In this document: positions 1 to 64,000 of the stretch, piece after piece | How positions within the stretch are numbered: the first letter of the stretch is position 1 | Layout: each line of letters begins with the position of its first letter | DNA from: Cognatishimia activa | GTDB taxonomy: Bacteria > Pseudomonadota > Alphaproteobacteria > Rhodobacterales > Rhodobacteraceae | Length of the DNA: 64,000 nucleotides | NCBI RefSeq assembly: GCF_017798205.1 | Contig: NZ_CP060010.1 | Span: 2,666,001 to 2,730,000, forward strand | Direction of reading: 5' to 3' | Notes under the pieces: model-generated | The model's input: the letters and a program-made list of their open reading frames with translations, nothing else | What the model was told of the DNA's origin: nothing | Database searches by the model: none | Made by a program: the position numbers and the translations under genes

Positions 1-1015
1 GCAGTTGATTGCCACGCGCCCTGCGGTACCGCGGTCCTCGGCCAAGCTTTTGGTGTCGCGACCCAGTGGGATTGTGGACAGTCAGGTGACAGAGCTCGCG
101 TCCTTTCTGGAGCCGGGAGATCGGTTGGTCTTTAACGACACCAAAGTGATCCCGGCGCGTCTTACGGGGCAGCGTCATCGTGTGTCAGCGCAGGGAGAGA
201 CGAGCGCGAGGATCGAAGTGACCCTGTTAGAGCCGCGCGAAAACGGGCGCTGGCTGGCGCTGTTGAAGCCTTTGAAAAAAATTTCTGAGGGCGAAGATAT
301 TGTCTTCTCGGACCGCCTCAAGGCGCGGCTGGTAGAGAAAGCGGACGGTCAAGGTCTGCTAGAGTTTGATCTGACAGGTGAGAGTTTTGAAGCAGAACTG
401 GATCAGGCCGGCATGATGCCATTGCCGCCCTATATTGCCGCAAAACGCGCGACAGATGCGCAGGACAAGACCGACTATCAGACTGTTTTTGCAAAACATT
501 CCGGGGCCGTGGCAGCGCCTACGGCGTCTTTGCATTTTGACGACAGCGTGCTGGCGAGCCTCAAGGCCGGAGGCGTCGATATGAGTTTTGTGACGCTGCA
601 CGTAGGCGCAGGGACGTTTCTGCCGGTTAAGGTTGAGGACGTGAAAACCCACAAGATGCACGCAGAATGGGGTCGCGTCAGCGAAGAGGCCGCTGCCGAG
701 ATCGCAGAGACCAAGGCCAAGGGCGGGCGGGTGATCCCTGTTGGCACGACGGCGCTACGGTTGATCGAAAGTGCGGGCCGGTCCGGGGCGATTGCGCCTT
801 GGGAAGGCGAGACGGATATCTTTATCTATCCGGGCTTTGAATTTCATGTGGCCGACGCCCTGATGACGAATTTCCATTTGCCCAAGTCGACCTTGATGAT
901 GCTGGTCTCTGCCCTTGCAGGCCAAGAGCGGATCAAAGACGTCTATGCGCATGCGATTGCCAATGAGTACCGGTTTTTCTCTTACGGGGATTCTTCGATT
1001 TTATTTCCCGAGTAG
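1..1015 (+). CDS. queA: QueA, S-adenosylmethionine:tRNA ribosyltransferase-isomerase (5' end cut off by the window)
   Basis: QueA transfers and isomerises the ribosyl part of S-adenosylmethionine onto 7-aminomethyl-7-deazaguanine in tRNA, making epoxyqueuosine at the wobble position. The frame is open from the window edge. The first visible residues, LIATRPA, match a point about 15 residues into the family, so the true start lies outside. The signatures [16 protein letters not shown], the [12 protein letters not shown] block, [11 protein letters not shown] and the C-terminal [17 protein letters not shown] block are all present, and 336 residues are visible of about 350. The gene ends at 1015, two bases before a double-palindrome repeat. 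The usual partner tgt is not next to it. Confidence 0.95.
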
Positions 1016-1016
1016 G

Positions 1017-1062
1017 CGGAAACTTTGAAAGTTTCCGACGCCGATTTCTTTGAAAGAAATCG
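1017..1062. repeat. Twin-palindrome repeat, copy 1
   Basis: Two perfect 21-bp palindromes lie side by side. The first (1017-1037) is CGGAAACTTT, one base, AAAGTTTCCG. After the spacer ACGC, the second (1042-1062) is CGATTTCTTT, one base, AAAGAAATCG. Both share the core CTTTGAAAG and differ only in their outer six bases. The element starts two bases after the queA stop. Three more copies are at 42119, 54917 and 60878. It may act as a terminator or mRNA 3'-end structure, or be a protein-binding or REP-like element; the sequence alone does not decide. Confidence 0.9.
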
Positions 1063-1174
1063 TGGGTTTGGGGTAAGGGCGCGAAACGACATCATTCAAA
1101 TTGGCGTGTCGCGAATGGCTACGTAAATTTTAGCGACTCTGTTAGGGTGAGCTCACGCAGTAAGGAGTTTCCAA

Positions 1175-2440
1175 ATGGGACAGGTGATTTCCAGCACATG
1201 GGCGTTGATGCTTGGCATGTTGCTGTTGATGGTTGGAAACGGTGTTCAGGGCTCTTTGCTGGGTATTCGCGGAGAGATCGAAGGCTTCTCGACCGTCGAG
1301 ATGTCCTTTGTCATGTCGGCCTACTTCTTGGGCTTTCTCGGTGGCTCGCGTCTTGCGCCTGAAATGATCCGCCGAGTTGGGCATGTACGGGTCTTTGCGG
1401 CCCTTGGCTCTTTCATCTCTGCAGCGTTGATTGTTTTCCCATGGCTCACGGATCCATGGGTCTGGATGTTCTGCCGAGCGGTCATCGGCTTTGGGTTCTG
1501 CGGGGTTTATGTGACCGCAGAGAGCTGGCTCAACAATGCAGCCACAAATGAGAACCGCGGCAAGACGCTGTCGCTTTATATGTACGCGCAGGTCACAGGC
1601 ATCATCGCGGCCCAGGGCCTTCTGGTCACCGCAGATCCGTCTGGCTTTGTGCTCTTTGTGATCCCGTCTATTCTGGTTTCCCTGTCTTTCGCGCCGATCC
1701 TTCTGTCGATCTCGCCCACACCGGCGTTTGAAAGCACCCACAGCATGAAGCTGACCGAGATCTTTCATGTCTCGCCTCTCGGTGTGGTCGGCATGTTCAT
1801 CCTCGGCGGCATTTTCTCGGCACAGTTTGGCATGTCTGCGGTCTTTGGCTCTCAGGCCGGTCTGACGATCCCGGAAATCTCGCTCTTTATTGCGATGTTC
1901 TATATCGGCTCGGTCGTCACCCAGTATCCCATCGGCTGGTTCTCAGACCGCATGGACCGCCGCGTGGTCATCTTTACCGTTTCAGCCTTTGCAACGGCAG
2001 GTGCGGCAGTTGGGTTACTGTTTCCAGGATCTTACACACTTTTGCTGGTCGCGGCCTTCGTGGTCGGCGGCGCCACAAACCCGCTTTATTCGCTGCTGAT
2101 TGCGCACGCCAATGACTTCATCTCGCGCGAGGATATGGCCTCGGCTTCGGCAGGGCTTTTGTTCGTCAATGGCTGCGGCGCGGTCCTCGGTCCGATCGCC
2201 ATCGGTTGGTTGATGACCAACCTTGGCACCAGCGCATATTTCTTATTTCTCGGGGTCTTAACCGGCATCATGGGGCTTTATACTATGTACCGCATGACCA
2301 AACGTGCGGCACCGTCTGTTGAGGAAACCGGCAGCTTTGCTCCGGTTCTGCCAACCTCGACCTCGGTCGCGATGGAGGCGGCGCAGGAATATGCTCAATA
2401 TTCCATCGATGAGGAGTCTGAGTCACAATCCGCGAGCTAA
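1175..2440 (+). CDS. MFS transporter, YcaD-like
   Basis: A 421-residue integral membrane protein with about 12 hydrophobic segments, as expected for a major facilitator superfamily carrier in the inner membrane. The first half carries the cytoplasmic-loop type motif after TM2 (GGSRLAPEMIRRVGHVRVFA) and the segment AESWLNNAATNENRGKTLS that is typical of the YcaD-like group. The second half repeats the pattern with GWFSDRMDRRVV. A ribosome binding site AAGGAG at 1162-1167 precedes the ATG at 1175. The substrate cannot be told from sequence. It has its own upstream gap and no obvious operon partner. Confidence 0.88.
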   Translation: MGQVISSTWALMLGMLLLMVGNGVQGSLLGIRGEIEGFSTVEMSFVMSAYFLGFLGGSRLAPEMIRRVGHVRVFAALGSFISAALIVFPWLTDPWVWMFCRAVIGFGFCGVYVTAESWLNNAATNENRGKTLSLYMYAQVTGIIAAQGLLVTADPSGFVLFVIPSILVSLSFAPILLSISPTPAFESTHSMKLTEIFHVSPLGVVGMFILGGIFSAQFGMSAVFGSQAGLTIPEISLFIAMFYIGSVVTQYPIGWFSDRMDRRVVIFTVSAFATAGAAVGLLFPGSYTLLLVAAFVVGGATNPLYSLLIAHANDFISREDMASASAGLLFVNGCGAVLGPIAIGWLMTNLGTSAYFLFLGVLTGIMGLYTMYRMTKRAAPSVEETGSFAPVLPTSTSVAMEAAQEYAQYSIDEESESQSAS

Positions 2441-2528
2441 GTATCCGCTTTGTTGCATTTTGTGACTGTTAAGACTCAAATTTTTGTGGGTAACATTTTC
2501 ATGACAAAAGCCCACGAGGATAATGCCG

Positions 2529-3104
2529 ATGTCTACGCCCGAAGAGGTCCTGAGTTTTTGGCTGGATGAATGCGAGCCAAAAGATTGGTATGTTGAGAAC
2601 GCTGAGCTGGACGCAACCATACGCACGCGTTTTGAACCCGTTTGGAACAAGGCGATGGAAGGGGGGCTTGGTCAGTGGATGGCTTACGCCTCGGGTTGCC
2701 TCGCTTATGTGATCCTGACCGATCAGTTCTCTCGCAATATGTTTCGCGGCACGGGCAAGGCTTTCGCCTCTGACTTCGCGGCCCGCGCGGTGACCAAACA
2801 AGCGATTAGCAAGGGATGGGACATGCGCATCGATATGCCGGCGCGCCAGTTCTTTTACACGCCGCTGCTGCATTCCGAGAACCTCTGCGATCAAGAACGC
2901 TGCGTGCGTCTGATGATGGAGCGTCTGGAGAGTGACGGAAACCTCCTGCACGCCAAGGCGCACCGTGAGGTGATCCGCGAGTTCGGCCGCTTCCCATATC
3001 GCAACGAAGCGCTTGAGCGGAAGTCGACCGCGGCAGAGCTGGCTTACATCGCCAAAGGCGGCTATGGCTTCACCGTTCAGGGACTGCAAGCGCAAGCTGC
3101 CTAA
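2529..3104 (+). CDS. DUF924 family protein
   Basis: About 191 residues matching the DUF924 (YP-like, PF06041) family: a start of the type PEEVLSFWLDE, the central ILTDQFSRNMFRGTGKAFASD block, and the downstream RQFFYTPLLHSE and GRFPYRNEALER blocks. Members are predicted all-alpha, TPR-like soluble proteins of unknown function. Two ATGs are in frame, at 2523 and 2529. The ribosome binding site GAGGA at 2516-2520 is only two bases from the first but eight from the second, so 2529 is preferred. A strong terminator follows at 3126-3158. Confidence 0.85.
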   Translation: MSTPEEVLSFWLDECEPKDWYVENAELDATIRTRFEPVWNKAMEGGLGQWMAYASGCLAYVILTDQFSRNMFRGTGKAFASDFAARAVTKQAISKGWDMRIDMPARQFFYTPLLHSENLCDQERCVRLMMERLESDGNLLHAKAHREVIREFGRFPYRNEALERKSTAAELAYIAKGGYGFTVQGLQAQAA

Positions 3105-3125
3105 AGCATAATCACCCCAGATTTC

Positions 3126-3158
3126 AAACGGCCGCGCATGAAAATTGCGCGGCCGTTT
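3126..3158 (+). terminator. Intrinsic terminator after the DUF924 gene
   Basis: A perfect 13-bp stem (AAACGGCCGCGCA and its complement) with a seven-base loop, ending in TTT, 22 bases after the DUF924 stop and before lpd. Confidence 0.85.
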
Positions 3159-3218
3159 CTACGTTGCACTTCTGGTCAGGGGGGCTAATCTCTTTTCAAA
3201 AGAATGTGGGAGGAACCT

Positions 3219-4613
3219 ATGGCGGCCAAGACATTTGATGTCATCGTAGTTGGGGCTGGGCCTGGTGGATATGTCGCAGCAATCCGTGCGGCGCAGCTGG
3301 GCCTGAACGTGGCGGTCGTGGAACGCGAGCATCTGGGTGGCATATGTCTGAACTGGGGCTGTATTCCGACCAAGGCGATGCTGCGGTCTGCCGAAGTCTT
3401 TCACCTGATGAATCATGCCAAGGACTATGGGCTTGGTGCAACGGGCGTGAGCTATGATCTGGACGCTGTGGTTAAACGCTCGCGCGGGGTCGCGAAACAG
3501 TTAACCGGTGGCGTCGGCCATCTGCTGAAGAAAAACAAAGTGACCGTCGTGATGGGCGAGGCGACGCTGCCTGCGAAGGGCAAGGTGTCGGTGAAAACCG
3601 ACAAAGGGACCGAGGAGCTTGCGGCCAAGCATATCATCCTCGCCACCGGCGCGCGGGCGCGCGAGCTGCCGGGGCTTGAGGCGGATGGGGATCTGGTCTG
3701 GACCTACAAACATGCTCTGCAACCGCCGCGCATGCCCAAGAAACTCTTGGTGATCGGATCGGGCGCAATTGGGATCGAATTCGCGAGTTTCTACAACACG
3801 CTTGGGTCTGACACGACGGTGGTTGAGGTCATGGACCGCGTGTTGCCGGTCGAGGACGGCGAGATTTCCGCCTTTGCCAAGAAAGCCTTTGTCAAACAGG
3901 GCATGACGATCATGGAGAAAGCCATGGTCAAACAGCTCGATCGCGGCAAGGGTAAGGTGACAGCCCATATCGAAACCGGCGGTAAGGTCGAAAAGCACGA
4001 GTTTGATACTGTGATTTCGGCTGTTGGCATCGTCGGCAATGTCGAAGGGCTGGGGCTTGAGGCTCTGGGCGTCAAGATCGACCGCACCCATGTTGTGACC
4101 GACGAATATTGCCGCACTGGTGTCGACGGGCTTTACGCTATCGGAGACATCGCCGGCGCGCCTTGGCTTGCCCATAAGGCCAGCCACGAAGGCGTTATGG
4201 TGGCCGAGATGATTGCAGGCGGTCATCCACATCCGGTGAAGCCGGAAAGCATCGCCGGCTGTACCTATTGCCATCCGCAGGTGGCCTCGGTCGGTCTGAC
4301 AGAGGCCAAGGCGAAAGAGGCGGGATATGAGGTCAAAGTTGGCCGCTTCCCCTTTGTCGGCAACGGCAAGGCGATTGCATTGGGGGAACCCGAGGGCATG
4401 GTGAAAACCGTCTTTGATGCGAAGACCGGAGAGCTTTTGGGCGCGCATATGGTGGGCGCTCAGGTGACTGAGATGATCCAGGGCTATGTAGTCGGGCGTC
4501 AACTTGAGACGACGGAGGAAGATCTGATGAACACGGTCTTCCCGCATCCGACCCTGTCTGAGATGATGCATGAGAGCGTTTTGGACGCCTATGATCGCGC
4601 AATTCACTTCTAG
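3219..4613 (+). CDS. lpd: Dihydrolipoyl dehydrogenase (E3)
   Basis: The E3 flavoprotein reoxidises dihydrolipoamide for 2-oxo acid dehydrogenase complexes and the glycine cleavage system, passing electrons to NAD+. Visible features are the FAD motif VGAGPGGYVAA near the N-terminus, the redox disulfide C43/C48 in GGICLNWGCIPTK, the NAD-binding GSGAIGIEFA, the second FAD motif YAIGDIAG, and the C-terminal dimer-interface HPTLSEMMHE with its catalytic His-Glu pair. The length is about 464 residues, as usual. An upstream ATG at 3204 would overlap the ribosome binding site; GGGAGG at 3208-3213 is correctly placed for ATG 3219. No E1 or E2 gene is next to it, so it may serve several complexes. Confidence 0.96.
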   Translation: MAAKTFDVIVVGAGPGGYVAAIRAAQLGLNVAVVEREHLGGICLNWGCIPTKAMLRSAEVFHLMNHAKDYGLGATGVSYDLDAVVKRSRGVAKQLTGGVGHLLKKNKVTVVMGEATLPAKGKVSVKTDKGTEELAAKHIILATGARARELPGLEADGDLVWTYKHALQPPRMPKKLLVIGSGAIGIEFASFYNTLGSDTTVVEVMDRVLPVEDGEISAFAKKAFVKQGMTIMEKAMVKQLDRGKGKVTAHIETGGKVEKHEFDTVISAVGIVGNVEGLGLEALGVKIDRTHVVTDEYCRTGVDGLYAIGDIAGAPWLAHKASHEGVMVAEMIAGGHPHPVKPESIAGCTYCHPQVASVGLTEAKAKEAGYEVKVGRFPFVGNGKAIALGEPEGMVKTVFDAKTGELLGAHMVGAQVTEMIQGYVVGRQLETTEEDLMNTVFPHPTLSEMMHESVLDAYDRAIHF

Positions 4614-4670
4614 ACGCTGAAATCATACCGCTAAAAGTCTGAATATCATACCAAGGATGACCCTCATACC

Positions 4671-5231
4671 ATGCCAAGCCTGAACCGCATTGTCATGAAC
4701 CGTCGCAGCCGCGCGATCCTGAAAGAGATCGGCACCCAAGATCTTGATATCGCAGAGATTTCAGGGCAGTGGGGCAAGAGTCTGCCTGCGCGATCCTACG
4801 TGCAATATATGCATCGCGATCATGACATCTGCAAAGGTCCGGTGACCTATGCGGACGGCACGGTTCTGAAATACGATCTGATCCTCGCCAACCAAGTCTG
4901 GGAGCATCTGGACCGTCCCTATAAGGCCACCCAGCACGTCCTCGAGATGCTGCGCCCCGGTGGGTATTTCTGGCTGGCCGTGCCGTTTCATATCCCGTTC
5001 CATCCCGCGCCACATGACTGCACGCGCTGGTCCCCAAGGGGCTTGCGGAATTTCCTGATCGAATGCGGTTTTCCTCCGGCGGACATCAAAGCCGCAGGTT
5101 GGGGCAACCGCGCGGCGGCGGCTCGGAATTTGGAAGAGGTCTGGCCGCCGGAATATAACCGGGATGAGGATGATCTGGAGAATGATCCTCAGTTTCCGAT
5201 TGTGACCTGGGCTTTGGCGCGGAAGGCGTAA
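4671..5231 (+). CDS. SAM-dependent methyltransferase-like protein
   Basis: A 186-residue protein with a class I methyltransferase layout. A weak motif I region (IAEISGQWGKS) is followed by the recognisable motif IV/post-I block DLILANQVWEHLDRPYKATQ and motif V/VI LRPGGYFWLAVPF. A histidine-rich stretch IPFHPAPHDCTRWSPRGLRNFL is shared with uncharacterised methyltransferases annotated as type 11/25. The Gly-rich SAM loop is degenerate (no clear GxGxG), so catalytic activity is uncertain. It stands alone between lpd and uvrA. The substrate is unknown. Confidence 0.65.
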   Translation: MPSLNRIVMNRRSRAILKEIGTQDLDIAEISGQWGKSLPARSYVQYMHRDHDICKGPVTYADGTVLKYDLILANQVWEHLDRPYKATQHVLEMLRPGGYFWLAVPFHIPFHPAPHDCTRWSPRGLRNFLIECGFPPADIKAAGWGNRAAAARNLEEVWPPEYNRDEDDLENDPQFPIVTWALARKA

Positions 5232-5351
5232 CGCGAGCCGTGCCGCGCGCCGGTCCATGGGGCCGGTCCGACGCGGGGCGCGGCGGGTCTGCGGCTCTTG
5301 ACCCCGTGCCGTCGTGTCAAAAACTGGCAGCATTACGCTCCTAATGTATTT

Positions 5352-5366
5352 GTTCACTAAATGTTC
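5352..5366 (+). promoter_or_regulatory. LexA (SOS) box upstream of uvrA
   Basis: GTTCACTAAATGTTC is an exact GTTC-N7-GTTC, the direct-repeat LexA operator known in Alphaproteobacteria. It lies 67 bases before the preferred uvrA start and overlaps an upstream in-frame ATG at 5361, which therefore is unlikely to be the real start. Confidence 0.88.
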
Positions 5367-5432
5367 ACATTTTCTGCTTGGCGTTTTTACACGCTCGGAC
5401 TATCTCTGGAGAATGCGAACTTGGGGGCCAGA

Positions 5433-8291
5433 ATGGCTGAGCTAAAGAACATCGAGGTGCGCGGCGCGCGCGAGCATAATCTGAAGTCCATCGACGTGGA
5501 TATCCCGCGCGATCAGCTGGTGGTGATCACGGGGCTTTCCGGCTCTGGCAAGTCCTCGCTGGCCTTTGACACGATCTATGCCGAAGGGCAGCGCCGCTAT
5601 GTCGAGAGCCTCTCGGCTTATGCGCGCCAGTTCCTCGATATGATGGAAAAGCCCGATGTGGATCACATCGCGGGGCTCTCTCCGGCGATCTCGATTGAGC
5701 AGAAGACCACGTCCAAGAACCCGCGTTCGACCGTGGGCACTGTGACCGAGATCTATGACTATATGCGGCTGTTGTTCGCGCGTGTGGGCTCGCCGTATTC
5801 GCCTGCCACCGGTCTGCCGATTGAGGCGCAGCAGGTGCAGGATATGGTCGACCGGATTATGGGGCTTGAAGAAGGCACCCGTGGCTATCTGCTGGCGCCG
5901 ATTGTGCGGGACCGGAAGGGTGAATATCGTAAAGAGTTCCTAGAGCTGCGCAAGCAGGGCTTTCAACGTGTGAAGGTCGACGGGGCGTTTTACGAGCTGG
6001 ATGAGCCGCCGACCCTGGACAAGAAATTCCGCCATGACATTGACGTGGTTGTCGACCGTCTGGTGGTACGCGAAGGGATGGAGACGCGGCTCGCGGACTC
6101 CTTACGCACCGCGCTCGATCTGGCTGATGGTATCGCGATTTTAGAGACTGCGCCGAAGGATGCGGATCCTGAACGGATCACATTCAGCGAGAATTTTGCC
6201 TGCCCTGTCAGTGGCTTCACCATCCCCGAGATCGAGCCACGCCTGTTTTCGTTCAATGCCCCGTTCGGCGCTTGCCCGGATTGTGACGGCCTTGGCAAAG
6301 AGCTGTTCTTTGACGAACGTCTTGTGGTGCCTGACGCCACGTTGAAGGTTTATGACGGGGCATTGGCGCCGTGGCGGAAGGGGAAATCTCCGTATTTCCT
6401 GCAGACGATTGAAGCGCTCGCCAAACATTACGAGTTCGACAAGAACACCCCGTGGAAAGACCTCGCGACGCATATTCAGCAGGTGTTTCTCTATGGCTCG
6501 GGCAATGAGGAAATCGACTTCCGCTATGATGAGGGTGGGCGGGTCTATCAGGTCAGCCGCGTGTTTGAGGGCGTCATTCCGAATATGGAACGGCGCTACC
6601 GCGAGACGGATTCCAACTGGATCCGTGAAGAGTTTGAACGCTATCAGAACAACAGGCCATGCGGCACCTGTGAGGGCTATCGTCTGCGGCCTGAGGCGCT
6701 CGCGGTCAAGATTGCGGGGAAACACGTCGGGCAGGTGGTGGAACTGTCGATCCGCGAGGCTTTGGCCTGGATTGAGGATGTCCCCAATCACCTGACCCAA
6801 CAACGTCAGGAAATCGCGCGGGCGATTGTGAAAGAGATCCGTGAACGGCTGGGGTTCCTCAACAACGTGGGACTTGAGTACCTGACGCTCTCGCGCAACT
6901 CTGGCACCTTATCTGGTGGTGAGAGCCAGCGGATCCGTCTGGCAAGCCAGATTGGGTCCGGTCTGACTGGTGTTCTTTACGTGTTGGACGAACCCTCAAT
7001 TGGCCTGCACCAACGCGACAATGATCGCCTGCTTGGAACGCTCAAGAACCTGCGCGATCAAGGTAATACAGTCATTGTGGTCGAACACGACGAAGAGGCG
7101 ATCCGTGAGGCGGATTATGTCTTCGATATCGGTCCGGGCGCGGGGGTGCACGGCGGGCAGGTGGTCAGCCATGGCACGCCGCAAAAGATCCAGAAGGATA
7201 AGAAATCCATTACAGGTCAGTATCTTGCGGGCACGCGTGAGATCTCTGTTCCGGTGGAACGTCGCGAAGGGAATGGTAAGTTTCTGGAGGTCGTGAAGGC
7301 CACGGGGAACAACCTGAAAAATGTCTCAGCCAAGTTCCCGCTGGGCAAATTCGTCTGTGTGACCGGTGTCTCTGGCGGCGGGAAATCGACGCTGACGATT
7401 GAGACCCTGTTCAAGACCGCCTCGATGCGTCTGAACGGCGCGCGCCAGACGCCTGCACCTTGCGAGACCATCAAGGGGCTCGAGCATCTGGATAAAGTCA
7501 TCGACATCGACCAGCGCCCAATTGGGCGGACACCGCGGTCCAACCCTGCGACCTACACGGGGGCCTTCACGCCCATCCGCGACTGGTTTGCCGGGCTGCC
7601 CGAGGCCAAGACACGCGGCTATAAACCCGGGCGCTTTAGTTTCAACGTCAAAGGCGGGCGCTGTGAGGCCTGCCAGGGTGATGGGGTCATCAAGATCGAG
7701 ATGCACTTCTTGCCTGACGTCTATGTGACCTGCGAGACTTGCAATGGCGCGCGTTACAATCGCGAGACGTTGGAGATCAAATTCAAAGGCAAATCTATTG
7801 CCGATGTGCTCGATATGACCGTCGAAGACGCGCAGGACTTCTTTAAGGCCGTGCCAAGCATTCGCGACAAGATGGACGCGCTGATGCGGGTCGGCCTTGG
7901 CTATATCAAGGTCGGTCAGCAGGCGACGACGCTGTCAGGCGGCGAGGCGCAGCGGGTGAAGCTGTCCAAGGAATTGGCGAAGCGTTCGACGGGGCGCACG
8001 CTCTATATTCTGGATGAGCCGACCACGGGGTTGCATTTTGAGGATGTGCGTAAGCTCTTGGAAGTTCTGCATGAATTGGTGGATCAGGGCAACACGGTCG
8101 TTGTGATTGAGCACAATCTGGACGTCGTGAAAACCGCCGATCATATCATCGATATCGGTCCTGAAGGCGGCGATGGAGGTGGTACAATTGTGGCCGAGGG
8201 CACGCCTGAGGAAGTTGCCGAGGTCGAAGCCAGCCACACAGGGCGCTACCTTAAGCCGATGCTGAAGGGTGCCTTGGTGGCGGCGGAATAA
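5433..8291 (+). CDS. uvrA: UvrA, excinuclease ABC subunit A
   Basis: UvrA is the damage-sensing ATPase of nucleotide excision repair; a dimer loads UvrB on lesions. Two ABC modules are seen: Walker [10 protein letters not shown] near residue 34 and GVSGGGKST in the second half, signatures [13 protein letters not shown] and [15 protein letters not shown], and the Zn-finger cysteines CPDCDG, CGTCEG, CEACQG and CETCNG. The start is set at 5433 ([18 protein letters not shown], the conserved beginning of the family; about 952 residues). The ORF extends upstream to 5361, but that ATG lies inside a LexA box. Expected to be SOS-induced. A Tat-exported oxidase gene starts five bases after the stop. 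Confidence 0.97.
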
Positions 8292-8296
8292 GCGGG

Positions 8297-9706
8297 TTGA
8301 ACGCAGGTCATATCCATAGGCGGTCGTTTATCGTTAAGAGCGGTGCGGCTCTTGCTGAATCTGTCTCAGGGCTTGCCTTAACGGGCGCTGCGCTCCCTTT
8401 GCGGATGGCGCAGGCGCAGGAGGCGGGCGTGGCCTTGCGCGCGCACAATCTGGCGCTGGCTGTGCAGCCTAAGGAGCACATCCGGTGTCGCTCGACAGAG
8501 GATGTGACGCGCGCTGTCAAAGACCTCACAACCCGCGGGACGTCGTTTTCGATCTATTCAAGTGGTCATTGTTTTGCAGGGTTCTCATTGGGAAAAGAGG
8601 CCGTGATTGACGTGAGCCCCATGTCTCAGATCGAGGTGGACGGTGCGCGCGTGACGGCTGGACCGGGAACGCAGGTTGGCGTTTTGACGCGGGCCTTGGG
8701 GGCTGCCGGGCGTATGCTGCCGATGGGGTTTTGCCAGACGGTGGCGCTTGGCGGGCATCTTGGGTGCGGTGGCATTGGGCATCTAAGTCGGTCGCACGGG
8801 TTGCTGGCGGATCAGCTGGAGGCCGCGACAGTTGTCTTGGCTGATGGGGAGGTTGCGTCGGCCAGTGAGGACAGTCATCCCGATCTCTTCTGGGCTTTGC
8901 GCGGTGGCGGTCCGGGCAGCTTTGGGATTGTGACCGAAATGACATTCCGCACACTGCCTGACCGTCCCGCGACCCATATTTCTGCATTGGTGCGTCTGCC
9001 CGTGGTTGAGGCCGCGCGAGTGGCTGCGGCGTGGCAGGGCTGGTCCATGCAACTGCCGGAGGCCGTGGCGACGACGCTTGAGGTTTTTTCACCGGATTTC
9101 GAAAACATCCAATTGCGGCTTGCGGTGATCGCCTCAGAAGACAGCCCGGATCTGCGCAGCGCGATTGTTGGGTTTATGTCTGCCGTACCTTGGCAGGACG
9201 CGCCCTCTGTCACGCAGGGGCTCTATTCACAACTGGCCGATGCTTTTTGGCCGAGGGACTACTACCCGTCAGAGGCGCTGGCCTACGGAGCGGCCTTTGC
9301 CGAGACCCCAACCAATGTAAACGTCTGGGCTGCGATGTTCACGCAGGTGGTCCAGCAGAAAGCGCCGCGGCAACATCTGTTTATTGAACGGCTTGGGGGT
9401 GCCATCGCGCGCGTTTCATCGAAAGCCACAGGCTACGCGCATCGGGATGCTGCTTTTCTATGGCAGATCGAAGGGCGATTTAACCGGCTGCATGACGCTG
9501 AGGAACAAGCCCAAGCGGTGGAGGATCTTACCCAGATCCTGCGGCGCTCGACAGGCGGGGCGTCTTATGCGGGATACCCAAACCCACGGCTTGCCGACTG
9601 GCCCACAGCCTATTGGGGCGGGAACTATGCGCGCCTGCAGCAAGTGAAGTCCGCCTATGATCCGGGCAATGTGTTTGCCCACGCGCAATCAGTGCGCCCG
9701 GCCTGA
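8297..9706 (+). CDS. Tat-exported FAD-linked oxidase (berberine-bridge-enzyme type)
   Basis: About 469 residues. The N-terminus has a twin-arginine signal (HRRSFIVKSG, then a hydrophobic stretch ending AQAQEAG), so the enzyme should fold with FAD in the cytoplasm and act in the periplasm. The PCMH-type FAD domain shows SGHCFAG (the His is a likely covalent flavin ligand), AGPGTQVGVL, and GGHLGCGGIGHLSRSHGLLAD. A GGGPGSFGIVT block and a C-terminal AYWGGNYARLQQVKSAYDPGNVF block complete a BBE-like oxidase. The start is TTG at 8297, five bases after uvrA, suggesting cotranscription; no downstream ATG keeps the signal peptide. The substrate is unknown; relatives oxidise sugars, alcohols or alkaloids. 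Confidence 0.83.
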   Translation: MNAGHIHRRSFIVKSGAALAESVSGLALTGAALPLRMAQAQEAGVALRAHNLALAVQPKEHIRCRSTEDVTRAVKDLTTRGTSFSIYSSGHCFAGFSLGKEAVIDVSPMSQIEVDGARVTAGPGTQVGVLTRALGAAGRMLPMGFCQTVALGGHLGCGGIGHLSRSHGLLADQLEAATVVLADGEVASASEDSHPDLFWALRGGGPGSFGIVTEMTFRTLPDRPATHISALVRLPVVEAARVAAAWQGWSMQLPEAVATTLEVFSPDFENIQLRLAVIASEDSPDLRSAIVGFMSAVPWQDAPSVTQGLYSQLADAFWPRDYYPSEALAYGAAFAETPTNVNVWAAMFTQVVQQKAPRQHLFIERLGGAIARVSSKATGYAHRDAAFLWQIEGRFNRLHDAEEQAQAVEDLTQILRRSTGGASYAGYPNPRLADWPTAYWGGNYARLQQVKSAYDPGNVFAHAQSVRPA

Positions 9707-9711
9707 AACAA

Positions 9712-9739
9712 AAAAGCCGCCCAATTGAGGGCGGCTTTT
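9712..9739. terminator. Bidirectional terminator
   Basis: An 11-bp perfect stem (AAAAGCCGCCC / GGGCGGCTTTT) with a six-base loop between the convergent FAD oxidase (plus) and outer-membrane protein (minus) genes. A-runs and T-runs flank both sides, so it can serve both directions. Confidence 0.9.
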
Positions 9740-9758
9740 CAAAGGGTTAAGGTGGGGG

Positions 9759-10958
9759 TCAGAAGCTGACTTCCCATTTCATTTCGATACCTCTGTCAAA
9801 CACGTCAGAGCGCGTCTTGCCGTAGTCGATATCCAACGTCAGGAATCCCATCCCAACAGGCCCAGAAAGACCGACTCCCAATCGCCCATAGGCGAAACGA
9901 TCCGTCGCCGCCAATGTGGATTGCGTGGATTTGCCATCTACGCCGACGCGCATGTGTGGCGTGAGGCCCGAATTGCCCATTTCCTGCAGGGCGGAAATCT
10001 TCGCGCCAAGGCTCACCGTGTAGCTGGTGATCTTATTGGCCGCGATGGCGCCGTAGGCCGGCTGGCTTTCCTGGAAGGCCTTCAGGTCAAAGTAGGGCGA
10101 GATGTAGGGCGCGTTTGCCAAGGCGTCCCCATTTGCCGAAAGGCCGATCGACCAACGGGTCGAGGTGAAATTACCAGCCGTGGTCTCATACTGTGGCCGC
10201 GCGAAGGTTAGGAAACCATCAATAATCATACCATTTGATCGACGCGCAAAATAGGGACCTACAGCCAGGGATTTCTGGTCAGAGGTGTTGGTGCCGTCGG
10301 TAAGGTCCATCCGGCTATAGCCGAGCAAGAAGCCCACCATGGTCTCGTTGTTGATGAAACGGTCGACACCCGCAACGAAGTCCAAAGAGTCACCGCTCAG
10401 CGCGTCATTGTATTTGCGGTATTCAACAGAGGCCCATGCGTTCCAGTCAGTCTCATTGAGGCCCGCGCCTTGGGTCGAGATGAAGAGCGAGTTCTGGTTA
10501 ACTTGCGTACCATTGCCCGTGCCGAGCTGAGACTGTGCGTTGTCGCTCGTTCCGGTCGAGATTGAATTGGTCTGGCTGGATCCGCCGATCTGGCCAGTTA
10601 TATTACCGTCCGCACCTGTTCCGGTCGGCACGGTTCCGCATGAAATGGTTGTACTCCCGGTGTTGACAATCGAATAGCTAATGGCTCCATCAGCCGTAAT
10701 TGTCGCCGAGCCATTGGCGTTGTCACCTGTGGAAGTGAAAGTTGCGGATGCTCTAGCGACATTCACTAGTGCAGTTCCAGAAGTTTGTGTCCAAGAAACG
10801 CGCTCACCGGCAACCAGTGGGGTTACTGTTAGAAAGTCGCCCGCATTGAATGCAATGCCTGCACCGAGGCCTGCGCATGAAATGGTTCCGCCGCCGCCGG
10901 CAAAGCTGGCGGTAGGCAACAAGAGCGCAAATGCACTTAGCTTAAGAATTTTACGCAT
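9759..10958 (-). CDS. Autotransporter-like beta-barrel outer-membrane protein
   Basis: About 399 residues. It has a Sec signal peptide (MRKILKLSAFALLLPTASFA), then a Gly/Ser/Thr-rich segment with two cysteine-containing ISC motifs and an Asn/Gln/Ser/Thr-rich linker. From about residue 170 to the end there is a barrel of alternating strands (WASVEYRKYND, VGFLLGYSRMDL, LGVGLSGPVG) ending in the classic C-terminal Phe (MKWEVSF). This fits an autotransporter-type or OmpA-like barrel with a short passenger. ATG 10958, with GGGG just upstream, is preferred over a TTG at 10976. The function is not recognisable. The leader contains a long inverted repeat (10981-11040). Confidence 0.72.
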   Translation of the reverse strand: MRKILKLSAFALLLPTASFAGGGGTISCAGLGAGIAFNAGDFLTVTPLVAGERVSWTQTSGTALVNVARASATFTSTGDNANGSATITADGAISYSIVNTGSTTISCGTVPTGTGADGNITGQIGGSSQTNSISTGTSDNAQSQLGTGNGTQVNQNSLFISTQGAGLNETDWNAWASVEYRKYNDALSGDSLDFVAGVDRFINNETMVGFLLGYSRMDLTDGTNTSDQKSLAVGPYFARRSNGMIIDGFLTFARPQYETTAGNFTSTRWSIGLSANGDALANAPYISPYFDLKAFQESQPAYGAIAANKITSYTVSLGAKISALQEMGNSGLTPHMRVGVDGKSTQSTLAATDRFAYGRLGVGLSGPVGMGFLTLDIDYGKTRSDVFDRGIEMKWEVSF

Positions 10959-10980
10959 GGTTTCCCCGTTTCCCAAAAAT

Positions 10981-11040
10981 CATTAAATTCCCCGCGGTGA
11001 GCTAAGCATGAAAAATCGCGCAACTGCGAAAAATTTAATG
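10981..11040. other. Long inverted repeat in the leader of the outer-membrane protein gene
   Basis: CATTAAATT (10981-10989) is exactly complementary to AATTTAATG (11032-11040), with 42 bases between them that include a smaller CGC/GCG hairpin. It sits 23 bases upstream of the start of the beta-barrel protein gene. It could be an mRNA leader structure or chance in AT-rich DNA. Confidence 0.45.
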
Positions 11041-11084
11041 ATTTGTTAATATTTTTTGAGTGGGTGTATCCAATTGTAGACAGA

Positions 11085-11522
11085 TCAGACCATGTCGACC
11101 TGCAGTTTTTCTTGTTGTCGCAGCACCGGCGAGATCAGCGCAATCAAGAAGACTGTGTTCAAAATCCCGTTCATCCATGCGCCTACAATCAGCGAGCCTG
11201 TCGTATCAATCACGTACCAAGCGATGACCGATGATAGGATCATGCGGCGGCCCAGGAGGGGGTCTTTGACGTAGACCTCGGTCGTGACCTGCCACAGCAG
11301 GACGCAGAACCCAAAGAAGATGCCTGCAGAGATCGCGGTTAACACTTCCTCGGTATCGCGGCTTAGGTTTTGTGCGCCGTCCAAGGGCATATGCACGAGG
11401 TCGAGAAAGAAACTCATGACCTCGCGTAGGGGTGTGAAGAGGCTGGCGAACATGAAGAGAGCGAAACCTGCGCTGGCGATGATGGTGATCTTGAGGGATT
11501 TTATGCTTTTGTCGTGGGTCAT
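11085..11522 (-). CDS. Small membrane protein of unknown function
   Basis: 145 residues with four likely membrane-spanning segments: about residues 10-30 (ITIIASAGFALFMFASLF), 62-82 (LTAISAGIFFGFCVLLW), 94-113 (MILSSVIAWYVIDTTGSLIV) and 116-132 (WMNGILNTVFLIALISPVL). It has charged ends and no catalytic motif. I do not recognise the family. It is divergent from an XRE regulator whose predicted operator (11580-11594) lies between the two starts, so that regulator probably controls it. The ATG at 11522 has AGGAGGTCACC just upstream. Confidence 0.72.
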   Translation of the reverse strand: MTHDKSIKSLKITIIASAGFALFMFASLFTPLREVMSFFLDLVHMPLDGAQNLSRDTEEVLTAISAGIFFGFCVLLWQVTTEVYVKDPLLGRRMILSSVIAWYVIDTTGSLIVGAWMNGILNTVFLIALISPVLRQQEKLQVDMV

Positions 11523-11579
11523 GGTGACCTCCTTTTACAGTGATGCGCTTTTGTGGCCGTGCAGAGGAGGGCAAAACAA

Positions 11580-11594
11580 TTACCTATGAGGTAA
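11580..11594. promoter_or_regulatory. Probable operator of the XRE/MmyB-like regulator
   Basis: TTACCTATGAGGTAA is a perfect inverted repeat (TTACCT, three bases, AGGTAA) between the divergent membrane-protein gene and the XRE regulator gene, about 50 bases before the latter. TTACCT/AGGTAA palindromes fit the operators expected for XRE regulators with an MmyB-like ligand domain; this assignment is inference from position and symmetry. Confidence 0.65.
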
Positions 11595-11643
11595 GTGAAA
11601 TCATGTCTCGCTCTGGTAAGGTGACCCCAAGAGGAGGCCGGGT

Positions 11644-12408
11644 ATGGAACAGAGCTTTGGAACCGTCCTGAAAGAATGGCGGCAGATCCGACGGATGAGT
11701 CAGTTGGATCTGGCGAACGAGGCCGGGGTCTCGGCGCGGCATGTGTCGTTTCTGGAAACCGGGAGGTCTCAGGCCAGTCGGGGCATGGCGTTGCGGTTGT
11801 CAGAGGTCTTGCAGATGCCTTTGGCGGAAAGCAATCGGTTGTTAACGGCTGGGGGACTGGCGCCTGCATACGGGCAGCGCGCGGCGGCGGATGAAGAGCT
11901 TGCGCCGCTTGATACCGCGATGCGCTGGACCTTGGACAATCACGCACCCTATCCGGCGATGGCTTTGGATCGGCATTGGAAGCTGGTGGCTTTGAATGGG
12001 CCTGCACAGATGTTTCTGGGGCCGATGGGATTGGCCGAAGGGGACAGTCTGATTGAGGCCATGCTGGATCGTGGGGACCTACGCGCGGCGATTGAGAATA
12101 TCGAAGAGGTGGAATACCAAATCCTCTCGCGCCTACGGGTGGAACTGGCGCATTTGGGGCGCGATGTGGTCCTGAGTGGGTTGATTGAGCGGTTGAGCGC
12201 GCGGGTTGAGGGCTATGTGCCGCCTGCGCAAAGCCCGGTTATACTGGCGACACGCTATAGGATGGGCGGGGTCACTTTGTCTTTGTTCTCAACGATTTCG
12301 CAGTTTGGTGGAATTGGCGAGATCGCCTATTCGGACATCAAGATCGAACAGCTTTTTCCGGCGGATGAGCAAACCCGCGCGGTGTTGATGGCAATGGCGG
12401 GGCAGTGA
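11644..12408 (+). CDS. XRE-family regulator with MmyB-like ligand-binding domain
   Basis: 254 residues. An N-terminal XRE helix-turn-helix (about residues 8-62: VLKEWRQIRRMSQLDLANEA, then GVSARHVSFLETGRSQAS) is followed by an MmyB-like PAS-type sensor domain (HAPYPAMALDRHWKLVALN; later RVELAHLGRD and ATRYRMGGVTLSLFSTISQF). Proteins of this build are repressors or activators that answer to small ligands, possibly fatty acids. The divergent neighbour is a small membrane protein, and a palindrome lies in between. GGAGG at 11633-11637 precedes the ATG. Confidence 0.88.
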   Translation: MEQSFGTVLKEWRQIRRMSQLDLANEAGVSARHVSFLETGRSQASRGMALRLSEVLQMPLAESNRLLTAGGLAPAYGQRAAADEELAPLDTAMRWTLDNHAPYPAMALDRHWKLVALNGPAQMFLGPMGLAEGDSLIEAMLDRGDLRAAIENIEEVEYQILSRLRVELAHLGRDVVLSGLIERLSARVEGYVPPAQSPVILATRYRMGGVTLSLFSTISQFGGIGEIAYSDIKIEQLFPADEQTRAVLMAMAGQ

Positions 12409-12423
12409 CCCCGCCGATATGGC

Positions 12424-13296
12424 TTATCCCCGACCGCGTTTTTCAAAGCGGGGCAGCATGGCTGAGAAATCCATGCCTTGGCCGTTTTCGTTTTCCACGA
12501 ATTGCGCGTAGAGGTCGGTTGCGATTTGACCCATGGGGGTGTCGGCGTCTGCGGACTCGGCAGCCTGCTGGGACAGGCGTAGATCTTTGAGCATGAGGTC
12601 TGCGGCGAACCCCGGTTGATAGCCATTGTCCGCAGGGCTTTGCGGGCCGACGCCGGGGGCAGGGCAGTATGCGTTCATGGTCCAGCTGTAGCCTGACGAG
12701 GTCGACACGACGTCAAACATCTTTTGGCGATTGAGGCCCAGTTTGTCTGCCAAAGCAAAGGCTTCGCAGGTGGCAATCATCGTCACGCCAAGGATCATAT
12801 TGTTACAGATTTTGGCGGATTGACCGGCGCCTGAGGCCCCACAATGCACCGCCTTTTGGCCCATGATCTCAAACAGAGGTTCCGCCTTGGCAAAACCCGC
12901 ATCCGAGCCGCCTGCCATAAAGGTGAGCGTGCCGCCGGCCGCGCCTCCGACACCGCCGGAGACGGGTGCGTCGACGGCCAAAAGGCCTGCGGCTTCGGCT
13001 TGCTCGGCGACCGCTTTGGCGCTGTCGACATCGACGGTGGAACAATCCACATGGGCCGCGCCTTGGGTCATGGCGGGTAGGATCTCATCGGCGACAGCTC
13101 GCAGGATCTGGCCGTTGGGGAGCATGGTGATGACCACGTCCGCGCCAGTGGCGGCGGCCGCGGCGCTTTCGGCCAAGGTGACGCCGTCGATGGCAACATC
13201 CGCCATGTCAAAACCCGTCACCTCATGGCCGGCTTTCGCGAGATTTGCCGCCATGGGGCCGCCCATATTGCCCAATCCAATGAACCCGATTTTCAT
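12424..13296 (-). CDS. mmsB: 3-hydroxyisobutyrate dehydrogenase
   Basis: This enzyme oxidises 3-hydroxyisobutyrate to methylmalonate semialdehyde with NAD+ in valine breakdown. The Rossmann motif GFIGLGNMGGPMAANL opens the protein; the substrate-binding DAPVSGGVGGAAGGTLTFM and the catalytic-lysine region GAGQSAKICNNM follow. 290 residues is the usual length. Its ATG overlaps the stop of the upstream 3-hydroxyisobutyryl-CoA hydrolase gene by four bases (ATGA), so the two are translationally coupled. It is the last gene of the minus-strand valine cluster. Confidence 0.95.
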   Translation of the reverse strand: MKIGFIGLGNMGGPMAANLAKAGHEVTGFDMADVAIDGVTLAESAAAAATGADVVITMLPNGQILRAVADEILPAMTQGAAHVDCSTVDVDSAKAVAEQAEAAGLLAVDAPVSGGVGGAAGGTLTFMAGGSDAGFAKAEPLFEIMGQKAVHCGASGAGQSAKICNNMILGVTMIATCEAFALADKLGLNRQKMFDVVSTSSGYSWTMNAYCPAPGVGPQSPADNGYQPGFAADLMLKDLRLSQQAAESADADTPMGQIATDLYAQFVENENGQGMDFSAMLPRFEKRGRG

Positions 13297-14339
13297 GCCG
13301 TCTCTCCCTTTTCAAATGTCAGTTTTTCCGCGCCCAGAGGCATTAGCATTTTCATGACCATCGCGGCCGGAGGGTTATCCAGCGTATGTGTCCACTGCGG
13401 GTTGCGGTCTTTGTCGATGATCGCGGCGCGGATGCCTTCGACGAACTCGCCGGACTCACCGGAGCGATAGGTGAAGCGGAACTCTTGTTCCAGCGAGGGG
13501 CGGATATTGTCAAAGGCCCGGCCTCGGCGGATGATTTCAAGACCGCAGGCCATCGAGAGCGGCGAGTTGCGACCCAAGGCTTTGAGCGTATTGGCTGCGA
13601 ATTCACTGTCCTCGGATTTGAGGGAATTCACGATGTCCAAGAGCGTCGCACCCGCGAAATGTCGATTGATCTCAGAGAGCTGCGCGGTGATCTTGCCTTG
13701 GGCGGGCTCGGAGGCCGCTGCGTCGATTAGGCTGAAGTCGCCAGTCTCTTCAAGCTGAGCGATGAGCGCGGGCCATTGCTCCTCTGGGATATAGTAGTCG
13801 GCAAAACCCGCGGTGATCGCGTCGCCTGCGTCCATGCGCGCCGCCGTCAGGCCGAGGTATTCGCCCATATGATCTGGCGCTTTGGCGAGGATATAGCTGC
13901 CGCCGACGTCGGGGACCAATCCGATGCCGACCTCGGGCATGGCGATCTGGCAGGTGTCGCCGACGACGCGGTGGCTGCCGTGACAGCCGACACCAACGCC
14001 GCCGCCCATGGTGAAGCCTTGCAGGAAGGTGGCGACGGGTTTGGGGAACTCGAACATCTTGGCGTTCATGCGGTATTCGTCGCGCCAGAACTTGCGGCCA
14101 TAGTTATAGTTGCCGGCCTTGGCCGTGTCATACATCTCTTGAATGTCGCCGCCGGCGCAAAAGGCGCGGTCGCCTTCGGCGTCGATGACAAGCATTTTGA
14201 TGCTGTCGTCCGTCGCCCAAGCGTCCAGAGCGTCCTCGATTGCGAGGCACATGTCGTAAGAGAGCGCATTAAGCGCCTTGGGGCGGTTCAGCGTGATACG
14301 GCCCGTCAGGCCGATTTTGCGGATGTGGATGTCAGTCAT
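13293..14339 (-). CDS. 3-hydroxyisobutyryl-CoA hydrolase (enoyl-CoA hydratase family)
   Basis: 348 residues of the crotonase fold with the hydrolase-type features: DRAFCAGGDIQEMYD (oxyanion-hole region), TMGGGVGVGCHGSHRV, and the MPEVGIGLVPDVGGSYIL block carrying the catalytic Glu and Asp. A longer C-terminal part ending in an RNPQWTHTL-type motif separates HIBCH-like enzymes from true hydratases. It releases free 3-hydroxyisobutyrate from its CoA ester, giving the substrate for the next gene, mmsB, with which it overlaps. The acyl-CoA dehydrogenase gene ends two bases before its start. Confidence 0.92.
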   Translation of the reverse strand: MTDIHIRKIGLTGRITLNRPKALNALSYDMCLAIEDALDAWATDDSIKMLVIDAEGDRAFCAGGDIQEMYDTAKAGNYNYGRKFWRDEYRMNAKMFEFPKPVATFLQGFTMGGGVGVGCHGSHRVVGDTCQIAMPEVGIGLVPDVGGSYILAKAPDHMGEYLGLTAARMDAGDAITAGFADYYIPEEQWPALIAQLEETGDFSLIDAAASEPAQGKITAQLSEINRHFAGATLLDIVNSLKSEDSEFAANTLKALGRNSPLSMACGLEIIRRGRAFDNIRPSLEQEFRFTYRSGESGEFVEGIRAAIIDKDRNPQWTHTLDNPPAAMVMKMLMPLGAEKLTFEKGETA

Positions 14340-14341
14340 AT

Positions 14342-15481
14342 TTACTCTGCAATCATCTGACGCGAGACGATCAAACGCATGATTTCATTGGTGCCTTCCA
14401 GGATCTGATGCACGCGCAGGTCCCTCACGATTTTCTCGATGCCGTAGTCGGCGAGATAGCCGTAGCCGCCATGCAGTTGCAGACATCCATTGGCGACCTC
14501 AAAGGCAACGTCTGTGACCATGAGCTTCGCCATGGCGCAATGTTTGGTGGCGTCAGGCGCTTTTTGATCCAGTTTCCAGGCGGCTTGGCGCAGGAAGACG
14601 CGGGCGGCCTGGAGTTTGGTTTCAAATTCGGCGAGGCGGAATTGGAGGGCTTGGAACTGGTTGATGGATTTCCCGAAAGCCTTGCGTTCGCCCATATATT
14701 GCACGGTTGCGTTTAGGGCTGCTTGTGCGCCGCCCAAGGCGCCTGCGGAGATGTTGAGGCGGCCACCATCAAGTCCAGCCATGGCATAAGAGAACCCTCG
14801 GCCCTCGTCTCCGACGCGGTTCTCGGCGGGCACTTTGCAGTCGTCGAATTGCACCTGAGAGGTCGGTTGATTGAGCCAGCCCATCTTCTTTTCGAGTGCT
14901 CCGAAGGAGAGGCCCGGCGTGCCGTCTTCGACCACGACGGTTGAGATGCCTTTGGGGCCGTCCTCGCCGGTGCGGCACATGACGACATAGGCGTCCGAAT
15001 AGCTGCCGCCGGAGATGAAGGCTTTGGTGCCGTTGAGCACGTAGTCGGCATTGGTTTTCTCGGCGCGGGTTTTGAGGGCAGAGGCGTCAGAGCCGGACCC
15101 CGGTTCGGTCAGGCAGTAGGAGAAGACTTTGTTCATGGCGCATAGGTCGGGGAGGAATTTGTCCTTGAACGCGTCAGAGCCGAAAGAATTCAACATCCCG
15201 CCACACATGTTGTGGATCGACAGGAAAGAGCCAACGGAGGGGCAGGACATTGCAAGCGCCTCGAAGACCAGCGTGCCGTCCAAGCGGGAAAGGGCAGAGC
15301 CGCCGTATTTTTCGTCCACATAAAGTCCGCCAAAGCCAAGCTCTGCCAGCTTGGGCCAGAGGTCTTTGGGGATCGATCCCGCCGCGTCCCAGTCGCGCGC
15401 GAAAGGCGCGATATGCTCTTCGCCAAAGCCCTTGGCCATGTCGAAAATTAAGGTTTGTTCTTCACTCAGTGCAAAGTCCAT
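14342..15481 (-). CDS. Isobutyryl-CoA dehydrogenase (acyl-CoA dehydrogenase family)
   Basis: A flavin-dependent acyl-CoA dehydrogenase, most likely oxidising isobutyryl-CoA to methacrylyl-CoA. It shows the signature CLTEPGSGSDASALKT, the FAD-contacting RKAFGKSINQFQALQF, and the C-terminal LQLHGGYGYLADYGIEKIVRD followed by QILEGTNEIMRLIVSRQ; the region around YGYLADY-IEK carries the catalytic glutamate of this subgroup. The start is placed at 15481 (MDFALSEEQ) because GGAGG sits five bases upstream; the ORF itself reaches 15517. A palindrome at 15500-15519 lies just before. Context with mmsA, mmsB and the hydrolase supports valine catabolism. Confidence 0.92.
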   Translation of the reverse strand: MDFALSEEQTLIFDMAKGFGEEHIAPFARDWDAAGSIPKDLWPKLAELGFGGLYVDEKYGGSALSRLDGTLVFEALAMSCPSVGSFLSIHNMCGGMLNSFGSDAFKDKFLPDLCAMNKVFSYCLTEPGSGSDASALKTRAEKTNADYVLNGTKAFISGGSYSDAYVVMCRTGEDGPKGISTVVVEDGTPGLSFGALEKKMGWLNQPTSQVQFDDCKVPAENRVGDEGRGFSYAMAGLDGGRLNISAGALGGAQAALNATVQYMGERKAFGKSINQFQALQFRLAEFETKLQAARVFLRQAAWKLDQKAPDATKHCAMAKLMVTDVAFEVANGCLQLHGGYGYLADYGIEKIVRDLRVHQILEGTNEIMRLIVSRQMIAE

Positions 15482-15499
15482 TCGGGCCTCCCATTCCAC

Positions 15500-15519
15500 A
15501 ATTGAACCTTCGTTCAATT
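15500..15519. promoter_or_regulatory. Palindromic operator before the valine-catabolism operon
   Basis: AATTGAAC, four bases, GTTCAATT: a perfect 8-bp inverted repeat 19 bases upstream of the isobutyryl-CoA dehydrogenase start. Its size suits a TetR-type dimer, but no such gene is adjacent, so the regulator is unknown. Confidence 0.55.
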
Positions 15520-15584
15520 ATAAAATCCTTACAGAACTATGTCAGGCGCAAAAGTAGTTTAGATCGTCACGTCACTTTTGCAAA

Positions 15585-15617
15585 AAACGCCCCGGATTTT
15601 CAGGATCCGGAGCGTTT
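15585..15617 (-). terminator. Intrinsic terminator of mmsA
   Basis: A 13-bp stem with one mismatch (AAACGCCCCGGAT / ATCCGGAGCGTTT) and an eight-base loop directly after the mmsA stop. The A-run at 15582-15587 gives a U-run on the minus-strand transcript. Confidence 0.85.
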
Positions 15618-15637
15618 CTGTGTTTTTAAACAGATGC

Positions 15638-17137
15638 TTAGTCCATCGCTTTAAAGTTGAACTCGCCGCCTTCCTTGATGCCGGAGGGCCAGCGCGATGT
15701 CACGGTTTTGGTGCGCGTATAGAATTTGAACGCATCCGGGCCGTGCTGGTTCAGGTCGCCAAAGACGGATTTCTTCCAGCCGCCAAAGGTGTGATAGGCC
15801 AGAGGCACCGGGATCGGGACGTTAATGCCGACCATGCCGATGTTGATGCGGTTGGCGAAATCGCGCGCCGTGTCGCCATCGCGGGTAAAGATCGCGGTTC
15901 CGTTGCCGTATTCGTGGTCCATCGCGAGGCCAAGCGCTTCTTCGTAAGAGCCTGCGCGGACGGTGGACAGCACAGGACCAAAGATCTCGGTCTTGTAGAT
16001 GTCCATGTCGGGTGTCACGCGGTCAAAGAGGTGCGCGCCGACAAAGAATCCCTCTTCATAGCCTTGCAGCGAGAAATCACGCCCGTCGACCACCAGTTCC
16101 GCCCCCTGATCGACACCGGTTTGAACCAGCCGCAGAATGTTTTCCTTGGCCTGTGCCGTCACAACGGGGCCGTAGTCCACGTCATCGCCCGAGGTATAGG
16201 GGCCGACTTTCAGTTTCTCGATCCGTGGAACCAGTTTTTCGATGAGCCTATCAGCGGTCTCTTCTCCCACAGGCACAGCCACGGAAATCGCCATACAACG
16301 TTCACCCGCCGCGCCATAGCCCGCGCCGACCAGCGCGTCTGCGGCCTGATCCAGATCCGCGTCCGGCATGATGATCATGTGGTTTTTCGCGCCGCCAAAG
16401 CACTGTACGCGTTTGCCCTGCGAACAACCGGTGCCGTAGATATATTCTGCAATCGGGGTCGAGCCCACAAAGCCGATGGATTGTACTGTGTCATTGTAGA
16501 GCATCGCGTCTACGGCTTCTTTGTCGCCATTGACCACCTGGAGGATGCCCTTTGGCAAGCCCGCTTCTTCGATCAGTTCAGCCAGCATCAGAGGCACAGA
16601 AGGATCACGCTCGGAGGGCTTCAGGATAAAGGCATTGCCGCAGACAATTGCTGGGGCAAACATCCACATTGGGATCATCGCCGGGAAGTTGAACGGGGTG
16701 ATGCCGCCCGTGACGCCCAGAGGCTGACGCAAGGAATACATGTCGATGCCGGGGCCCGCGCTGTCGGTGAATTCACCCTTCAACATCTGAGGCGCGCCGA
16801 TGCAATATTCCACGACCTCAAGACCACGCTGAATATCGCCTTTCGCGTCAGGGAAGGTCTTGCCGTGCTCGCGGCTGAGCGCCTCGGCCAGCTTGTCCAT
16901 ATCGCGGTTCAGAAGATCCACGAATTTCATCATGACGCGCGCGCGACGCTGCGGGTTGGTTGCGCCCCAGGCGGGTTGTGCGGCGGCGGCGATTTCCACC
17001 GCGGCATCAAATTCGTCCTTATTGGCCAGAGGCACCTTGGCCTGAACCTCGCCAGTGGCCGGGTTGAACACATCGGCAAAGCGCCCGGAAGTGCCTTTGA
17101 CGTGTGCGCCATTAATGTAATGAGTCAGTTCCTGCAT
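15638..17137 (-). CDS. mmsA: Methylmalonate-semialdehyde dehydrogenase (CoA-acylating)
   Basis: An aldehyde dehydrogenase that converts methylmalonate semialdehyde to propionyl-CoA in the last step of valine degradation (also myo-inositol). The marks are a start of the type MQELTHYINGAHVKGTSGR, the MmsA-specific GITPFNFPAMIPMWMF, and the catalytic cysteine in GAAGERCMAIS. 499 residues. The ORF extends to 17359 but the family start is at 17137, with GGAGAG upstream. It has its own terminator and is divergent from a LysR regulator. The rest of the pathway lies downstream on the same strand as a separate unit. Confidence 0.96.
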   Translation of the reverse strand: MQELTHYINGAHVKGTSGRFADVFNPATGEVQAKVPLANKDEFDAAVEIAAAAQPAWGATNPQRRARVMMKFVDLLNRDMDKLAEALSREHGKTFPDAKGDIQRGLEVVEYCIGAPQMLKGEFTDSAGPGIDMYSLRQPLGVTGGITPFNFPAMIPMWMFAPAIVCGNAFILKPSERDPSVPLMLAELIEEAGLPKGILQVVNGDKEAVDAMLYNDTVQSIGFVGSTPIAEYIYGTGCSQGKRVQCFGGAKNHMIIMPDADLDQAADALVGAGYGAAGERCMAISVAVPVGEETADRLIEKLVPRIEKLKVGPYTSGDDVDYGPVVTAQAKENILRLVQTGVDQGAELVVDGRDFSLQGYEEGFFVGAHLFDRVTPDMDIYKTEIFGPVLSTVRAGSYEEALGLAMDHEYGNGTAIFTRDGDTARDFANRINIGMVGINVPIPVPLAYHTFGGWKKSVFGDLNQHGPDAFKFYTRTKTVTSRWPSGIKEGGEFNFKAMD

Positions 17138-17219
17138 AGGACTCTCCTGCATCTCTAAATTTCCCGCGCAGTGTGCACTTGCAATTTCACACGATAAAGC
17201 GGAAATATCACATTCATGT

Positions 17220-17235
17220 TTTGCAAAAATGCAAA
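17220..17235. promoter_or_regulatory. Palindrome between mmsA and its LysR neighbour
   Basis: TTTGCA, four bases, TGCAAA overlaps the start codon of the LysR gene (17229). The position would suit an autoregulatory LysR site in the divergent mmsA/LysR promoter region; this is inference. Confidence 0.4.
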
Positions 17236-18143
17236 GGGATTTGGCTTTGGATCTGAAATGGGATGACTTGCGGGTGTTTCTGGCGGTGGCGCGGGATGAA
17301 AGCCTGAGCAAGGCGGGCAAACGCTTGCGGATTGATCCTGCGACAGTAGGGCGGCGCATAGCGCGGCTTGAGGCGGGCTATGGCGCGCCTCTGTTTGGCA
17401 AGTCTCCGACGGGCTATGCGCTCACAGATCGCGGGGAGCGCCTGATGGAGCACGCGATCCGCATTGAGCAATCTGTGGCCGCCGCCAATGAAGAGCTGAG
17501 CGGGCAAACGGAAGGCTTAACAGGGCAGGTCAGAGTAGGGGCGCCCGATGGTTCGGCGAATTTCCTGTTGCCTCAGGTCTGCGCGCAAATCGCACGAGAC
17601 AATCCCGAGTTGGAAATTCAGATCGTCGCTTTGCCGCGTGTTATCAATTTGTCCAAACGTGAAGCGGATTTTGTGATCGCCGTTAGCCCGCCGACCGCGG
17701 GACGCATGATCGTGCAAAAGATCTCGGACTATCATCTGAGCCTTGCAGCCTCTGAGGAGTATCTGGCCAAAAGCGCGCCGATTGAACGGGTCGAGGACGT
17801 CAAAGACCACATGGTCGTGGGCTATATCCCGGATATGATCTTTGACAAGGAACTCGACTATTTGTCTGAAATCGGGATTGAATCGCCTGATCTGGCGTCA
17901 AACTCGGTCTCTGTTCAGATCAATTGGATCCATCAGGGCGGTGGTTTGGGCTTTGTGCATGACTTTGCACTTCCGCTCTATCCCAATGTGAAACGGATCC
18001 TGTTGGATCAAGTGCGGCTGACGCGCAGTTTCTACTTGGTGCGCCATGAGGACGACAAGCGCCTCGAGCGCATGAACCGGTTTGCCGACGCCCTTATCGA
18101 AGGTTTGCGCAGGGAAGTGACGCGACTGGAAGCGCTCGCTTGA
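17229..18143 (+). CDS. LysR-family transcriptional regulator, divergent from mmsA
   Basis: 304 residues. It has an N-terminal winged helix-turn-helix (WDDLRVFLAVARDESLSKAG, then KRLRIDPATVGRRIARLEA) and a LysR substrate domain (QVRVGAPDGSANFLLPQV, with the second lobe to the C-terminus). The sequence resembles the LysR subgroup with the pattern RIDPATVGRRI, found beside aldehyde dehydrogenases. The gene is divergent from mmsA with 91 bases between the starts, so it probably regulates mmsA. The inducer is not known. ATG 17229 lies inside a small palindrome, so a slightly later start cannot be excluded. Confidence 0.87.
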   Translation: MQRDLALDLKWDDLRVFLAVARDESLSKAGKRLRIDPATVGRRIARLEAGYGAPLFGKSPTGYALTDRGERLMEHAIRIEQSVAAANEELSGQTEGLTGQVRVGAPDGSANFLLPQVCAQIARDNPELEIQIVALPRVINLSKREADFVIAVSPPTAGRMIVQKISDYHLSLAASEEYLAKSAPIERVEDVKDHMVVGYIPDMIFDKELDYLSEIGIESPDLASNSVSVQINWIHQGGGLGFVHDFALPLYPNVKRILLDQVRLTRSFYLVRHEDDKRLERMNRFADALIEGLRREVTRLEALA

Positions 18144-18205
18144 CATTTTATTGCGCAGGCAACACGCTGAGCTTACGGAAAGTTTTAGTACGGAGGCGTT
18201 TCTGA

Positions 18206-18640
18206 ATGCTCGTTCAACAGATTCTCAAGTCAAAAGGCGATACAGGGGTTGTGACGGTTTCACCGGGAAGTTTGGTGCAGGATGCAGCCAAAATTCTGGC
18301 AGAGAAACGGATCGGGACCGTTGTCATCTCTGGCGACGGGAAGACGGCGGACGGGATCCTGTCGGAACGCGATATCGTGCGTGACCTTGCTGCGCGTGGT
18401 GCGGCCTGTATGGAAGATAAGGTCGACAACCTGATGACGTCCGATTTGGTGACCTGTGGTCTCACGGACAGCGCGGACTCGGTTCTGGAAAAGATGACCG
18501 AAGGGCGGTTTCGTCACATGCCAGTGGTCGAAGGCCGTGACATGGTTGGCCTTGTAACGCTGGGCGACGTTGTCAAAGCGCGACTCTCCGAACTTGCGAT
18601 GGAGAAAGATGCCCTCGAAGGCATGATCATGGGGCACTAA
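18206..18640 (+). CDS. Protein with paired CBS domains
   Basis: 144 residues made almost entirely of two CBS motifs: residues about 15-70 (VVTVSPGSLVQDAAKILAEK, then RIGTVVISGDGKTADGILSERD) and 77-135 (LMTSDLVTCGLTDSADSVLE, then GRFRHMPVVEGRDMVGLVTL). A CBS pair binds adenine nucleotides and usually reports energy status. No effector domain is attached. GGAGG at 18192-18196 precedes the ATG. The partner is not evident from its neighbours. Confidence 0.88.
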   Translation: MLVQQILKSKGDTGVVTVSPGSLVQDAAKILAEKRIGTVVISGDGKTADGILSERDIVRDLAARGAACMEDKVDNLMTSDLVTCGLTDSADSVLEKMTEGRFRHMPVVEGRDMVGLVTLGDVVKARLSELAMEKDALEGMIMGH

Positions 18641-18757
18641 GTCGGAATTTTGCGAGACTGCACTGACGTTCCGTAAAACTTCGGGACCCTCGTCGGAAGG
18701 CTTGCAAAACGTCGCGCAATATTGTTGCGTGCCGCAAGACTAATTCGGAGCATTCTC

Positions 18758-19249
18758 ATGCGCACAGGACTCTACCCCGGCACCTTTGATCCCGTCACAC
18801 TGGGACATATCGATATTATCCGGCGGGCTGCTGTTTTGGTGGACCGTCTGGTGATCGGCGTTGCGATCAACCGCGACAAGGGGCCTTTGTTCTCGCTTGA
18901 GGAACGTGTGGCCATGATCGAAGCGGAATGTGCGAAACTGTCGGCCGAGACAGGGACTGAGATCGTTGCGCATCCGTTTGAGAACCTTTTGATCGATTGC
19001 GCCAAGGATGTTGGAGCTCAGATTATTGTGCGTGGCCTGCGGGCTGTGACCGATTTTGAGTATGAATATCAGATGGTTGGGATGAACCGTGCGCTTGATG
19101 ACAGCATCGAGACGGTGTTCCTCATGGCCGATCTCAAGCATCAGGCGATTGCCTCAAAACTGGTTAAGGAAATCGCGCGCTTGGGGGGCGATATTAGCAA
19201 GTTCGTGACTCCGGCGGTCAAAGAGGCGGTTCAAGCTCGAATGGGATAA
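18758..19249 (+). CDS. coaD: Phosphopantetheine adenylyltransferase
   Basis: CoaD makes dephospho-CoA from 4'-phosphopantetheine and ATP, the fourth step of coenzyme A synthesis. 163 residues with the nucleotidyltransferase motif YPGTFDPVTLGH (the TxGH histidine is H17), the RGLRAVTDFEYEYQM block, and the C-terminal SKLVKEIARLGGDISKFVTP. The start is placed at 18758 (MRTGLYPG) with GGAG upstream; the ORF reaches back to 18722 but the extra residues are not family-like. Confidence 0.96.
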   Translation: MRTGLYPGTFDPVTLGHIDIIRRAAVLVDRLVIGVAINRDKGPLFSLEERVAMIEAECAKLSAETGTEIVAHPFENLLIDCAKDVGAQIIVRGLRAVTDFEYEYQMVGMNRALDDSIETVFLMADLKHQAIASKLVKEIARLGGDISKFVTPAVKEAVQARMG

Positions 19250-19325
19250 TCAGGGGCCATTTCCCCTTGCGTACAAGGGGCGTGCCTTTAGGGTAACCGC
19301 AGGTTAACGAGCGAAGAGGATACCG

Positions 19326-20297
19326 ATGAGCGGTTTGCTTGCCCTTTTGGATGACGTTGCAGGGATCGCCAAAGTCGCGGCCTCCTCGCTGGATGATGTG
19401 GCCTCTCAGGCGCTGAAGGCAGGCTCCAAGGCCGCAGGGGCCGTGATCGATGACGCCGCGGTGACTCCGAAATATGTTGCGGGCTTTGAAGCGAGCCGAG
19501 AGCTGCCGATCATTTGGCGCATCGCGCGGGCTTCTTTCCGCAATAAGTTGCTGATTTTGCTGCCGATTGGCCTTCTGTTGGCCAATTTCGCCCCTTGGAT
19601 GATTGCGCCACTGTTGATGCTCGGAGGAGCCTATCTGTGTTTTGAAGGGGCGGAGAAAATCTATCATCTGATCGTTCCACATCACGAGGACCATAAGGAT
19701 CACCACGAAGCGCCTGTAGATGCGGCGATGCTGGAAGAACAGCGCGCCTCTGGTGCGATTAAAACCGATTTCATTCTGTCTGCCGAGATCATGACCATTG
19801 CCTTGGCGGCAGTGCCTGCGAGTACCTTTTGGATGGAAGCGGCGACCTTGGCCCTAGTGGCGATTGGGATCACGATTGCGGTCTATGGCTCGGTTGCCTT
19901 GATCGTTAAGGCGGATGATGTGGGTCTTTGGCTGTCTCAGAACGGGCGGCTCGGACTGACGCGCGCCGCGGGTAGGGGGCTTGTGCGCGGTATGCCTCAT
20001 TTTATGCGCCTGCTGACGATTGTGGGCACAGCGGCGATGCTTTGGGTCGGTGGCTCGATCATCGTGCACGCGCTGAAGGAAATGGGCTTTGGTGGGCTTG
20101 GGTATCTCATTCACGGATGGGCTCATGCGGTGGCCGTGATGGTGCCGGAAGCCTGGCAAGGGTTCACCGAGTGGTTTGCGACTGCGACGCTCGATGGGAT
20201 CCTAGGTTTGGCGCTTGGGTTTATTCTGATCCCAATCGGGACACGGTTTGTGACGCCGATTTGGAAGGCGGCGACGGGGGTGTTTTCACGCTCGTAG
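19326..20297 (+). CDS. DUF808 family inner-membrane protein (YedI-like)
   Basis: 323 residues. The N-terminus MSGLLALLDDVAGIAKVAAS and the following SKAAGAVIDDAAVTPKYV are diagnostic of the DUF808/YedI family. Several hydrophobic segments follow, and a soluble His-rich stretch (VPHHEDHKDHHEAPVD, about residues 119-134) lies between the membrane parts. Function unknown. It follows coaD on the same strand with about 75 bases between, and is convergent with tkt; the hairpin at 20368-20396 separates them. Confidence 0.85.
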   Translation: MSGLLALLDDVAGIAKVAASSLDDVASQALKAGSKAAGAVIDDAAVTPKYVAGFEASRELPIIWRIARASFRNKLLILLPIGLLLANFAPWMIAPLLMLGGAYLCFEGAEKIYHLIVPHHEDHKDHHEAPVDAAMLEEQRASGAIKTDFILSAEIMTIALAAVPASTFWMEAATLALVAIGITIAVYGSVALIVKADDVGLWLSQNGRLGLTRAAGRGLVRGMPHFMRLLTIVGTAAMLWVGGSIIVHALKEMGFGGLGYLIHGWAHAVAVMVPEAWQGFTEWFATATLDGILGLALGFILIPIGTRFVTPIWKAATGVFSRS

Positions 20298-20367
20298 GTC
20301 TTTGCTGGTGGAGGCCGTGGGAGCCTCCGGCGGGGATATTTTTGGCAAGAGAAAACAACGAACACAA

Positions 20368-20396
20368 AAAGGGCGGCCCGAATGGAGCCGCCCTTT
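20368..20396 (-). terminator. Terminator between DUF808 gene and tkt
   Basis: A perfect 10-bp stem (AAAGGGCGGC / GCCGCCCTTT) with a nine-base loop, 20 bases beyond the tkt stop; the minus-strand transcript then meets TTTTTG. It may also stop the convergent DUF808 transcript. Confidence 0.85.
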
Positions 20397-20415
20397 GTTG
20401 TGATATGTGACGCGC

Positions 20416-22431
20416 TTAGAGCATCGCTTTGACGTTGGCGACCACATTGTCTGCGGTGATGCCGAACTTTTCAAAGAGCTCGCCTGCAGGGGCACTAGAG
20501 CCGAAGCTGTCCATGCCCACGAAGGCTGCTTTGTTTTCGCGACCACGTTCGCCCAAGAGCCAGCGATCCCAGCCGTGGCGTACGCCTGCCTCAATCCCGA
20601 CGCGGACTGGGCCTGCGGGCAGGACCTTGCGGCGGTAGCTTTCGTCTTGCTGAGCAAACAGCTCCATGCAGGGCATAGAGACAACGCGGGTGCCAATGCC
20701 TTCGGCTTCCAGTTTTGCGCGGGCGTCCATGGCGACAGAGACCTCAGAGCCGGTCGCGATCAGGATTGCCTGACGTTTGCCGGTGGCTTCGGCAAGAACA
20801 TAGGCGCCTTGCTCAGTGAGGTTCTTGAGTTTGTGCTCGGTCCGTACGGTCGGAAGGTTTTGACGGGTCAGAGACATGACCGATGGGGTGGTCTTGCTGG
20901 TGGCCGCAATTTCCCAGGCCTCGGCGGTTTCCACTGTGTCTGCCGGACGGAAGACGTAAGTATTTGGTGTGGAACGGGAAATGGCGCAATGCTCGACTGG
21001 CTGGTGGGTCGGGCCGTCTTCGCCGACGCCGATGGAGTCATGGGTCATGACAAAGACCGTTGGGATCTTCATCAGGGCCGCCAAACGCATGGCAGGGCGC
21101 GCATAGTCGGTGAAGGCCATGAAGGTGCCGCCGTAAGGGCGCAGGCCGCCGTGCAGCGCGATGCCGTTCATCGCCGAGGCCATACCGTGCTCGCGGATAC
21201 CCCAGTAGATGTAGCGACCGCCACGGTTGTTGGTTTCAAACATACCCAGATCATCGGTCTTGGTGTTGTTTGAGCCAGTGAGGTCAGCAGAGCCGCCCAC
21301 GGTTTCAGGCATCACAGCGTTGATCGCTTGCAGTGCCATTTCCGAAGACTTACGGGTCGCGACTTTTGGTTGATCCTCAGAGACCTGCTTTTTCAGGGCT
21401 TTAATGGTGGCCGACAGCTTTTTCGGCGCATCCCCCGCCAGCGCGCGGTTGAATTTTGCCTGCTTCTGGGTGGAAGCCTCTGCAAAACGGGCTTCCCATG
21501 CTTCGCGCTCGGATACGCCGCGCGCGCCGATGGCTTCCCATTGGGACTTGATCTCGGCAGGGACTTCGTATTCGCCGCCGGTCCAGCCCCAGATCTCTTT
21601 GGCCGCTTTGGCCTGATCCGCGTCAGTCAGAGCGCCGTGACCCTTGGATGTGTCTTGCGCCGCATGGCCCAGAGCGATGTGGGTTTTGCAGGCGATCATG
21701 CTTGGCTTTTTGGATTTCTTAGCCGCGATGATGGCCGCGTCGATGGCCTCTGGATCGTGGCCGTCGATTTCCTGAACGTGCCAGCCCGAGGCTTTGAAGC
21801 GCTGCACCTGGTTGGTTTTGTCAGACAGTTCAACTGTGCCGTCGATGGTGATGTTGTTGTTGTCCCAGAAGACGATCAGCTTGCCGAGGTTATGACGGCC
21901 TGCGATACCGATGGCCTCTTGGGAGACGCCCTCCATCAAACAACCATCGCCTGCGATCACATAGGTGTGGTGGTCGACAAGTTTCTTGCCGTATTGCGCG
22001 CGCAGGATTTCTTCGGCGATCGCAAAACCGACGGAATTGGCGATACCCTGCCCAAGCGGGCCGGTGGTGGTTTCAACCGCATCCAGCAGGAAGTTTTCCG
22101 GGTGACCCGCTGTCAGCGATCCCATCTGGCGGAAGTTCTTGATCTGATCCAGCGTGACCTGCTGGTCGCCGCAAAGATAGAGCAGGGAATAGATCAGCAT
22201 CGAACCGTGGCCCGCAGACAGGATAAACCGGTCGCGATCAGGCCAGGTCGGGTTTTTTGCGTCAAATTTCAGGTGCTTCTCAAACAGCACGGTGGCGACG
22301 TCTGCCATGCCGATCGGCATGCCGGTGTGGCCAGAGTTGGCCCCTTTGACGGCATCCAGGGCAAGGGCGCGAATGGCGGTGGCCTTCATCCAGTGGTCAG
22401 GATTTTTGGCTTTAAGTGCAGCGATGTCCAC
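20416..22431 (-). CDS. tkt: Transketolase
   Basis: A thiamine-diphosphate enzyme moving two-carbon units in the pentose phosphate pathway. 671 residues, the usual length. It shows the N-terminal [16 protein letters not shown], the TPP motif [13 protein letters not shown] with the following NN, the catalytic region [13 protein letters not shown], and [10 protein letters not shown]. It is divergent from the zauP-like/zapA pair, a neighbourhood common in Alphaproteobacteria. The 269 bases between the two starts hold the promoters; a small GCCCGA/TCGGGC hairpin at about 22640-22658 is the only visible element there. Confidence 0.97.
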
Positions 22432-22700
22432 GGGGATCTATCCTCTTTCTTGGGCGCTTTACGTCTAGGGTCGAGAGGCTCAATAGCAGGGTTACGTATA
22501 AGATCAAGCGCCGCCGCCAAGTCCTTGATGTTAAAGGGGCAGCATTTTGGTTTTTCATTGGGTAAACTCGCAGACACCGCTCGATTCGGCCTTTGATATG
22601 TTTGCGTTAACATTTTGGTCCGTCGCGTGGGTGGGCAGGCCCGAGGGTACATCGGGCGTTGAACTGGGTGAAACGACGTGAAGAAGAATGGGGGCGCGGG

Positions 22701-23264
22701 ATGACCGATATTGCTGATTTGGAAAATCGGCTGTCAGCGGCCATGGATCGGATCGCAACGGGGCTGAATAACTTGGGCGATGCCCCGGCGGCGGCCAGTG
22801 GCGATCAAAGTGGTGATCAATCAGAAGAAATTGCAGCATTAAAAGCGGCTTTGGAAGAAGAACGAACCGCGAATGCGCAGCTTGAGGCGCGGGTGAAGGC
22901 ACTGACTGCTGCGGCAGAGGCACGGGCCTCGGGCGATACAGATGGCGAGGTGGCGGCAGTCACCGGTGCGCATCAGCAAGAGATCGAGGCGATCCGCGAT
23001 GCGGCCGCCGAGGAACGCGCGGCCTGGGCGGGGCTCAACCAACGTCTGGTGCGGCTGCGGCGGTCTAACAAATTGATGCGCTCGAACACGCTGGCGCTGC
23101 GTCAGGCAGCAGCGGATATGGTTGTGGATCCCGAACTGATCAACAATTCGCTGCAAGTGGAACTCGATGCCGCTATTGCTGCGCAGGAACTGGAACGCGC
23201 TGAAGCGGATGTGATCATCAAGACCTTGATGCCAATGGTGAAAACCGGAACGGAGGGCGCGTAA
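22701..23264 (+). CDS. Coiled-coil protein upstream of zapA (ZauP-like)
   Basis: About 187 residues, mostly predicted helix. It has a heptad-rich coiled coil over about residues 40-85 (EEIAALKAALEEERTANAQL, then EARVKALTAAAEA) and a basic patch LNQRLVRLRRSNKLMRSN near 125-140. It overlaps zapA by one base (TAATG), so the two are coupled. In Caulobacter the coiled-coil protein encoded directly before zapA, ZauP, forms a complex with ZapA at the division ring; the position, size and coiled coil here fit, but identity rests on context. The ATG at 22701 is preferred over 22659 because the family-like acidic start MTDIADLENRL begins there. Confidence 0.68.
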   Translation: MTDIADLENRLSAAMDRIATGLNNLGDAPAAASGDQSGDQSEEIAALKAALEEERTANAQLEARVKALTAAAEARASGDTDGEVAAVTGAHQQEIEAIRDAAAEERAAWAGLNQRLVRLRRSNKLMRSNTLALRQAAADMVVDPELINNSLQVELDAAIAAQELERAEADVIIKTLMPMVKTGTEGA

Positions 23265-23653
23265 TGCCAGAAGTCGATATCAGCATTGGCGGTCGTAATT
23301 TTGAAGTGGCCTGCCAAGAGGGCGAACAGCATTTCCTGCGCTCGGCGGCCAAGATGCTGGATGATGAGGCGCGGGTTCTGACGTCTCAGATCGGGCGCAT
23401 CCCTGAAGCGCGGATGTTGTTGATGTCAGGCCTCATGCTGGCGGATAAATCCGCGGGTATGGAAGACCGGATGCGCGAGCTTGAGGCCAAGGTGGCTGAG
23501 CAAGAAGAAGAGCTGGCGCGGCTGCGGTCTGCCCCTGCGCATATCGAACGGGTTGAGGTGCCGGTGGTGCCAGCGAGCACGCGCGACGCGATGGCGGAAC
23601 TGGCGGCACGGGCCGAGGCACTGGCTGCGCAGGTTGAGGAGAAGGTGGGGTAG
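23264..23653 (+). CDS. zapA: Cell division protein ZapA
   Basis: ZapA binds FtsZ filaments and stabilises the Z ring. 129 residues. The N-terminal globular part (VDISIGGRNFEVACQEGEQH, then FLRSAAKMLDDEA) has the ZapA consensus, followed by a long C-terminal coiled coil (MEDRMRELEAKVAEQEEELA). It starts on the stop of the ZauP-like gene. The amine oxidase gene converges 28 bases downstream, without a visible terminator. The 6S RNA gene and ygfA often found after zapA are not here. Confidence 0.9.
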   Translation: MPEVDISIGGRNFEVACQEGEQHFLRSAAKMLDDEARVLTSQIGRIPEARMLLMSGLMLADKSAGMEDRMRELEAKVAEQEEELARLRSAPAHIERVEVPVVPASTRDAMAELAARAEALAAQVEEKVG

Positions 23654-23681
23654 GGCACCCCATAGATCTGCGATCCTTCAC

Positions 23682-24896
23682 CTAAGAATAAGCCATCTCC
23701 AACGTCCGCCGCGCGCGTTTGACCAGTTCTGCATCTGACAGGCGCGCAAGGTCGCGGGCGGGTTGGGCTCCGTTGAAGGCCATGATCACGGGCTGGCCGG
23801 TATAGCGGTAGAGATTGAGCCATTGGTTGAACTGGCCTTGCGGCAGGCTGTTCTCTGGCGTGGCGATCCAGGTGACGTCTTCGTCCCAGAACACCTCATT
23901 GTAGCGCAGATAGAGTTTGTCCAACGTGCCCATACCCAAGCGGTTGATCGCTGCGGTTTTCCAGTCGGGCAGGGCGGGAGAGAACTTGATCGCGCCTGCC
24001 TTAAGCACCCCAAGAGGCACCGTAATAATCACCGCATCAAAGCTGGCGGTGCGGCCTTTGCCGTCACGCAGATGCACGCCGTCCTCGTCGGTTTTCACAT
24101 GGGTGAGGACATGGCCGAGACGGATGTCCAGAAGGGATTGCACTCCGGTAAAGAGCTGATCATAGCCGCCGGGAAAGATCACCTCGTCACCGCCATAGTC
24201 TGCGTCTGACCAATAGGCCGAGGCGTTGACGTCGGATGTGTCCGCGCCAAGATTATGCTGCACGGACAAGACGTTATCCAGCCAATCCGGGGTTTGAGAG
24301 TCCGGGATCTCGCGGCCGTCACCGCCTCGGACCACATAGGTTTCATCGGTTTCGCGGGTTTGTACTCCCAGTTCATCAGCAAGGTCGGTCAGAGGGTTGC
24401 CGCGGGTGCCGTGGATCCAGCTTGCGCCCAGATCCAGTGGCAGGCCGAGGCTGCGGTCGGTCAGGATGCGGCCCCCAATGCGGCGGCGTGCTTCTAGGAC
24501 GGTGACGTCGTAACCTTCCTCAGAAAGCCAGAGCGCCGCGGCCAAGCCACTGACGCCTGCACCGATTACGGCAACAGATTCTGCGTCTGTGGTGTCATAG
24601 ATCGCTTCGGCAGCAATTTGGCCTGACTCATAGGCGGCGTGCACGGTGCTGTTGTAATCGGGATGGGCCGCTTCGCCCGCGAAGAAGAGCTGTTCGCCAA
24701 CGGGTTCGCCGAGGGCTTCGTGATCGCGGCGGCGTGCGCCTTTGGCGACATAGGAGTAAGACCCAAGGCTATAGGGATCGCGGCTCCAGTTTGTGCGCAG
24801 ATAACCTGTGGGCGCGCCTTGGGCCGATGCCGCGAGTGGGACAAAGCCTGCGGCCATGGCCGAGATCGAGGTGTTCAGGAAAGTTCTGCGGTTCAT
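23682..24896 (-). CDS. Tat-exported flavin amine oxidase, circularly permuted
   Basis: About 404 residues. It begins with a twin-arginine signal (NRRTFLNTSISAMAAG, cleavage after ASA at about residue 25). The mature protein then starts with what is normally the C-terminal end of this family: W37SRDPYSLGSYSY and LFFAGEAAHPDYNSTVHAAY (70-89). Only after it comes the canonical N-terminal FAD motif VAVIGAGVSGLAAALWLSEE (108-127) with E135 and RIGGR. The middle (GASWIHG, GTLDKLYLRYNEVFWDE with the conserved Lys) follows in normal order, and the protein ends where the W-R-DP segment should begin. All blocks are present once, so it looks functional but permuted. A second ATG at 24908 is possible. 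It is probably repressed by the divergent TetR protein. The substrate (amine or polyamine) is unknown. Confidence 0.85.
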   Translation of the reverse strand: MNRRTFLNTSISAMAAGFVPLAASAQGAPTGYLRTNWSRDPYSLGSYSYVAKGARRRDHEALGEPVGEQLFFAGEAAHPDYNSTVHAAYESGQIAAEAIYDTTDAESVAVIGAGVSGLAAALWLSEEGYDVTVLEARRRIGGRILTDRSLGLPLDLGASWIHGTRGNPLTDLADELGVQTRETDETYVVRGGDGREIPDSQTPDWLDNVLSVQHNLGADTSDVNASAYWSDADYGGDEVIFPGGYDQLFTGVQSLLDIRLGHVLTHVKTDEDGVHLRDGKGRTASFDAVIITVPLGVLKAGAIKFSPALPDWKTAAINRLGMGTLDKLYLRYNEVFWDEDVTWIATPENSLPQGQFNQWLNLYRYTGQPVIMAFNGAQPARDLARLSDAELVKRARRTLEMAYS

Positions 24897-24951
24897 CTTT
24901 GTGCCCATTGTGATTGCGCGCCCGACGGCTAGACTGAAGAAAGTGTTCAAT

Positions 24952-24965
24952 CTGTCATATGACAG
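24952..24965. promoter_or_regulatory. TetR operator 1
   Basis: CTGTCATATGACAG, a perfect 14-bp palindrome of the form CTGTC-N4-GACAG, between the divergent amine oxidase and TetR genes. It is repeated in operator 2 with 24 bp between centres. Confidence 0.82.
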
Positions 24966-24973
24966 GTAACGAA

Positions 24974-24991
24974 ACCTGTCAATCGACAGGT
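24974..24991. promoter_or_regulatory. TetR operator 2
   Basis: ACCTGTC, four bases, GACAGGT: a perfect 18-bp inverted repeat with the same CTGTC-N4-GACAG core as operator 1. It lies 20 bases before the TetR start codon, so it suits autorepression. Confidence 0.82.
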
Positions 24992-25011
24992 GAACTTGCT
25001 ATGTTGAGGCA

Positions 25012-25605
25012 ATGAGACCCGTGAAGACGTCAAAAAATCGTAAAGGCGAGATCGTTGCTGCAGCTGCAAACTTGCTGGCTCAGCAGGGCGAGGCGGGGTT
25101 TTCTCTGCGCGAAGTGGCGAAAGTCGTGGGGATCAAGCTGGCGTCCCTGCAGTATCATTTCCCAACACGGGAAATGCTGGTGACGGCTGTACTAAATGAT
25201 GTGATGGATGGCTATGTCGACCAAGTCGGGGCTGCCTTGGAGACCGCCGGTGAGGATCCCGAAGAGCAGCTTCGGATCGCCGCGAGGGCCTTGTGCGAGG
25301 ACTCCGGCGGCGATGGCAGTCAGCAGCGGCTAGAGATTCATCTGTGGTCGATGGCGCTGAATGACGCTTTGGTGCGCAATGCGCTGGACGACAGTCACCG
25401 GGACTATATCAATAACATTTGCGACATGATCCTGGCCGCGCGTCCGTCTGTCAGCGCCGAAGAGGCCCGCAGGCGCGCGATTGTGATCGCGAGCATGTAT
25501 GAAGGCAGCATGTTGTTTACGGATGAGCAGGTGACAGGGGTGTCGCAAAACGATCTGCGCGAGACGATCTATAGGGCGAGCCTCGAGATCGCTTTGGCGC
25601 ACTAG
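25012..25605 (+). CDS. TetR-family regulator, divergent from the amine oxidase
   Basis: 197 residues. The N-terminal TetR helix-turn-helix covers about residues 9-55 (GEIVAAAANLLAQQGEAGFS, then LREVAKVVGIKLASLQYHFP, with the usual YHFPTRE turn). The C-terminal domain is all-helical and presumably binds the ligand (DSGGDGSQQRLEIHLWSMAL; EGSMLFTDEQV). It is divergent from the amine oxidase, and two identical-core palindromes fill the gap, so it most likely represses both. The inducer may be the amine substrate or product. Confidence 0.9.
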   Translation: MRPVKTSKNRKGEIVAAAANLLAQQGEAGFSLREVAKVVGIKLASLQYHFPTREMLVTAVLNDVMDGYVDQVGAALETAGEDPEEQLRIAARALCEDSGGDGSQQRLEIHLWSMALNDALVRNALDDSHRDYINNICDMILAARPSVSAEEARRRAIVIASMYEGSMLFTDEQVTGVSQNDLRETIYRASLEIALAH

Positions 25606-25622
25606 GTCAGATGTGCCATCAA

Positions 25623-25654
25623 AAAAGCTCCCGACCTGTAGATCGGGAGCTTTT
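25623..25654. terminator. Bidirectional terminator between TetR gene and grxD
   Basis: A perfect 12-bp stem (AAAAGCTCCCGA / TCGGGAGCTTTT) with an eight-base loop between two convergent genes; A- and T-runs on both sides. Confidence 0.92.
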
Positions 25655-25683
25655 GAATTTCTGTCCAGCCTGAGCTTATTAAG

Positions 25684-26046
25684 TTACGCGTTCGCAGCCC
25701 GGATCTTGTCCGCCATCTCTTTGTCAAACCCGACGCCGTTGGCTTCGAACATCGTATCCAGCTCGCCAGACAAAGTCATCTCGGTGATGATGTCACAGCC
25801 GCCGACGAACTCGCCTTTGACGTAGAGCTGCGGGATGGTTGGCCAGTCGGAGTAATCCTTGATGCCCTGACGGATCTCATCGTCTGCAAGAACATTCACG
25901 TCGGTGTAGTCCACGCCCATATAGTTCAGAACGCCCGCCACACGAGAGGAGAAGCCGCACTGGGGCATCTCTTTGGTGCCTTTCATATAAAGCACCACGT
26001 CGTTGGCTTTGACGGTCTCATCAATGCGGGTCTTTGCGTCAGTCAT
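25684..26046 (-). CDS. grxD: Monothiol glutaredoxin (Grx4/GrxD type)
   Basis: 120 residues with the monothiol active site CGFS (C30), the lysine in [10 protein letters not shown], and the TVPQ-like [19 protein letters not shown] motif that binds glutathione. Such proteins hold a [2Fe-2S] cluster, with glutathione as ligand, and pass it on, often together with BolA. bolA lies two genes upstream on the same strand, with a 95-residue unknown protein in between; all three appear to form one operon. Confidence 0.95.
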
Positions 26047-26064
26047 GTCTTTCTCCGATCGTTT

Positions 26065-26352
26065 TCACGATGTTTCGTCTTTGGGGCCGTAAAGGCGATG
26101 ATAGTCACGCGCGTAATCTGCGTCGTCTTTAAAGGTCTTGACCGAGCGGTCGGTGGCCTCGGCAAAGCTGCCATGCCAGGTGTTGCCCCGGTCGAGTGAT
26201 TGGTTGCGGCGGTGGGCGGCGTCGACGATCTTCATGTCGGTGGCCTCCATGCCCAGTTCGACCTCTCGGTCCTTAAAGTGCGGTTGGCGTGTGGCGAGCG
26301 GCCGGCGGGGGCCCGGCAGAAACAGCGATATGATCCGCCGCCACAGGGCCAT
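26065..26352 (-). CDS. Conserved small protein between bolA and grxD, function unknown
   Basis: 95 residues. It has a short basic, hydrophobic N-terminus (MALWRRIISLFLPGPRRPL) that could associate with membrane, then a hydrophilic part with HFKDREVELGMEATDMKIVD and a Tyr/Asp-rich end (DADYARDYHRLYG). I do not recognise a family. The start lies one base after the bolA stop (TAAAATG), so it is coupled to bolA, and grxD begins 18 bases after its stop. The position between two Fe-S trafficking partners is the only hint at its role. Confidence 0.7.
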   Translation of the reverse strand: MALWRRIISLFLPGPRRPLATRQPHFKDREVELGMEATDMKIVDAAHRRNQSLDRGNTWHGSFAEATDRSVKTFKDDADYARDYHRLYGPKDETS

Positions 26353-26353
26353 T

Positions 26354-26584
26354 TTAGTTAGGCGCCTTTGTGGTCAGGGCCAAAGCATGCAGCGCGCCGC
26401 TGTCGATGGCGGATTTCACGGTGGCGTTCACCGCGCGCTGTTGGGCCACGCGGGATTGGCCGCGAAAGCTCTCGTCGATCACTTCGGCCGCGAAATGCGC
26501 ACCATCGTCGCCTTGCACAGTGATCTGAGCGTTTGGAAATCCTTCGCGGATCAGGGCTTCGATGTCAGAGGCGAGAATGGCCAT
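26354..26584 (-). CDS. bolA: BolA family protein
   Basis: 76 residues with the BolA fold: DIEALIREGFPNAQITVQG, then the conserved DDGAHFAAEVIDESFRGQSR and RVAQQRAVNATVKSAI. The His in GAHF and a C-terminal His (GALHALALTTK) are possible ligands of the [2Fe-2S] cluster shared with a monothiol glutaredoxin. The start at 26584 has AGGAG upstream; the longer ORF to 26701 adds residues unlike the family. grxD is in the same operon, in line with a BolA-Grx complex in iron-sulfur delivery. Confidence 0.93.
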   Translation of the reverse strand: MAILASDIEALIREGFPNAQITVQGDDGAHFAAEVIDESFRGQSRVAQQRAVNATVKSAIDSGALHALALTTKAPN

Positions 26585-26615
26585 GCGGGCTCCTATTTGG
26601 TGTTTGAGATGTAAC

Positions 26616-27179
26616 TTAGGTCGCGGCCCGTAGGGCTGCAAGAGCCTTTGGATCGTCAAACAGCGATTGAAAGGCGGGAAGGGCGGTGTGGTAGAGGTCA
26701 AAGGCCCCGTCGGTTTCCAGCGCTGTGAGGGTGGACAGCGTCCAGCCGTCGTCGGGTTCGGTGAAGCCTGCCTTGAGCATGTTCACGAGGTGGAGTTGTT
26801 CCTCCCCCAGCGGCATGAGTTCAAGGTACTTCAGGATTTCCAGAGATTGATGCAGGCGACGCAAAAGGCGGAAGACTTCCATCATTTCGGGCAAGAGTTC
26901 GGGGTGCCTGCGCCAGTCTGTGCCGCCGAAAACCCCTTGTACCGTGTGTTGTCCCGCGCCGAGGCAGTCAAATTTGATGCATCCGGAGAAGCCCGCTTTG
27001 ACGAGGTCGTCGTGGATCGCACACGAGAATTTCTGTGGGTCAAGGTTGGGGCAAGCAATGCCCGCCGGTTTGTCGAGCGCAAAGTCAGTGCCCCGATCAA
27101 AATGCAGCGCCACGCAGCAAAGCGAGCTGCAGGCGCTGCAGTCTGTTTTCATGTCCGGGTAGGCGAAATCCCGGGGCAT
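26616..27179 (-). CDS. Cys-rich protein of unknown function
   Basis: 187 residues. Eight cysteines lie within the first 72 residues: C14, C17, C21, C22, C43, C53, C67 and C72 (CSACSSLCC; GIACPNL; FSCAIHDDLVKAGFSGCIKF, then DCLGAGQ). The layout recalls metal- or cluster-binding proteins of the YkgJ kind, and matches proteins that databases often mislabel as pentapeptide-repeat proteins. The second half is helical with no cysteines. It starts three bases after purL and ends 31 bases before bolA, so it may be cotranscribed with the bolA-grxD group. A start at 27152 (MKTDCSAC) is also possible. Confidence 0.75.
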   Translation of the reverse strand: MPRDFAYPDMKTDCSACSSLCCVALHFDRGTDFALDKPAGIACPNLDPQKFSCAIHDDLVKAGFSGCIKFDCLGAGQHTVQGVFGGTDWRRHPELLPEMMEVFRLLRRLHQSLEILKYLELMPLGEEQLHLVNMLKAGFTEPDDGWTLSTLTALETDGAFDLYHTALPAFQSLFDDPKALAALRAAT

Positions 27180-27182
27180 GGA

Positions 27183-29342
27183 TCAGGCGACAGCGGCAGC
27201 AAAGCTGCTGCGGAAAGTCGCAGCCAGATCAGCCAGAGGCGCCTCGGAAGAGCCCATGCGGACCTTGTCGCCGGTGAATTTGCCGACCGATTGCAGGGTG
27301 ACACCCGCCTGGCCTGCGGCGACCATAAGCGCCTCGGCCTGATCGAAATTGCAGGCGATCAGATAGCGGGCCTGGTCTTCGCCGAAATAGGTCGCGGTGT
27401 TCGCGTCATCCAGATGGACGCCGACGCCCGCGGTTTCCGCCATTTCAAAGGCTGCCAGCGCGAGGCCACCGTCCGAGAGGTCGGTGCAGGCTTTGATCAT
27501 CTCGCGGTTGGCGCGGATGAAGTCGCCGTTTTTCTTTTCCTCGGCCAGGTCGACCGCAGGGGCGTCGCCTTCTTCGCGGTTGAAGACTTCGGCGAGCAGA
27601 GCGGATTGTCCCAGATGCCCGTTTGTTGCGCCCACGACCAAGGCCACGTGACCTTCGCGCGCTTCGCCGATGATCTCTTCTTCGTTGGCCTGAATAAGGC
27701 CAACTGCGCCGATGGTTGGGGTTGGCAGGATGCCTTTGCCGTCGGTCTCGTTGTAAAGGCTCACGTTGCCCGAGACGATTGGCATGTCGAGCGCCGCAAC
27801 GGCCTCGCCGATGCCTTTGATCGCGCCGACGAATTGTCCCATGATTTCAGGCTTTTCCGGGTTGCCGAAGTTCATATTGTCGGTGGTCGCCAGAGGGGTT
27901 GCGCCGACGGCTGTGAGGTTGCGATAGGCTTCGGCGACGGCTTGTTTGCCGCCCTCTACAGGGTTGGCTTTCACGTAGCGTGGGGTCACGTCCGAGGTGA
28001 AGGCGAGCTTCTTGTCGGTGCCATGCACACGCAACAGGCCTGAACCCACGCCCGGGCCACGCGCGGTGTCGGCCATGACCATCGAGTCATATTGATCATA
28101 GACCCACTGTTTGGCGGCATAGTTGGGGCTGGAGATCAGCGCCTTGAGACCATCAATCGGGTCAATCTCTGGCACATCGGCCAGAGGCTCTGCCGCAGGC
28201 GTCTCGACCCATGGGCGGTCGTATTCTGGTGCAGTGGAGGAGAGCTTGGACAGAGGCAGATCGGCTTTGACTTCGCCGTTGTGCATGATCAGGAAGCGGT
28301 CTTCTTCGATGGTTTCGCCGACGATGGCGAAATCGAGGTCCCATTTTTCAAAGACGGCGCGTGCCCCGGCCTCGAGCTCTGGCTTCAGAACCATCAGCAT
28401 GCGTTCTTGGGATTCCGACAGCATCATTTCGTAAGCTGTCATGTTTTCCTCGCGCTGGGGCACGTCTTCGAGGTTGAGCTTCACACCCAAGCCGCCTTTG
28501 TCGCCCATCTCGACGGCAGAGCAGGTCAGACCCGCTGCGCCCATGTCTTGGATCGAGATCACGGCGCCGGTGGCCATCAGCTCGAGCGTGGCTTCCATCA
28601 GGCGTTTCTCGGTGAAAGGGTCGCCGACCTGAACGGTGGGGCGTTTTTCCTCGATGGTGTCGTCGAATTCGGCCGACGCCATTGTCGCGCCGCCAACACC
28701 GTCGCGGCCGGTTTTCGCGCCAAGGTACACGACCGGCATGCCGACGCCAGAGGCTGCGGAGTAGAAGATTTTGTCAGCGTCCGCCAAGCCTGCCGCGAAA
28801 GCGTTCACAAGGCAGTTGCCGTTATAGGCCGGGTGGAAGCGTACTTCACCGCCCACGGTGGGAACACCGAAACAGTTGCCATAGCCGCCGACGCCTTCGA
28901 CCACGCCGTTGACGAGCTGTTTGGTTTTGGGATGCGAGGTCTCGCCAAAGGACAGAGAGTTCATCGCCGCGATTGGACGCGCGCCCATAGTAAAGACGTC
29001 GCGCAGAATGCCACCAACACCGGTCGCCGCGCCTTGGTAGGGTTCGATGTAGGAGGGGTGGTTGTGGCTTTCCATCTTAAAGATCACGGCTTGACCGTCG
29101 CCAATATCAATCACACCCGCGTTTTCGCCGGGGCCGCAGATCACCTGAGGGCCTTCGGTTGGCAGAGTGCGCAGCCATTTCTTGGAGGATTTATAAGAGC
29201 AATGCTCATTCCACATCGCCGAGAAAATGCCCATTTCGGTGAAGTTTGGTTCGCGGCCCAGAATGTTGATCACTTCGGCATATTCGTCCTTGGTGAAACC
29301 GTGGTTTGCGATGACCTCATCGGTGATGACTGGATCTTGCAT
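27183..29342 (-). CDS. purL: Phosphoribosylformylglycinamidine synthase subunit PurL
   Basis: The small-form PurL (719 residues) makes FGAM from FGAR with ATP, using ammonia from a separate PurQ/PurS. It shows [18 protein letters not shown], the ATP-binding [40 protein letters not shown], and [16 protein letters not shown]-type motifs ([20 protein letters not shown]). The glutaminase domain of the large enterobacterial form is absent, as expected. AAGGA precedes the ATG. PurQ and PurS are not in the window. Upstream lies the candidate sRNA terminator. Confidence 0.97.
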
Positions 29343-29433
29343 TCTCTGTCCTTAGGGCTGGTGGCTGGCGTTGCGCGCTCTTTACGCCATGGGTGCCCAA
29401 AGGGGAAGGCCTAAGCGTCGCGCGCGTTATGCC

Positions 29434-29464
29434 AAAAAAAAGGGCCGAGCAAACAAGCTCGGCC
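29434..29464 (-). terminator. Rho-independent terminator of the candidate sRNA (and of the LysR gene)
   Basis: GGCCGAGC (29443-29450), six-base loop, GCTCGGCC (29457-29464); the minus-strand RNA continues with C and eight U (29441-29434). Very strong form for an Hfq-type sRNA end. Confidence 0.92.
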
Positions 29465-29519
29465 TAAGTCCAACAGGGAGGTATGAAGATGATGTGCGAA
29501 TAAGCAATCATCGCCTTCG
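29434..29519 (-). ncRNA. Candidate trans-acting small RNA downstream of the LsrB-type regulator
   Basis: Read on the minus strand, about 86 nt: (1) a 5' stem-loop, GATGATTGC paired with GCA-C-ATCATC (one bulge) and a UUAUUC loop; (2) an unpaired stretch containing UACCUCCCUG, an anti-Shine-Dalgarno seed; (3) a perfect 8-bp terminator hairpin GGCCGAGC/GCTCGGCC with a six-base loop followed by C and eight U. A promoter fits exactly upstream (TTGAAA, 17 bp, TATTTC), starting transcription near 29519. The ends are inferred. In Rhizobiales the AbcR sRNAs are controlled by the LsrB/VtlR regulator; here the gene sits 85 bases after such a regulator. No protein ORF of note overlaps. Confidence 0.72.
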
Positions 29520-29525
29520 AGAGAT

Positions 29526-29554
29526 GAAATAAGCAGCAGCGTGTTAACTTTCAA
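29526..29554 (-). promoter_or_regulatory. Predicted promoter of the candidate sRNA
   Basis: On the minus strand TTGAAA (29554-29549), a 17-bp spacer, and TATTTC (29531-29526), in the space between the LysR stop and the first stem of the RNA. The -35 box is good, the -10 box moderate. Confidence 0.55.
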
Positions 29555-29604
29555 GAAAAACCATGCTGCGCCTGCAGCAAAGCTGATATGCGCCTAGTGC
29601 ATAC

Positions 29605-30510
29605 CTAGAGGTTTCCCTGTTCTTTCATGTGTTTACGGCTAAGCGCGATCTCTTCTTGTACAAAGTCACGGAAGGCTTGAATGCGCTTGGAATGCCGTAA
29701 TTCCTCTGGATAGGCCAGATAAACAGGGATTTCCTGACTTTGAACCTCGGGCAGGACCCGCACCAGATCAGGGGATTCCTCGACGATATAGTCGGGCAAA
29801 GACCCGATGCCGAGGTCATGCAAAACCGCCTGCAGAACGCCATAGTAGTTGTTCACGTTCAGGCGGGACTGAATATTGTTGGTCAAAAGCGACTGGATCA
29901 TCACCGCACCGGCCGACACCTGATCAGAACCCGGGTTCTGACAGATCAAACGATGGTCCGCCATGTCCTGTGGCGTTTCCGGCGTGCCATGGGCGTCCAG
30001 ATAGGCTTGCGTTGCATAGAGCCGCATGCTCACAAACATCAGGCGCTTGCGGATCAGGTCGGCCTGGCTGGGTTCTTTCATGCGGATTGCGCAGTCGGCC
30101 TCGCGCATGGGCAGGTCGAGCACCCGTTCCTCAAGCATCAGATCAATATTCAGATCAGGGTATTTTTCGTAGAGCTTATGCAGACGTGGCGCGAGCCACA
30201 TGGTGCCAAAGCCAAGCGTCGTGGTGACGCGCAGTTCGCCAAAAACCTCTTCTTCACTGTCGCGAATTCGGGCAGAAGCCGCATCCAGCCGTTTCGCCAT
30301 GGCTTTGGTCGCGTCAAACAGTAATTCGCCTTGTTCCGTCAGAATCAGACCCCGCGCATGGCGGTGAAAGAGAATCGTATTGAGGCTTTCTTCCAGCGCG
30401 CGCACCTGACGGCTGACCGCCGATTGAGACAAATTAAGGGTATCACCGGCATGTGTGAGGCTGCCTGCGTCTGCTACTGCGTGAAATATTCGAAGTTTGT
30501 CCCAGTCCAT
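29605..30510 (-). CDS. LysR-family regulator, LsrB/VtlR type
   Basis: 301 residues. The N-terminus MDWDKLRIFHAVADAGSLTH, then LSQSAVSRQVRALEES and LFHRHARGLILTEQGELLFD, closely matches the LsrB/VtlR group of Alphaproteobacteria; the linker GELRVTTTLGFGTMWLAPRL also fits. In Sinorhizobium, Brucella and Agrobacterium these regulators control oxidative stress, envelope functions and AbcR small RNAs. The LysR effector domain is complete. Cysteines occur in ADCAIR and LICQNP. It is divergent from the indolepyruvate oxidoreductase gene (177 bases between starts), and a likely sRNA gene follows. Confidence 0.88.
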   Translation of the reverse strand: MDWDKLRIFHAVADAGSLTHAGDTLNLSQSAVSRQVRALEESLNTILFHRHARGLILTEQGELLFDATKAMAKRLDAASARIRDSEEEVFGELRVTTTLGFGTMWLAPRLHKLYEKYPDLNIDLMLEERVLDLPMREADCAIRMKEPSQADLIRKRLMFVSMRLYATQAYLDAHGTPETPQDMADHRLICQNPGSDQVSAGAVMIQSLLTNNIQSRLNVNNYYGVLQAVLHDLGIGSLPDYIVEESPDLVRVLPEVQSQEIPVYLAYPEELRHSKRIQAFRDFVQEEIALSRKHMKEQGNL

Positions 30511-30687
30511 ATCCGCAACTTTCTATTTGCTTGCCCCATTCCTAGAAGAATTTCCCGAAAAACGAAACATTGTGACGCGAGGTTTCAAAAAAACCTCACA
30601 AATAACTGTTCCAAAGGTCAGCAATTGTGACCTAACCTTAGGGTATACTCGATGTAGCAGCCAAGTGTTGGGAGGCACATAGCACGC

Positions 30688-33600
30688 ATGAGCATCCAAA
30701 AGGTTTCCCTCAAGGACAAGTTTGATCTGACTAAAAAACAGGTCCTGTTGAACGGTACGCAGGCATTGGTGAGACTGATGCTGACCCAAAAGGCGCGTGA
30801 TACCGCCGCCGGGCTGAACACGGCGGGCTATGTAACGGGGTATCGCGGGTCTCCGCTGGGGGCTGTGGATAGTGTGATGATGCGGGCCGAGCCTGAATTG
30901 TCGGCGGCTGATGTGCTGTTTCAATCCGGTTTGAACGAAGACCTTGCGGCGACGCAACTCTGGGGCGCGCAACAGGCGGAACTGCGGGGCGAGGGCAAAT
31001 TCGATGGTGTCTTTGGTCTGTGGTACGGCAAGGGGCCGGGGGTTGACCGGACCGGCGATGCGATGCGGCACGCGAATATGGCGGGCACCTCGAAATTTGG
31101 CGGCGTGCTGATGGCGATGGGGGATGACCATACGGGCGAGAGCTCGACGGTTCTGCACCAGTCGGAATGGGCTTTGGTGGATGCCTATATGCCGGTGGTG
31201 TCTCCGGCGGGTGTGCAGGAGGTCATTGATTACGGTCTTTACGGCATTGCACTGTCTCGATTTGCGGGCGTTTGGGTTGGTCTGAAGACCATGAAAGACA
31301 CGATCGAGGCGACCTCGGTTGTTGATGGATCGCTGGACCGCGTTCAGATTGTTGAGCCAGAGTTTGATATGCCCGAGGGTGGCCTCAATATCCGCCTTGG
31401 TGACACGCCCCACGCGCAGGAAGCGCGGATGATTGATTACAAACGCTTTGCGGCTGAGGCGTTTTCCCATGCCAATAAAATGGACAAACGCATGTGGGGC
31501 AAACCCGGTGCCAAGATCGGGTTTGTGGCGGCGGGTAAGAACTGGCTGGATCTGACCCATGCGATGTCCTTGCTGGGGATTGATGAGGCCGAGGCCGAGC
31601 GTCTGGGGATCACCACCTATAAGGTTGGGCAGGTCTTTCCGCTGGATATGAAGGGCTTTCATGATTGGGCCGAAGGGCTTGATCTGATCGTAATCGTTGA
31701 GGAAAAGCGCAAGCTGATTGAGGTTCAGGTCAAAGAAGCGATTTTCGATGACCGTCGCGGTCGTCGTGTTTATGGCTGGTATAAGGGCGGTGCAGGTCAG
31801 ATGCATCGCGAAGAACTGTTCCCGACACGGGATGCGCTCAATCCCATCATGATCGCGCAGAAGATTGGCGAGATCCTTGTGGAAGAGGGGCGCGACACGG
31901 AGGCCGTGAAAAACGGGATCGCGCTTCTGGATGAGGCGCAACGCGCCGACAATGCCGAAGATATCACCGCACGGATCCCGCATTTCTGCTCCGGCTGTCC
32001 GCATAACTCCTCGACCAAAGTGCCCGATGGCAGCCGCGCCTATGCGGGGATTGGCTGTCACTATATGGTGCAATGGATGGATCGCGAGACCTCTGGGTTC
32101 ACCCATATGGGGGCCGAAGGGGCGAACTGGATTGGCGAGGCACCTTTTTCCAATCGGGATCATGTTTTCCAGAATCTGGGGGACGGGACCTATAACCACT
32201 CGGGCGTTCAGGCGATCCGGGCGGCTTTGGCGGCGAAAACGAATATCACCTACAAAATCCTCTACAATGACGCGGTCGCGATGACGGGTGGGCAGTCCAA
32301 TGACGGCGGGCTGGACGCTCCGAAAATCACGCGCGAATTGCTGGCGATGGGTGTTGAGGATCTGGTCGTCGTTTATGACGAGAAAGAGGATGTGGTGCAG
32401 AGCGCCTTCCCCTCTGGCGTCCCATTCCATGAACGTGCAGAGTTGATGCAGGTTCAGGAAAGACTGAGCAAAGGCAAAGGCGTATCGGCCATTATTTATG
32501 TGCAAACCTGCGCCGCCGAAAAACGGCGTCGCCGCAAACGCGGGACGTTTCCTGACATCGACAAGCGGGTCTTTATCAACACGGACGTCTGCGAAGGCTG
32601 TGGCGATTGCGGGGTGCAGTCCAACTGTATTTCCATCGTGCCGGTCGAAACAGAACTGGGCCGCAAACGGGCGATTGATCAGTCCAGCTGTAACAAGGAT
32701 TTCTCTTGTGTGAATGGCTTCTGCCCGTCCTTCGTGACGCTCAAGGGCGCGAAGGTCCGCAAAGAGGCGGCAAAGGACGTTACCCTGCCGGATATGCCGG
32801 AACCAGAGATCACCCCGATCAAATCCACCCACAACGTGGTCATCACAGGCGTTGGCGGTACTGGAGTTGTCACTATTGGTGCAGTCCTCGCCCAAGCCGC
32901 GCAGATCGACGGCAAAGCTGCAGGCATGATGGAGATGGCAGGTCTCGCGCAGAAGGGTGGCGCGGTGCATATCCATTGCCGTCTGGCCGAGACCCCGGAA
33001 GCGATCAGCGCGATCCGTGTGGCGACCGGGGAATGTGATGCTTTGATCGGCGGCGACCTCGTGGTCAGCGCGGGCGCAAAGACACTCGGTTTGACCGCCG
33101 CGGGGCGGACGGGCGCTGTGGTGAACAGCCACGAGATCATCACCGGCGAATTCACCCGCAATACCGAATTCACCATCCCAACCGACCGTTTGACCGTGGC
33201 GCTCGAGGCGCGGCTGCGTGAGGGGCTTGCGTTGTTTAACGCCTCCGAGCTGGCACGAGTGATCATGGGGGACTCGATTTATTCAAACATGATGATCTTT
33301 GGTGCGGCCTGGCAAAAGGGCCTCGTGCCGATCAGCCGAGATGCGATCCTTGCGGCGATTGAGTTGAACGGAGCGGCAGTAGAGCGCAACAAACGCGCCT
33401 TTGAGCTGGGCCGTTGGGCGGTGCTTTATCCCGAGGATGCCCGCGCGATGATGACGCCCAATGTGGTGGAATTGCCGAAAACGCTGGACGAGAAAATCGC
33501 CATGCGTGCGGATCATCTGACAAAGTATCAGAACAAACGTCTGGCCAAGACATACCGCAAGATGGTGGATGGCATAGAGGATGCACGCCTGAAAGAGGCC

Positions 33601-34104
33601 GTGGCAAAAGGCTATCATAAGCTCTTGTCTTATAAGGACGAATACGAAGTCGCGCGTCTGCATCTGAGCACGATGGAGAAGGCCGCAGCACAGTTTGAAG
33701 ACGGCTTTGAAATGACGTTTCACCTCGCGCCGCCGATGATTTCAAAGGACGGGCCCAATGGCCGCCCCGAGAAACGTGAGTTCGGCCCAGGCATTATCCG
33801 CTGGTTCAAACTGCTCGCGCGTATGAAAGGCCTGCGCGGCACCGTACTTGATATCTTTGGTCGCACCGAAGAGCGCAAAATGGAGCGTGCGCTGATCAAG
33901 CAGTATGAGGCCGATATGGCGGATATCCTGCCCGCCAATCGCGCCACTGCGAGCGATGAAGCCGTCGCCCTTGCCGAACTGCCGCTGCAAATCCGTGGCT
34001 TTGGACCGGTGAAAGCCGCCAATGAAGCCAAGGCAGCCAAGCGCCGCGAAGAGATTTTGGCGGCCATCCGCATGTCAAAAACGCACAAAGCGGCGGCAGA
34101 ATAG
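30688..34104 (+). CDS. Indolepyruvate:ferredoxin oxidoreductase, fused alpha/beta subunits
   Basis: A very large (1138 residues) thiamine- and iron-sulfur-dependent 2-oxoacid oxidoreductase that decarboxylates aryl pyruvates to acyl-CoA with ferredoxin as acceptor. The N-terminal part is the TPP/pyrimidine domain (TGYRGSPLGAVDSVM; DDHTGESSTVLHQSE); the TPP pyrophosphate part follows (HFCSGCPHNSSTKVPDGSRA; GGQSNDGG). A ferredoxin-like CEGCGDCGVQSNC motif (about C635-C647) and another Cys cluster follow, then the gamma-like domain (VITGVGGTGVVTIGAVLAQA). The fused form is usual in Proteobacteria. It is divergent from the LsrB-type gene. Confidence 0.93.
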   Translation: MSIQKVSLKDKFDLTKKQVLLNGTQALVRLMLTQKARDTAAGLNTAGYVTGYRGSPLGAVDSVMMRAEPELSAADVLFQSGLNEDLAATQLWGAQQAELRGEGKFDGVFGLWYGKGPGVDRTGDAMRHANMAGTSKFGGVLMAMGDDHTGESSTVLHQSEWALVDAYMPVVSPAGVQEVIDYGLYGIALSRFAGVWVGLKTMKDTIEATSVVDGSLDRVQIVEPEFDMPEGGLNIRLGDTPHAQEARMIDYKRFAAEAFSHANKMDKRMWGKPGAKIGFVAAGKNWLDLTHAMSLLGIDEAEAERLGITTYKVGQVFPLDMKGFHDWAEGLDLIVIVEEKRKLIEVQVKEAIFDDRRGRRVYGWYKGGAGQMHREELFPTRDALNPIMIAQKIGEILVEEGRDTEAVKNGIALLDEAQRADNAEDITARIPHFCSGCPHNSSTKVPDGSRAYAGIGCHYMVQWMDRETSGFTHMGAEGANWIGEAPFSNRDHVFQNLGDGTYNHSGVQAIRAALAAKTNITYKILYNDAVAMTGGQSNDGGLDAPKITRELLAMGVEDLVVVYDEKEDVVQSAFPSGVPFHERAELMQVQERLSKGKGVSAIIYVQTCAAEKRRRRKRGTFPDIDKRVFINTDVCEGCGDCGVQSNCISIVPVETELGRKRAIDQSSCNKDFSCVNGFCPSFVTLKGAKVRKEAAKDVTLPDMPEPEITPIKSTHNVVITGVGGTGVVTIGAVLAQAAQIDGKAAGMMEMAGLAQKGGAVHIHCRLAETPEAISAIRVATGECDALIGGDLVVSAGAKTLGLTAAGRTGAVVNSHEIITGEFTRNTEFTIPTDRLTVALEARLREGLALFNASELARVIMGDSIYSNMMIFGAAWQKGLVPISRDAILAAIELNGAAVERNKRAFELGRWAVLYPEDARAMMTPNVVELPKTLDEKIAMRADHLTKYQNKRLAKTYRKMVDGIEDARLKEAVAKGYHKLLSYKDEYEVARLHLSTMEKAAAQFEDGFEMTFHLAPPMISKDGPNGRPEKREFGPGIIRWFKLLARMKGLRGTVLDIFGRTEERKMERALIKQYEADMADILPANRATASDEAVALAELPLQIRGFGPVKAANEAKAAKRREEILAAIRMSKTHKAAAE

Positions 34105-34188
34105 GCAAAATGCTGCGGTCAATTGTCATGATTGCGTTACCAGCCTGTCATAAAGACTTTGAAACCTTGGTGCTTGCCCTTATGTAAG

Positions 34189-34215
34189 CGCCAAACTCGC
34201 CAAACTCGCCAAACA
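34189..34215. repeat. Short tandem repeat (9 bp x 3)
   Basis: CGCCAAACT occurs twice in tandem and a third time with one change (CGCCAAACA), just upstream of the acyltransferase gene. Probably slippage in the 5' untranslated part; it may shift the distance to the promoter. Confidence 0.85.
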
Positions 34216-34235
34216 GCCTTTAGGACAGACCTCTC

Positions 34236-35114
34236 ATGGCCAGCAATCGTGCCATCGTTCGGGATATCAGCTACGCCCATTCCGCCGCCACAAAGGGTGG
34301 GCGGGCCTTTATTCGTGTGCTCGAAAACACCACGGGGCGTCTGCGTCTGATCAAGCGGGCCAAAGGCTATGAGGATGAGGTCGCGAATGGCCGCGATTTC
34401 TGGCAGGTCATGGTGGAACGCTATGGGCTGAGCCTTGAGGTTTCAGGCGGCTCTTTAGACAATATCCCCAAAGAGGGGCCGCTTTTGCTGATCGCGAACC
34501 ATCCTTATGGCATTCTGGATGGGCTGATGATGGGGCATATCCTGTCAGAGGTGCGCGGCGATTTCCGCATTCTGGCGCATCAGGTGTTCCGCAAGGCCGA
34601 GGATCTCAACCGCATCATCCTGCCGATCAGCTTTGATGAAACCAAGGAAGCCATGAAGCTGAACCTGCAGACCCGCAAAGAGGCGGTGAACTACCTAAGC
34701 CAAGGTGGCGCAATTGGCATTTTTCCGGGTGGCACAGTCAGCACCGCGGAAAAGCCCTTTGGCGAACCAATGGATCCGGGCTGGCGCGGTTTTACCGCGC
34801 GGATGGTAGCGAAATCCGATGCCGCTGTGGTGCCTGTGTTCTTTGACGGAACGACCTCGCGGCTGTTTCAGGTGGCGAGCCATCTGCATTACACGCTCCG
34901 CATGGGTTTCCTCATTCGCGAATTCAAAAAGCGCGTCGACAGGCCGGTGCAGGTGGTGATCGGCAAACCGATTGCGCGCGAAGAGCTCGATAAGCGGCGC
35001 CAAGACACCAAAGCGCTCATGGACTTCCTGCGGCAGGAAACCTATGCTCTGTCTCCAAAGCCTGTCGATGCAGACGCCTATGGCTTTGAGTTTGAAGAGA
35101 AATACAAGGCGTAA
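34236..35114 (+). CDS. PlsC-type lysophospholipid acyltransferase
   Basis: 292 residues with the acyltransferase signature NHPYGILDG (motif 1, His-Asp pair) near residue 88, the phosphate-binding block IGIFPGGTVSTAEKPFG, and a third block AAVVPVFFDGTTSR. Enzymes of this type acylate lysophospholipids or lyso-ornithine lipids at the inner membrane; the exact acceptor is not shown by the sequence. The ATG is at 34236, 21 bases after the CGCCAAACT repeat. murI follows 27 bases later on the same strand. Confidence 0.85.
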   Translation: MASNRAIVRDISYAHSAATKGGRAFIRVLENTTGRLRLIKRAKGYEDEVANGRDFWQVMVERYGLSLEVSGGSLDNIPKEGPLLLIANHPYGILDGLMMGHILSEVRGDFRILAHQVFRKAEDLNRIILPISFDETKEAMKLNLQTRKEAVNYLSQGGAIGIFPGGTVSTAEKPFGEPMDPGWRGFTARMVAKSDAAVVPVFFDGTTSRLFQVASHLHYTLRMGFLIREFKKRVDRPVQVVIGKPIAREELDKRRQDTKALMDFLRQETYALSPKPVDADAYGFEFEEKYKA

Positions 35115-35141
35115 AGCCGGTTTCACGAGGGTCATAAGGGC

Positions 35142-35954
35142 ATGGCGGTAGGAATTTTCGATAGTGGCCTAGGGGGTCTGACGGTCTTGGATGCTGTATC
35201 CAAGGCGCTGCCGGATGTGCCGTTTGTTTATTATGGCGACAACGCCCATGCGCCTTATGGGGTGCGCGATGCGGATGATATCTACAATCTGACGACTGCC
35301 GCATTGGAGCGTATGTGGGAAGAGGGCTGTGATCTGGTGATCCTGGCCTGCAATACCGCGAGCGCGGCGGCCTTGCGACGGATGCAGGAAAGCTTTCTGC
35401 CGACTGATAAGCGCGCCCTGGGCGTATTCGTGCCTTTGATCGAAGCTCTGACCGAGCGGCAATGGGGCGACAATTCCCCGCCGCGCGAGGTGGCTGTGAA
35501 ACATGTGGCGCTCTTTGCGACGCCGGCGACGGTCTCTAGCCGGGCGTTTCAACGCGAGTTGGCGTTCCGTGCGATTGGCGTGGACGTCGAGGCGCAGGCC
35601 TGTGGTGGCGTTGTCGACGCCATTGAGGATGGCGATATGATCCTCGCGGATGCGCTGGTGCGTAGCCATGTGGACGCCTTGATGCGCAAAATGCCGACGC
35701 CTGAGGCGGCCATTTTGGGATGCACGCATTATCCGCTGATGGAAGAGATTTTTCAGGACGCTTTGGGCCCAGACGTAAAGGTCTATAGCCAAGCGAACCT
35801 CGTGGCCGCGAGCCTTGGAGATTACCTGAAGCGTCATCCAAACATGCGTGGCACGGGCGAAGAGAGCAAATTCCTCACGACCGGCGATCCAGCCCGCGTG
35901 TCCGCGCGCGCAACGCAGTTTTTGCGACGAAAGATCGAGTTTACCGCTGCTTGA
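35142..35954 (+). CDS. murI: Glutamate racemase
   Basis: MurI turns L-glutamate into D-glutamate for peptidoglycan. 270 residues. The start [16 protein letters not shown], the [11 protein letters not shown] block, and the two catalytic cysteines in LACNTAS (C70) and GCTHYP (near residue 190) are all there. The gene lies between the acyltransferase and argC on the same strand. Confidence 0.95.
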
Positions 35955-36041
35955 TCCCGCGCGTCGCTGCGCTTAAAACCCCATGAAATTCACGCGTGCG
36001 CCCGAAGTGGGCCGCCGCGATCTATGAGAAAGAGGTCTGAC

Positions 36042-37070
36042 ATGACCCATAAAATCGCAATTCTTGGTGCCTCTGGCTACACAGGTGCCGAACTGATCCG
36101 GATTATCGCCACCCATCCCAGCATGGAGATCGTGGCACTGGCCGCCAATTCCAAGGCGGGGAAATCCATGGCCGAGGTCTTTCCGCACCTGCGCCATTTG
36201 GACCTACCGGATCTGATCAAGATCGATGAGATCGATTTTGACAATGTGGATCTGGTGTTCTGTGGTCTGCCTCATGCGACCAGCCAGAAGGTCATTAAGG
36301 CTCTGCCAAACACAGTCAAAGTCGTTGATTTGTCAGCGGATTTCCGGCTGCGGGATCCCGAGGAATACGCCAAGTGGTATGGCGGTCAGCATGATGCCGT
36401 CGAGCTGCAGGGCGAGGCAGTTTATGGTCTCACTGAGTTCTACCGCGAAGACATCAAGACCGCGCGGCTGGTTGCGGGCACGGGCTGTAACGCGGCGACA
36501 GGGCAGTTCCTGTTGCGGCCTTTGATTGCGGCGGGTGTGATTGATCTGGACCAGATCATTCTCGACCTGAAGTGCGCAGTGTCCGGCGCGGGGCGGTCGT
36601 TGAAAGAGAACCTGCTGCATGCGGAACTCTCAGAGGGTTACAACGCTTACGCTGTAGGCGGTACGCACCGGCATCTGGGTGAGTTTGATCAGGAATTCAG
36701 CGCAATTGCAGGTCGTCCTGTGAAAATCCAGTTCACCCCGCATCTGCTGCCGGTCAACCGGGGCATTCTTGCGACGGGCTATGTGCAGGGTGATGCACAA
36801 GCGGTCTATGACACGATGGTCGCTGCCTACAAAGACGAGCCTTTCATCGAAGTGCTGCCCTTTGGCGAGACCCCATCGACCCACCACGTGCGCGGATCGA
36901 ACTTTTGCCACATCGGCGTGACCAAGGATCGGATCGACGGGCGGGTGATACTTGTTGCCGCACTCGACAATTTGACCAAAGGCTCCTCTGGACAAGCGGT
37001 TCAGAACGCCAATCTTATGCTAGGAGAGGCGGAGACCGCCGGGCTGATGCTCGCGCCGTGCTTCCCGTAA
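36042..37070 (+). CDS. argC: N-acetyl-gamma-glutamyl-phosphate reductase
   Basis: ArgC reduces N-acetylglutamyl phosphate with NADPH, the third step of arginine synthesis. 342 residues. It shows the Rossmann motif [15 protein letters not shown], the [10 protein letters not shown] block, the catalytic cysteine in [14 protein letters not shown], and the late [12 protein letters not shown] and [12 protein letters not shown] blocks. The start is at 36042 (MTHKIAIL) with AGAGG upstream; an upstream ATG at 36024 adds only six residues. ccmE follows 19 bases after the stop. Confidence 0.96.
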
Positions 37071-37089
37071 ACCAGCGCAGGAGGGCCGT

Positions 37090-37533
37090 ATGAAGGGCCT
37101 CAAGAAACAGAGACGCATTCAGATCATCATCGCCGCCATGGTGGCTTTGGTGGTCTCAACGGGCTTGATTGGCTATGCGATGCGGGACGGGATCAATTTT
37201 TTCCGCTCCCCCAGTCAGGTGGTCGAGGAACCGCCTGCGCCCAATGAGGTGTTCCGTATTGGCGGGTTGGTCGAAGAAGGCACGCTGGTGCGCGGTCAGG
37301 GCGACACGGTTACGTTTTCTGTGACGGATGGCGGGGCCTCGGTGCCTGTGAGTTTTGTGGGTGTGCTGCCGGATCTGTTTGCCGAGAACCAAGGTATGGT
37401 CGGGCAAGGGCGTTACATTGACGGTGTCTTTCAAGCCTCTGAAATCCTTGCCAAACACGATGAGACCTATATGCCTAAAGAGGTCGTAGATGCTCTGAAA
37501 GAACAGGGCGTTTACAAAGGTGAAGACAGCTAA
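37090..37533 (+). CDS. ccmE: CcmE, haem chaperone for cytochrome c maturation
   Basis: CcmE holds haem covalently in the periplasm and hands it to CcmF/H for attachment to c-type apocytochromes. 147 residues: a single N-terminal membrane anchor (IQIIIAAMVALVVSTGLIGY, about 10-29), a beta-barrel domain, and the haem-binding H123 in LAKHDETYMP with Y127. It follows argC closely. The next ccm genes (ccmF, ccmH) come only after an endolysin-holin pair. Confidence 0.95.
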   Translation: MKGLKKQRRIQIIIAAMVALVVSTGLIGYAMRDGINFFRSPSQVVEEPPAPNEVFRIGGLVEEGTLVRGQGDTVTFSVTDGGASVPVSFVGVLPDLFAENQGMVGQGRYIDGVFQASEILAKHDETYMPKEVVDALKEQGVYKGEDS

Positions 37534-37620
37534 GCGCGTTGCGCAGGCGGCGCGCGGGTGGCTCAAGCCGGATTAGGGTCTGAGGCGCAGGCTCCTTGCA
37601 GATAATCATGCGAGGTGCCC

Positions 37621-38229
37621 ATGGACGTCAGACAAATTGCCAAAGAAATCGTGGGTCGCGAGGGCGGCTATGTGAATGACCCCGATGACCCGGGTGGGGC
37701 GACGAAATACGGCGTGACCATCGGCACGATGCGGCGTCTGGGGATGGATCTGGACGGCGACGGGCAGGTCACGACCCATGACGTGAAGGCTCTGACCCAA
37801 GCGCAGGCGGTCGAGATCTTTGTGCGCGACTATTTTGAAGCCCCTCGGATCAACGAGCTCCCTCCGGCGCTGCAGGCTTCGGTGTTTGACATGTATGTCA
37901 ATGCGGGTGGGAACGCGGTGCGTATTCTGCAGCGTCTGCTCAATGATATGGGGCAGGCGGTGTCGGTGGACGGGGGCATTGGTCCTCAGACGCTTGAGGC
38001 CTGTGAGGCGGCCGCCGCCCTTGCGCCGCATCATCTGGCGGATGCTTATGGGATCGCGCGGCGGAACTATTATTTCCGCATCGCTGATGAGACGCCGAAA
38101 TTGCGCAAATTCGCGCGCACCAAAGCGGGCAAGAAGGGCGGTTGGATCAAACGGGCTGAGGAATTCATCTCGCCGCGCTATCACCTGTCCCCACGCGAAT
38201 TTGACCGTCGGGTGGCGACATGGGCGTAG
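37621..38229 (+). CDS. Endolysin, GH108 muramidase type (GTA release)
   Basis: 202 residues. The N-terminal glycoside hydrolase 108 domain has the catalytic glutamate E14 in REGGYVNDPDDPGGATKYGV; the C-terminus (about 145-200) is a putative peptidoglycan-binding part ending in SPRYHLSPREFDRRVATW. No signal peptide, as expected of a holin-dependent endolysin. The ATG at 37621 has GAGG five bases upstream; a GTG at 37615 would only add two residues. The gene overlaps the holin gene by ten bases. In Rhodobacter capsulatus such a pair, outside the main gene cluster, lyses cells to release gene transfer agents. Confidence 0.86.
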   Translation: MDVRQIAKEIVGREGGYVNDPDDPGGATKYGVTIGTMRRLGMDLDGDGQVTTHDVKALTQAQAVEIFVRDYFEAPRINELPPALQASVFDMYVNAGGNAVRILQRLLNDMGQAVSVDGGIGPQTLEACEAAAALAPHHLADAYGIARRNYYFRIADETPKLRKFARTKAGKKGGWIKRAEEFISPRYHLSPREFDRRVATWA

Positions 38230-38753
38230 TGGGGCGGATACTTGATGTGATCTTTGGCGGGGGTCGCAATGTGGTGGCCGAGACCGCCGAGGTGTTTCGT
38301 CAGAACTCCGAGAAGGGTGCTGCGCGGGAGCATGATCTGCGGGGGGCGACTTTGGCGCAGTTTGGCGGGGAATTTCGACAGAGCAATCGCGGTGGCTTTG
38401 ATCGTGTGATGGATGGGATCAACCGTCTGCCGCGGCCTTTGATGGCCTTGGGCTGCATCGGCCTCTTTGTCGCAGCCATGGTGGATCCGCTCTGGTTTGC
38501 GGCGCGGATGCAAGGGATTGCCCTGGTACCCGAGCCATTGTGGTGGTTGTTGGGCGTTGTGGTCAGTTTTTACTTCGGAGCGCGGCATCAGGCGAAAGGG
38601 CAGCAATTTCAACGTGATATCGCGCGGGGTTTGGCGCGGTCCGCGCAGGTTGTGAATGCGATTTCTCAGATCGAGAACCTTGCGGTTGAAAGTGCCGACC
38701 AAAGCACTGAGGTCAATCCCGCTCTTGCCGAATGGAAGCGCTCCCAAAGCTGA
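38220..38753 (+). CDS. Holin of the GTA three-TM family
   Basis: 177 residues matching the GTA_holin_3TM family (PF11351): the FDRVMDGINRLPRPLMALG core, a first membrane segment at about 73-95 and a second at 103-121 (PEPLWWLLGVVVSFYFGARH). The N-terminal part may be a third, amphipathic segment. The protein should open the inner membrane so that the upstream endolysin reaches the cell wall. The ATG is inside the end of the endolysin gene (10-base overlap), so expression is coupled. ccmF starts 82 bases later. Confidence 0.88.
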   Translation: MGVVGRILDVIFGGGRNVVAETAEVFRQNSEKGAAREHDLRGATLAQFGGEFRQSNRGGFDRVMDGINRLPRPLMALGCIGLFVAAMVDPLWFAARMQGIALVPEPLWWLLGVVVSFYFGARHQAKGQQFQRDIARGLARSAQVVNAISQIENLAVESADQSTEVNPALAEWKRSQS

Positions 38754-38835
38754 CGTGCCAATCGGTCGCGCGACATCTGCGCCCTTGTCGGGAATTTGAA
38801 TTGGCGCGGGCTGCGGCGGGTTCTATATCTGGCCC

Positions 38836-40803
38836 ATGATAGTAGAACTCGGCCACTTCGCTTTGATTCTCGCAGCCGTCACGGCTGTGGTGCAATCCAT
38901 CGTCCCCCTTATCGGCGCGCACAAGCGTTGGAGCGGCTGGATGGCCATGGGCGACACCGCAGCGACGGTGCAATTCGTGCTGACGGCTGCAGCCTTTGCA
39001 GCGTTGACCTATGCTTTTGTGGTCAGCGATTTCTCGGTGCATTTGGTCTATGCGAACTCGCATACGCTGAAGCCGATGATCTACAAGATTTCAGGTGTTT
39101 GGGGGAACCACGAGGGTTCGCTCCTGCTGTGGGTTCTGATCCTGACACTGTTTGGTGCTTGTCTCGCGTGGTTTGGAGGCAACCTGCCGCCTACGCTAAA
39201 GGCGCGGGCTTTGGCGGTACAGGCCTCAATCGCGGTGGCGTTTTTTGCATTCATGCTGCTGACCTCAAACCCATTTGTCCGCATGGAGATGGTTCCCTTT
39301 AACGGCCAAGACCTGAACCCGCTGTTGCAGGACGTGGGTCTCGCGCTGCACCCGCCGTTTTTGTATCTGGGCTATGTGGGGCTTTCGATGGCCTTTTCCT
39401 TTGCAGTGGCGGCCCTGATCGAAGGCCGCGTCGATGCGGCTTGGGCGCGGTGGGTTCGGCCTTGGACTTTGGCCGCTTGGATTTTCCTGACCATCGGCAT
39501 CGCGCTTGGATCTTGGTGGGCCTATTACGAGCTGGGCTGGGGCGGGTTCTGGTTTTGGGATCCGGTTGAAAACGCGTCCTTTATGCCTTGGCTTTTGGCG
39601 GCAGCGCTGTTGCATTCGGCCATTGTCGTCGAGAAACGCGAGAGCCTTAAGGCCTGGACGATCCTCTTGGCGATCCTTGCTTTTGGGTTCAGTCTGATTG
39701 GGACGTTTATCGTGCGGTCTGGCGTTTTGACCTCGGTGCACGCTTTCGCCAATGACCCAGAGCGGGGCGTGTTTATCCTGATCATTTTGGCGGTCTTCTT
39801 GGGAGGCGCTTTGACGCTCTTCGCGGCCCGCGCCGCGGTGCTTGAAGCCAAGGGAGTCTTTGGCATGGTCAGCCGGGAGGGCATGCTGGTCGTGAACAAC
39901 ATCCTCTTGGCCGTGGCCTGTTTCGTGGTCTTTATCGGCACGATCTGGCCGCTGGTAGCTGAGCTGTTCTTTGATCGCAAACTCTCGGTTGGGCCTCCGT
40001 TCTTCAATATGGCTTTCACGCCCTTCATGGTGGCCCTTGGGGCGCTCTTGCCGATTGGAGCGATGACGCCTTGGAAACGGGGCAAGCTCGGGCGCATTTC
40101 GCGACCTCTGGTGCCTGCTTTGGTTCTGGCTTTGGCGCTGGCGGGGCTCGTCTGGGCGATGCAGACGGAGAGAACGTTGCTTGGCCCAATCGGGCTGTTG
40201 CTGGCGAGCTGGATGGTCTTTGGCGCGATCTTTGATCTTTGGACGCGGACAGGGCGCGGAGACCGTGCCGCTCGGCTGCGGCGGTTGCGTAATCTGCCCG
40301 GTGCCGATTGGGGTAAGGCGATTGCCCATGGGGGGCTTGGCATCACCATGTTTGGGATTGCAGGGCTGACCGCTTGGGAAGTCGAAGACATTCGCGTTGT
40401 GCAACTGGGCGAGCAATTCTCTGTCGGGGCTTATGAAATGGTGCTGGAAGAGGTCCATGACATAGAAGGCCCGAACTACCTCGCGACCACTGGCACCGTG
40501 CGCGTGACGCGCAACGGAAACGAGGTCGCCGAGCTGCACCCGGAAAAACGCATCTATCCGGTGGCGCGCATGCCCACGACCGAAGCCGCGATTGATTACC
40601 GCTTCTTGCGCGACATCTATGTGGTGCTCGGAGACCCGCAGGACGACGGCGGCTATACGGTGCGCAGCTACATCAAACCTTTGACCAATTGGATTTGGCT
40701 AGGCTGTATTCTGATGTCCTTGGGCGGTCTGGCGAGCCTGTTTGATCGCCGCTACCGCGTAGCCTCTGGCGCGCGCAAGACCAAGGCGGTGCCTGCGGAA
40801 TGA
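38836..40803 (+). CDS. ccmF: CcmF, cytochrome c-type haem lyase subunit
   Basis: CcmF works with CcmH to attach haem to apocytochrome c. 655 residues with many membrane segments, the WWAYYELGWGGFWFWDPVEN tryptophan-rich (WWD) domain that binds haem at about residue 230-255, GVWGNHEGSLLLWV, and conserved histidines in HPPFLYLGY and SVHAFANDP. The gene starts after the holin and its stop overlaps ccmH by four bases. Confidence 0.96.
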   Translation: MIVELGHFALILAAVTAVVQSIVPLIGAHKRWSGWMAMGDTAATVQFVLTAAAFAALTYAFVVSDFSVHLVYANSHTLKPMIYKISGVWGNHEGSLLLWVLILTLFGACLAWFGGNLPPTLKARALAVQASIAVAFFAFMLLTSNPFVRMEMVPFNGQDLNPLLQDVGLALHPPFLYLGYVGLSMAFSFAVAALIEGRVDAAWARWVRPWTLAAWIFLTIGIALGSWWAYYELGWGGFWFWDPVENASFMPWLLAAALLHSAIVVEKRESLKAWTILLAILAFGFSLIGTFIVRSGVLTSVHAFANDPERGVFILIILAVFLGGALTLFAARAAVLEAKGVFGMVSREGMLVVNNILLAVACFVVFIGTIWPLVAELFFDRKLSVGPPFFNMAFTPFMVALGALLPIGAMTPWKRGKLGRISRPLVPALVLALALAGLVWAMQTERTLLGPIGLLLASWMVFGAIFDLWTRTGRGDRAARLRRLRNLPGADWGKAIAHGGLGITMFGIAGLTAWEVEDIRVVQLGEQFSVGAYEMVLEEVHDIEGPNYLATTGTVRVTRNGNEVAELHPEKRIYPVARMPTTEAAIDYRFLRDIYVVLGDPQDDGGYTVRSYIKPLTNWIWLGCILMSLGGLASLFDRRYRVASGARKTKAVPAE

Positions 40804-41252
40804 AACGTCTGATTTTCCTGCTCTGGCTCTTTGCAACGCCGCTTTATGCCGTAGAGCCTGATGAGGTTCTGGCCGATCCGGGCCTTGAGGCGCGCGCGCG
40901 GTCTTTGTCTCAGGAGTTGCGCTGTTTGGTCTGTCGCAATGAGAGCATTGATGAAAGCAATGCAGAGGTCGCGCGTGACCTGCGCCTCTTGGTGCGCGAA
41001 CGTATAATGGAGGGCGACGCGGATGACGAAGTCCTCGCCTTTGTGGTCCATCGCTACGGGGAATACGTGCTGCTGAACCCGCGGGCCGATGGCGCGAATT
41101 TGGTTCTGTGGATGGCAGGGCCTGTGATGCTTCTGATCGCTTTGGGGCTGGGCTTTGGCTATGTGCGTCGCCGCAGTCGCGCCAGCACACCGGGCTTTCG
41201 TGCCTTAAGTGCGGATGAAAAGCAGCGCTTGGATGAAATCTTGAAGGAATGA
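40800..41252 (+). CDS. ccmH: CcmH/CcmL, cytochrome c maturation thiol protein
   Basis: 150 residues: signal peptide (KRLIFLLWLFATPLYA), the conserved LRCLVCRNESI with two redox cysteines that reduce or hold apocytochrome c, and a membrane anchor near 101-120 (LVLWMAGPVMLLIALGLGFG). It is the short CcmL-type form without the CcmI part. It overlaps ccmF by four bases. Confidence 0.94.
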   Translation: MKRLIFLLWLFATPLYAVEPDEVLADPGLEARARSLSQELRCLVCRNESIDESNAEVARDLRLLVRERIMEGDADDEVLAFVVHRYGEYVLLNPRADGANLVLWMAGPVMLLIALGLGFGYVRRRSRASTPGFRALSADEKQRLDEILKE

Positions 41253-41324
41253 CGCGCGGTTGCTCTTCACAACCGCCAAACTCTTCTTATTTTGAGGCCA
41301 AACGTTAAGCGGGAAGGCCTTTTT

Positions 41325-42116
41325 ATGGAATATCAAGAGATAGAGTTCAGTGTCCAAGACGGCTATGCGCTGATAACGCTCAACCGGCCTGACAAGATGA
41401 ACGCCCTGAATGGGCAAATGCGGGCCGAGATTACGCATGCGGTGCGCGACGTGTCACAAAACCATGAAAGCCTTGGCGCGCGGGCGCTGGTGATCACCGG
41501 CGCAGGCAAAGGGTTTTGCGCGGGGCAAGATCTGGGCGGGCAGGGATCTATCGCGACGATGGATCTTGAGCGTGTGCTACGCGATGAATACACCCCGATG
41601 CTGCGCGCGATTGTGGATTGCGAAGTTCCTACGATTGCGGCCGTACATGGCGCTGCGGCGGGGGCCGGGGCGAACCTTGCTTTGATCTGTGACGTGGTGA
41701 TCGCCGCGGACAGCGCATATTTCCTGCAGGCCTTTTCGCGGATTGGTTTGATCCCCGATGCAGGCGGCACCTATATGATGCCGCGTCTGGCGGGCACTGC
41801 CAAGGCCATGGGCGCTGCTCTCTTTGCGGAAAAGATCTCTGCCAAACAGGCGGATGACTGGGGGCTGATTTGGGAGGCCGTGGCTGACGGTGGTTTTGAG
41901 GCCCATTGGAAGGCGCGGGCTGCGCATCTGGGGGCAGGGCCAAGTGGCGCGTATCGCGCACTCAAGCAGGCGTTTCGCGCGACTTGGGGCAATACATTGG
42001 AAGAACAATTGGCTCTTGAAGCGAAGCTGCAGGGCAAATGCGGAAAATCTCGTGATTTCCAAGAAGGCTCTGTCGCGTTCTTTGAAAAACGCCCGGCGGT
42101 TTTTGAGGGGCGATGA
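41325..42116 (+). CDS. Enoyl-CoA hydratase/isomerase, PaaG-like
   Basis: 263 residues of the crotonase fold. The block AFSRIGLIPDAGGTYMMPRL and GKGFCAGQDLGGQGS resemble PaaG, the ring 1,2-epoxyphenylacetyl-CoA isomerase of phenylacetate degradation; the Asp of PDAGGT is the PaaG-type acid. No other paa gene is near, so a general enoyl-CoA hydratase/isomerase role is also possible. The start is at 41325 (MEYQEIEF) with GGAAGG upstream; the longer ORF begins at 41292. A twin-palindrome repeat begins three bases after the stop. Confidence 0.82.
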   Translation: MEYQEIEFSVQDGYALITLNRPDKMNALNGQMRAEITHAVRDVSQNHESLGARALVITGAGKGFCAGQDLGGQGSIATMDLERVLRDEYTPMLRAIVDCEVPTIAAVHGAAAGAGANLALICDVVIAADSAYFLQAFSRIGLIPDAGGTYMMPRLAGTAKAMGAALFAEKISAKQADDWGLIWEAVADGGFEAHWKARAAHLGAGPSGAYRALKQAFRATWGNTLEEQLALEAKLQGKCGKSRDFQEGSVAFFEKRPAVFEGR

Positions 42117-42118
42117 CG

Positions 42119-42164
42119 CGATTTCTTTGAAAGAAATCGACGTCGGAAACTTTCAAAGTTTCCG
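42119..42164. repeat. Twin-palindrome repeat, copy 2
   Basis: The same two palindromes as at 1017 but in the opposite order: CGATTTCTTT, one base, AAAGAAATCG (42119-42139), spacer ACGT, then CGGAAACTTT, one base, AAAGTTTCCG (42144-42164). It starts three bases after the PaaG-like gene and ends next to the DUF2087 terminator (42170). Confidence 0.9.
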
Positions 42165-42169
42165 TTTGA

Positions 42170-42194
42170 AAAGGCCGCCAGTTGGGCGGCCTTT
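42170..42194 (-). terminator. Terminator of the DUF2087 gene
   Basis: A perfect 10-bp stem (AAAGGCCGCC / GGCGGCCTTT) with a five-base loop, six bases beyond the stop of the minus-strand gene; a T-run follows on that strand. Confidence 0.85.
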
Positions 42195-42199
42195 GGTTT

Positions 42200-42700
42200 T
42201 TAGCGTTTCATAAGGGCGCGGAGAAACAGTTGAGCTTCCTCTGCAGGTTTGCGTTCAATGCGCCGATATACTGCACCGTCGATCGTTCGTTTCATCAAGC
42301 CGTTCTCGATCAAAGAGCGCCGGATCTGAACGTGATCGCCAAAGGTGGCGCGCGTTTTAAGCACCTCATTCACGTCTTTCTCGGTCAGATCCTGTTTGGC
42401 AGGCAGAAACCGCCAGATGGCCCACAAACATAGCGCCTGAACCTGCGTGCGACGCGGCCAGCCCGACATACGGCCCTCGGCGTCCATAAAACGCAAAGCA
42501 CGTTGCGTGTCTTTGCTAAGACCACGCGGTTCAGGTTGCTGGGCCTTCAGGTGTTGGGTGTTCTTAAAGCCCGCGGCCCGCGCCACGAGGCTCATGAATT
42601 GCGCATGTCCGGGCACGGGCGCACCGTCCAAAGATTTTCGCAAGGTTTTGGTAAATGTAGATAAATCCGCAATATAGAGCGGCGTGAGGTCTTGAGCCAT
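42200..42700 (-). CDS. DUF2087 domain protein, possible DNA-binding regulator
   Basis: About 166 residues. The C-terminal half carries the DUF2087 pattern (RMSGWPRRTQVQALCLWAIW, then FLPAKQDLTEKDVNEVLK, DHVQIRRSLIENGLMKR and VYRRIE), a winged-helix-like domain found alone or fused to regulators. The N-terminal half (LTPLYIADLSTFTKTLRKSL) has the look of a short helical domain. The start is at 42700 (MAQDLTPLY) with AAGGA upstream; the ORF extends to 42763. Function unknown. It has its own terminator. The 231 bases between its start and the gltA end hold nothing I recognise apart from the gltA terminator. Confidence 0.72.
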   Translation of the reverse strand: MAQDLTPLYIADLSTFTKTLRKSLDGAPVPGHAQFMSLVARAAGFKNTQHLKAQQPEPRGLSKDTQRALRFMDAEGRMSGWPRRTQVQALCLWAIWRFLPAKQDLTEKDVNEVLKTRATFGDHVQIRRSLIENGLMKRTIDGAVYRRIERKPAEEAQLFLRALMKR

Positions 42701-42884
42701 AACAGCATCCTTCAGACACGTGCGTCTCGGAACCGAGGTGGTGGTCGCCCTTGCCAACTGCACGAAAGTGAAAGTGCCGTTGTGTGTATCTCACAGGTTT
42801 AGCTTGGCCGAAAAGGCTGGCGACGCCTGGGTGAACTGCGGACCCAGCTTCAGACAATCAGAACTGCCCTTGTGCCTCAACAAA

Positions 42885-42911
42885 AAAGGCCGCGCGGACT
42901 GCACGGCCTTT
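42885..42911 (-). terminator. Terminator of gltA
   Basis: AAAGGCCG paired with CGGCCTTT (8 bp, extendable to 11 with one mismatch) directly beyond the gltA stop; the A-run at 42882-42887 becomes a U-run in the gltA transcript. Confidence 0.85.
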
Positions 42912-42931
42912 CGAAGTGTTGTGATTTGGAC

Positions 42932-44227
42932 TTACCGGTCTTCGATATCGGTATAGTCGCGCTCGGTTTCGCCGAGATACAGCTGGCGAGGGCGACCGAT
43001 CTTGTTCTGTGGATCTGCGATCATTTCTTTCCACTGGCTGACCCAGCCCACGGTGCGGCTTAGCGCGAAAATCGGTGTGAACATCGAGGTTGGGAAGCCC
43101 ATCGCCTCGAGGATAATGCCGGAATAGAAGTCCACATTCGGGAAGAGTTTCTTCTCTGCGAAATATGGATCCGCAAGAGCTGCTTGCTCCAGCTCTTTGG
43201 CAGTCGCGAGGATTGGGTTGTTTTCCACGCCCAGCAGGTCCAGCACTTCGTCGGCGGACTGTTTCATCACGGTCGCGCGTGGGTCGAAGTTTTTGTAAAC
43301 GCGGTGGCCAAAGCCCATCAGACGGAACGGATCGTTCTTGTCTTTCGCGCGGGCAATGAACTCAGGGATACGATCCGGTGTGCCGATCTCTTTCAGCATT
43401 TCCAGACACGCCTGGTTCGCACCACCATGGGCAGGGCCCCAGAGGCATGCGATACCTGCCGCAATACAGGCAAAGGGGTTCGCGCCAGAGGAGGACGCCA
43501 GACGCACGGTCGAGGTCGATGCGTTCTGTTCGTGGTCCGCGTGCAGTGTAAAGATACGGTCCATCGCGCGGCTCAGGATCGGATCGACGTTATATTCCTC
43601 GGCAGGGACGGCAAAGCACATGTGCAGGAAGTTGGACGCGTAATCCAGATCATTGCGTGGATAGATGAACGGCTGGCCGATCGAATATTTATAAGCCCAT
43701 GCCGCAATAGTTGGCATCTTTGCGATCAGACGATGGGACGCGATCTCGCGCTGGCGCGGGTCGGTGATGTCTGTGGAGTCGTGATAGAAGGCAGACATTG
43801 CACCTGCGACACCGGTCATGATCGCCATTGGGTGTGCGTCACGACGGAAGCCGCGGAAGAAGTTCACCATCTGCTCGTGCAGCATCGTATGGCGGGTGAT
43901 GGTGCTTTCGAATTTCTCAAGCTCTGCCGCGGACGGCAGCTCACCGTAGAGCAGCAGATAGCAGACCTCTAGGTAATGGGATTTACCCGCCAGTTGGTCG
44001 ATCGGGTAGCCACGGTGCAACAGCTCGCCTTTGCCGCCATCGATATAGGTGATGGTGGAATCACAGGAGGCTGTCGAGGTGAAACCTGGGTCATAGGTAA
44101 AGACGCCCGCTTGGCCATAAAGCTTACGGATATCAAGAACATCGGGTCCCGCAGTTGGCGAGAAGATCGGCAGGTCGTAGGACGCATCTCCAATAGTCAG
44201 CGTCGCGGATTTTGTGCTGTCGGTCAT
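42932..44227 (-). CDS. gltA: Citrate synthase
   Basis: Type II citrate synthase, 431 residues, condensing oxaloacetate and acetyl-CoA at the entrance of the TCA cycle. It shows [36 protein letters not shown], the histidine region [40 protein letters not shown], and the catalytic [14 protein letters not shown]. It is downstream of gltX on the same strand (81 bases between), with a small hairpin in between and its own terminator after. Confidence 0.97.
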
Positions 44228-44308
44228 AATTTTCCCTTCCTCGGTGGGCTCCTGGGCGAAAGGCGCCCGGGGCTCTTTTACGTCAAAGCAAGGGTCGTTG
44301 CCCTTGCC

Positions 44309-45709
44309 CTAATCTGCTGCCGCGTCTTGCAACCGAGCGATGGATTCGTCCGGCCCCAACACGAGCATCATATCAAAAACACTTGGGGTCACCGCGCGTC
44401 CGGCCAAAGCCGCCCTTAGTGGGCCCGCCATCTTGCCGAATTTGATTTCCTTCGCCTCAGCAAAAGAACTGGTGACTGCCTCAAGTCCGTCTCGCGTCCA
44501 GCTAGCATTTTGCAGCTGCGGCGTCAATTCTTTCAGTATACCACGGGATACATCATCAAGATTTTTTGATGCCTTCTCGTCTGGCTGAAGAGGGCGTTGC
44601 GCCGTAATAAAGTGAGCCTTTTCAAGGAGTTCCGGGAATGTTTTGGCGCGTTCTTTCAAACAGTACATGCCCACCCGTAGTAATTCGGTTGTCGCTGCGT
44701 CAAAGGGTTGCACACCCATAACGTGTTGAAAATCAACCAATTCATGCAGCAGTGCGGCATCGTCGCTCGCGGCAATATGTTGACCGCAGATGTTTTCCAG
44801 CTTTTTGAAATCAAACCGCGCTGGCGATTTGCCAATCCCACCCAGATCAAACCACTCTTTGGCCTGTGCATCGGTAAAGAATTCGTCATCGCCGTGGCTC
44901 CAACCCAGCCGCGCCAGATAGTTGCGCATGCCGGCCGCCGGATAGCCCATCTTTTGGTACTCTTCCGCACCAGTCGCGCCGTGGCGTTTGGAGAGTTTCT
45001 TACCATCCGGACCAAAGATCAGCGGGATATGCGCGTAAGTCGGCAGATCCCAGCCCATGGCCTCATAGATCATCATCTGGCGCGCTGCGTTGTTGAGGTG
45101 ATCGTCACCACGGATCACATGAGTCACGCCCATGTCGTGGTCATCCACAACGACTGCAAGCATATAAACCGGCGTGCCATCAGAGCGCAGCAGGATCATG
45201 TCATCCAACTGTGCATTGGCGATTTTCACATCACCCTGAACCTCATCACGGATCACCGTCGTGCCTTCCTGAGGCGCTTTGATCCGCACCACATATGGCG
45301 CATCGGGATGGCTTGATACCTCCGCATCCCGCCAAGGGCTGCGGTACAGCGTGGATTTGCCTTCCTCTTTGGCTTTGTCACGGAAGGCCTGAATTTCGTC
45401 CTGTGTCGCGAAACACTTGTAGGCCTTGCCCTCGGCCAAAAGTTGCAGTGCCACCTCGGCATGCCGATCGGCACGTTCAAACTGGCTGATCACATCACCA
45501 TCGTGATCAAGGCCAAGCCAAGCCATGCCTTGCAGGATCGCATCCGTTGCCTCTGGGGTAGACCGCGCGCGATCTGTGTCCTCAATCCGCAACAGGAATT
45601 TACCGCCACGCCCGCGCGCATAAAGCCAGTTAAACAGCGCAGTGCGCGCGCCGCCGATATGCAAAAAGCCTGTCGGAGAGGGGGCGAAGCGGGTGACGAC
45701 GTTGGACAT
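44309..45709 (-). CDS. gltX: Glutamyl-tRNA synthetase
   Basis: Class I synthetase charging tRNA-Glu, 466 residues. It has the HIGH-like motif in [20 protein letters not shown] and the KMSKS-like KLSKRHGA. The ORF is open to 46054, but the family start [14 protein letters not shown] is at 45709, 78 bases from the divergent comEC start. Discriminating or not against tRNA-Gln cannot be judged. gltA follows on the same strand. Confidence 0.96.
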
Positions 45710-45787
45710 AGGCGGTTTACCCTTCAGTAACCAAGAGTGGCATAGATTTTTCCGGGCCTGTCTATCGCTCAGAGGAGGGCAGAACAA

Positions 45788-47830
45788 GTGCTCCGGATTG
45801 CCCTGTTTTTGGAAAGAACGCTCAGGGGGCAAAGCGGGCATCTGTTTCATTGGTGTCCGGTGTTTTTGGCACTGGGGATCGGGCTCTATTTTTCGATCCG
45901 CTTTGAACCGGATCAGGCTTTGGTTCTTGGCCTCTTGGCGCTTGCGATACCGCTGTTGATCTGGGCGGCACTCGACCGAAGTGGATTCATGGCGATCCCG
46001 ATAGCGCTGACGCTTGTTATCGCGGGTTTCGCCCTTGCCACATGGCGCGCCCATGAGGTCGCGGCGCCGCGATTAGATTTGCCTTACAACGGGCTTGTTG
46101 CCGGGCGGGTGATCGAGATTGATCGCTCGTCATCTGATGCGCTGCGTGTGACCTTGGATCAGGTTGCAATGTGGGATCTGGGCGCGCGTGCACCACCGGA
46201 ACGGGTGCGCTTGTCGTTGCATGGCAAGGCCAAGGGGTTTCGGCCTTTGCCGTTGCAACGCATTGAAATGAGGGCACGATTGGCACCACCGTCTGGACCG
46301 GTGGAACCGGGGGGCTTTGATTTCCAAAGACACGCCTGGTTTCAAAGCCTTGGCGCGCTTGGCTACACACGTGCGCCGCCTCGTGAGATTGCGCTACCTC
46401 CTGACGGTGTGTCCGTTGCGAGCGTTCGATTTGCGCTGTCCGAGGGGATACGCAAACACCTGAGCGGCGACGTCGGCGCAGTTGCCGCGGCCATCACGAC
46501 CGGCGATCGCAGCCACTTGCGCCAAGGCACAACCGAGCATCTGCGAACAACGAACCTCGCGCATCTTTTGGCGATATCAGGCCTGCATATGGGGCTTTTG
46601 GTTGGCGTCGTTTTCGCGGGGTTGCGATCCGCGATGGCCTTATGGCCCTATGTCGCCCTGCATGTTCAGGTCAAAAAATACGCAGCCGGCGGAGCTTTAC
46701 TGGCCGCGGTAGCCTATTTGGCGTTGTCGGGCGCGAGTATTGCAACAGAACGGGCCTTCGTGATGGTGGCGGTCGCTTTGGTCGCTGTCATGCTCGACCG
46801 TCGTGCGATTTCAATGCGGTCAGTGGCCATTGCTGCATTGATCGTGCTGGTTTTACGCCCCGAAAGCCTCTTGTCGCCAGGATTTCATATGTCCTTTACC
46901 GCGACGACGGCCTTGGTCTGGGTCTTTGGGTTGCTTAGGTCTCAAGCTGGTTGGCCTGTGCCGGGGTGGCTCAAACCTGTCCTTGCGCTGTGTATAACGT
47001 CTTTCGTCGCCGGAGCCGCGACCACGCCTTTTGCAGGGGCCCATTTCAATGGCTATGCCGCCCATGGATTGCCCGCGAACCTGCTTGCGGTGCCGATTAT
47101 GGGGGCTGTAGTGATGCCAGCGGCTGTGGTGGCTTTCTGTTTGGCGCCCTTGGGGCTTGAGGGGCTCGCCCTCACGGTCATGGGGTGGGGCTTGCAATGG
47201 ATCCTTTGGGTGGCCGCGTTTTTCGCAAACTTAGACGGCGCGCGAAGGGCTGTCGTCGCGCCGCCCTCGGCCGTTTTGCCGGTGATCAGCTTGGGGGCCT
47301 TATTTGTAATGCTCTGGGCTGGGCGGCTGCGGGTGATTGGAATACTCCCATTGGCCGTTGGTGGGTGGCTGTGGATCATGGTCGAGCGACCAGATGTCTT
47401 AATCGATGAAAGTAGTGCTTTGGTCGGGGTGATGACAGAGTTTGGGCGCGCGGTGAGCAAGCCACGCGGGCAGGGTTTTGCCGCGCGGGTGTGGCTGGAA
47501 AACGATGGGGATGGGGCGGATCAGCTGGAGGCGTTTGAGCGACGCAAAGATGGGCAAAAAGACGCTGCGTTCGCGTATCTGGATGGCCATGCAATCTGGG
47601 TGAAGTCCGGGAAAGTAAAATTAGATCATAAGTTTACGTGTCGCTCTACGGATATCCTCGTTGCTTCCAAAGAGGTCGCAATCGATGTGCCCTGCCGCAT
47701 CATCACCCCAAAAACAATGGCCAAAACCGGAGCTTTGGCCATCTATGTCCGAGGGGACAGTTTGGAATTCGGGTCAGTCGTAGAGACCCGCGGCAAACGC
47801 CTGTGGTCACCGCCCGCGCATGCTCAGTAG
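45788..47830 (+). CDS. comEC: ComEC/Rec2 DNA-uptake channel
   Basis: 680 residues with many membrane segments. A DUF4131-type N-terminal part (about 25-180) is followed by the competence domain with [40 protein letters not shown], and [18 protein letters not shown]. It carries single-stranded DNA across the inner membrane. No C-terminal metallo-beta-lactamase part is seen (no HxHxDH), as in relatives. The start is GTG 45788 with GAGGAGGG upstream. The end overlaps the convergent lexA by seven bases. In R. capsulatus ComEC is needed for uptake of gene-transfer-agent DNA. Confidence 0.92.
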
Positions 47831-48507
47831 CTGCGAATGAGGCCGACCAGCTTGCCCTGAACGCGGACCTTATGATCGGGCAGAACGCGCGTTTCATAAG
47901 CCGGGTTCGCGGCCTCTAGCGCGATATTGCTACCTTGGCGTTTGTAGGTTTTCAGCGTGGCCTCTTCTTCTTCGATCAGAGCCACCACGATGTCGCCATC
48001 CTGGGCCACGGCCGAATCCTTGATGATCACCACATCGCCGTCATTGATGCCCGCATCGATCATCGAGTCGCCTTTGACCTCAAGGGCGAAATGCTTGCCG
48101 TTGGACGAGAGCATCGAGCCCGGCACCGCCACGTGATCATGCACATGGCTGATCGCTTCAATCGGCACACCAGCCGCGATTTTGCCCATGATCGGCAGTT
48201 CCATCGCCGCAAGACCTTGAGGCATTTCAGGCATCTTTGGTTCCGGCTTGCCGCCGTCAATCACCTGAGGCGTGAAGCCGGCGGGGGCCATATCATCGGG
48301 AAATTTCACAATCTCAATCGCACGGGCGCGGTGGGCGAGGCGACGGATGAAGCCGCGTTCTTCCAGGGCCGTAATCAGACGGTGGATGCCCGATTTAGAC
48401 CGCAGATCCAGCGCGTCTTTCATTTCGTCAAAGCTCGGCGGCACGCCATCGCGTTGCAGCCGTTTGTGGATGAACTCCAGCAAGTCTCGTTGTTTCTTGG
48501 TCAGCAT
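47824..48507 (-). CDS. lexA: LexA, SOS repressor
   Basis: 227 residues. The N-terminal winged helix ([20 protein letters not shown], then [20 protein letters not shown]) binds SOS boxes; the C-terminal serine peptidase domain has the self-cleavage site A112-G113 ([10 protein letters not shown]), catalytic S148 in GDSMIDAGI and K186 in [14 protein letters not shown]7-GTTC box lies 36 bases upstream, so it represses itself. The gene follows moeA on the same strand but probably has its own promoter. The stop overlaps the comEC end. Confidence 0.97.
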
Positions 48508-48542
48508 CTGCTCGCCTCCGAAAACCCTAAAGATTTGCGTTT

Positions 48543-48557
48543 GTTCTATCTGTGTTC
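48543..48557 (-). promoter_or_regulatory. LexA (SOS) box upstream of lexA
   Basis: GTTCTATCTGTGTTC (plus-strand reading) is an exact GTTC-N7-GTTC between moeA and lexA, 36 bases before the lexA start. It matches the box at uvrA and implies autoregulation. Confidence 0.92.
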
Positions 48558-48601
48558 ACGTTTTGTGTCAACTGTTTTGGATTTGTTCCGGTTTTAGACG
48601 G

Positions 48602-49777
48602 TCAAATCGGGATATAATGCAGAGTGTCTCCGGCCTTGCGCGCTGGGTCTTTGACAGGACGGATCGCCAGGGCGTTGGCGTCTGAAAGCACCGTCAAAAG
48701 CGCGCTGTCCTGGCGGTCAAAGACGGTCAATGCGCCATTTTCAATACGTGCCCGCATGTAGTGCTCGCGGATCCCATTGGCCGAGATATCATGCGCAAGA
48801 GGGGCCGTCAGCGTGGGCTGAGCGGCCGCGCCAAGCCCAAGCATCGCGCGGATCACAGGGGCGACAAAGACCGTGCCACAGACCATAGCGGACACGGGGT
48901 TCCCAGGCAGACCGATCATCATAGACCCCGAGGCCAAGCGCCCCGCCATCAGGGGCTTTCCGGGCCGCATGGCGATTTTGTAGAAGCTGCGCTCCATACC
49001 CAGATCGCCCGCGACTTTGCCCACGAGGTCATGGTCTCCGACAGAGGCCCCGCCGATTGTGATGACCAGATCTACGTCGTCACAATGGGAAAAGGCCGCG
49101 CGCAGGCTCGCCTCGGTGTCACGCGCAATCGGCAAAAGCCGCGCTTCGCAGCCCATGTCACGCAGCATGGCCTGAAGGCCGAAGGAATTGGAGGCGATGA
49201 TTTGATCTGGGCCGGGGGTGTCTCCGGGCATGACCAGCTCGTCTCCGGTGGACATGATCGCGACGCGCGGGCGGCGGGTCACAGAGACCTCGGCGATATT
49301 CATCGCGGCCATCAAAGCGATGTCTGTGGGGTGCAAAAGGCGTGGCGCGTCAATGGTTTGACCGTCCTTAAAGTCGCTACCTTTGGCGCGCACATAGGGC
49401 GCTTGATCGAGGTCTTCCCCAAGAGTGATGATGTCCCTGTCGCGCGTCACATCCTCTTGGATGACAATGCGATCCGCGCCTTCGGGCACAGGCGCACCGG
49501 TAAAGATCCGCACGGCTTGGCCGGTTTCAACCTTGCCATAAAAACCATGGCCCGCCGCAGATTCCCCGATCACATGGAATGTCGCGCCCTCAGATACCTC
49601 GGCGTTCTTTACCGCATATCCGTCCATAGCCGAGGATGAAAACGGTGGCTGATCCCGTCGCGCAGCCACAGGCGCCGCCAGCACGCGGCCATTGGCCTGC
49701 GCCAAAGGCACAGTCTCGGCCTCAAGCGGCTTGGCCAGCGCGAAGAGATGCGCGAGCGCCTCGGGGACCGTGATCAT
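48602..49777 (-). CDS. moeA: MoeA, molybdopterin molybdenumtransferase
   Basis: MoeA inserts molybdate into adenylated molybdopterin. 391 residues. It shows [17 protein letters not shown], the [19 protein letters not shown] block, the MoaB-like [19 protein letters not shown], and [12 protein letters not shown] with [12 protein letters not shown]. The start overlaps the end of moaC by four bases. It is the last gene of the trpG...moaC-moeA series. Confidence 0.95.
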
Positions 49778-50256
49778 TCGGCTTGATAGCGGCCGGATTT
49801 GCCGCCGTCCTTGAGGATCACGCGAATGCCGCCGATCTCCATTGCCTTGTCGACCGCTTTGACCATGTCATAGACGGTGAGCGCTGCGACGTTGACGGCG
49901 GTCAGCGCCTCCATCTCGACACCGGTCTGGCCGGTGGTCTTGACGGTTGCCTCGATGCGCACGCCGGGCAGGGCCTCATCCAGTTTCAGATCAACGGACA
50001 CTTTGGTGATGGGCAGGGGATGACACAGCGGGATCAACGTGGCGCATTGCTTGGCGCCCATGATACCGGCGAGCTGCGCGACGGCCAACACATCGCCCTT
50101 CTTGGCGCGACCTTCTGAAATGATATCAAAGCTTTGACGGGCCATTTTGACATGTCCCTCAGCCGTCGCGATGCGCGAGGTGACGTCTTTTTCGCTGACG
50201 TCGACCATATGGGCCTCGCCCTTGGCGTCAAAATGGCTGAGCTTTGGATCAGACAT
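49774..50256 (-). CDS. moaC: MoaC, cyclic pyranopterin monophosphate synthase
   Basis: MoaC completes the first step of molybdenum cofactor synthesis. 160 residues with [54 protein letters not shown] and DGGKSGRYQ, the normal MoaC blocks. The start lies three bases after the trpC stop. No moaA or moaE gene is in the window. Confidence 0.96.
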
Positions 50257-50259
50257 GGG

Positions 50260-51069
50260 TCAGGCTCCGGCGGGGGCTGGGTTGGCGAGCAGTTTTTGGG
50301 TTGCGGCCGTCACATCGTCCTGACGCATGAGGCTCTCACCGATCAGGAAGGTGCGGGCGTTGACCTTGGACATCTCCGCGAGGTCTTCGGGGGTGAACAA
50401 ACCGCTTTCGCAGACCACCAGCCGATCCTTCGGAACACGTGGGGCTAGGGTGCGCGTGGTATCAAGCGTGGTCTCAAATGTCTTGAGGTTGCGGTTGTTG
50501 ATACCCAACAGCGGGGATTTCAGCGCCATCGCGCGGTCGAGTTCCTCGCCATCGTGGACTTCGATCAGAACATCCATCTTCCATTCAAAGGCGGCGGCCT
50601 CAAGCTCTGCGGCCTGTGCATCGCTGACCGAGGCCATGATGATCAGGATACAATCGGCCCCCAAGGCGCGCGCCTCGGCAACCTGATAGGTGTCATACAT
50701 GAAATCCTTGCGCAACGCGGGCAGGTCGGTGGCGTCGCGCGCCATGGTCAAGAACTCTTTCGCACCCTGAAAGGACGGCGTGTCGGTCAGGACAGACAGG
50801 CAGGTCGCGCCGCCCGCCTCATAGGCTTCGGCGATGTCCTCAGGATCAAAATCCGCGCGGATCAAGCCTTTGGACGGGCTGGCCTTTTTGACCTCGGCAA
50901 TCAGGCCGTAGCCTTGGCGGGATGCTTTAAACAGAGCGCGCTCAAATCCGCGCACGGGGCTTGCGGCACGCGCAGATTCCTCGACATCGGCCAGAGATTT
51001 CGCCTTTTTGTCGGCGGCGACCTCTTCGAGCTTATAGGCCTTGATTTTATCCAGAACAGTGTCGGTCAT
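50260..51069 (-). CDS. trpC: Indole-3-glycerol-phosphate synthase
   Basis: TrpC closes the indole ring in tryptophan synthesis. 269 residues. It shows [60 protein letters not shown], and the late [15 protein letters not shown] and [11 protein letters not shown]. Single-function form, not fused to TrpF. Its start overlaps the stop of ung by four bases. Confidence 0.96.
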
Positions 51070-51740
51070 GCGTGCGTCCAGTTGATCTCTTGTTCACCTT
51101 GGTTCCTAAGCCAGTCGTTGATCCGTGAAAAGGGCTTTGAGCCAAAGAACCCACGGCGGGCGGACAAAGGAGAGGGGTGGGCGGTCTCTATCATCAGATG
51201 ATCGCCCGGGTGAATGTGTTTTGCGAGGGCCTGCGCCTGTTTGCCCCAAAGGACAAAGGCGGTTGGTTTTGGGGAAACTTCGGAGAGGACTTCATGGGCC
51301 AGTTGCTGCCAGCCGAGGTCTTTGTGGCCGTTAGCCTCGCCTGCGGGGACGGAGAGTACTGTGTTCAGCAAAAGCACGCCTTGCGCGGCCCAGGGGCGCA
51401 GGTCTCCGGTTTGCGGGGCCTGGCCGAGGTCGTCGACCATCTCTTTGTAGATATTGTTGAGGCTACGGGGCAGGGGGTGGACGTCGGGTTCAACCGAGAA
51501 CGACAGCCCATGCGCGTGGCCGGGCGTCGGGTATGGGTCTTGACCAAGGATCACCACGCGCACTGCATCCGGTGCGCAAGCCTCAAGAGCCGCGAAACGC
51601 TGACGTGCGGGCGGCAGGATATCGCGAGGATCCGCCGCGATCTTCGCGTCAATAGATTGAAAACGCTCAGAAAAGAACGGCAGATGCGCCCACGTCTTGG
51701 GGATCGAAGAGGAACCGGAGGGCCCGACTGAGACGCCCAT
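51066..51740 (-). CDS. ung: Uracil-DNA glycosylase, family 1
   Basis: Ung removes uracil from DNA. 224 residues. The active-site loop [20 protein letters not shown] carries the catalytic D68; the usual His of GQDPYH is Pro here, as in many Alphaproteobacteria. The SLNNIYKEM block, LLLNTVLSV and the [13 protein letters not shown] leucine loop are intact. The gene sits between trpD and trpC, with a one-base overlap (TGATG) upstream and a four-base overlap downstream, so it is translated as part of the trp operon. Confidence 0.94.
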
Positions 51741-52762
51741 CAGGCGGCCTCGGATGTGATCCGCGCTAGGGCTTCAACCTTGGACTTCGCAGCACCGCTG
51801 TCGATGCTTTCTCGCGCCTTGGCGACGCCTTCTTTCAGATCACTGACCGCATCAGCCACCAGCAAAGCAGAGGCCGCATTCAGAAGAACCGCATCCCGAT
51901 ACGCGCTCGCCTCACCCGCCAAAAGCGCGCGGAAGGCGGTGGCGTTTTCTTCGGGCGTGCCGCCGACGATGGAGTCAAAGGGATGCACCGGCAGGCCCGC
52001 TTCTTCGGGGTGGAGTTCGAAGTCCTTCACCGAGCCGTCCGCCTCAAGGGCTGAAACCCAGCTTGTGCCTGTGATGGTCAGCTCATCCGTGCCGTCTGAG
52101 CCATGCACAAGCCAGGCTTTCTCACTGCCCAAACGACCCAGAGTTTCTGCCATTGGGCGGATCAGATCCTTGATGAAAGCTCCTGTCAATTGGCGTTTCG
52201 CGCCCGCGGGATTGGTCAGAGGGCCGAGGATATTAAAGATTGTTCGCGTGCCCAACTCTGTCCGCGTTGGCATCACATGCGCAATCGCCGGATGATGCAT
52301 CGGGGCCATCATAAAACCGATACCGGCCTCATTCAGCGCCTTCTCAACAACCTCAGGGCCGACCATCACATTGATGCCCATCTGGCCCTGCAAATCAGAA
52401 GTCCCTGATTTCGAGGTCAAATTCCGGTTGCCATGTTTCGCAACAGGAACGCCAGCACCCGCAACAACAAAGGCTGTTGCGGTTGATATATTTAGCGTGT
52501 GTTTGCCGTCTCCGCCCGTGCCAACGATGTCCATCGCGCCAGCAGGAGCTTTCACAGCCTTGCATTTCGCACGCATAACCGCAGCCGCGGCGGCGTATTC
52601 GTCCACCGTTTCTCCACGCGTGCGCAGCGCCATCAGAAGGCCGCCAATCTGGCTGGGTGTGGCTTCACCGTTGAACAGAACTTCAAACGCAGTTTCCGCC
52701 TGCTCTTGGGTCAAAGGCCCATTTGCGGCGGCGTTGATCAGAGGTTTTAGCGCGTCGCTCAT
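51740..52762 (-). CDS. trpD: Anthranilate phosphoribosyltransferase
   Basis: TrpD joins anthranilate to phosphoribosyl pyrophosphate. 340 residues. It shows [38 protein letters not shown], the [17 protein letters not shown] block and [15 protein letters not shown]. Its start overlaps the end of trpG by four bases. Confidence 0.96.
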
Positions 52763-53340
52763 GCCGGCACCTTCATCATGTCGAGGAAATTCTTCAACAG
52801 CGCGTGGCCGTGTTCCGAGGCAATGGATTCCGGGTGGAATTGCACGCCTTGAATTGGCAGCTCGCGATGCTGCAGACCCATGATCGTGCCGTCCTCAAGT
52901 TCCGCTGTGATTTCAAGGCTGTCGGGCAGGGTTTCCCGTTCAACGACCAGCGAATGGTACCGCGTCGCGTCAAAGGGCGTGGGCAGCCCTGCAAACACAC
53001 CTTTGCCCGTGTGATGCATCTTACCCATCTTGCCATGCACGATCTCGTGACAGCGCACGACATTTCCGCCAAAGGCCTGACCGATGGACTGATGGCCCAG
53101 ACACACGCCCATCAATGGCGTACCGGTTTCTGCCGCAGCCTCAACCAAAGACAGGCAGATGCCGGCTTCGTTCGGCGTGCAAGGCCCAGGGGACAAGAGA
53201 ATCCCCGCAGGATTCATCGCCATCGCTTCTTGCGTATTGATCGCATCGTTCCGCCATACTTGTACGTCGGCGCCAAGTTCGCCCAAATAGTGTACAAGAT
53301 TGTAGGTAAAACTGTCGTAGTTATCGATCAAAAGCAGCAT
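52759..53340 (-). CDS. trpG: Anthranilate synthase glutamine amidotransferase component
   Basis: TrpG supplies ammonia from glutamine to TrpE. 193 residues of the class I amidotransferase type: [20 protein letters not shown], catalytic Cys in [15 protein letters not shown], and the His-Glu pair in [13 protein letters not shown]. It could also serve aminodeoxychorismate synthase (PabA). Its partner trpE is on the same strand upstream but separated by a plus-strand gene; the promoter must lie in the 164-base gap 53341-53504. Confidence 0.94.
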
Positions 53341-53414
53341 GATACGGCCCGGTTACAAAGTTTCTTAAGATCGGGGTAGGAAGATCCCGCCCGGTCGCGG
53401 TATACATGGTCAGG

Positions 53415-53433
53415 CTTGACCTCTAGGGTCAAG
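53415..53433. promoter_or_regulatory. Inverted repeat in the trpG/deacetylase promoter region
   Basis: CTTGACC, five bases, GGTCAAG: a perfect 7-bp inverted repeat in the divergent gap, about 75 bases before either start. It may be an operator; the regulator is unknown. Confidence 0.45.
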
Positions 53434-53504
53434 GGGCGGGGCAGCTGCTTATCCAAAAAAAGGGCCCAGGGGCCAAAAAACAGAGGCACAAAGGACGTAA
53501 GCGC

Positions 53505-54914
53505 ATGATACGCGGGATTTTGGTCGGATTTCTGGGTGGCGGGGCCCTTGGTCTTGTCTTTGCGGGCGTGGTTTCGCTCGTGTCGCCTTTGCCTGCGCGG
53601 ATTGAACTGGAAAGCGAGGCCACGCAGGCTGTGTCCGAGCCCCTTGCCAGCGTGCAACCGGGTCTTGCCACGCCCTCAGAGGCGGATGCGCCTCTTGCAA
53701 CCGATACAGTTGCGGCAGCACCTGCTCAGTCGGATGGCGAAGGTGTGCCGGAAGCAGACCGTGCCTCAGCGCCCCGACCAACGCCTTCGGATGTTGTTGT
53801 CGTGGATGGCGATCCGATCGTAGACGAGGCCTCTGCGGTTGCTGTGACTGCCCTGGAACCCGTCTTCCCGACACCGCAAGCCAATGCCATTCAAACGCCC
53901 GAAGCCGAGAGCGATACACCAGAAATCACGTTGAGGCCGGTGCAGCGCCCTCAGGTCGCAACCACGGAGACGGCGACCCTGGCCGCCCCCTCAGTTTCTG
54001 AATCGCCGAGTGCGCCGACCACGATCAACGTTCCCATCGAGACCACGCGTGCAGATCCCACGCCCACAGATCTTGGCGTTCCTGCGTCACGAGGCTCTGA
54101 ACAAGAGGACGTTCAGACGTCCCTTTTGCAACCTGCCACAGATCTCGACGAAGCCTTTCCGCAGCTGACGTCGACCCGTTTGCCCACTGTTGGGTCATCG
54201 CAGGTTGCGGCGGACGCGGCGGGGGTAGGCGACTCAAGCCCGCTCGTGCAATTCGCTGCAAAGTTTGAACGTATCAACTCGCGGCCAATCCTGTCGGTCG
54301 TTCTGATTGACGAAGGCAAAAGCGATCTGGATCTGAGCATCCTGCGCGAGTTTCCGTTTCCTCTGAGCATTGCTGTGAACCCGGCGGCCTCTAATGCGGT
54401 GGAACGCGCGCGCATGTTCCGCTCTATGGGGCTTGAGGTGCTTGCGGTTTTGGATCTGCCAGAGGGTGCAAAGCCCGAAGATGTCGAGGTCAATCTTGCC
54501 ACGGGTCTGGTGAATCTGCCGGAGAGTGTTGCCATTCTTGAGGGCGCAGCGACTGGTCTGCAGGAAAGCCGTGAAGTTTCAGATCAGGTGATTTCCTTTG
54601 TCAGAGCTTCCGGCCATGGCTTGGTGATGCGGCCCAAGGGGCTTAATACGGCTCAGAAGATGGCTGCGCGCGATGGGGTGCCGTCAGTGACGGTCTTTCG
54701 CGATATCGACAGCAAGGGGCAGACCGAGGTCGTGATGCGCCGCTTCCTCGATCAGGCGGCGTTTAAGGCGCGCCAAGAAGATGGTGTCTTGATGTTGGGC
54801 CACTTGCGCCAGGATACGCTGGCGGCGCTGGCGGTTTGGACCTTGGCGGATCGGGCTTCGACGGTTGCTTTGGCACCGGCGTCGACCCTGTTGCGCGCGC
54901 AGACCGAAGGATAA
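53505..54914 (+). CDS. Divergent polysaccharide deacetylase family protein
   Basis: 469 residues. An N-terminal membrane anchor or signal (ILVGFLGGGALGLVFAGVVS) is followed by a long Pro/Ala/Thr/Glu-rich low-complexity region (about 35-235). The C-terminal domain (about 245-460) is the NodB-like divergent polysaccharide deacetylase fold (PF04748): RPILSVVLIDEGKSDLDLSI, FPFPLSIAVNPAA, GHGLVMRPKGLNT. It is likely periplasmic and may act on cell-wall or capsule glycans; activity is not proven in this branch. It lies antisense between trpG and trpE. A twin-palindrome repeat follows at once. Confidence 0.82.
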   Translation: MIRGILVGFLGGGALGLVFAGVVSLVSPLPARIELESEATQAVSEPLASVQPGLATPSEADAPLATDTVAAAPAQSDGEGVPEADRASAPRPTPSDVVVVDGDPIVDEASAVAVTALEPVFPTPQANAIQTPEAESDTPEITLRPVQRPQVATTETATLAAPSVSESPSAPTTINVPIETTRADPTPTDLGVPASRGSEQEDVQTSLLQPATDLDEAFPQLTSTRLPTVGSSQVAADAAGVGDSSPLVQFAAKFERINSRPILSVVLIDEGKSDLDLSILREFPFPLSIAVNPAASNAVERARMFRSMGLEVLAVLDLPEGAKPEDVEVNLATGLVNLPESVAILEGAATGLQESREVSDQVISFVRASGHGLVMRPKGLNTAQKMAARDGVPSVTVFRDIDSKGQTEVVMRRFLDQAAFKARQEDGVLMLGHLRQDTLAALAVWTLADRASTVALAPASTLLRAQTEG

Positions 54915-54916
54915 GG

Positions 54917-54962
54917 CGGAAACTTTGAAAGTTTCCGTCGTCGATTTCTTTAAAAGAAATCG
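54917..54962. repeat. Twin-palindrome repeat, copy 3
   Basis: CGGAAACTTT, one base, AAAGTTTCCG (54917-54937), spacer TCGT, CGATTTCTTT, one base, AAAGAAATCG (54942-54962). It exactly fills the gap between the convergent deacetylase (stop at 54914) and trpE (stop at 54966), so a shared bidirectional terminator is plausible. Confidence 0.9.
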
Positions 54963-54965
54963 AGT

Positions 54966-56477
54966 CTATGCGTTGCCTGAACCGTCAAACCGTCCAGCAT
55001 CCGCGGCTGCCCGCCGGATCGCGTTGGATTTGTGAACGGTTTCCATAAACTCGGCTTCTGGATCGCTGTCATAGACCACGCCGCCACCGGCCTGAATATA
55101 GAGCTTTTGGTCTTTCACAATCGCAGTCCGCAGCGCGATACACATGTCCATATCGCCGCCTGCACTGAAATAGCCAACGCCACCGCCATAGATGCCACGT
55201 TTTTCCGGTTCTAGCTCGTCGATGATCTCCATCGCGCGCACCTTCGGGGCGCCTGACACGGTGCCCGCTGGCATGCCCGCGAAGAACGCGCTTAGCGCAT
55301 CTTGGTCTTCATGCAGCTCACCAACCACGTTCGAGACAATATGCATAACGTGAGAATAGCGCTCGATGATGAATTCTTCGGTCGGCTTTACCGTGCCGAT
55401 CTTGGCCACGCGCCCGACGTCGTTGCGGCCCAGATCAAGCAGCATCAGGTGTTCGGCCAGCTCTTTCTTATCCGCCAAAAGGTCCGCCTCATTGGCGCGA
55501 TCTTCTTCGGGCGTCGCACCGCGAGGGCGGGTGCCAGCAATCGGGCGAATGGTCACCTCATTGCCAAAGACCCGCACAAGGATCTCGGGGCTCGCTCCGA
55601 CGACCTGATAGGGGCCGAAGTTGAAATAGAACATGAAGGGGCTGGGGTTCGTGCGGCGCAGACTGCGATACAGGGAAAACGGCGCCTGCGGGAAATCATG
55701 CGTCCAGCGTTGTGCGGGCACGACCTGAAAGATATCGCCCGCTTTGATATAGTCCTTGGCCTTCTCGACCGCGGCCATATAGCCCTCTTTGGTGAAGTTG
55801 CTGACCGGCTCGCCGACAGTCGCCTCAGAGCCCAGATCACGGCTGGCCTGAGGCATGGCGCGTTCCAGATCGCGCATGGCGTCCATCACGCGTTCTGCAG
55901 CCTGCGCATAGGCCGCTTTCGCGGTGACGCCTTCAGAGACCCACGCCGGAGACACCACGGTGACCTCGCCCTTCACGCCATCCAGAACAGCCACCACAGA
56001 GGGGCGCATCATGCAGGCGTCGGGCAAGCCAAGTGGGTCAGGATTGATATTGGGCAGATGCTCGACCAGACGGATCATGTCATAGCCCAGATAGCCAAAA
56101 AGGCCAGCAGAGGCCTGTGGCAGATCATCCGGTAGGTCGATTTTGCTCTCGGCAATCAGATCGCGCAGATTGGCCAGCGGGTCGCCCGCCTGATCCTCAA
56201 AGGCCTCGCCGTCAAAGCGCGCCTGACGGTTCAGGCGGCTTGTGGTGCCGTGACATTTCCAGATCAGATCCGGCTTCATGCCAATGATGGAATAGCGCCC
56301 GCGGACCTCTCCGCCGGTGACAGATTCCAGCATGAACGCATCTTTCTGCGCGCCGGTCAGTTTCAACATCAGCGACACAGGCGTGTCCAGATCTGCCGCC
56401 AGACGCGCATAGACGATCTGGTTTTGACCCGCCTCATAGCCTTTGGCGAAGTCGTCGAAAGTCGTGATCAGTGCCAA
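54966..56477 (-). CDS. trpE: Anthranilate synthase component I
   Basis: TrpE turns chorismate into anthranilate with ammonia from TrpG. 503 residues. The N-terminal part has the regulatory LDTPVSLMLKLTGAQKDAFM, LESVTGGEVRGRYSIIG; the chorismate domain shows GDIFQVVPAQRW, IRPIAGTRPRGATPEEDR, LLDLGRNDVGRVAKIGTV and the late GTVSGAPKVRAMEIIDELE. It lies 15 bases after the PpiD-type gene on the same strand, and is separated from trpG by a plus-strand gene. Confidence 0.97.
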   Translation of the reverse strand: MALITTFDDFAKGYEAGQNQIVYARLAADLDTPVSLMLKLTGAQKDAFMLESVTGGEVRGRYSIIGMKPDLIWKCHGTTSRLNRQARFDGEAFEDQAGDPLANLRDLIAESKIDLPDDLPQASAGLFGYLGYDMIRLVEHLPNINPDPLGLPDACMMRPSVVAVLDGVKGEVTVVSPAWVSEGVTAKAAYAQAAERVMDAMRDLERAMPQASRDLGSEATVGEPVSNFTKEGYMAAVEKAKDYIKAGDIFQVVPAQRWTHDFPQAPFSLYRSLRRTNPSPFMFYFNFGPYQVVGASPEILVRVFGNEVTIRPIAGTRPRGATPEEDRANEADLLADKKELAEHLMLLDLGRNDVGRVAKIGTVKPTEEFIIERYSHVMHIVSNVVGELHEDQDALSAFFAGMPAGTVSGAPKVRAMEIIDELEPEKRGIYGGGVGYFSAGGDMDMCIALRTAIVKDQKLYIQAGGGVVYDSDPEAEFMETVHKSNAIRRAAADAGRFDGSGNA

Positions 56478-56492
56478 GAGGTGGCCCTTACC

Positions 56493-58337
56493 TTATTGCA
56501 ATTGGCTGTGAACAGCGTTCACCGCGTTTTGGTCGATTTGAACATCCGCATTCAGACGGATTTGCGTGCTGTAGGCGTTCAGGATTTCCTGCGCGAACGT
56601 CTGATTAACTTGCGCCGTCAGAATGCCGCGCAGGCTGTCTGCCTCGCCCTCTGCCAGATCGGCAGGGTTGATGGCGTCGAGTTCCACTACAGCGACGCTC
56701 TGGCCACCCGCGACGGTCGCAACGCCGCCGAGGTCCATGCCAAAGACGGTTTCAACCAGCGTTGCGGGTACGTCTGGAATGAAATCGCCACGGGCGATAT
56801 CGGTTTCCTGCAGCACAGTCACGCCAAGAGAGATGATGTCGGCACCCGCGGCCATCTGAGACACATAATCGGTTGCCAAGGACTGCAGCGCATCGCCAAC
56901 GGCCTGCGCGCGCCATGCGGCTTCAACATCGGCTTGCGCGTCTACAAATGGGGTCGGAGAGGCCTCGGTTTCACCATCCAGACGGATCGCAAAGATGCCG
57001 CCGTCTGCAAGGTTTTCAATCGCCGGAAAGTCGCTTTCGGTGACTTGGGTCGCCTGTGCGCGGAATTCCTCGTAACCTGCGATACCGTCCGAAAGGCCTG
57101 CGTGCCAGTTGATCGTGGAAACCTGCATTTCGGTTTCCGTCGCCAGTTCTTCGATAGTCGCGCCACCAGCGAGAAGGTCGTCGATGTCGTTGATTTGCGC
57201 GTCGATCACACGGCGGGCGCGGTCGCCTGCCAGCTCTGCGCGCAGCTCGGCTTGTGCGTCCTCAAAAGAGGTAGATCGCGCGTTCAGGATACCGTTGATG
57301 CGGTAGATGGCTGGGCCAAGATCCGTGTCCACAGGACCAACGGTTTGACCAGACGCCGCGCCGAAAACAACATCGCCTGCAGCGCCAAGGCTTTCTTGGG
57401 TGACATCGCCCAGATCCACATCCGCGAGGCTTAGCCCACGGGCCTCAACGGTGGCCTCAAAGCTCTCGGTGCCTGCCGCGATGGCGTCGATGGCCGCTTG
57501 GGCTTCCTCGGTGGATCCCATGACCAGACGCTCGACCAAGCGGCGTTCAGGCTGGTTATACTCAGCAGACCGTTCGTCATAGAGCGCGCGCACGGCGGTT
57601 TCATCGACTTCGACCGTGTCGAGGATCATGTCAGGCGTCAGCCAGGCATAGGTGATGTCGCGGGTGGCGGGACGCAGGAATTGATCTGTGTTGGCGTCGT
57701 AATAGGCCTGCAGGGCGGCCTCATCCGGTGCGGCAACGGGCTCTGGCAGATTGGCTTCGGTCAGAACGGCCATGGTGAAATCGCGGGTTTCACCGAGATA
57801 GCTGAGGATGGTGTCGGCATAGGTTGCCGGCATCTGCACGCCTGCCGTCACTGCGGTTTGCAGAAGGGTCGTTGCTGCCCCTTCGCGCAGGCTCTGTTCG
57901 AATTCACCTTCGTTAAGACCGGCACTGTCGAGCGTGAAGGCATAAGCTTCACGGTCAAAGTTTCCGTCCAGACCCTGAAAGGCCGGGATGCTGAGCAATT
58001 CGTCCCGCACATTTTCGTCGCCAATCGACAGGCCCAAACGTTCTGCTTCTGCATCCAGAGCACGTTGCGTCACAAGGCGGCCCAGCACCTGCTGGTTCAG
58101 ACCAAAAAGCTGCGCCTGCTGAAAGGTGATCTGCTGGCCGGTTTGCTGGGACAGGTTGGTGAGCTCCTGCTGGACAGCGCGCGAATAGGTGGTCACGGCG
58201 ATCGGCTTGCCGTCCACGGTACCGACGTTGTTGATCGTGCCGCCGAGGTTGGTGATGCCAAAGCCGCCAAGGCTGAGGATCAAAAGCCCCATCAGAACCC
58301 AGACAAGCTTGTTTGAGATCGAAGATTTCTGAGACAT
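56493..58337 (-). CDS. ppiD: PpiD-type periplasmic peptidyl-prolyl isomerase
   Basis: 614 residues. A single N-terminal membrane anchor (LVWVLMGLLILSLGGFGITN) is followed by a SurA-like chaperone part (about 35-230), a parvulin/PpiC-like domain (about 250-360, LVERLVMGSTEEAQAAIDAI), and a long C-terminal helical region (ADLAEGEADSLRGILTAQVN). It helps outer-membrane and periplasmic proteins to fold. The parvulin core is weak, so it may act mainly as a chaperone. trpE follows 15 bases later. Confidence 0.86.
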   Translation of the reverse strand: MSQKSSISNKLVWVLMGLLILSLGGFGITNLGGTINNVGTVDGKPIAVTTYSRAVQQELTNLSQQTGQQITFQQAQLFGLNQQVLGRLVTQRALDAEAERLGLSIGDENVRDELLSIPAFQGLDGNFDREAYAFTLDSAGLNEGEFEQSLREGAATTLLQTAVTAGVQMPATYADTILSYLGETRDFTMAVLTEANLPEPVAAPDEAALQAYYDANTDQFLRPATRDITYAWLTPDMILDTVEVDETAVRALYDERSAEYNQPERRLVERLVMGSTEEAQAAIDAIAAGTESFEATVEARGLSLADVDLGDVTQESLGAAGDVVFGAASGQTVGPVDTDLGPAIYRINGILNARSTSFEDAQAELRAELAGDRARRVIDAQINDIDDLLAGGATIEELATETEMQVSTINWHAGLSDGIAGYEEFRAQATQVTESDFPAIENLADGGIFAIRLDGETEASPTPFVDAQADVEAAWRAQAVGDALQSLATDYVSQMAAGADIISLGVTVLQETDIARGDFIPDVPATLVETVFGMDLGGVATVAGGQSVAVVELDAINPADLAEGEADSLRGILTAQVNQTFAQEILNAYSTQIRLNADVQIDQNAVNAVHSQLQ

Positions 58338-58439
58338 GCGGCCCCCTTATTGGCGCGGTTTTTCTATGCTTCGCAGATGTCTACGACGCCCTTCGGGCAG
58401 GGGCAAGGGGGCAGGGCGGTTTCGGTGCTAAAGCCTGTG

Positions 58440-59624
58440 CTATCCGGCCGAAAGCGTGCTCATGCGGTCAAACAAGACTTTGATATCGGGACGCGCCACA
58501 TTGGCGAAGGCGATGCGCATTTGCTGCCCGCCCGAAGGATCGCTGTCTGGCATGAACATCGTGCCGGGCAGGGCGAGGACGTGGATATCTTTGACCATCT
58601 TCTGCGCAAGCTGGTCTGATCGCATGTCAAACGGGTGTTTCACATAGGCGAAATAGGCGCCGACACCCATGAGTTCCCATCCTGCGTTTGCGATCTTGGG
58701 GAAATAATCTTCGATGGCGGCGCGGCGGTCGAGAATTTCAAGCCGTTCGCCCGCGACCCAATCGCCAAGATTTTGCATGCCCCAAAGGGCTGCGTGCTGG
58801 CCCAATTGGTTGGGGCAGATCGCGACCGTGTCGAGGAATTTCTCGGCCTCTGCCAAGAGCGCCTCTGAACTCAGCATCGCGCCAACACGGTGGCCTGTCA
58901 GGCGGTAGGCTTTGGAAAAGGAATAGAGCTGGATCAGCGTTTGATCCCAGTCGGGATCTTGGAACAGCTCATGCGGCGCTCCGGTGCGGGAATCAAAGTC
59001 TCGGTAGGTCTCATCCACGATCAGTTTCAGCCCATGGGCCTTCGCGAGTTCAAAGAAGGCGCGCACCAGTTCGGGTGGGTATTCCACACCGCCGGGATTG
59101 TTGGGTGTGACCAAAGCAATGGCGCGGGTTTTGTCCGTGATCAGCGCTTTCGCGTGCTCTGGGTCTGGTAAAAGCGCGCCGTCGGTCGCGAGGGGAACGC
59201 TATTGATGCCCAACATATCCAACCACATTTTATGGTTGAAATACCATGGGGTTGGCAGGATCACCTCATCTGCTTCAGAGCAGATCGCCGTGATCGCGGC
59301 GGCAAAGGCCTGGTTGCAGCCGGAGGTGATGGCGGCTTGCGTGTCGCGGATCGTTCCTTGGTAAGCAGCGCTCCATTGCGTGGCGACTTCGTGGCGCAGC
59401 TCAGGCAGGCCCAGAACAGGGCCATAGAGATGTGCGTCTGGCACGTTTATTGCTGTTTCCGCGAGGAACTCTCGAAGCGGCAATGGCGGCGGATCGACCG
59501 GGGCCGCTTGGCTGACGTTGAGGAGCGGGCGCTCTTCGCTAAAGGTAACGCCTTCCAGCCAGCGGCGCGCCTCCATAACGGGCGGGGCGAAGGTGGCTTT
59601 GGTGCGTGTAATGAGCCCGCTCAT
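58440..59624 (-). CDS. Class I/II PLP-dependent aminotransferase
   Basis: 394 residues of fold-type I. It shows YGPVLGLPELRHEVATQW, ITSGCNQAFAAAITA, PTPWYFNHKMWLDMLGI, the substrate-binding LVTPNNPGGV, the aspartate VDETYRDF, and the PLP lysine in YSFSKAYRLTGHRVG (about residue 235). Substrates cannot be told; relatives are aspartate/aromatic aminotransferases. gpt lies six bases upstream on the same strand. The 102-base gap to ppiD holds a small GCCC/GGGC hairpin only. Confidence 0.9.
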   Translation of the reverse strand: MSGLITRTKATFAPPVMEARRWLEGVTFSEERPLLNVSQAAPVDPPPLPLREFLAETAINVPDAHLYGPVLGLPELRHEVATQWSAAYQGTIRDTQAAITSGCNQAFAAAITAICSEADEVILPTPWYFNHKMWLDMLGINSVPLATDGALLPDPEHAKALITDKTRAIALVTPNNPGGVEYPPELVRAFFELAKAHGLKLIVDETYRDFDSRTGAPHELFQDPDWDQTLIQLYSFSKAYRLTGHRVGAMLSSEALLAEAEKFLDTVAICPNQLGQHAALWGMQNLGDWVAGERLEILDRRAAIEDYFPKIANAGWELMGVGAYFAYVKHPFDMRSDQLAQKMVKDIHVLALPGTMFMPDSDPSGGQQMRIAFANVARPDIKVLFDRMSTLSAG

Positions 59625-59630
59625 CGCTGA

Positions 59631-60149
59631 TCAATCCGCGCCGCGGTAGGGCTGGACGTATTGCAGCGCCATATCCCAGGGGAAGAAGATCCATGTGTCT
59701 TGCGAGACGCCTGTGATGAAGGTGTCGACCTGCGGCTCGCCCTGTGGTTTGGCGTAAACGGTCGCGAAATGCGCCTTGGGGTAAGTTTCGCGCACCAGTT
59801 CCAGTGTTTTGCCGGAGTCCACCAGGTCGTCGATGATCAGAATGCCTTCGCCATCGCCCATGAGATCAGCATCAGGCGCTTTCAGCACCTCAGCCTCGCG
59901 GCGCTGATCAGCTTTGCCGCCGCCCGAATGGTAGGATTTCACAGAGATCGTATCGACCACGCGCACGTCGAGTTCGCGTGCCACGATCATCGCAGGGGCC
60001 ATGCCGCCACGGGTGATCGCCACAATCGCGCGCCAGGCGCCGTCATCCGGGCCTTTGCCATCCAAACGCCAGGCCAAAGCGCGAGAATCGCGGTGGATCT
60101 GGTCCCAGCTGATGTGAAAGCCTTTTTCGTGTGGCAGACGATCGTTCAT
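59631..60149 (-). CDS. gpt: Xanthine phosphoribosyltransferase
   Basis: Gpt salvages xanthine and guanine with phosphoribosyl pyrophosphate. 172 residues. It shows [20 protein letters not shown], the PRPP-binding loop [33 protein letters not shown], and [16 protein letters not shown]. The aminotransferase gene follows six bases later. Confidence 0.94.
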
Positions 60150-60250
60150 GTGAAGCCTCTTAGATATCCCCTTGGGCCATGTGGCCGTTTGATCTGTGTT
60201 AGCGGCTTGGCTCGGAAATTACAATTTGCCCGTTTGGTTAATTTTAGCGG

Positions 60251-60859
60251 CTATCTGTCCAGCAAGAGCCTGACGCCCAAAGCGCCCATCACACCGGCTG
60301 CAACCCGGTCCATGACCGTCTTGGCGCGCAAGTAGCTGTCGCGTGCGGCGGGGGTTGAGAGGAGGAGGGCGAAGCCTGCATAGCAAATGATCTCGACGAT
60401 CAGGTGGTTTAGGACCACGAAGGCTTTGTCAGCCAGCGTGATGTCTTGGGGAAAGATCACCAGCAGGACCGCTGAGGCAAAAAGCACGGATTTGGGATTT
60501 GCGAGGTTCACTGACAGCCCAGATAGGAAGGATTTACCTTGCCTGGCCGCCACGCCCTCTGGGTTCAAGGGCTTGCGGGCATTGCGCCAGGTTTGCACCG
60601 CGATCCAGATCAAATAGAGCGCACCTGCGATTTTTAGGGTCAGGTAGGCCCATGGAAAGAGGGTGAAGATCCCATCGAGACCCAAAAGCGCCAGTGCTGT
60701 CCATGTGGCCGCCATGACGGCTAGGCCAAGCCCGACAGTGAATCCCTGACGAAACCCGCCAGAGAGGCTCGCCCGGATCGACATGAGCATGGCAGGGCCG
60801 GGGCTGAGGATGGCGGCCAAAAGCGTGGCGTTAAAGGCGATGATATGGGTGAATTCCAT
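60251..60859 (-). CDS. LysE/RhtB-type amino-acid exporter
   Basis: 202 residues with about six membrane segments. It has the LysE pattern near the start (AFNATLLAAILSPGPAMLMS, then IRASLSGGFRQGFTVGLGLA), GALYLIWIAVQTWRNA, and LSVNLANPKSVLFASAVLLV. It should export an amino acid or similar small solute. The twin-palindrome repeat copy 4 ends 18 bases upstream of its start. Confidence 0.88.
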   Translation of the reverse strand: MEFTHIIAFNATLLAAILSPGPAMLMSIRASLSGGFRQGFTVGLGLAVMAATWTALALLGLDGIFTLFPWAYLTLKIAGALYLIWIAVQTWRNARKPLNPEGVAARQGKSFLSGLSVNLANPKSVLFASAVLLVIFPQDITLADKAFVVLNHLIVEIICYAGFALLLSTPAARDSYLRAKTVMDRVAAGVMGALGVRLLLDR

Positions 60860-60877
60860 AGGTGCTCCGAAACAACG

Positions 60878-60923
60878 CGATTTCTTTGAAAGAAATCGAT
60901 ATCGGAAACTTTAAAAGTTTCCG
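60878..60923. repeat. Twin-palindrome repeat, copy 4
   Basis: CGATTTCTTT, one base, AAAGAAATCG (60878-60898), spacer ATAT, CGGAAACTTT, one base, AAAGTTTCCG (60903-60923). It lies between the fabI terminator (60935-60960) and the start of the LysE gene (60859). Both genes are on the minus strand. Confidence 0.9.
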
Positions 60924-60934
60924 TTTAAAAGAAA

Positions 60935-60960
60935 AGGCCCGAGAGGGGTCTCTCGGGCCT
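60935..60960 (-). terminator. Terminator of fabI
   Basis: A perfect 10-bp stem (AGGCCCGAGA / TCTCGGGCCT) with a six-base loop, 23 bases beyond the fabI stop; the A-run to its left gives TTTTCTTTT in the transcript. Confidence 0.9.
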
Positions 60961-60983
60961 GAAAATTTCGGACGTGGTGGCGC

Positions 60984-61802
60984 TTACTTACGGCCAGTCA
61001 CCGCGTCGATGTCTGGCGCGTCGACAGCCTTCATACCAACCACGTGATAGCCTGCATCCACATGCAGGTTCTCGCCGGTGACGCCAGAGCCCAGATCGCT
61101 CAGCAGATAGAGCGCGGAATTGCCCACATCTTCAATCGTCACATTGCGACGCAGCGGCGAGTTCAGCTCGTTCCATTTCAGAATATAGCGGAAGTCGCCA
61201 ATGCCAGACGCGGCCAGTGTTTTGATCGGACCCGCAGAGATCGCATTGACGCGAATTCCGTCTTTGCCCAGGTCCTCGGCCAGATATTTCACCGAGGCCT
61301 CAAGCGCTGCTTTCGCAACACCCATGACGTTATAATGCGGCATCACCTGCTCTGCACCGTAGTAAGTCAGGGTCAGGGCAGAGCCACCATCCGTCATCAG
61401 CTTCTCTGCGCGCTGCATCACGGAGGTAAAGCTGTAGCAGCTGATATCCATGGTCATCAGGAAGTTGTCGCGGCTTGTGTCGACATAACGCCCGCGCAAC
61501 TCGTTCTTGTCGGAAAAGCCGATGGCGTGGACCAGAAAGTCAATCTTACCCCATTTCGCTTCGATCTCGGAGAAAGCCGCATCCACAGAAGCGGGGTCGG
61601 ACACATCACAATCAATCAGCGTGTCGACATTCAGTTGCTCGGCCAAAGGCGCCACGCGTTTCTTGAACGCTTCGCCCATATAAGAGAACGCCATCTCGGC
61701 GCCTGCATCTGCCAGAGCTTTGGCAATACCCCAGGCAATGGATTTGTCATTGGCCAGGCCCATGATCAAACCGCGCTTGCCTGCCATCAGATTATTTGAC
61801 AT
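60984..61802 (-). CDS. fabI: Enoyl-[acyl-carrier-protein] reductase (NADH), FabI
   Basis: FabI reduces the double bond in the last step of each fatty-acid elongation round. 272 residues. It shows GLIMGLANDKSIAWGIAKAL, DCDVSDPASVDAAF, FLVHAIGFSDKNELRG, the Y-x6-K pair in YNVMGVAKAALEASVK, and NAISAGPIKTLAASGIGDF. It is divergent from pdxH with 122 bases between, and has its own terminator. Confidence 0.96.
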   Translation of the reverse strand: MSNNLMAGKRGLIMGLANDKSIAWGIAKALADAGAEMAFSYMGEAFKKRVAPLAEQLNVDTLIDCDVSDPASVDAAFSEIEAKWGKIDFLVHAIGFSDKNELRGRYVDTSRDNFLMTMDISCYSFTSVMQRAEKLMTDGGSALTLTYYGAEQVMPHYNVMGVAKAALEASVKYLAEDLGKDGIRVNAISAGPIKTLAASGIGDFRYILKWNELNSPLRRNVTIEDVGNSALYLLSDLGSGVTGENLHVDAGYHVVGMKAVDAPDIDAVTGRK

Positions 61803-61924
61803 TCGGACTACTCCGTCCCTAATTCGCTTTTATATGATCCTTTAGGCGATCAGCCAGCCTGCTTCAAGGGCAGGGAGTTGCACATGCGCCGTAAAACCCG
61901 ACGCTAGGTCAAGGAGCCACCGAA

Positions 61925-62530
61925 ATGAGTGACCGCACAGGTATTTTTGCCGGAGACAACCCGTTTGATCTGGCGCGCCAATGGCTGTCTGAGGCCGAAG
62001 CAAGCGAGGTGAATGATCCCAATGCCATCGCCCTGTCGACGGTTGATGCAAGCGGTATGCCCAACGCGCGTATGGTTTTGCTGAAAGACATCGAAGACGC
62101 GGCCTTTGTGTTTTATACCAACTACGGGTCAGCAAAGGCGCAAGAGCTGGACAGCGCCGAGAAGGCCGCCTTCGTGATGCATTGGAAATCCCTGCGTCGG
62201 CAAATCCGCGTACGTGGATATGTCACCAAGGAATCCGGGCCACAGGCGGATGACTATTTCGCGTCCCGTTCTCTCAAAAGTCGGATCGGAGCCTGGGCCA
62301 GCAAACAATCTCAGCCGCTGGGTTCGCGGGCCGAGCTGCTCGCGGAATCCGCGAAATTGTCCTTGAAATTAGGGACAAACCCCAAGCGCCCCGAATTCTG
62401 GGGCGGTTATCGCATCACACCGATTGAAATTGAATTCTGGGCGGATGGCGCGTTTCGATTGCATGATCGCTTCCGTTGGACTCGGGAAGATCCAGACTCT
62501 CCTTGGAGCGTTGCCCGGTTGAACCCGTAA
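61925..62530 (+). CDS. pdxH: Pyridoxine/pyridoxamine 5'-phosphate oxidase
   Basis: An FMN enzyme that makes pyridoxal 5'-phosphate. 201 residues. It shows [40 protein letters not shown], the FMN-phosphate region [17 protein letters not shown], the [20 protein letters not shown] block and [20 protein letters not shown]. The end R-x-H-D motif ([11 protein letters not shown]) is intact. Confidence 0.95.
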
Positions 62531-62541
62531 TTTATGCGCTT

Positions 62542-62558
62542 GTGGAAATTCTTTCCAC
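62542..62558. other. Inverted repeat after pdxH
   Basis: GTGGAAA, three bases, TTTCCAC is a perfect 7-bp hairpin 12 bases after the pdxH stop. It lacks a T-run, so it may be a weak 3'-end structure or a site in the promoter of the cold-shock gene. Confidence 0.45.
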
Positions 62559-62652
62559 GATTGCTTAAATCATACTTGATAGGTCTGACATTTAGCGTCA
62601 TTGTATCACCGGCTCATGGGGGTGAGCTTGGAAAAACTATAGGGCTGATGTC

Positions 62653-63171
62653 ATGCAAGATTCTGCCGCCCGTCGCGTTACGGGGCAGGTAAAATGGTTC
62701 GATCCGGTAAAAGGATTCGGATTCGTCGTCGCGGATGAGGGCGGGCCGGATATTCTCTTGCACGCAAACGTTCTCCGAAATTTCGGGCAAAGTTCGATTG
62801 CTGAATCCGCCACTGTAGAGTTGGTTTTGCAAGAAACCGCGCGCGGTGTGCAGGCGACAGAGATCGTATCGATCACACCCCCAGCAGCTGCGCCTGCCAA
62901 TACTTTGGCAGATTTCGAAGAGCTGTCTGATGAAGACATTGAAAAACACCCTTTGACACCCGCGCGAGTCAAATGGTTCGACAAAAGCAAGGGCTTTGGA
63001 TTTGCCAATATCTTTGGCAATTCCGACGACGTCTTTGTGCATGTCGAAGTGCTGCGCCGCTCCGGTCTAAGCGAATTGCAACCGGGCGAAGCGCTTGCCA
63101 TCCGTGTGATGGATGGTCAGCGCGGCAAAATGGCCATGCAGATCTGCGCATGGGAAGCGGTTCTGAAATAG
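62653..63171 (+). CDS. Double cold-shock-domain protein
   Basis: 172 residues with two cold-shock domains: residues about 9-75 (GQVKWFDPVKGFGFVVADEG) and 102-168 (ARVKWFDKSKGFGFANIFGN), each with RNP1-like KGFGF and RNP2-like DILLH or DVFVH motifs. They are joined by an acidic linker. Such proteins bind single-stranded RNA or DNA; the tandem form is typical of Alphaproteobacteria. A DUF192 gene starts three bases after the stop, so the two are cotranscribed. Confidence 0.93.
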   Translation: MQDSAARRVTGQVKWFDPVKGFGFVVADEGGPDILLHANVLRNFGQSSIAESATVELVLQETARGVQATEIVSITPPAAAPANTLADFEELSDEDIEKHPLTPARVKWFDKSKGFGFANIFGNSDDVFVHVEVLRRSGLSELQPGEALAIRVMDGQRGKMAMQICAWEAVLK

Positions 63172-63174
63172 GCC

Positions 63175-63669
63175 ATGCCTGTTCGCCGGATCTCTCTTTT
63201 TGGCGGCTTTGTTCTCTCAATGGGGCTTTTTAGCGCGGTTTCGGCCGCAACCGATTGTCGTGTCGACACGGTCCAATTGCGCGGAGACTGGGGCGAGGTT
63301 CGCTTTAACGTCGAAGTGGCGGACGACGCGATCGAGCGCCAGCGGGGATTGATGCATCGCCTCGAGATGCCCATGAGTGCGGGCATGCTCTTTGTGTATC
63401 ACCAGACGCGGGTTGTGTCTTTCTGGATGAAGAACACGCTGATCCCTCTTGATATGATCTTTCTGGACGAGACAGGCCGCGTGGTCAAAATCCACGAACG
63501 GGCGATTCCGCGCGATCTGAGCTCGATCTCAAGCGATGTGCCTTCGCGCTATGTTTTGGAAATCAATGGAGGCCTGGCGCGCGCAATCGGAATTACGGTT
63601 GGCTCAGAGCTGCGCCATCCTTCGGTTCTGCAGCATCTTGCGGTTTGGCCCTGTCGCGATAGCGAATGA
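63175..63669 (+). CDS. DUF192 family exported protein
   Basis: 164 residues. A Sec-type signal (ISLFGGFVLSMGLFSAVSA) is followed by the DUF192 domain: FNVEVADDAIERQRGLMHRL, GMLFVYHQTRVVSFWMKNTL, IPLDMIFLDETGRVVKIHE and YVLEINGGLARAIGI. Function unknown; the domain is found in small envelope proteins. It follows the cold-shock gene by three bases. Confidence 0.9.
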   Translation: MPVRRISLFGGFVLSMGLFSAVSAATDCRVDTVQLRGDWGEVRFNVEVADDAIERQRGLMHRLEMPMSAGMLFVYHQTRVVSFWMKNTLIPLDMIFLDETGRVVKIHERAIPRDLSSISSDVPSRYVLEINGGLARAIGITVGSELRHPSVLQHLAVWPCRDSE

Positions 63670-63757
63670 AAATCAAAGCCGCACAAAAAAATCGTACTGA
63701 AATGCAGTTTTTCGCTTTTCATTCCCGAGAGCTACATTTAAAGACCACTCCACGGTC

Positions 63758-63834
63758 CGGGGCGTAGCGCAGTCTGGTAGCGCACCTGTTTTGGGTACAG
63801 GGGGTCGTGAGTTCGAATCTCGCCGCCCCGACCA
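63758..63834 (+). tRNA. tRNA-Pro (anticodon UGG)
   Basis: A full cloverleaf: acceptor CGGGGCG paired with CGCCCCG (63824-63830), D arm GCGC..GCGC, anticodon stem CCTGT/ACAGG with loop TTTGGGT giving anticodon TGG, T arm with TTCGAAT loop, discriminator A and encoded CCA. The antisense ORF covering it is spurious. Confidence 0.97.
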
Positions 63835-63861
63835 TTTCTCTCTCAGAGACAACGTTAAAAG

Positions 63862-63880
63862 CGCGGTTAATTTAACCGCG
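63862..63880 (+). terminator. Terminator after tRNA-Pro
   Basis: CGCGGTTAA, one base, TTAACCGCG, followed by ATTTT, 28 bases after the tRNA. The remaining 120 bases to the window end show no gene. Confidence 0.75.
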
Positions 63881-64000
63881 ATTTTGACCTGTTTCGGGGG
63901 GCTGCTTTTTGGGCAAGCGCTCCTCAACGTATGAGATTTCCGTTCGCGCAAGGGTTGAATCTCGCGGTCTCGAAGAAATATCGCACATCTTGTGTTAATC

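Follow-up and report, generated by a model that had tools for sequence, protein, structure and literature searches.

A pair of matching palindromes suggests TetR control of a circularly permuted amine oxidase and of the regulator's own gene in Cognatishimia activa

Introduction

The half-sites of the tet operator read CTATC and GATAG, and in Tn10 they are separated by a spacer of three bases (N3). As described in the accessible part of PMC3037858, the operators O1 and O2 of the Tn10 tetR/tetA pair overlap promoters, and a single regulator serves both genes. The accessible part of a Streptomyces survey (PMC3511530) names enzymes as the commonest class of products encoded divergently from TetR-family regulators. 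According to the same part, five out of five tested regulators separated from the divergent gene by less than 200 bp repress that gene, while two regulators with gaps above 200 bp bind the intergenic region and probably control just their own genes.

The locus described here belongs to a 64-kb stretch of the Cognatishimia activa genome, referred to below as the window. It resembles Tn10 in that a regulator gene and its presumed target are separated by two matching putative operators, in the divergent orientation that the available part of PMC3511530 also gives for the Tn10 regulator. The overlap of operators and promoters described in the available part of PMC3037858 would be a further parallel if the promoters predicted here are real. 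The half-sites CTGTC and GACAG resemble those of tetO. Unlike in Tn10, the spacer is N4 and the target codes for an amine oxidase rather than a tetracycline efflux pump. With the short-gap regulators covered by the available part of PMC3511530 the locus shares a divergent enzyme gene and a gap of 115 bp, but the host is not a Streptomyces and no orthologue of the regulator was found. The enzyme resembles flavin amine oxidases (PF01593; LSD1, spermine and polyamine oxidases), matching LSD1 in three pieces; unlike in canonical members of the family, the order of its segments is circularly permuted.

Results

Intergenic region and predicted promoters

The features of the locus are collected in Table 1. 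The N-terminal helix-turn-helix of the regulator matches PF00440 with 32.9 bits (cut-off 24), and a single-sequence structure model contains nine helices at a mean pLDDT of only 58. The mechanically assigned start of the oxidase frame is a TTG at 24950. The ATG at 24896 is common to relatives (M-x-R-R in the window protein and at loci L009 and L010) and is most likely the true start, which leaves a gap of 115 bp (24897-25011). Site 1 is 55 bp away from this start, and site 2 is 22 bp away from the tetR start.

Table 1. Coordinates of genes, putative operators and predicted promoter elements (window numbering)
Feature	Sequence	Position	Strand	Remarks
Flavin amine oxidase, circularly permuted		23682..24896	-	404 aa; N-terminus MNRRTFL
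Putative operator 1	CTGTCATATGACAG	24952..24965	.	Palindromic throughout, N4 included; overlaps predicted oxidase -10
Predicted oxidase -10	TATGAC	24954..24959	-	Inside operator 1; 4/6 to consensus, 17-bp spacer
Inner inverted repeat	TGACAGGT-N6-ACCTGTCA	24959..24980	.	Facing halves of both operators
Putative operator 2	ACCTGTC-N4-GACAGGT	24974..24991	.	7+7 perfect arms
Operator 2 core	CTGTCAATCGACAG	24976..24989		
Predicted oxidase -35	TTGACA	24977..24982	-	Inside operator 2; consensus match only
Predicted extended -10 of tetR	TGCTATGTT	24997..25005	+	Putative; weak -35 in operator 2
TetR-family regulator		25012..25605	+	197 aa; recognition helix region GIKLASLQYHF

The best promoter match between 24880 and 25040 is TTGACA-17-TATGAC, read towards the oxidase, with 10 of the 12 consensus bases (7 of 12 for the runner-up). 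TTGACA followed by a -10 hexamer with at least 4/6 consensus bases occurs at three more places in the window. In the other direction, transcription of tetR might start approximately at its ATG, judging by the predicted extended -10. Operator 2 overlaps both the predicted oxidase -35 and the weak -35 of tetR. Thus, the operators overlap both promoters as consensus matches; a stricter scan, which requires T at the last position, lists nothing at the predicted oxidase promoter.

In our judgement of the sequence, it is very probable that the neighbouring TetR represses both the oxidase gene and its own gene through the two sites. Dimers of TetR would bind to both CTGTC-N4-GACAG operators of the divergent promoter region, operator 2 covering the oxidase -35 as well as upstream sequence of the tetR promoter, and operator 1 covering the oxidase -10. 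With the operators occupied, both genes would be shut off, the oxidase at two points. An inducer, which might be a substrate or product of the oxidase, would free the operators of the repressor. Binding, repression and induction are what we infer, on promoters that are predicted.

TetR could instead be chiefly an autoregulator, with the oxidase transcribed from a promoter located elsewhere and outside TetR control. The position of operator 2 just 22 bp from the tetR start and the imperfect oxidase -10 speak for this, as do the two regulators in the available part of PMC3511530 that bind a shared gap yet probably only autoregulate. The gaps of these two exceed 200 bp, compared to 115 bp here, and operator 1 lies over the -10 of the best match to an oxidase promoter and touches no predicted tetR element, so we consider pure autoregulation unlikely.

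Operators of related regulators and helix-operator covariation

No orthologue of the window TetR was found in 8 other genomes of the genus, 294 other genomes of the family, 384 other genomes of the class, or in plasmids. In the family genomes at most 11 candidates were scored per genome, and the best outside matches among the candidates scored have about 29-31% identity. The C. activa genome codes for a second TetR (locus L086), sharing 28 of 79 residues with the window TetR in the DNA-binding part. An ACCTATC-N4-GATAGGT palindrome (L086:1501-1518) is located 11 bp before the ATG assumed to be its start. The gap holding this palindrome separates the regulator from a divergently oriented cupin gene of the ChrR type, and farther out comes an SDR gene.

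Homologues of the L086 regulator were found at 27 loci in 25 of 248 family genomes. A 14-base pattern with up to 2 mismatches is present upstream at 17 of the 27 loci, and 6 of the 27 have a second non-overlapping copy at the same threshold, 48-54 bp apart. One homologous locus (L092) has, some 98 bp ahead of the TetR start, an inverted repeat of 44 bp whose perfect arms of 20 bases surround an ACCTATC/GGTAGG core; it is far longer than the operator.

When the 27 loci are sorted by recognition helix, KxAS helices followed by H have CCTATC-N4-GATAGG upstream in 18 of 22 cases (no site in the other 4), and other helices with H have it in none of 5, including 0/4 for GIRKAS, so that this site type occurs at 18/27 loci. 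A second TetR family, reached via L006 (n = 9 loci; L008 has no match), is associated with TAGGTC-N4-GACCTA. In this family xLGN/xLSN helices with Q are accompanied by that site in 3/5 loci and lack the expected site in 2/5, while xxGN helices with T have no site (0/2). The xxGN helix with A at L117, which is another stretch of the G141 gene already represented by L007, is accompanied by TAGGTC-N4-GATCTA; this is one mismatch away from either inner type and was scored as no site. TAGGT-N5-ACCTA-type repeats at L015 fall outside the count of the N4 scan.

The window TetR has a KxAS helix followed by Q (GIKLASLQ), alongside a CCTGTC-N4-GACAGG operator. Its helix mixes the types of both groups of relatives, as does its operator. 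The covariation was scored with four patterns, whose classes and thresholds were fixed after the first cases had suggested it. Among the loci added later (L115, L116, L117 and L119), both Q-bearing ones (L115 and L116) fit the pattern. Loci of one family do not count as independent cases, which leaves roughly three lineages.

We tentatively speculate that a single-origin clade of Tat-exported permuted oxidases has repeatedly come under different TetRs, and that the window repressor is a natural chimera with a modular way of reading DNA; this is plausible, though short of probable. The KxAS part of the helix would determine the outer triplet of the operator (AGG, not CTA), and Q instead of H next in the helix would determine the inner one (GAC, not GAT).

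The functional unit and its likely regulator

CTGTC-N4-GACAG occurs twice in the gap, with centres 24 bp apart. The earlier note had described two perfect palindromes between divergent genes: position and count stand, but palindromy through the N4 is confined to site 1, the N4 of site 2 not being palindromic. Site 2 has the longer perfect arms (7+7).

The facing halves of the sites form a 22-bp inverted repeat, TGACAGGT-N6-ACCTGTCA, with 8+8 arms, which could be the working operator for a single dimer, the outer palindromes being its by-products. It has the top inverted-repeat score in the gap, equalled in 4 of 300 shuffles, and at L116, too, an inner repeat is found between a pair of closely spaced sites. 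Such a repeat arises automatically from any two close copies of one palindrome, and relatives share the N4 unit, with copies spaced 48-54 bp apart at the two-copy loci (6/27). We therefore regard the single inner operator as quite improbable; since it would also repress both genes, its probability overlaps with that of repression by TetR through both palindromes.

Another regulator of the genome might use the sites in place of the neighbouring TetR. Binding by the neighbour is deduced from sequence, and the L086 TetR, whose operator is similar (CTATC for CTGTC), might cross-bind. This proposal fares no better than the previous one, because the operator difference from L086 parallels the helix difference and the genome has no further site with 0 or 1 mismatch. 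When at most one mismatch is allowed, ACCTGTC-N4-GACAGGT occurs in the whole genome (3.25 Mb) at the two window sites only, suggesting a local switch. With up to 2 mismatches, there are 12 places (10 beyond the window pair), versus 24 for the control. Among 385 genomes of the class, the operator pair (spacer 8-13) was found in one, that of the window. In the two named relatives, a search allowing one mismatch finds no copy of the motif at L009 and a single 1-mismatch match at L010 (position 2742), which is at chance level and falls inside a LysR-like frame.

A genome search for further copies of the bare 10-base CTGTC-N4-GACAG, proposed in the earlier note, has found two places beyond the window pair, both within long open frames (resembling purK and nitrilase, judged from the translations). 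The total of 4 places in 3,252,335 bases, versus 6 for the reversed-pattern control, means that the motif has no global enrichment. Locally the picture is different: the motif is expected 0.02 times on average per 64-kb window by dinucleotide shuffling, and among all 5+5 palindromes (spacer 2-8) repeated at most 60 bp apart the window yields this pair only, versus a mean of 0.03 and a maximum of 1 in 60 dinucleotide shuffles. Functionless chance palindromes, for which the missing genome-wide enrichment could be cited, are hardly credible given a second copy 24 bp from the first within a gap of 115 bp, and two copies in none of 100 shuffled windows.

The circularly permuted oxidase

The oxidase matches PF01593 in three stretches with 231.9 bits (cut-off 19.8). 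Its alignment with LSD1 falls into three pieces in permuted order, together spanning residues 41-416 with gaps. We take these to include the FAD-binding GxGxxG region, the LDK segment and the FFAGE...STVHAA segment. The canonical PF01593 order, with the FAD-binding N-terminus first and the FAGE/TVH segment last, is absent: the former C-terminal segment of about 75 residues precedes the FAD-binding N-terminus, and this is common to 19 sequences.

Of 394 family genomes, 34 contain a match to a fragment spanning the junction. In 15 of these 34, including the window's own with two copies, a locus matches colinearly along the whole protein and is hence permuted (L021, among these 15, is cut by a contig end). 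The other 19 genomes (four of them left out, and L046 a partial frame) add 14 loci that match as three shuffled pieces, i.e., in canonical order. A 795-aa frame at L045 was considered as a duplication intermediate and rejected, being a canonical oxidase preceded by an open stretch. The named relatives are from Roseibium sp. MMSF_3412 (76% identity) and Falsiruegeria mediterranea (59%).

After the blocks had been swapped to restore canonical order, a tree of 31 rows was built, in which a branch with support of 96/94 separates the 19 permuted rows from the rest. The other 12 rows are canonical (L032 and L037 were dropped by the pattern filter, and the partial frame L046 is absent). The canonical rows were picked by their match to the junction fragment, so the tree leaves room for additional origins. 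The earlier description of the enzyme as a permuted amine oxidase is borne out by the order of the LSD1 pieces, the junction-fragment loci and the tree. An AlphaFold2 model from three rows (window, L009 and L010) has a mean pLDDT of 42, which is too low for a fold search; the permutation thus rests on sequence.

Certain glycines, which we presume to be FAD-binding, and the LDK segment are among the positions invariant in five permuted sequences. An RR pair close to the N-terminus, presumably as in a Tat signal, is common to all 19 permuted oxidases, some of whose starts were placed by alignment, and we assume the MNRRTFL N-terminus of the window oxidase to be a Tat-like motif. Judging by these sequences, the oxidase is probably Tat-exported.

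Gene neighbourhoods

In seven of the eight other genomes of the genus zapA adjoins grxD with neither the oxidase nor TetR. In the eighth, the sister genome G298, the C-terminal 50 residues of the oxidase (96% identity) are found at a contig end; the rest of the oxidase and TetR are not in this assembly. The oxidase is therefore seen at this place only in the window species and G298.

A TetR gene is located beside 3 of the 19 permuted oxidases, the window's own included, according to crude gene calls and with some contigs ending close by. At L053 it is divergent from the oxidase, and the palindrome is unremarkable (39% of shuffles are as good). At L055 it lies 12 bp downstream of the oxidase, and an unusual repeat, AATGAACGAACGATCGTTCATT, equalled in 1 of 300 shuffles, is found upstream of the oxidase. 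The TetR of L053 gives no match to the window TetR, and that of L055 is 33% identical over 52 residues; both oxidases are outside the supported group of the window oxidase in the tree. The best-scoring repeat of all (0/300 shuffles as good) is located at L058 inside the gene upstream of the oxidase, where no TetR was seen beside the oxidase.

Other neighbourhoods vary. The second permuted oxidase of the C. activa genome (L061, G000:C1:610500-619000; also L014) is 49% identical to the first, lies near an lgt-like gene, has no TetR seen beside it and has a close relative in G298 (L013). Reading of translations places an FNR/Crp-like regulator gene directly upstream of the oxidase at L058 and L060; at L058, greedy gene calling had called a shadow frame over it. 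At L010 (32-8739) the permuted oxidase is accompanied by an ABC transporter, two glutamine-synthetase-like genes and one amidotransferase gene, and the oxidase of L049 lies among genes resembling this cluster. The cluster may constitute a glutamylated-amine pathway; the synthetases of L010 do not reach the gamma-glutamylputrescine synthetase cut-off, which leaves an amine pathway as a suggestion.

Discussion

The claim of the earlier note that TetR controls the oxidase gene and itself is well supported at the sequence level by promoter overlap, uniqueness of the sites in the genome, a gap below 200 bp and helix-operator covariation, the last being the strongest support. The 115-bp gap leads to the same reading under the 200-bp rule, as given in the available part of PMC3511530. 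The similar site of the L086 regulator and the TetR genes next to the oxidases of L053 and L055, the latter with its unusual repeat, were also counted in favour of repression. Against repression we counted the missing TetR orthologue, the presence of TetR beside just 3/19 oxidases, the unremarkable palindrome of L053 and the top-scoring repeat of L058, the empty strict scan, the three further promoter-like matches in the window, and the late noticing of the covariation with its few lineages and its exceptions. That TetR senses amines, also proposed in the earlier note, is a guess.

The design of the switch is ordinary, a textbook arrangement; the newer part is the clade of permuted oxidases together with the covariation, which bears on how the repressor reads DNA. 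Among the literature matches listed, with most subscription papers outside the coverage, there is no circularly permuted amine oxidase and, by title and abstract, no TetR operator of the CTGTC-N4-GACAG type; a search by title and abstract with the same coverage gave no pair of TetR and amine oxidase. No published description of the permuted clade or of the helix-operator covariation was found in the literature searched.

Overall, the proposed switch amounts to a precise prediction: one repressor, two operators, one target. The covariation provides a small natural model for an old question, namely what determines the DNA sites of TetR proteins, and if the modular reading is true, one helix residue re-aims a repressor. 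As for the permuted oxidases, they suggest a flavin amine oxidase fold able to accommodate circular permutation, with the permuted order retained across wide divergence; they could also be a source of new enzymes.
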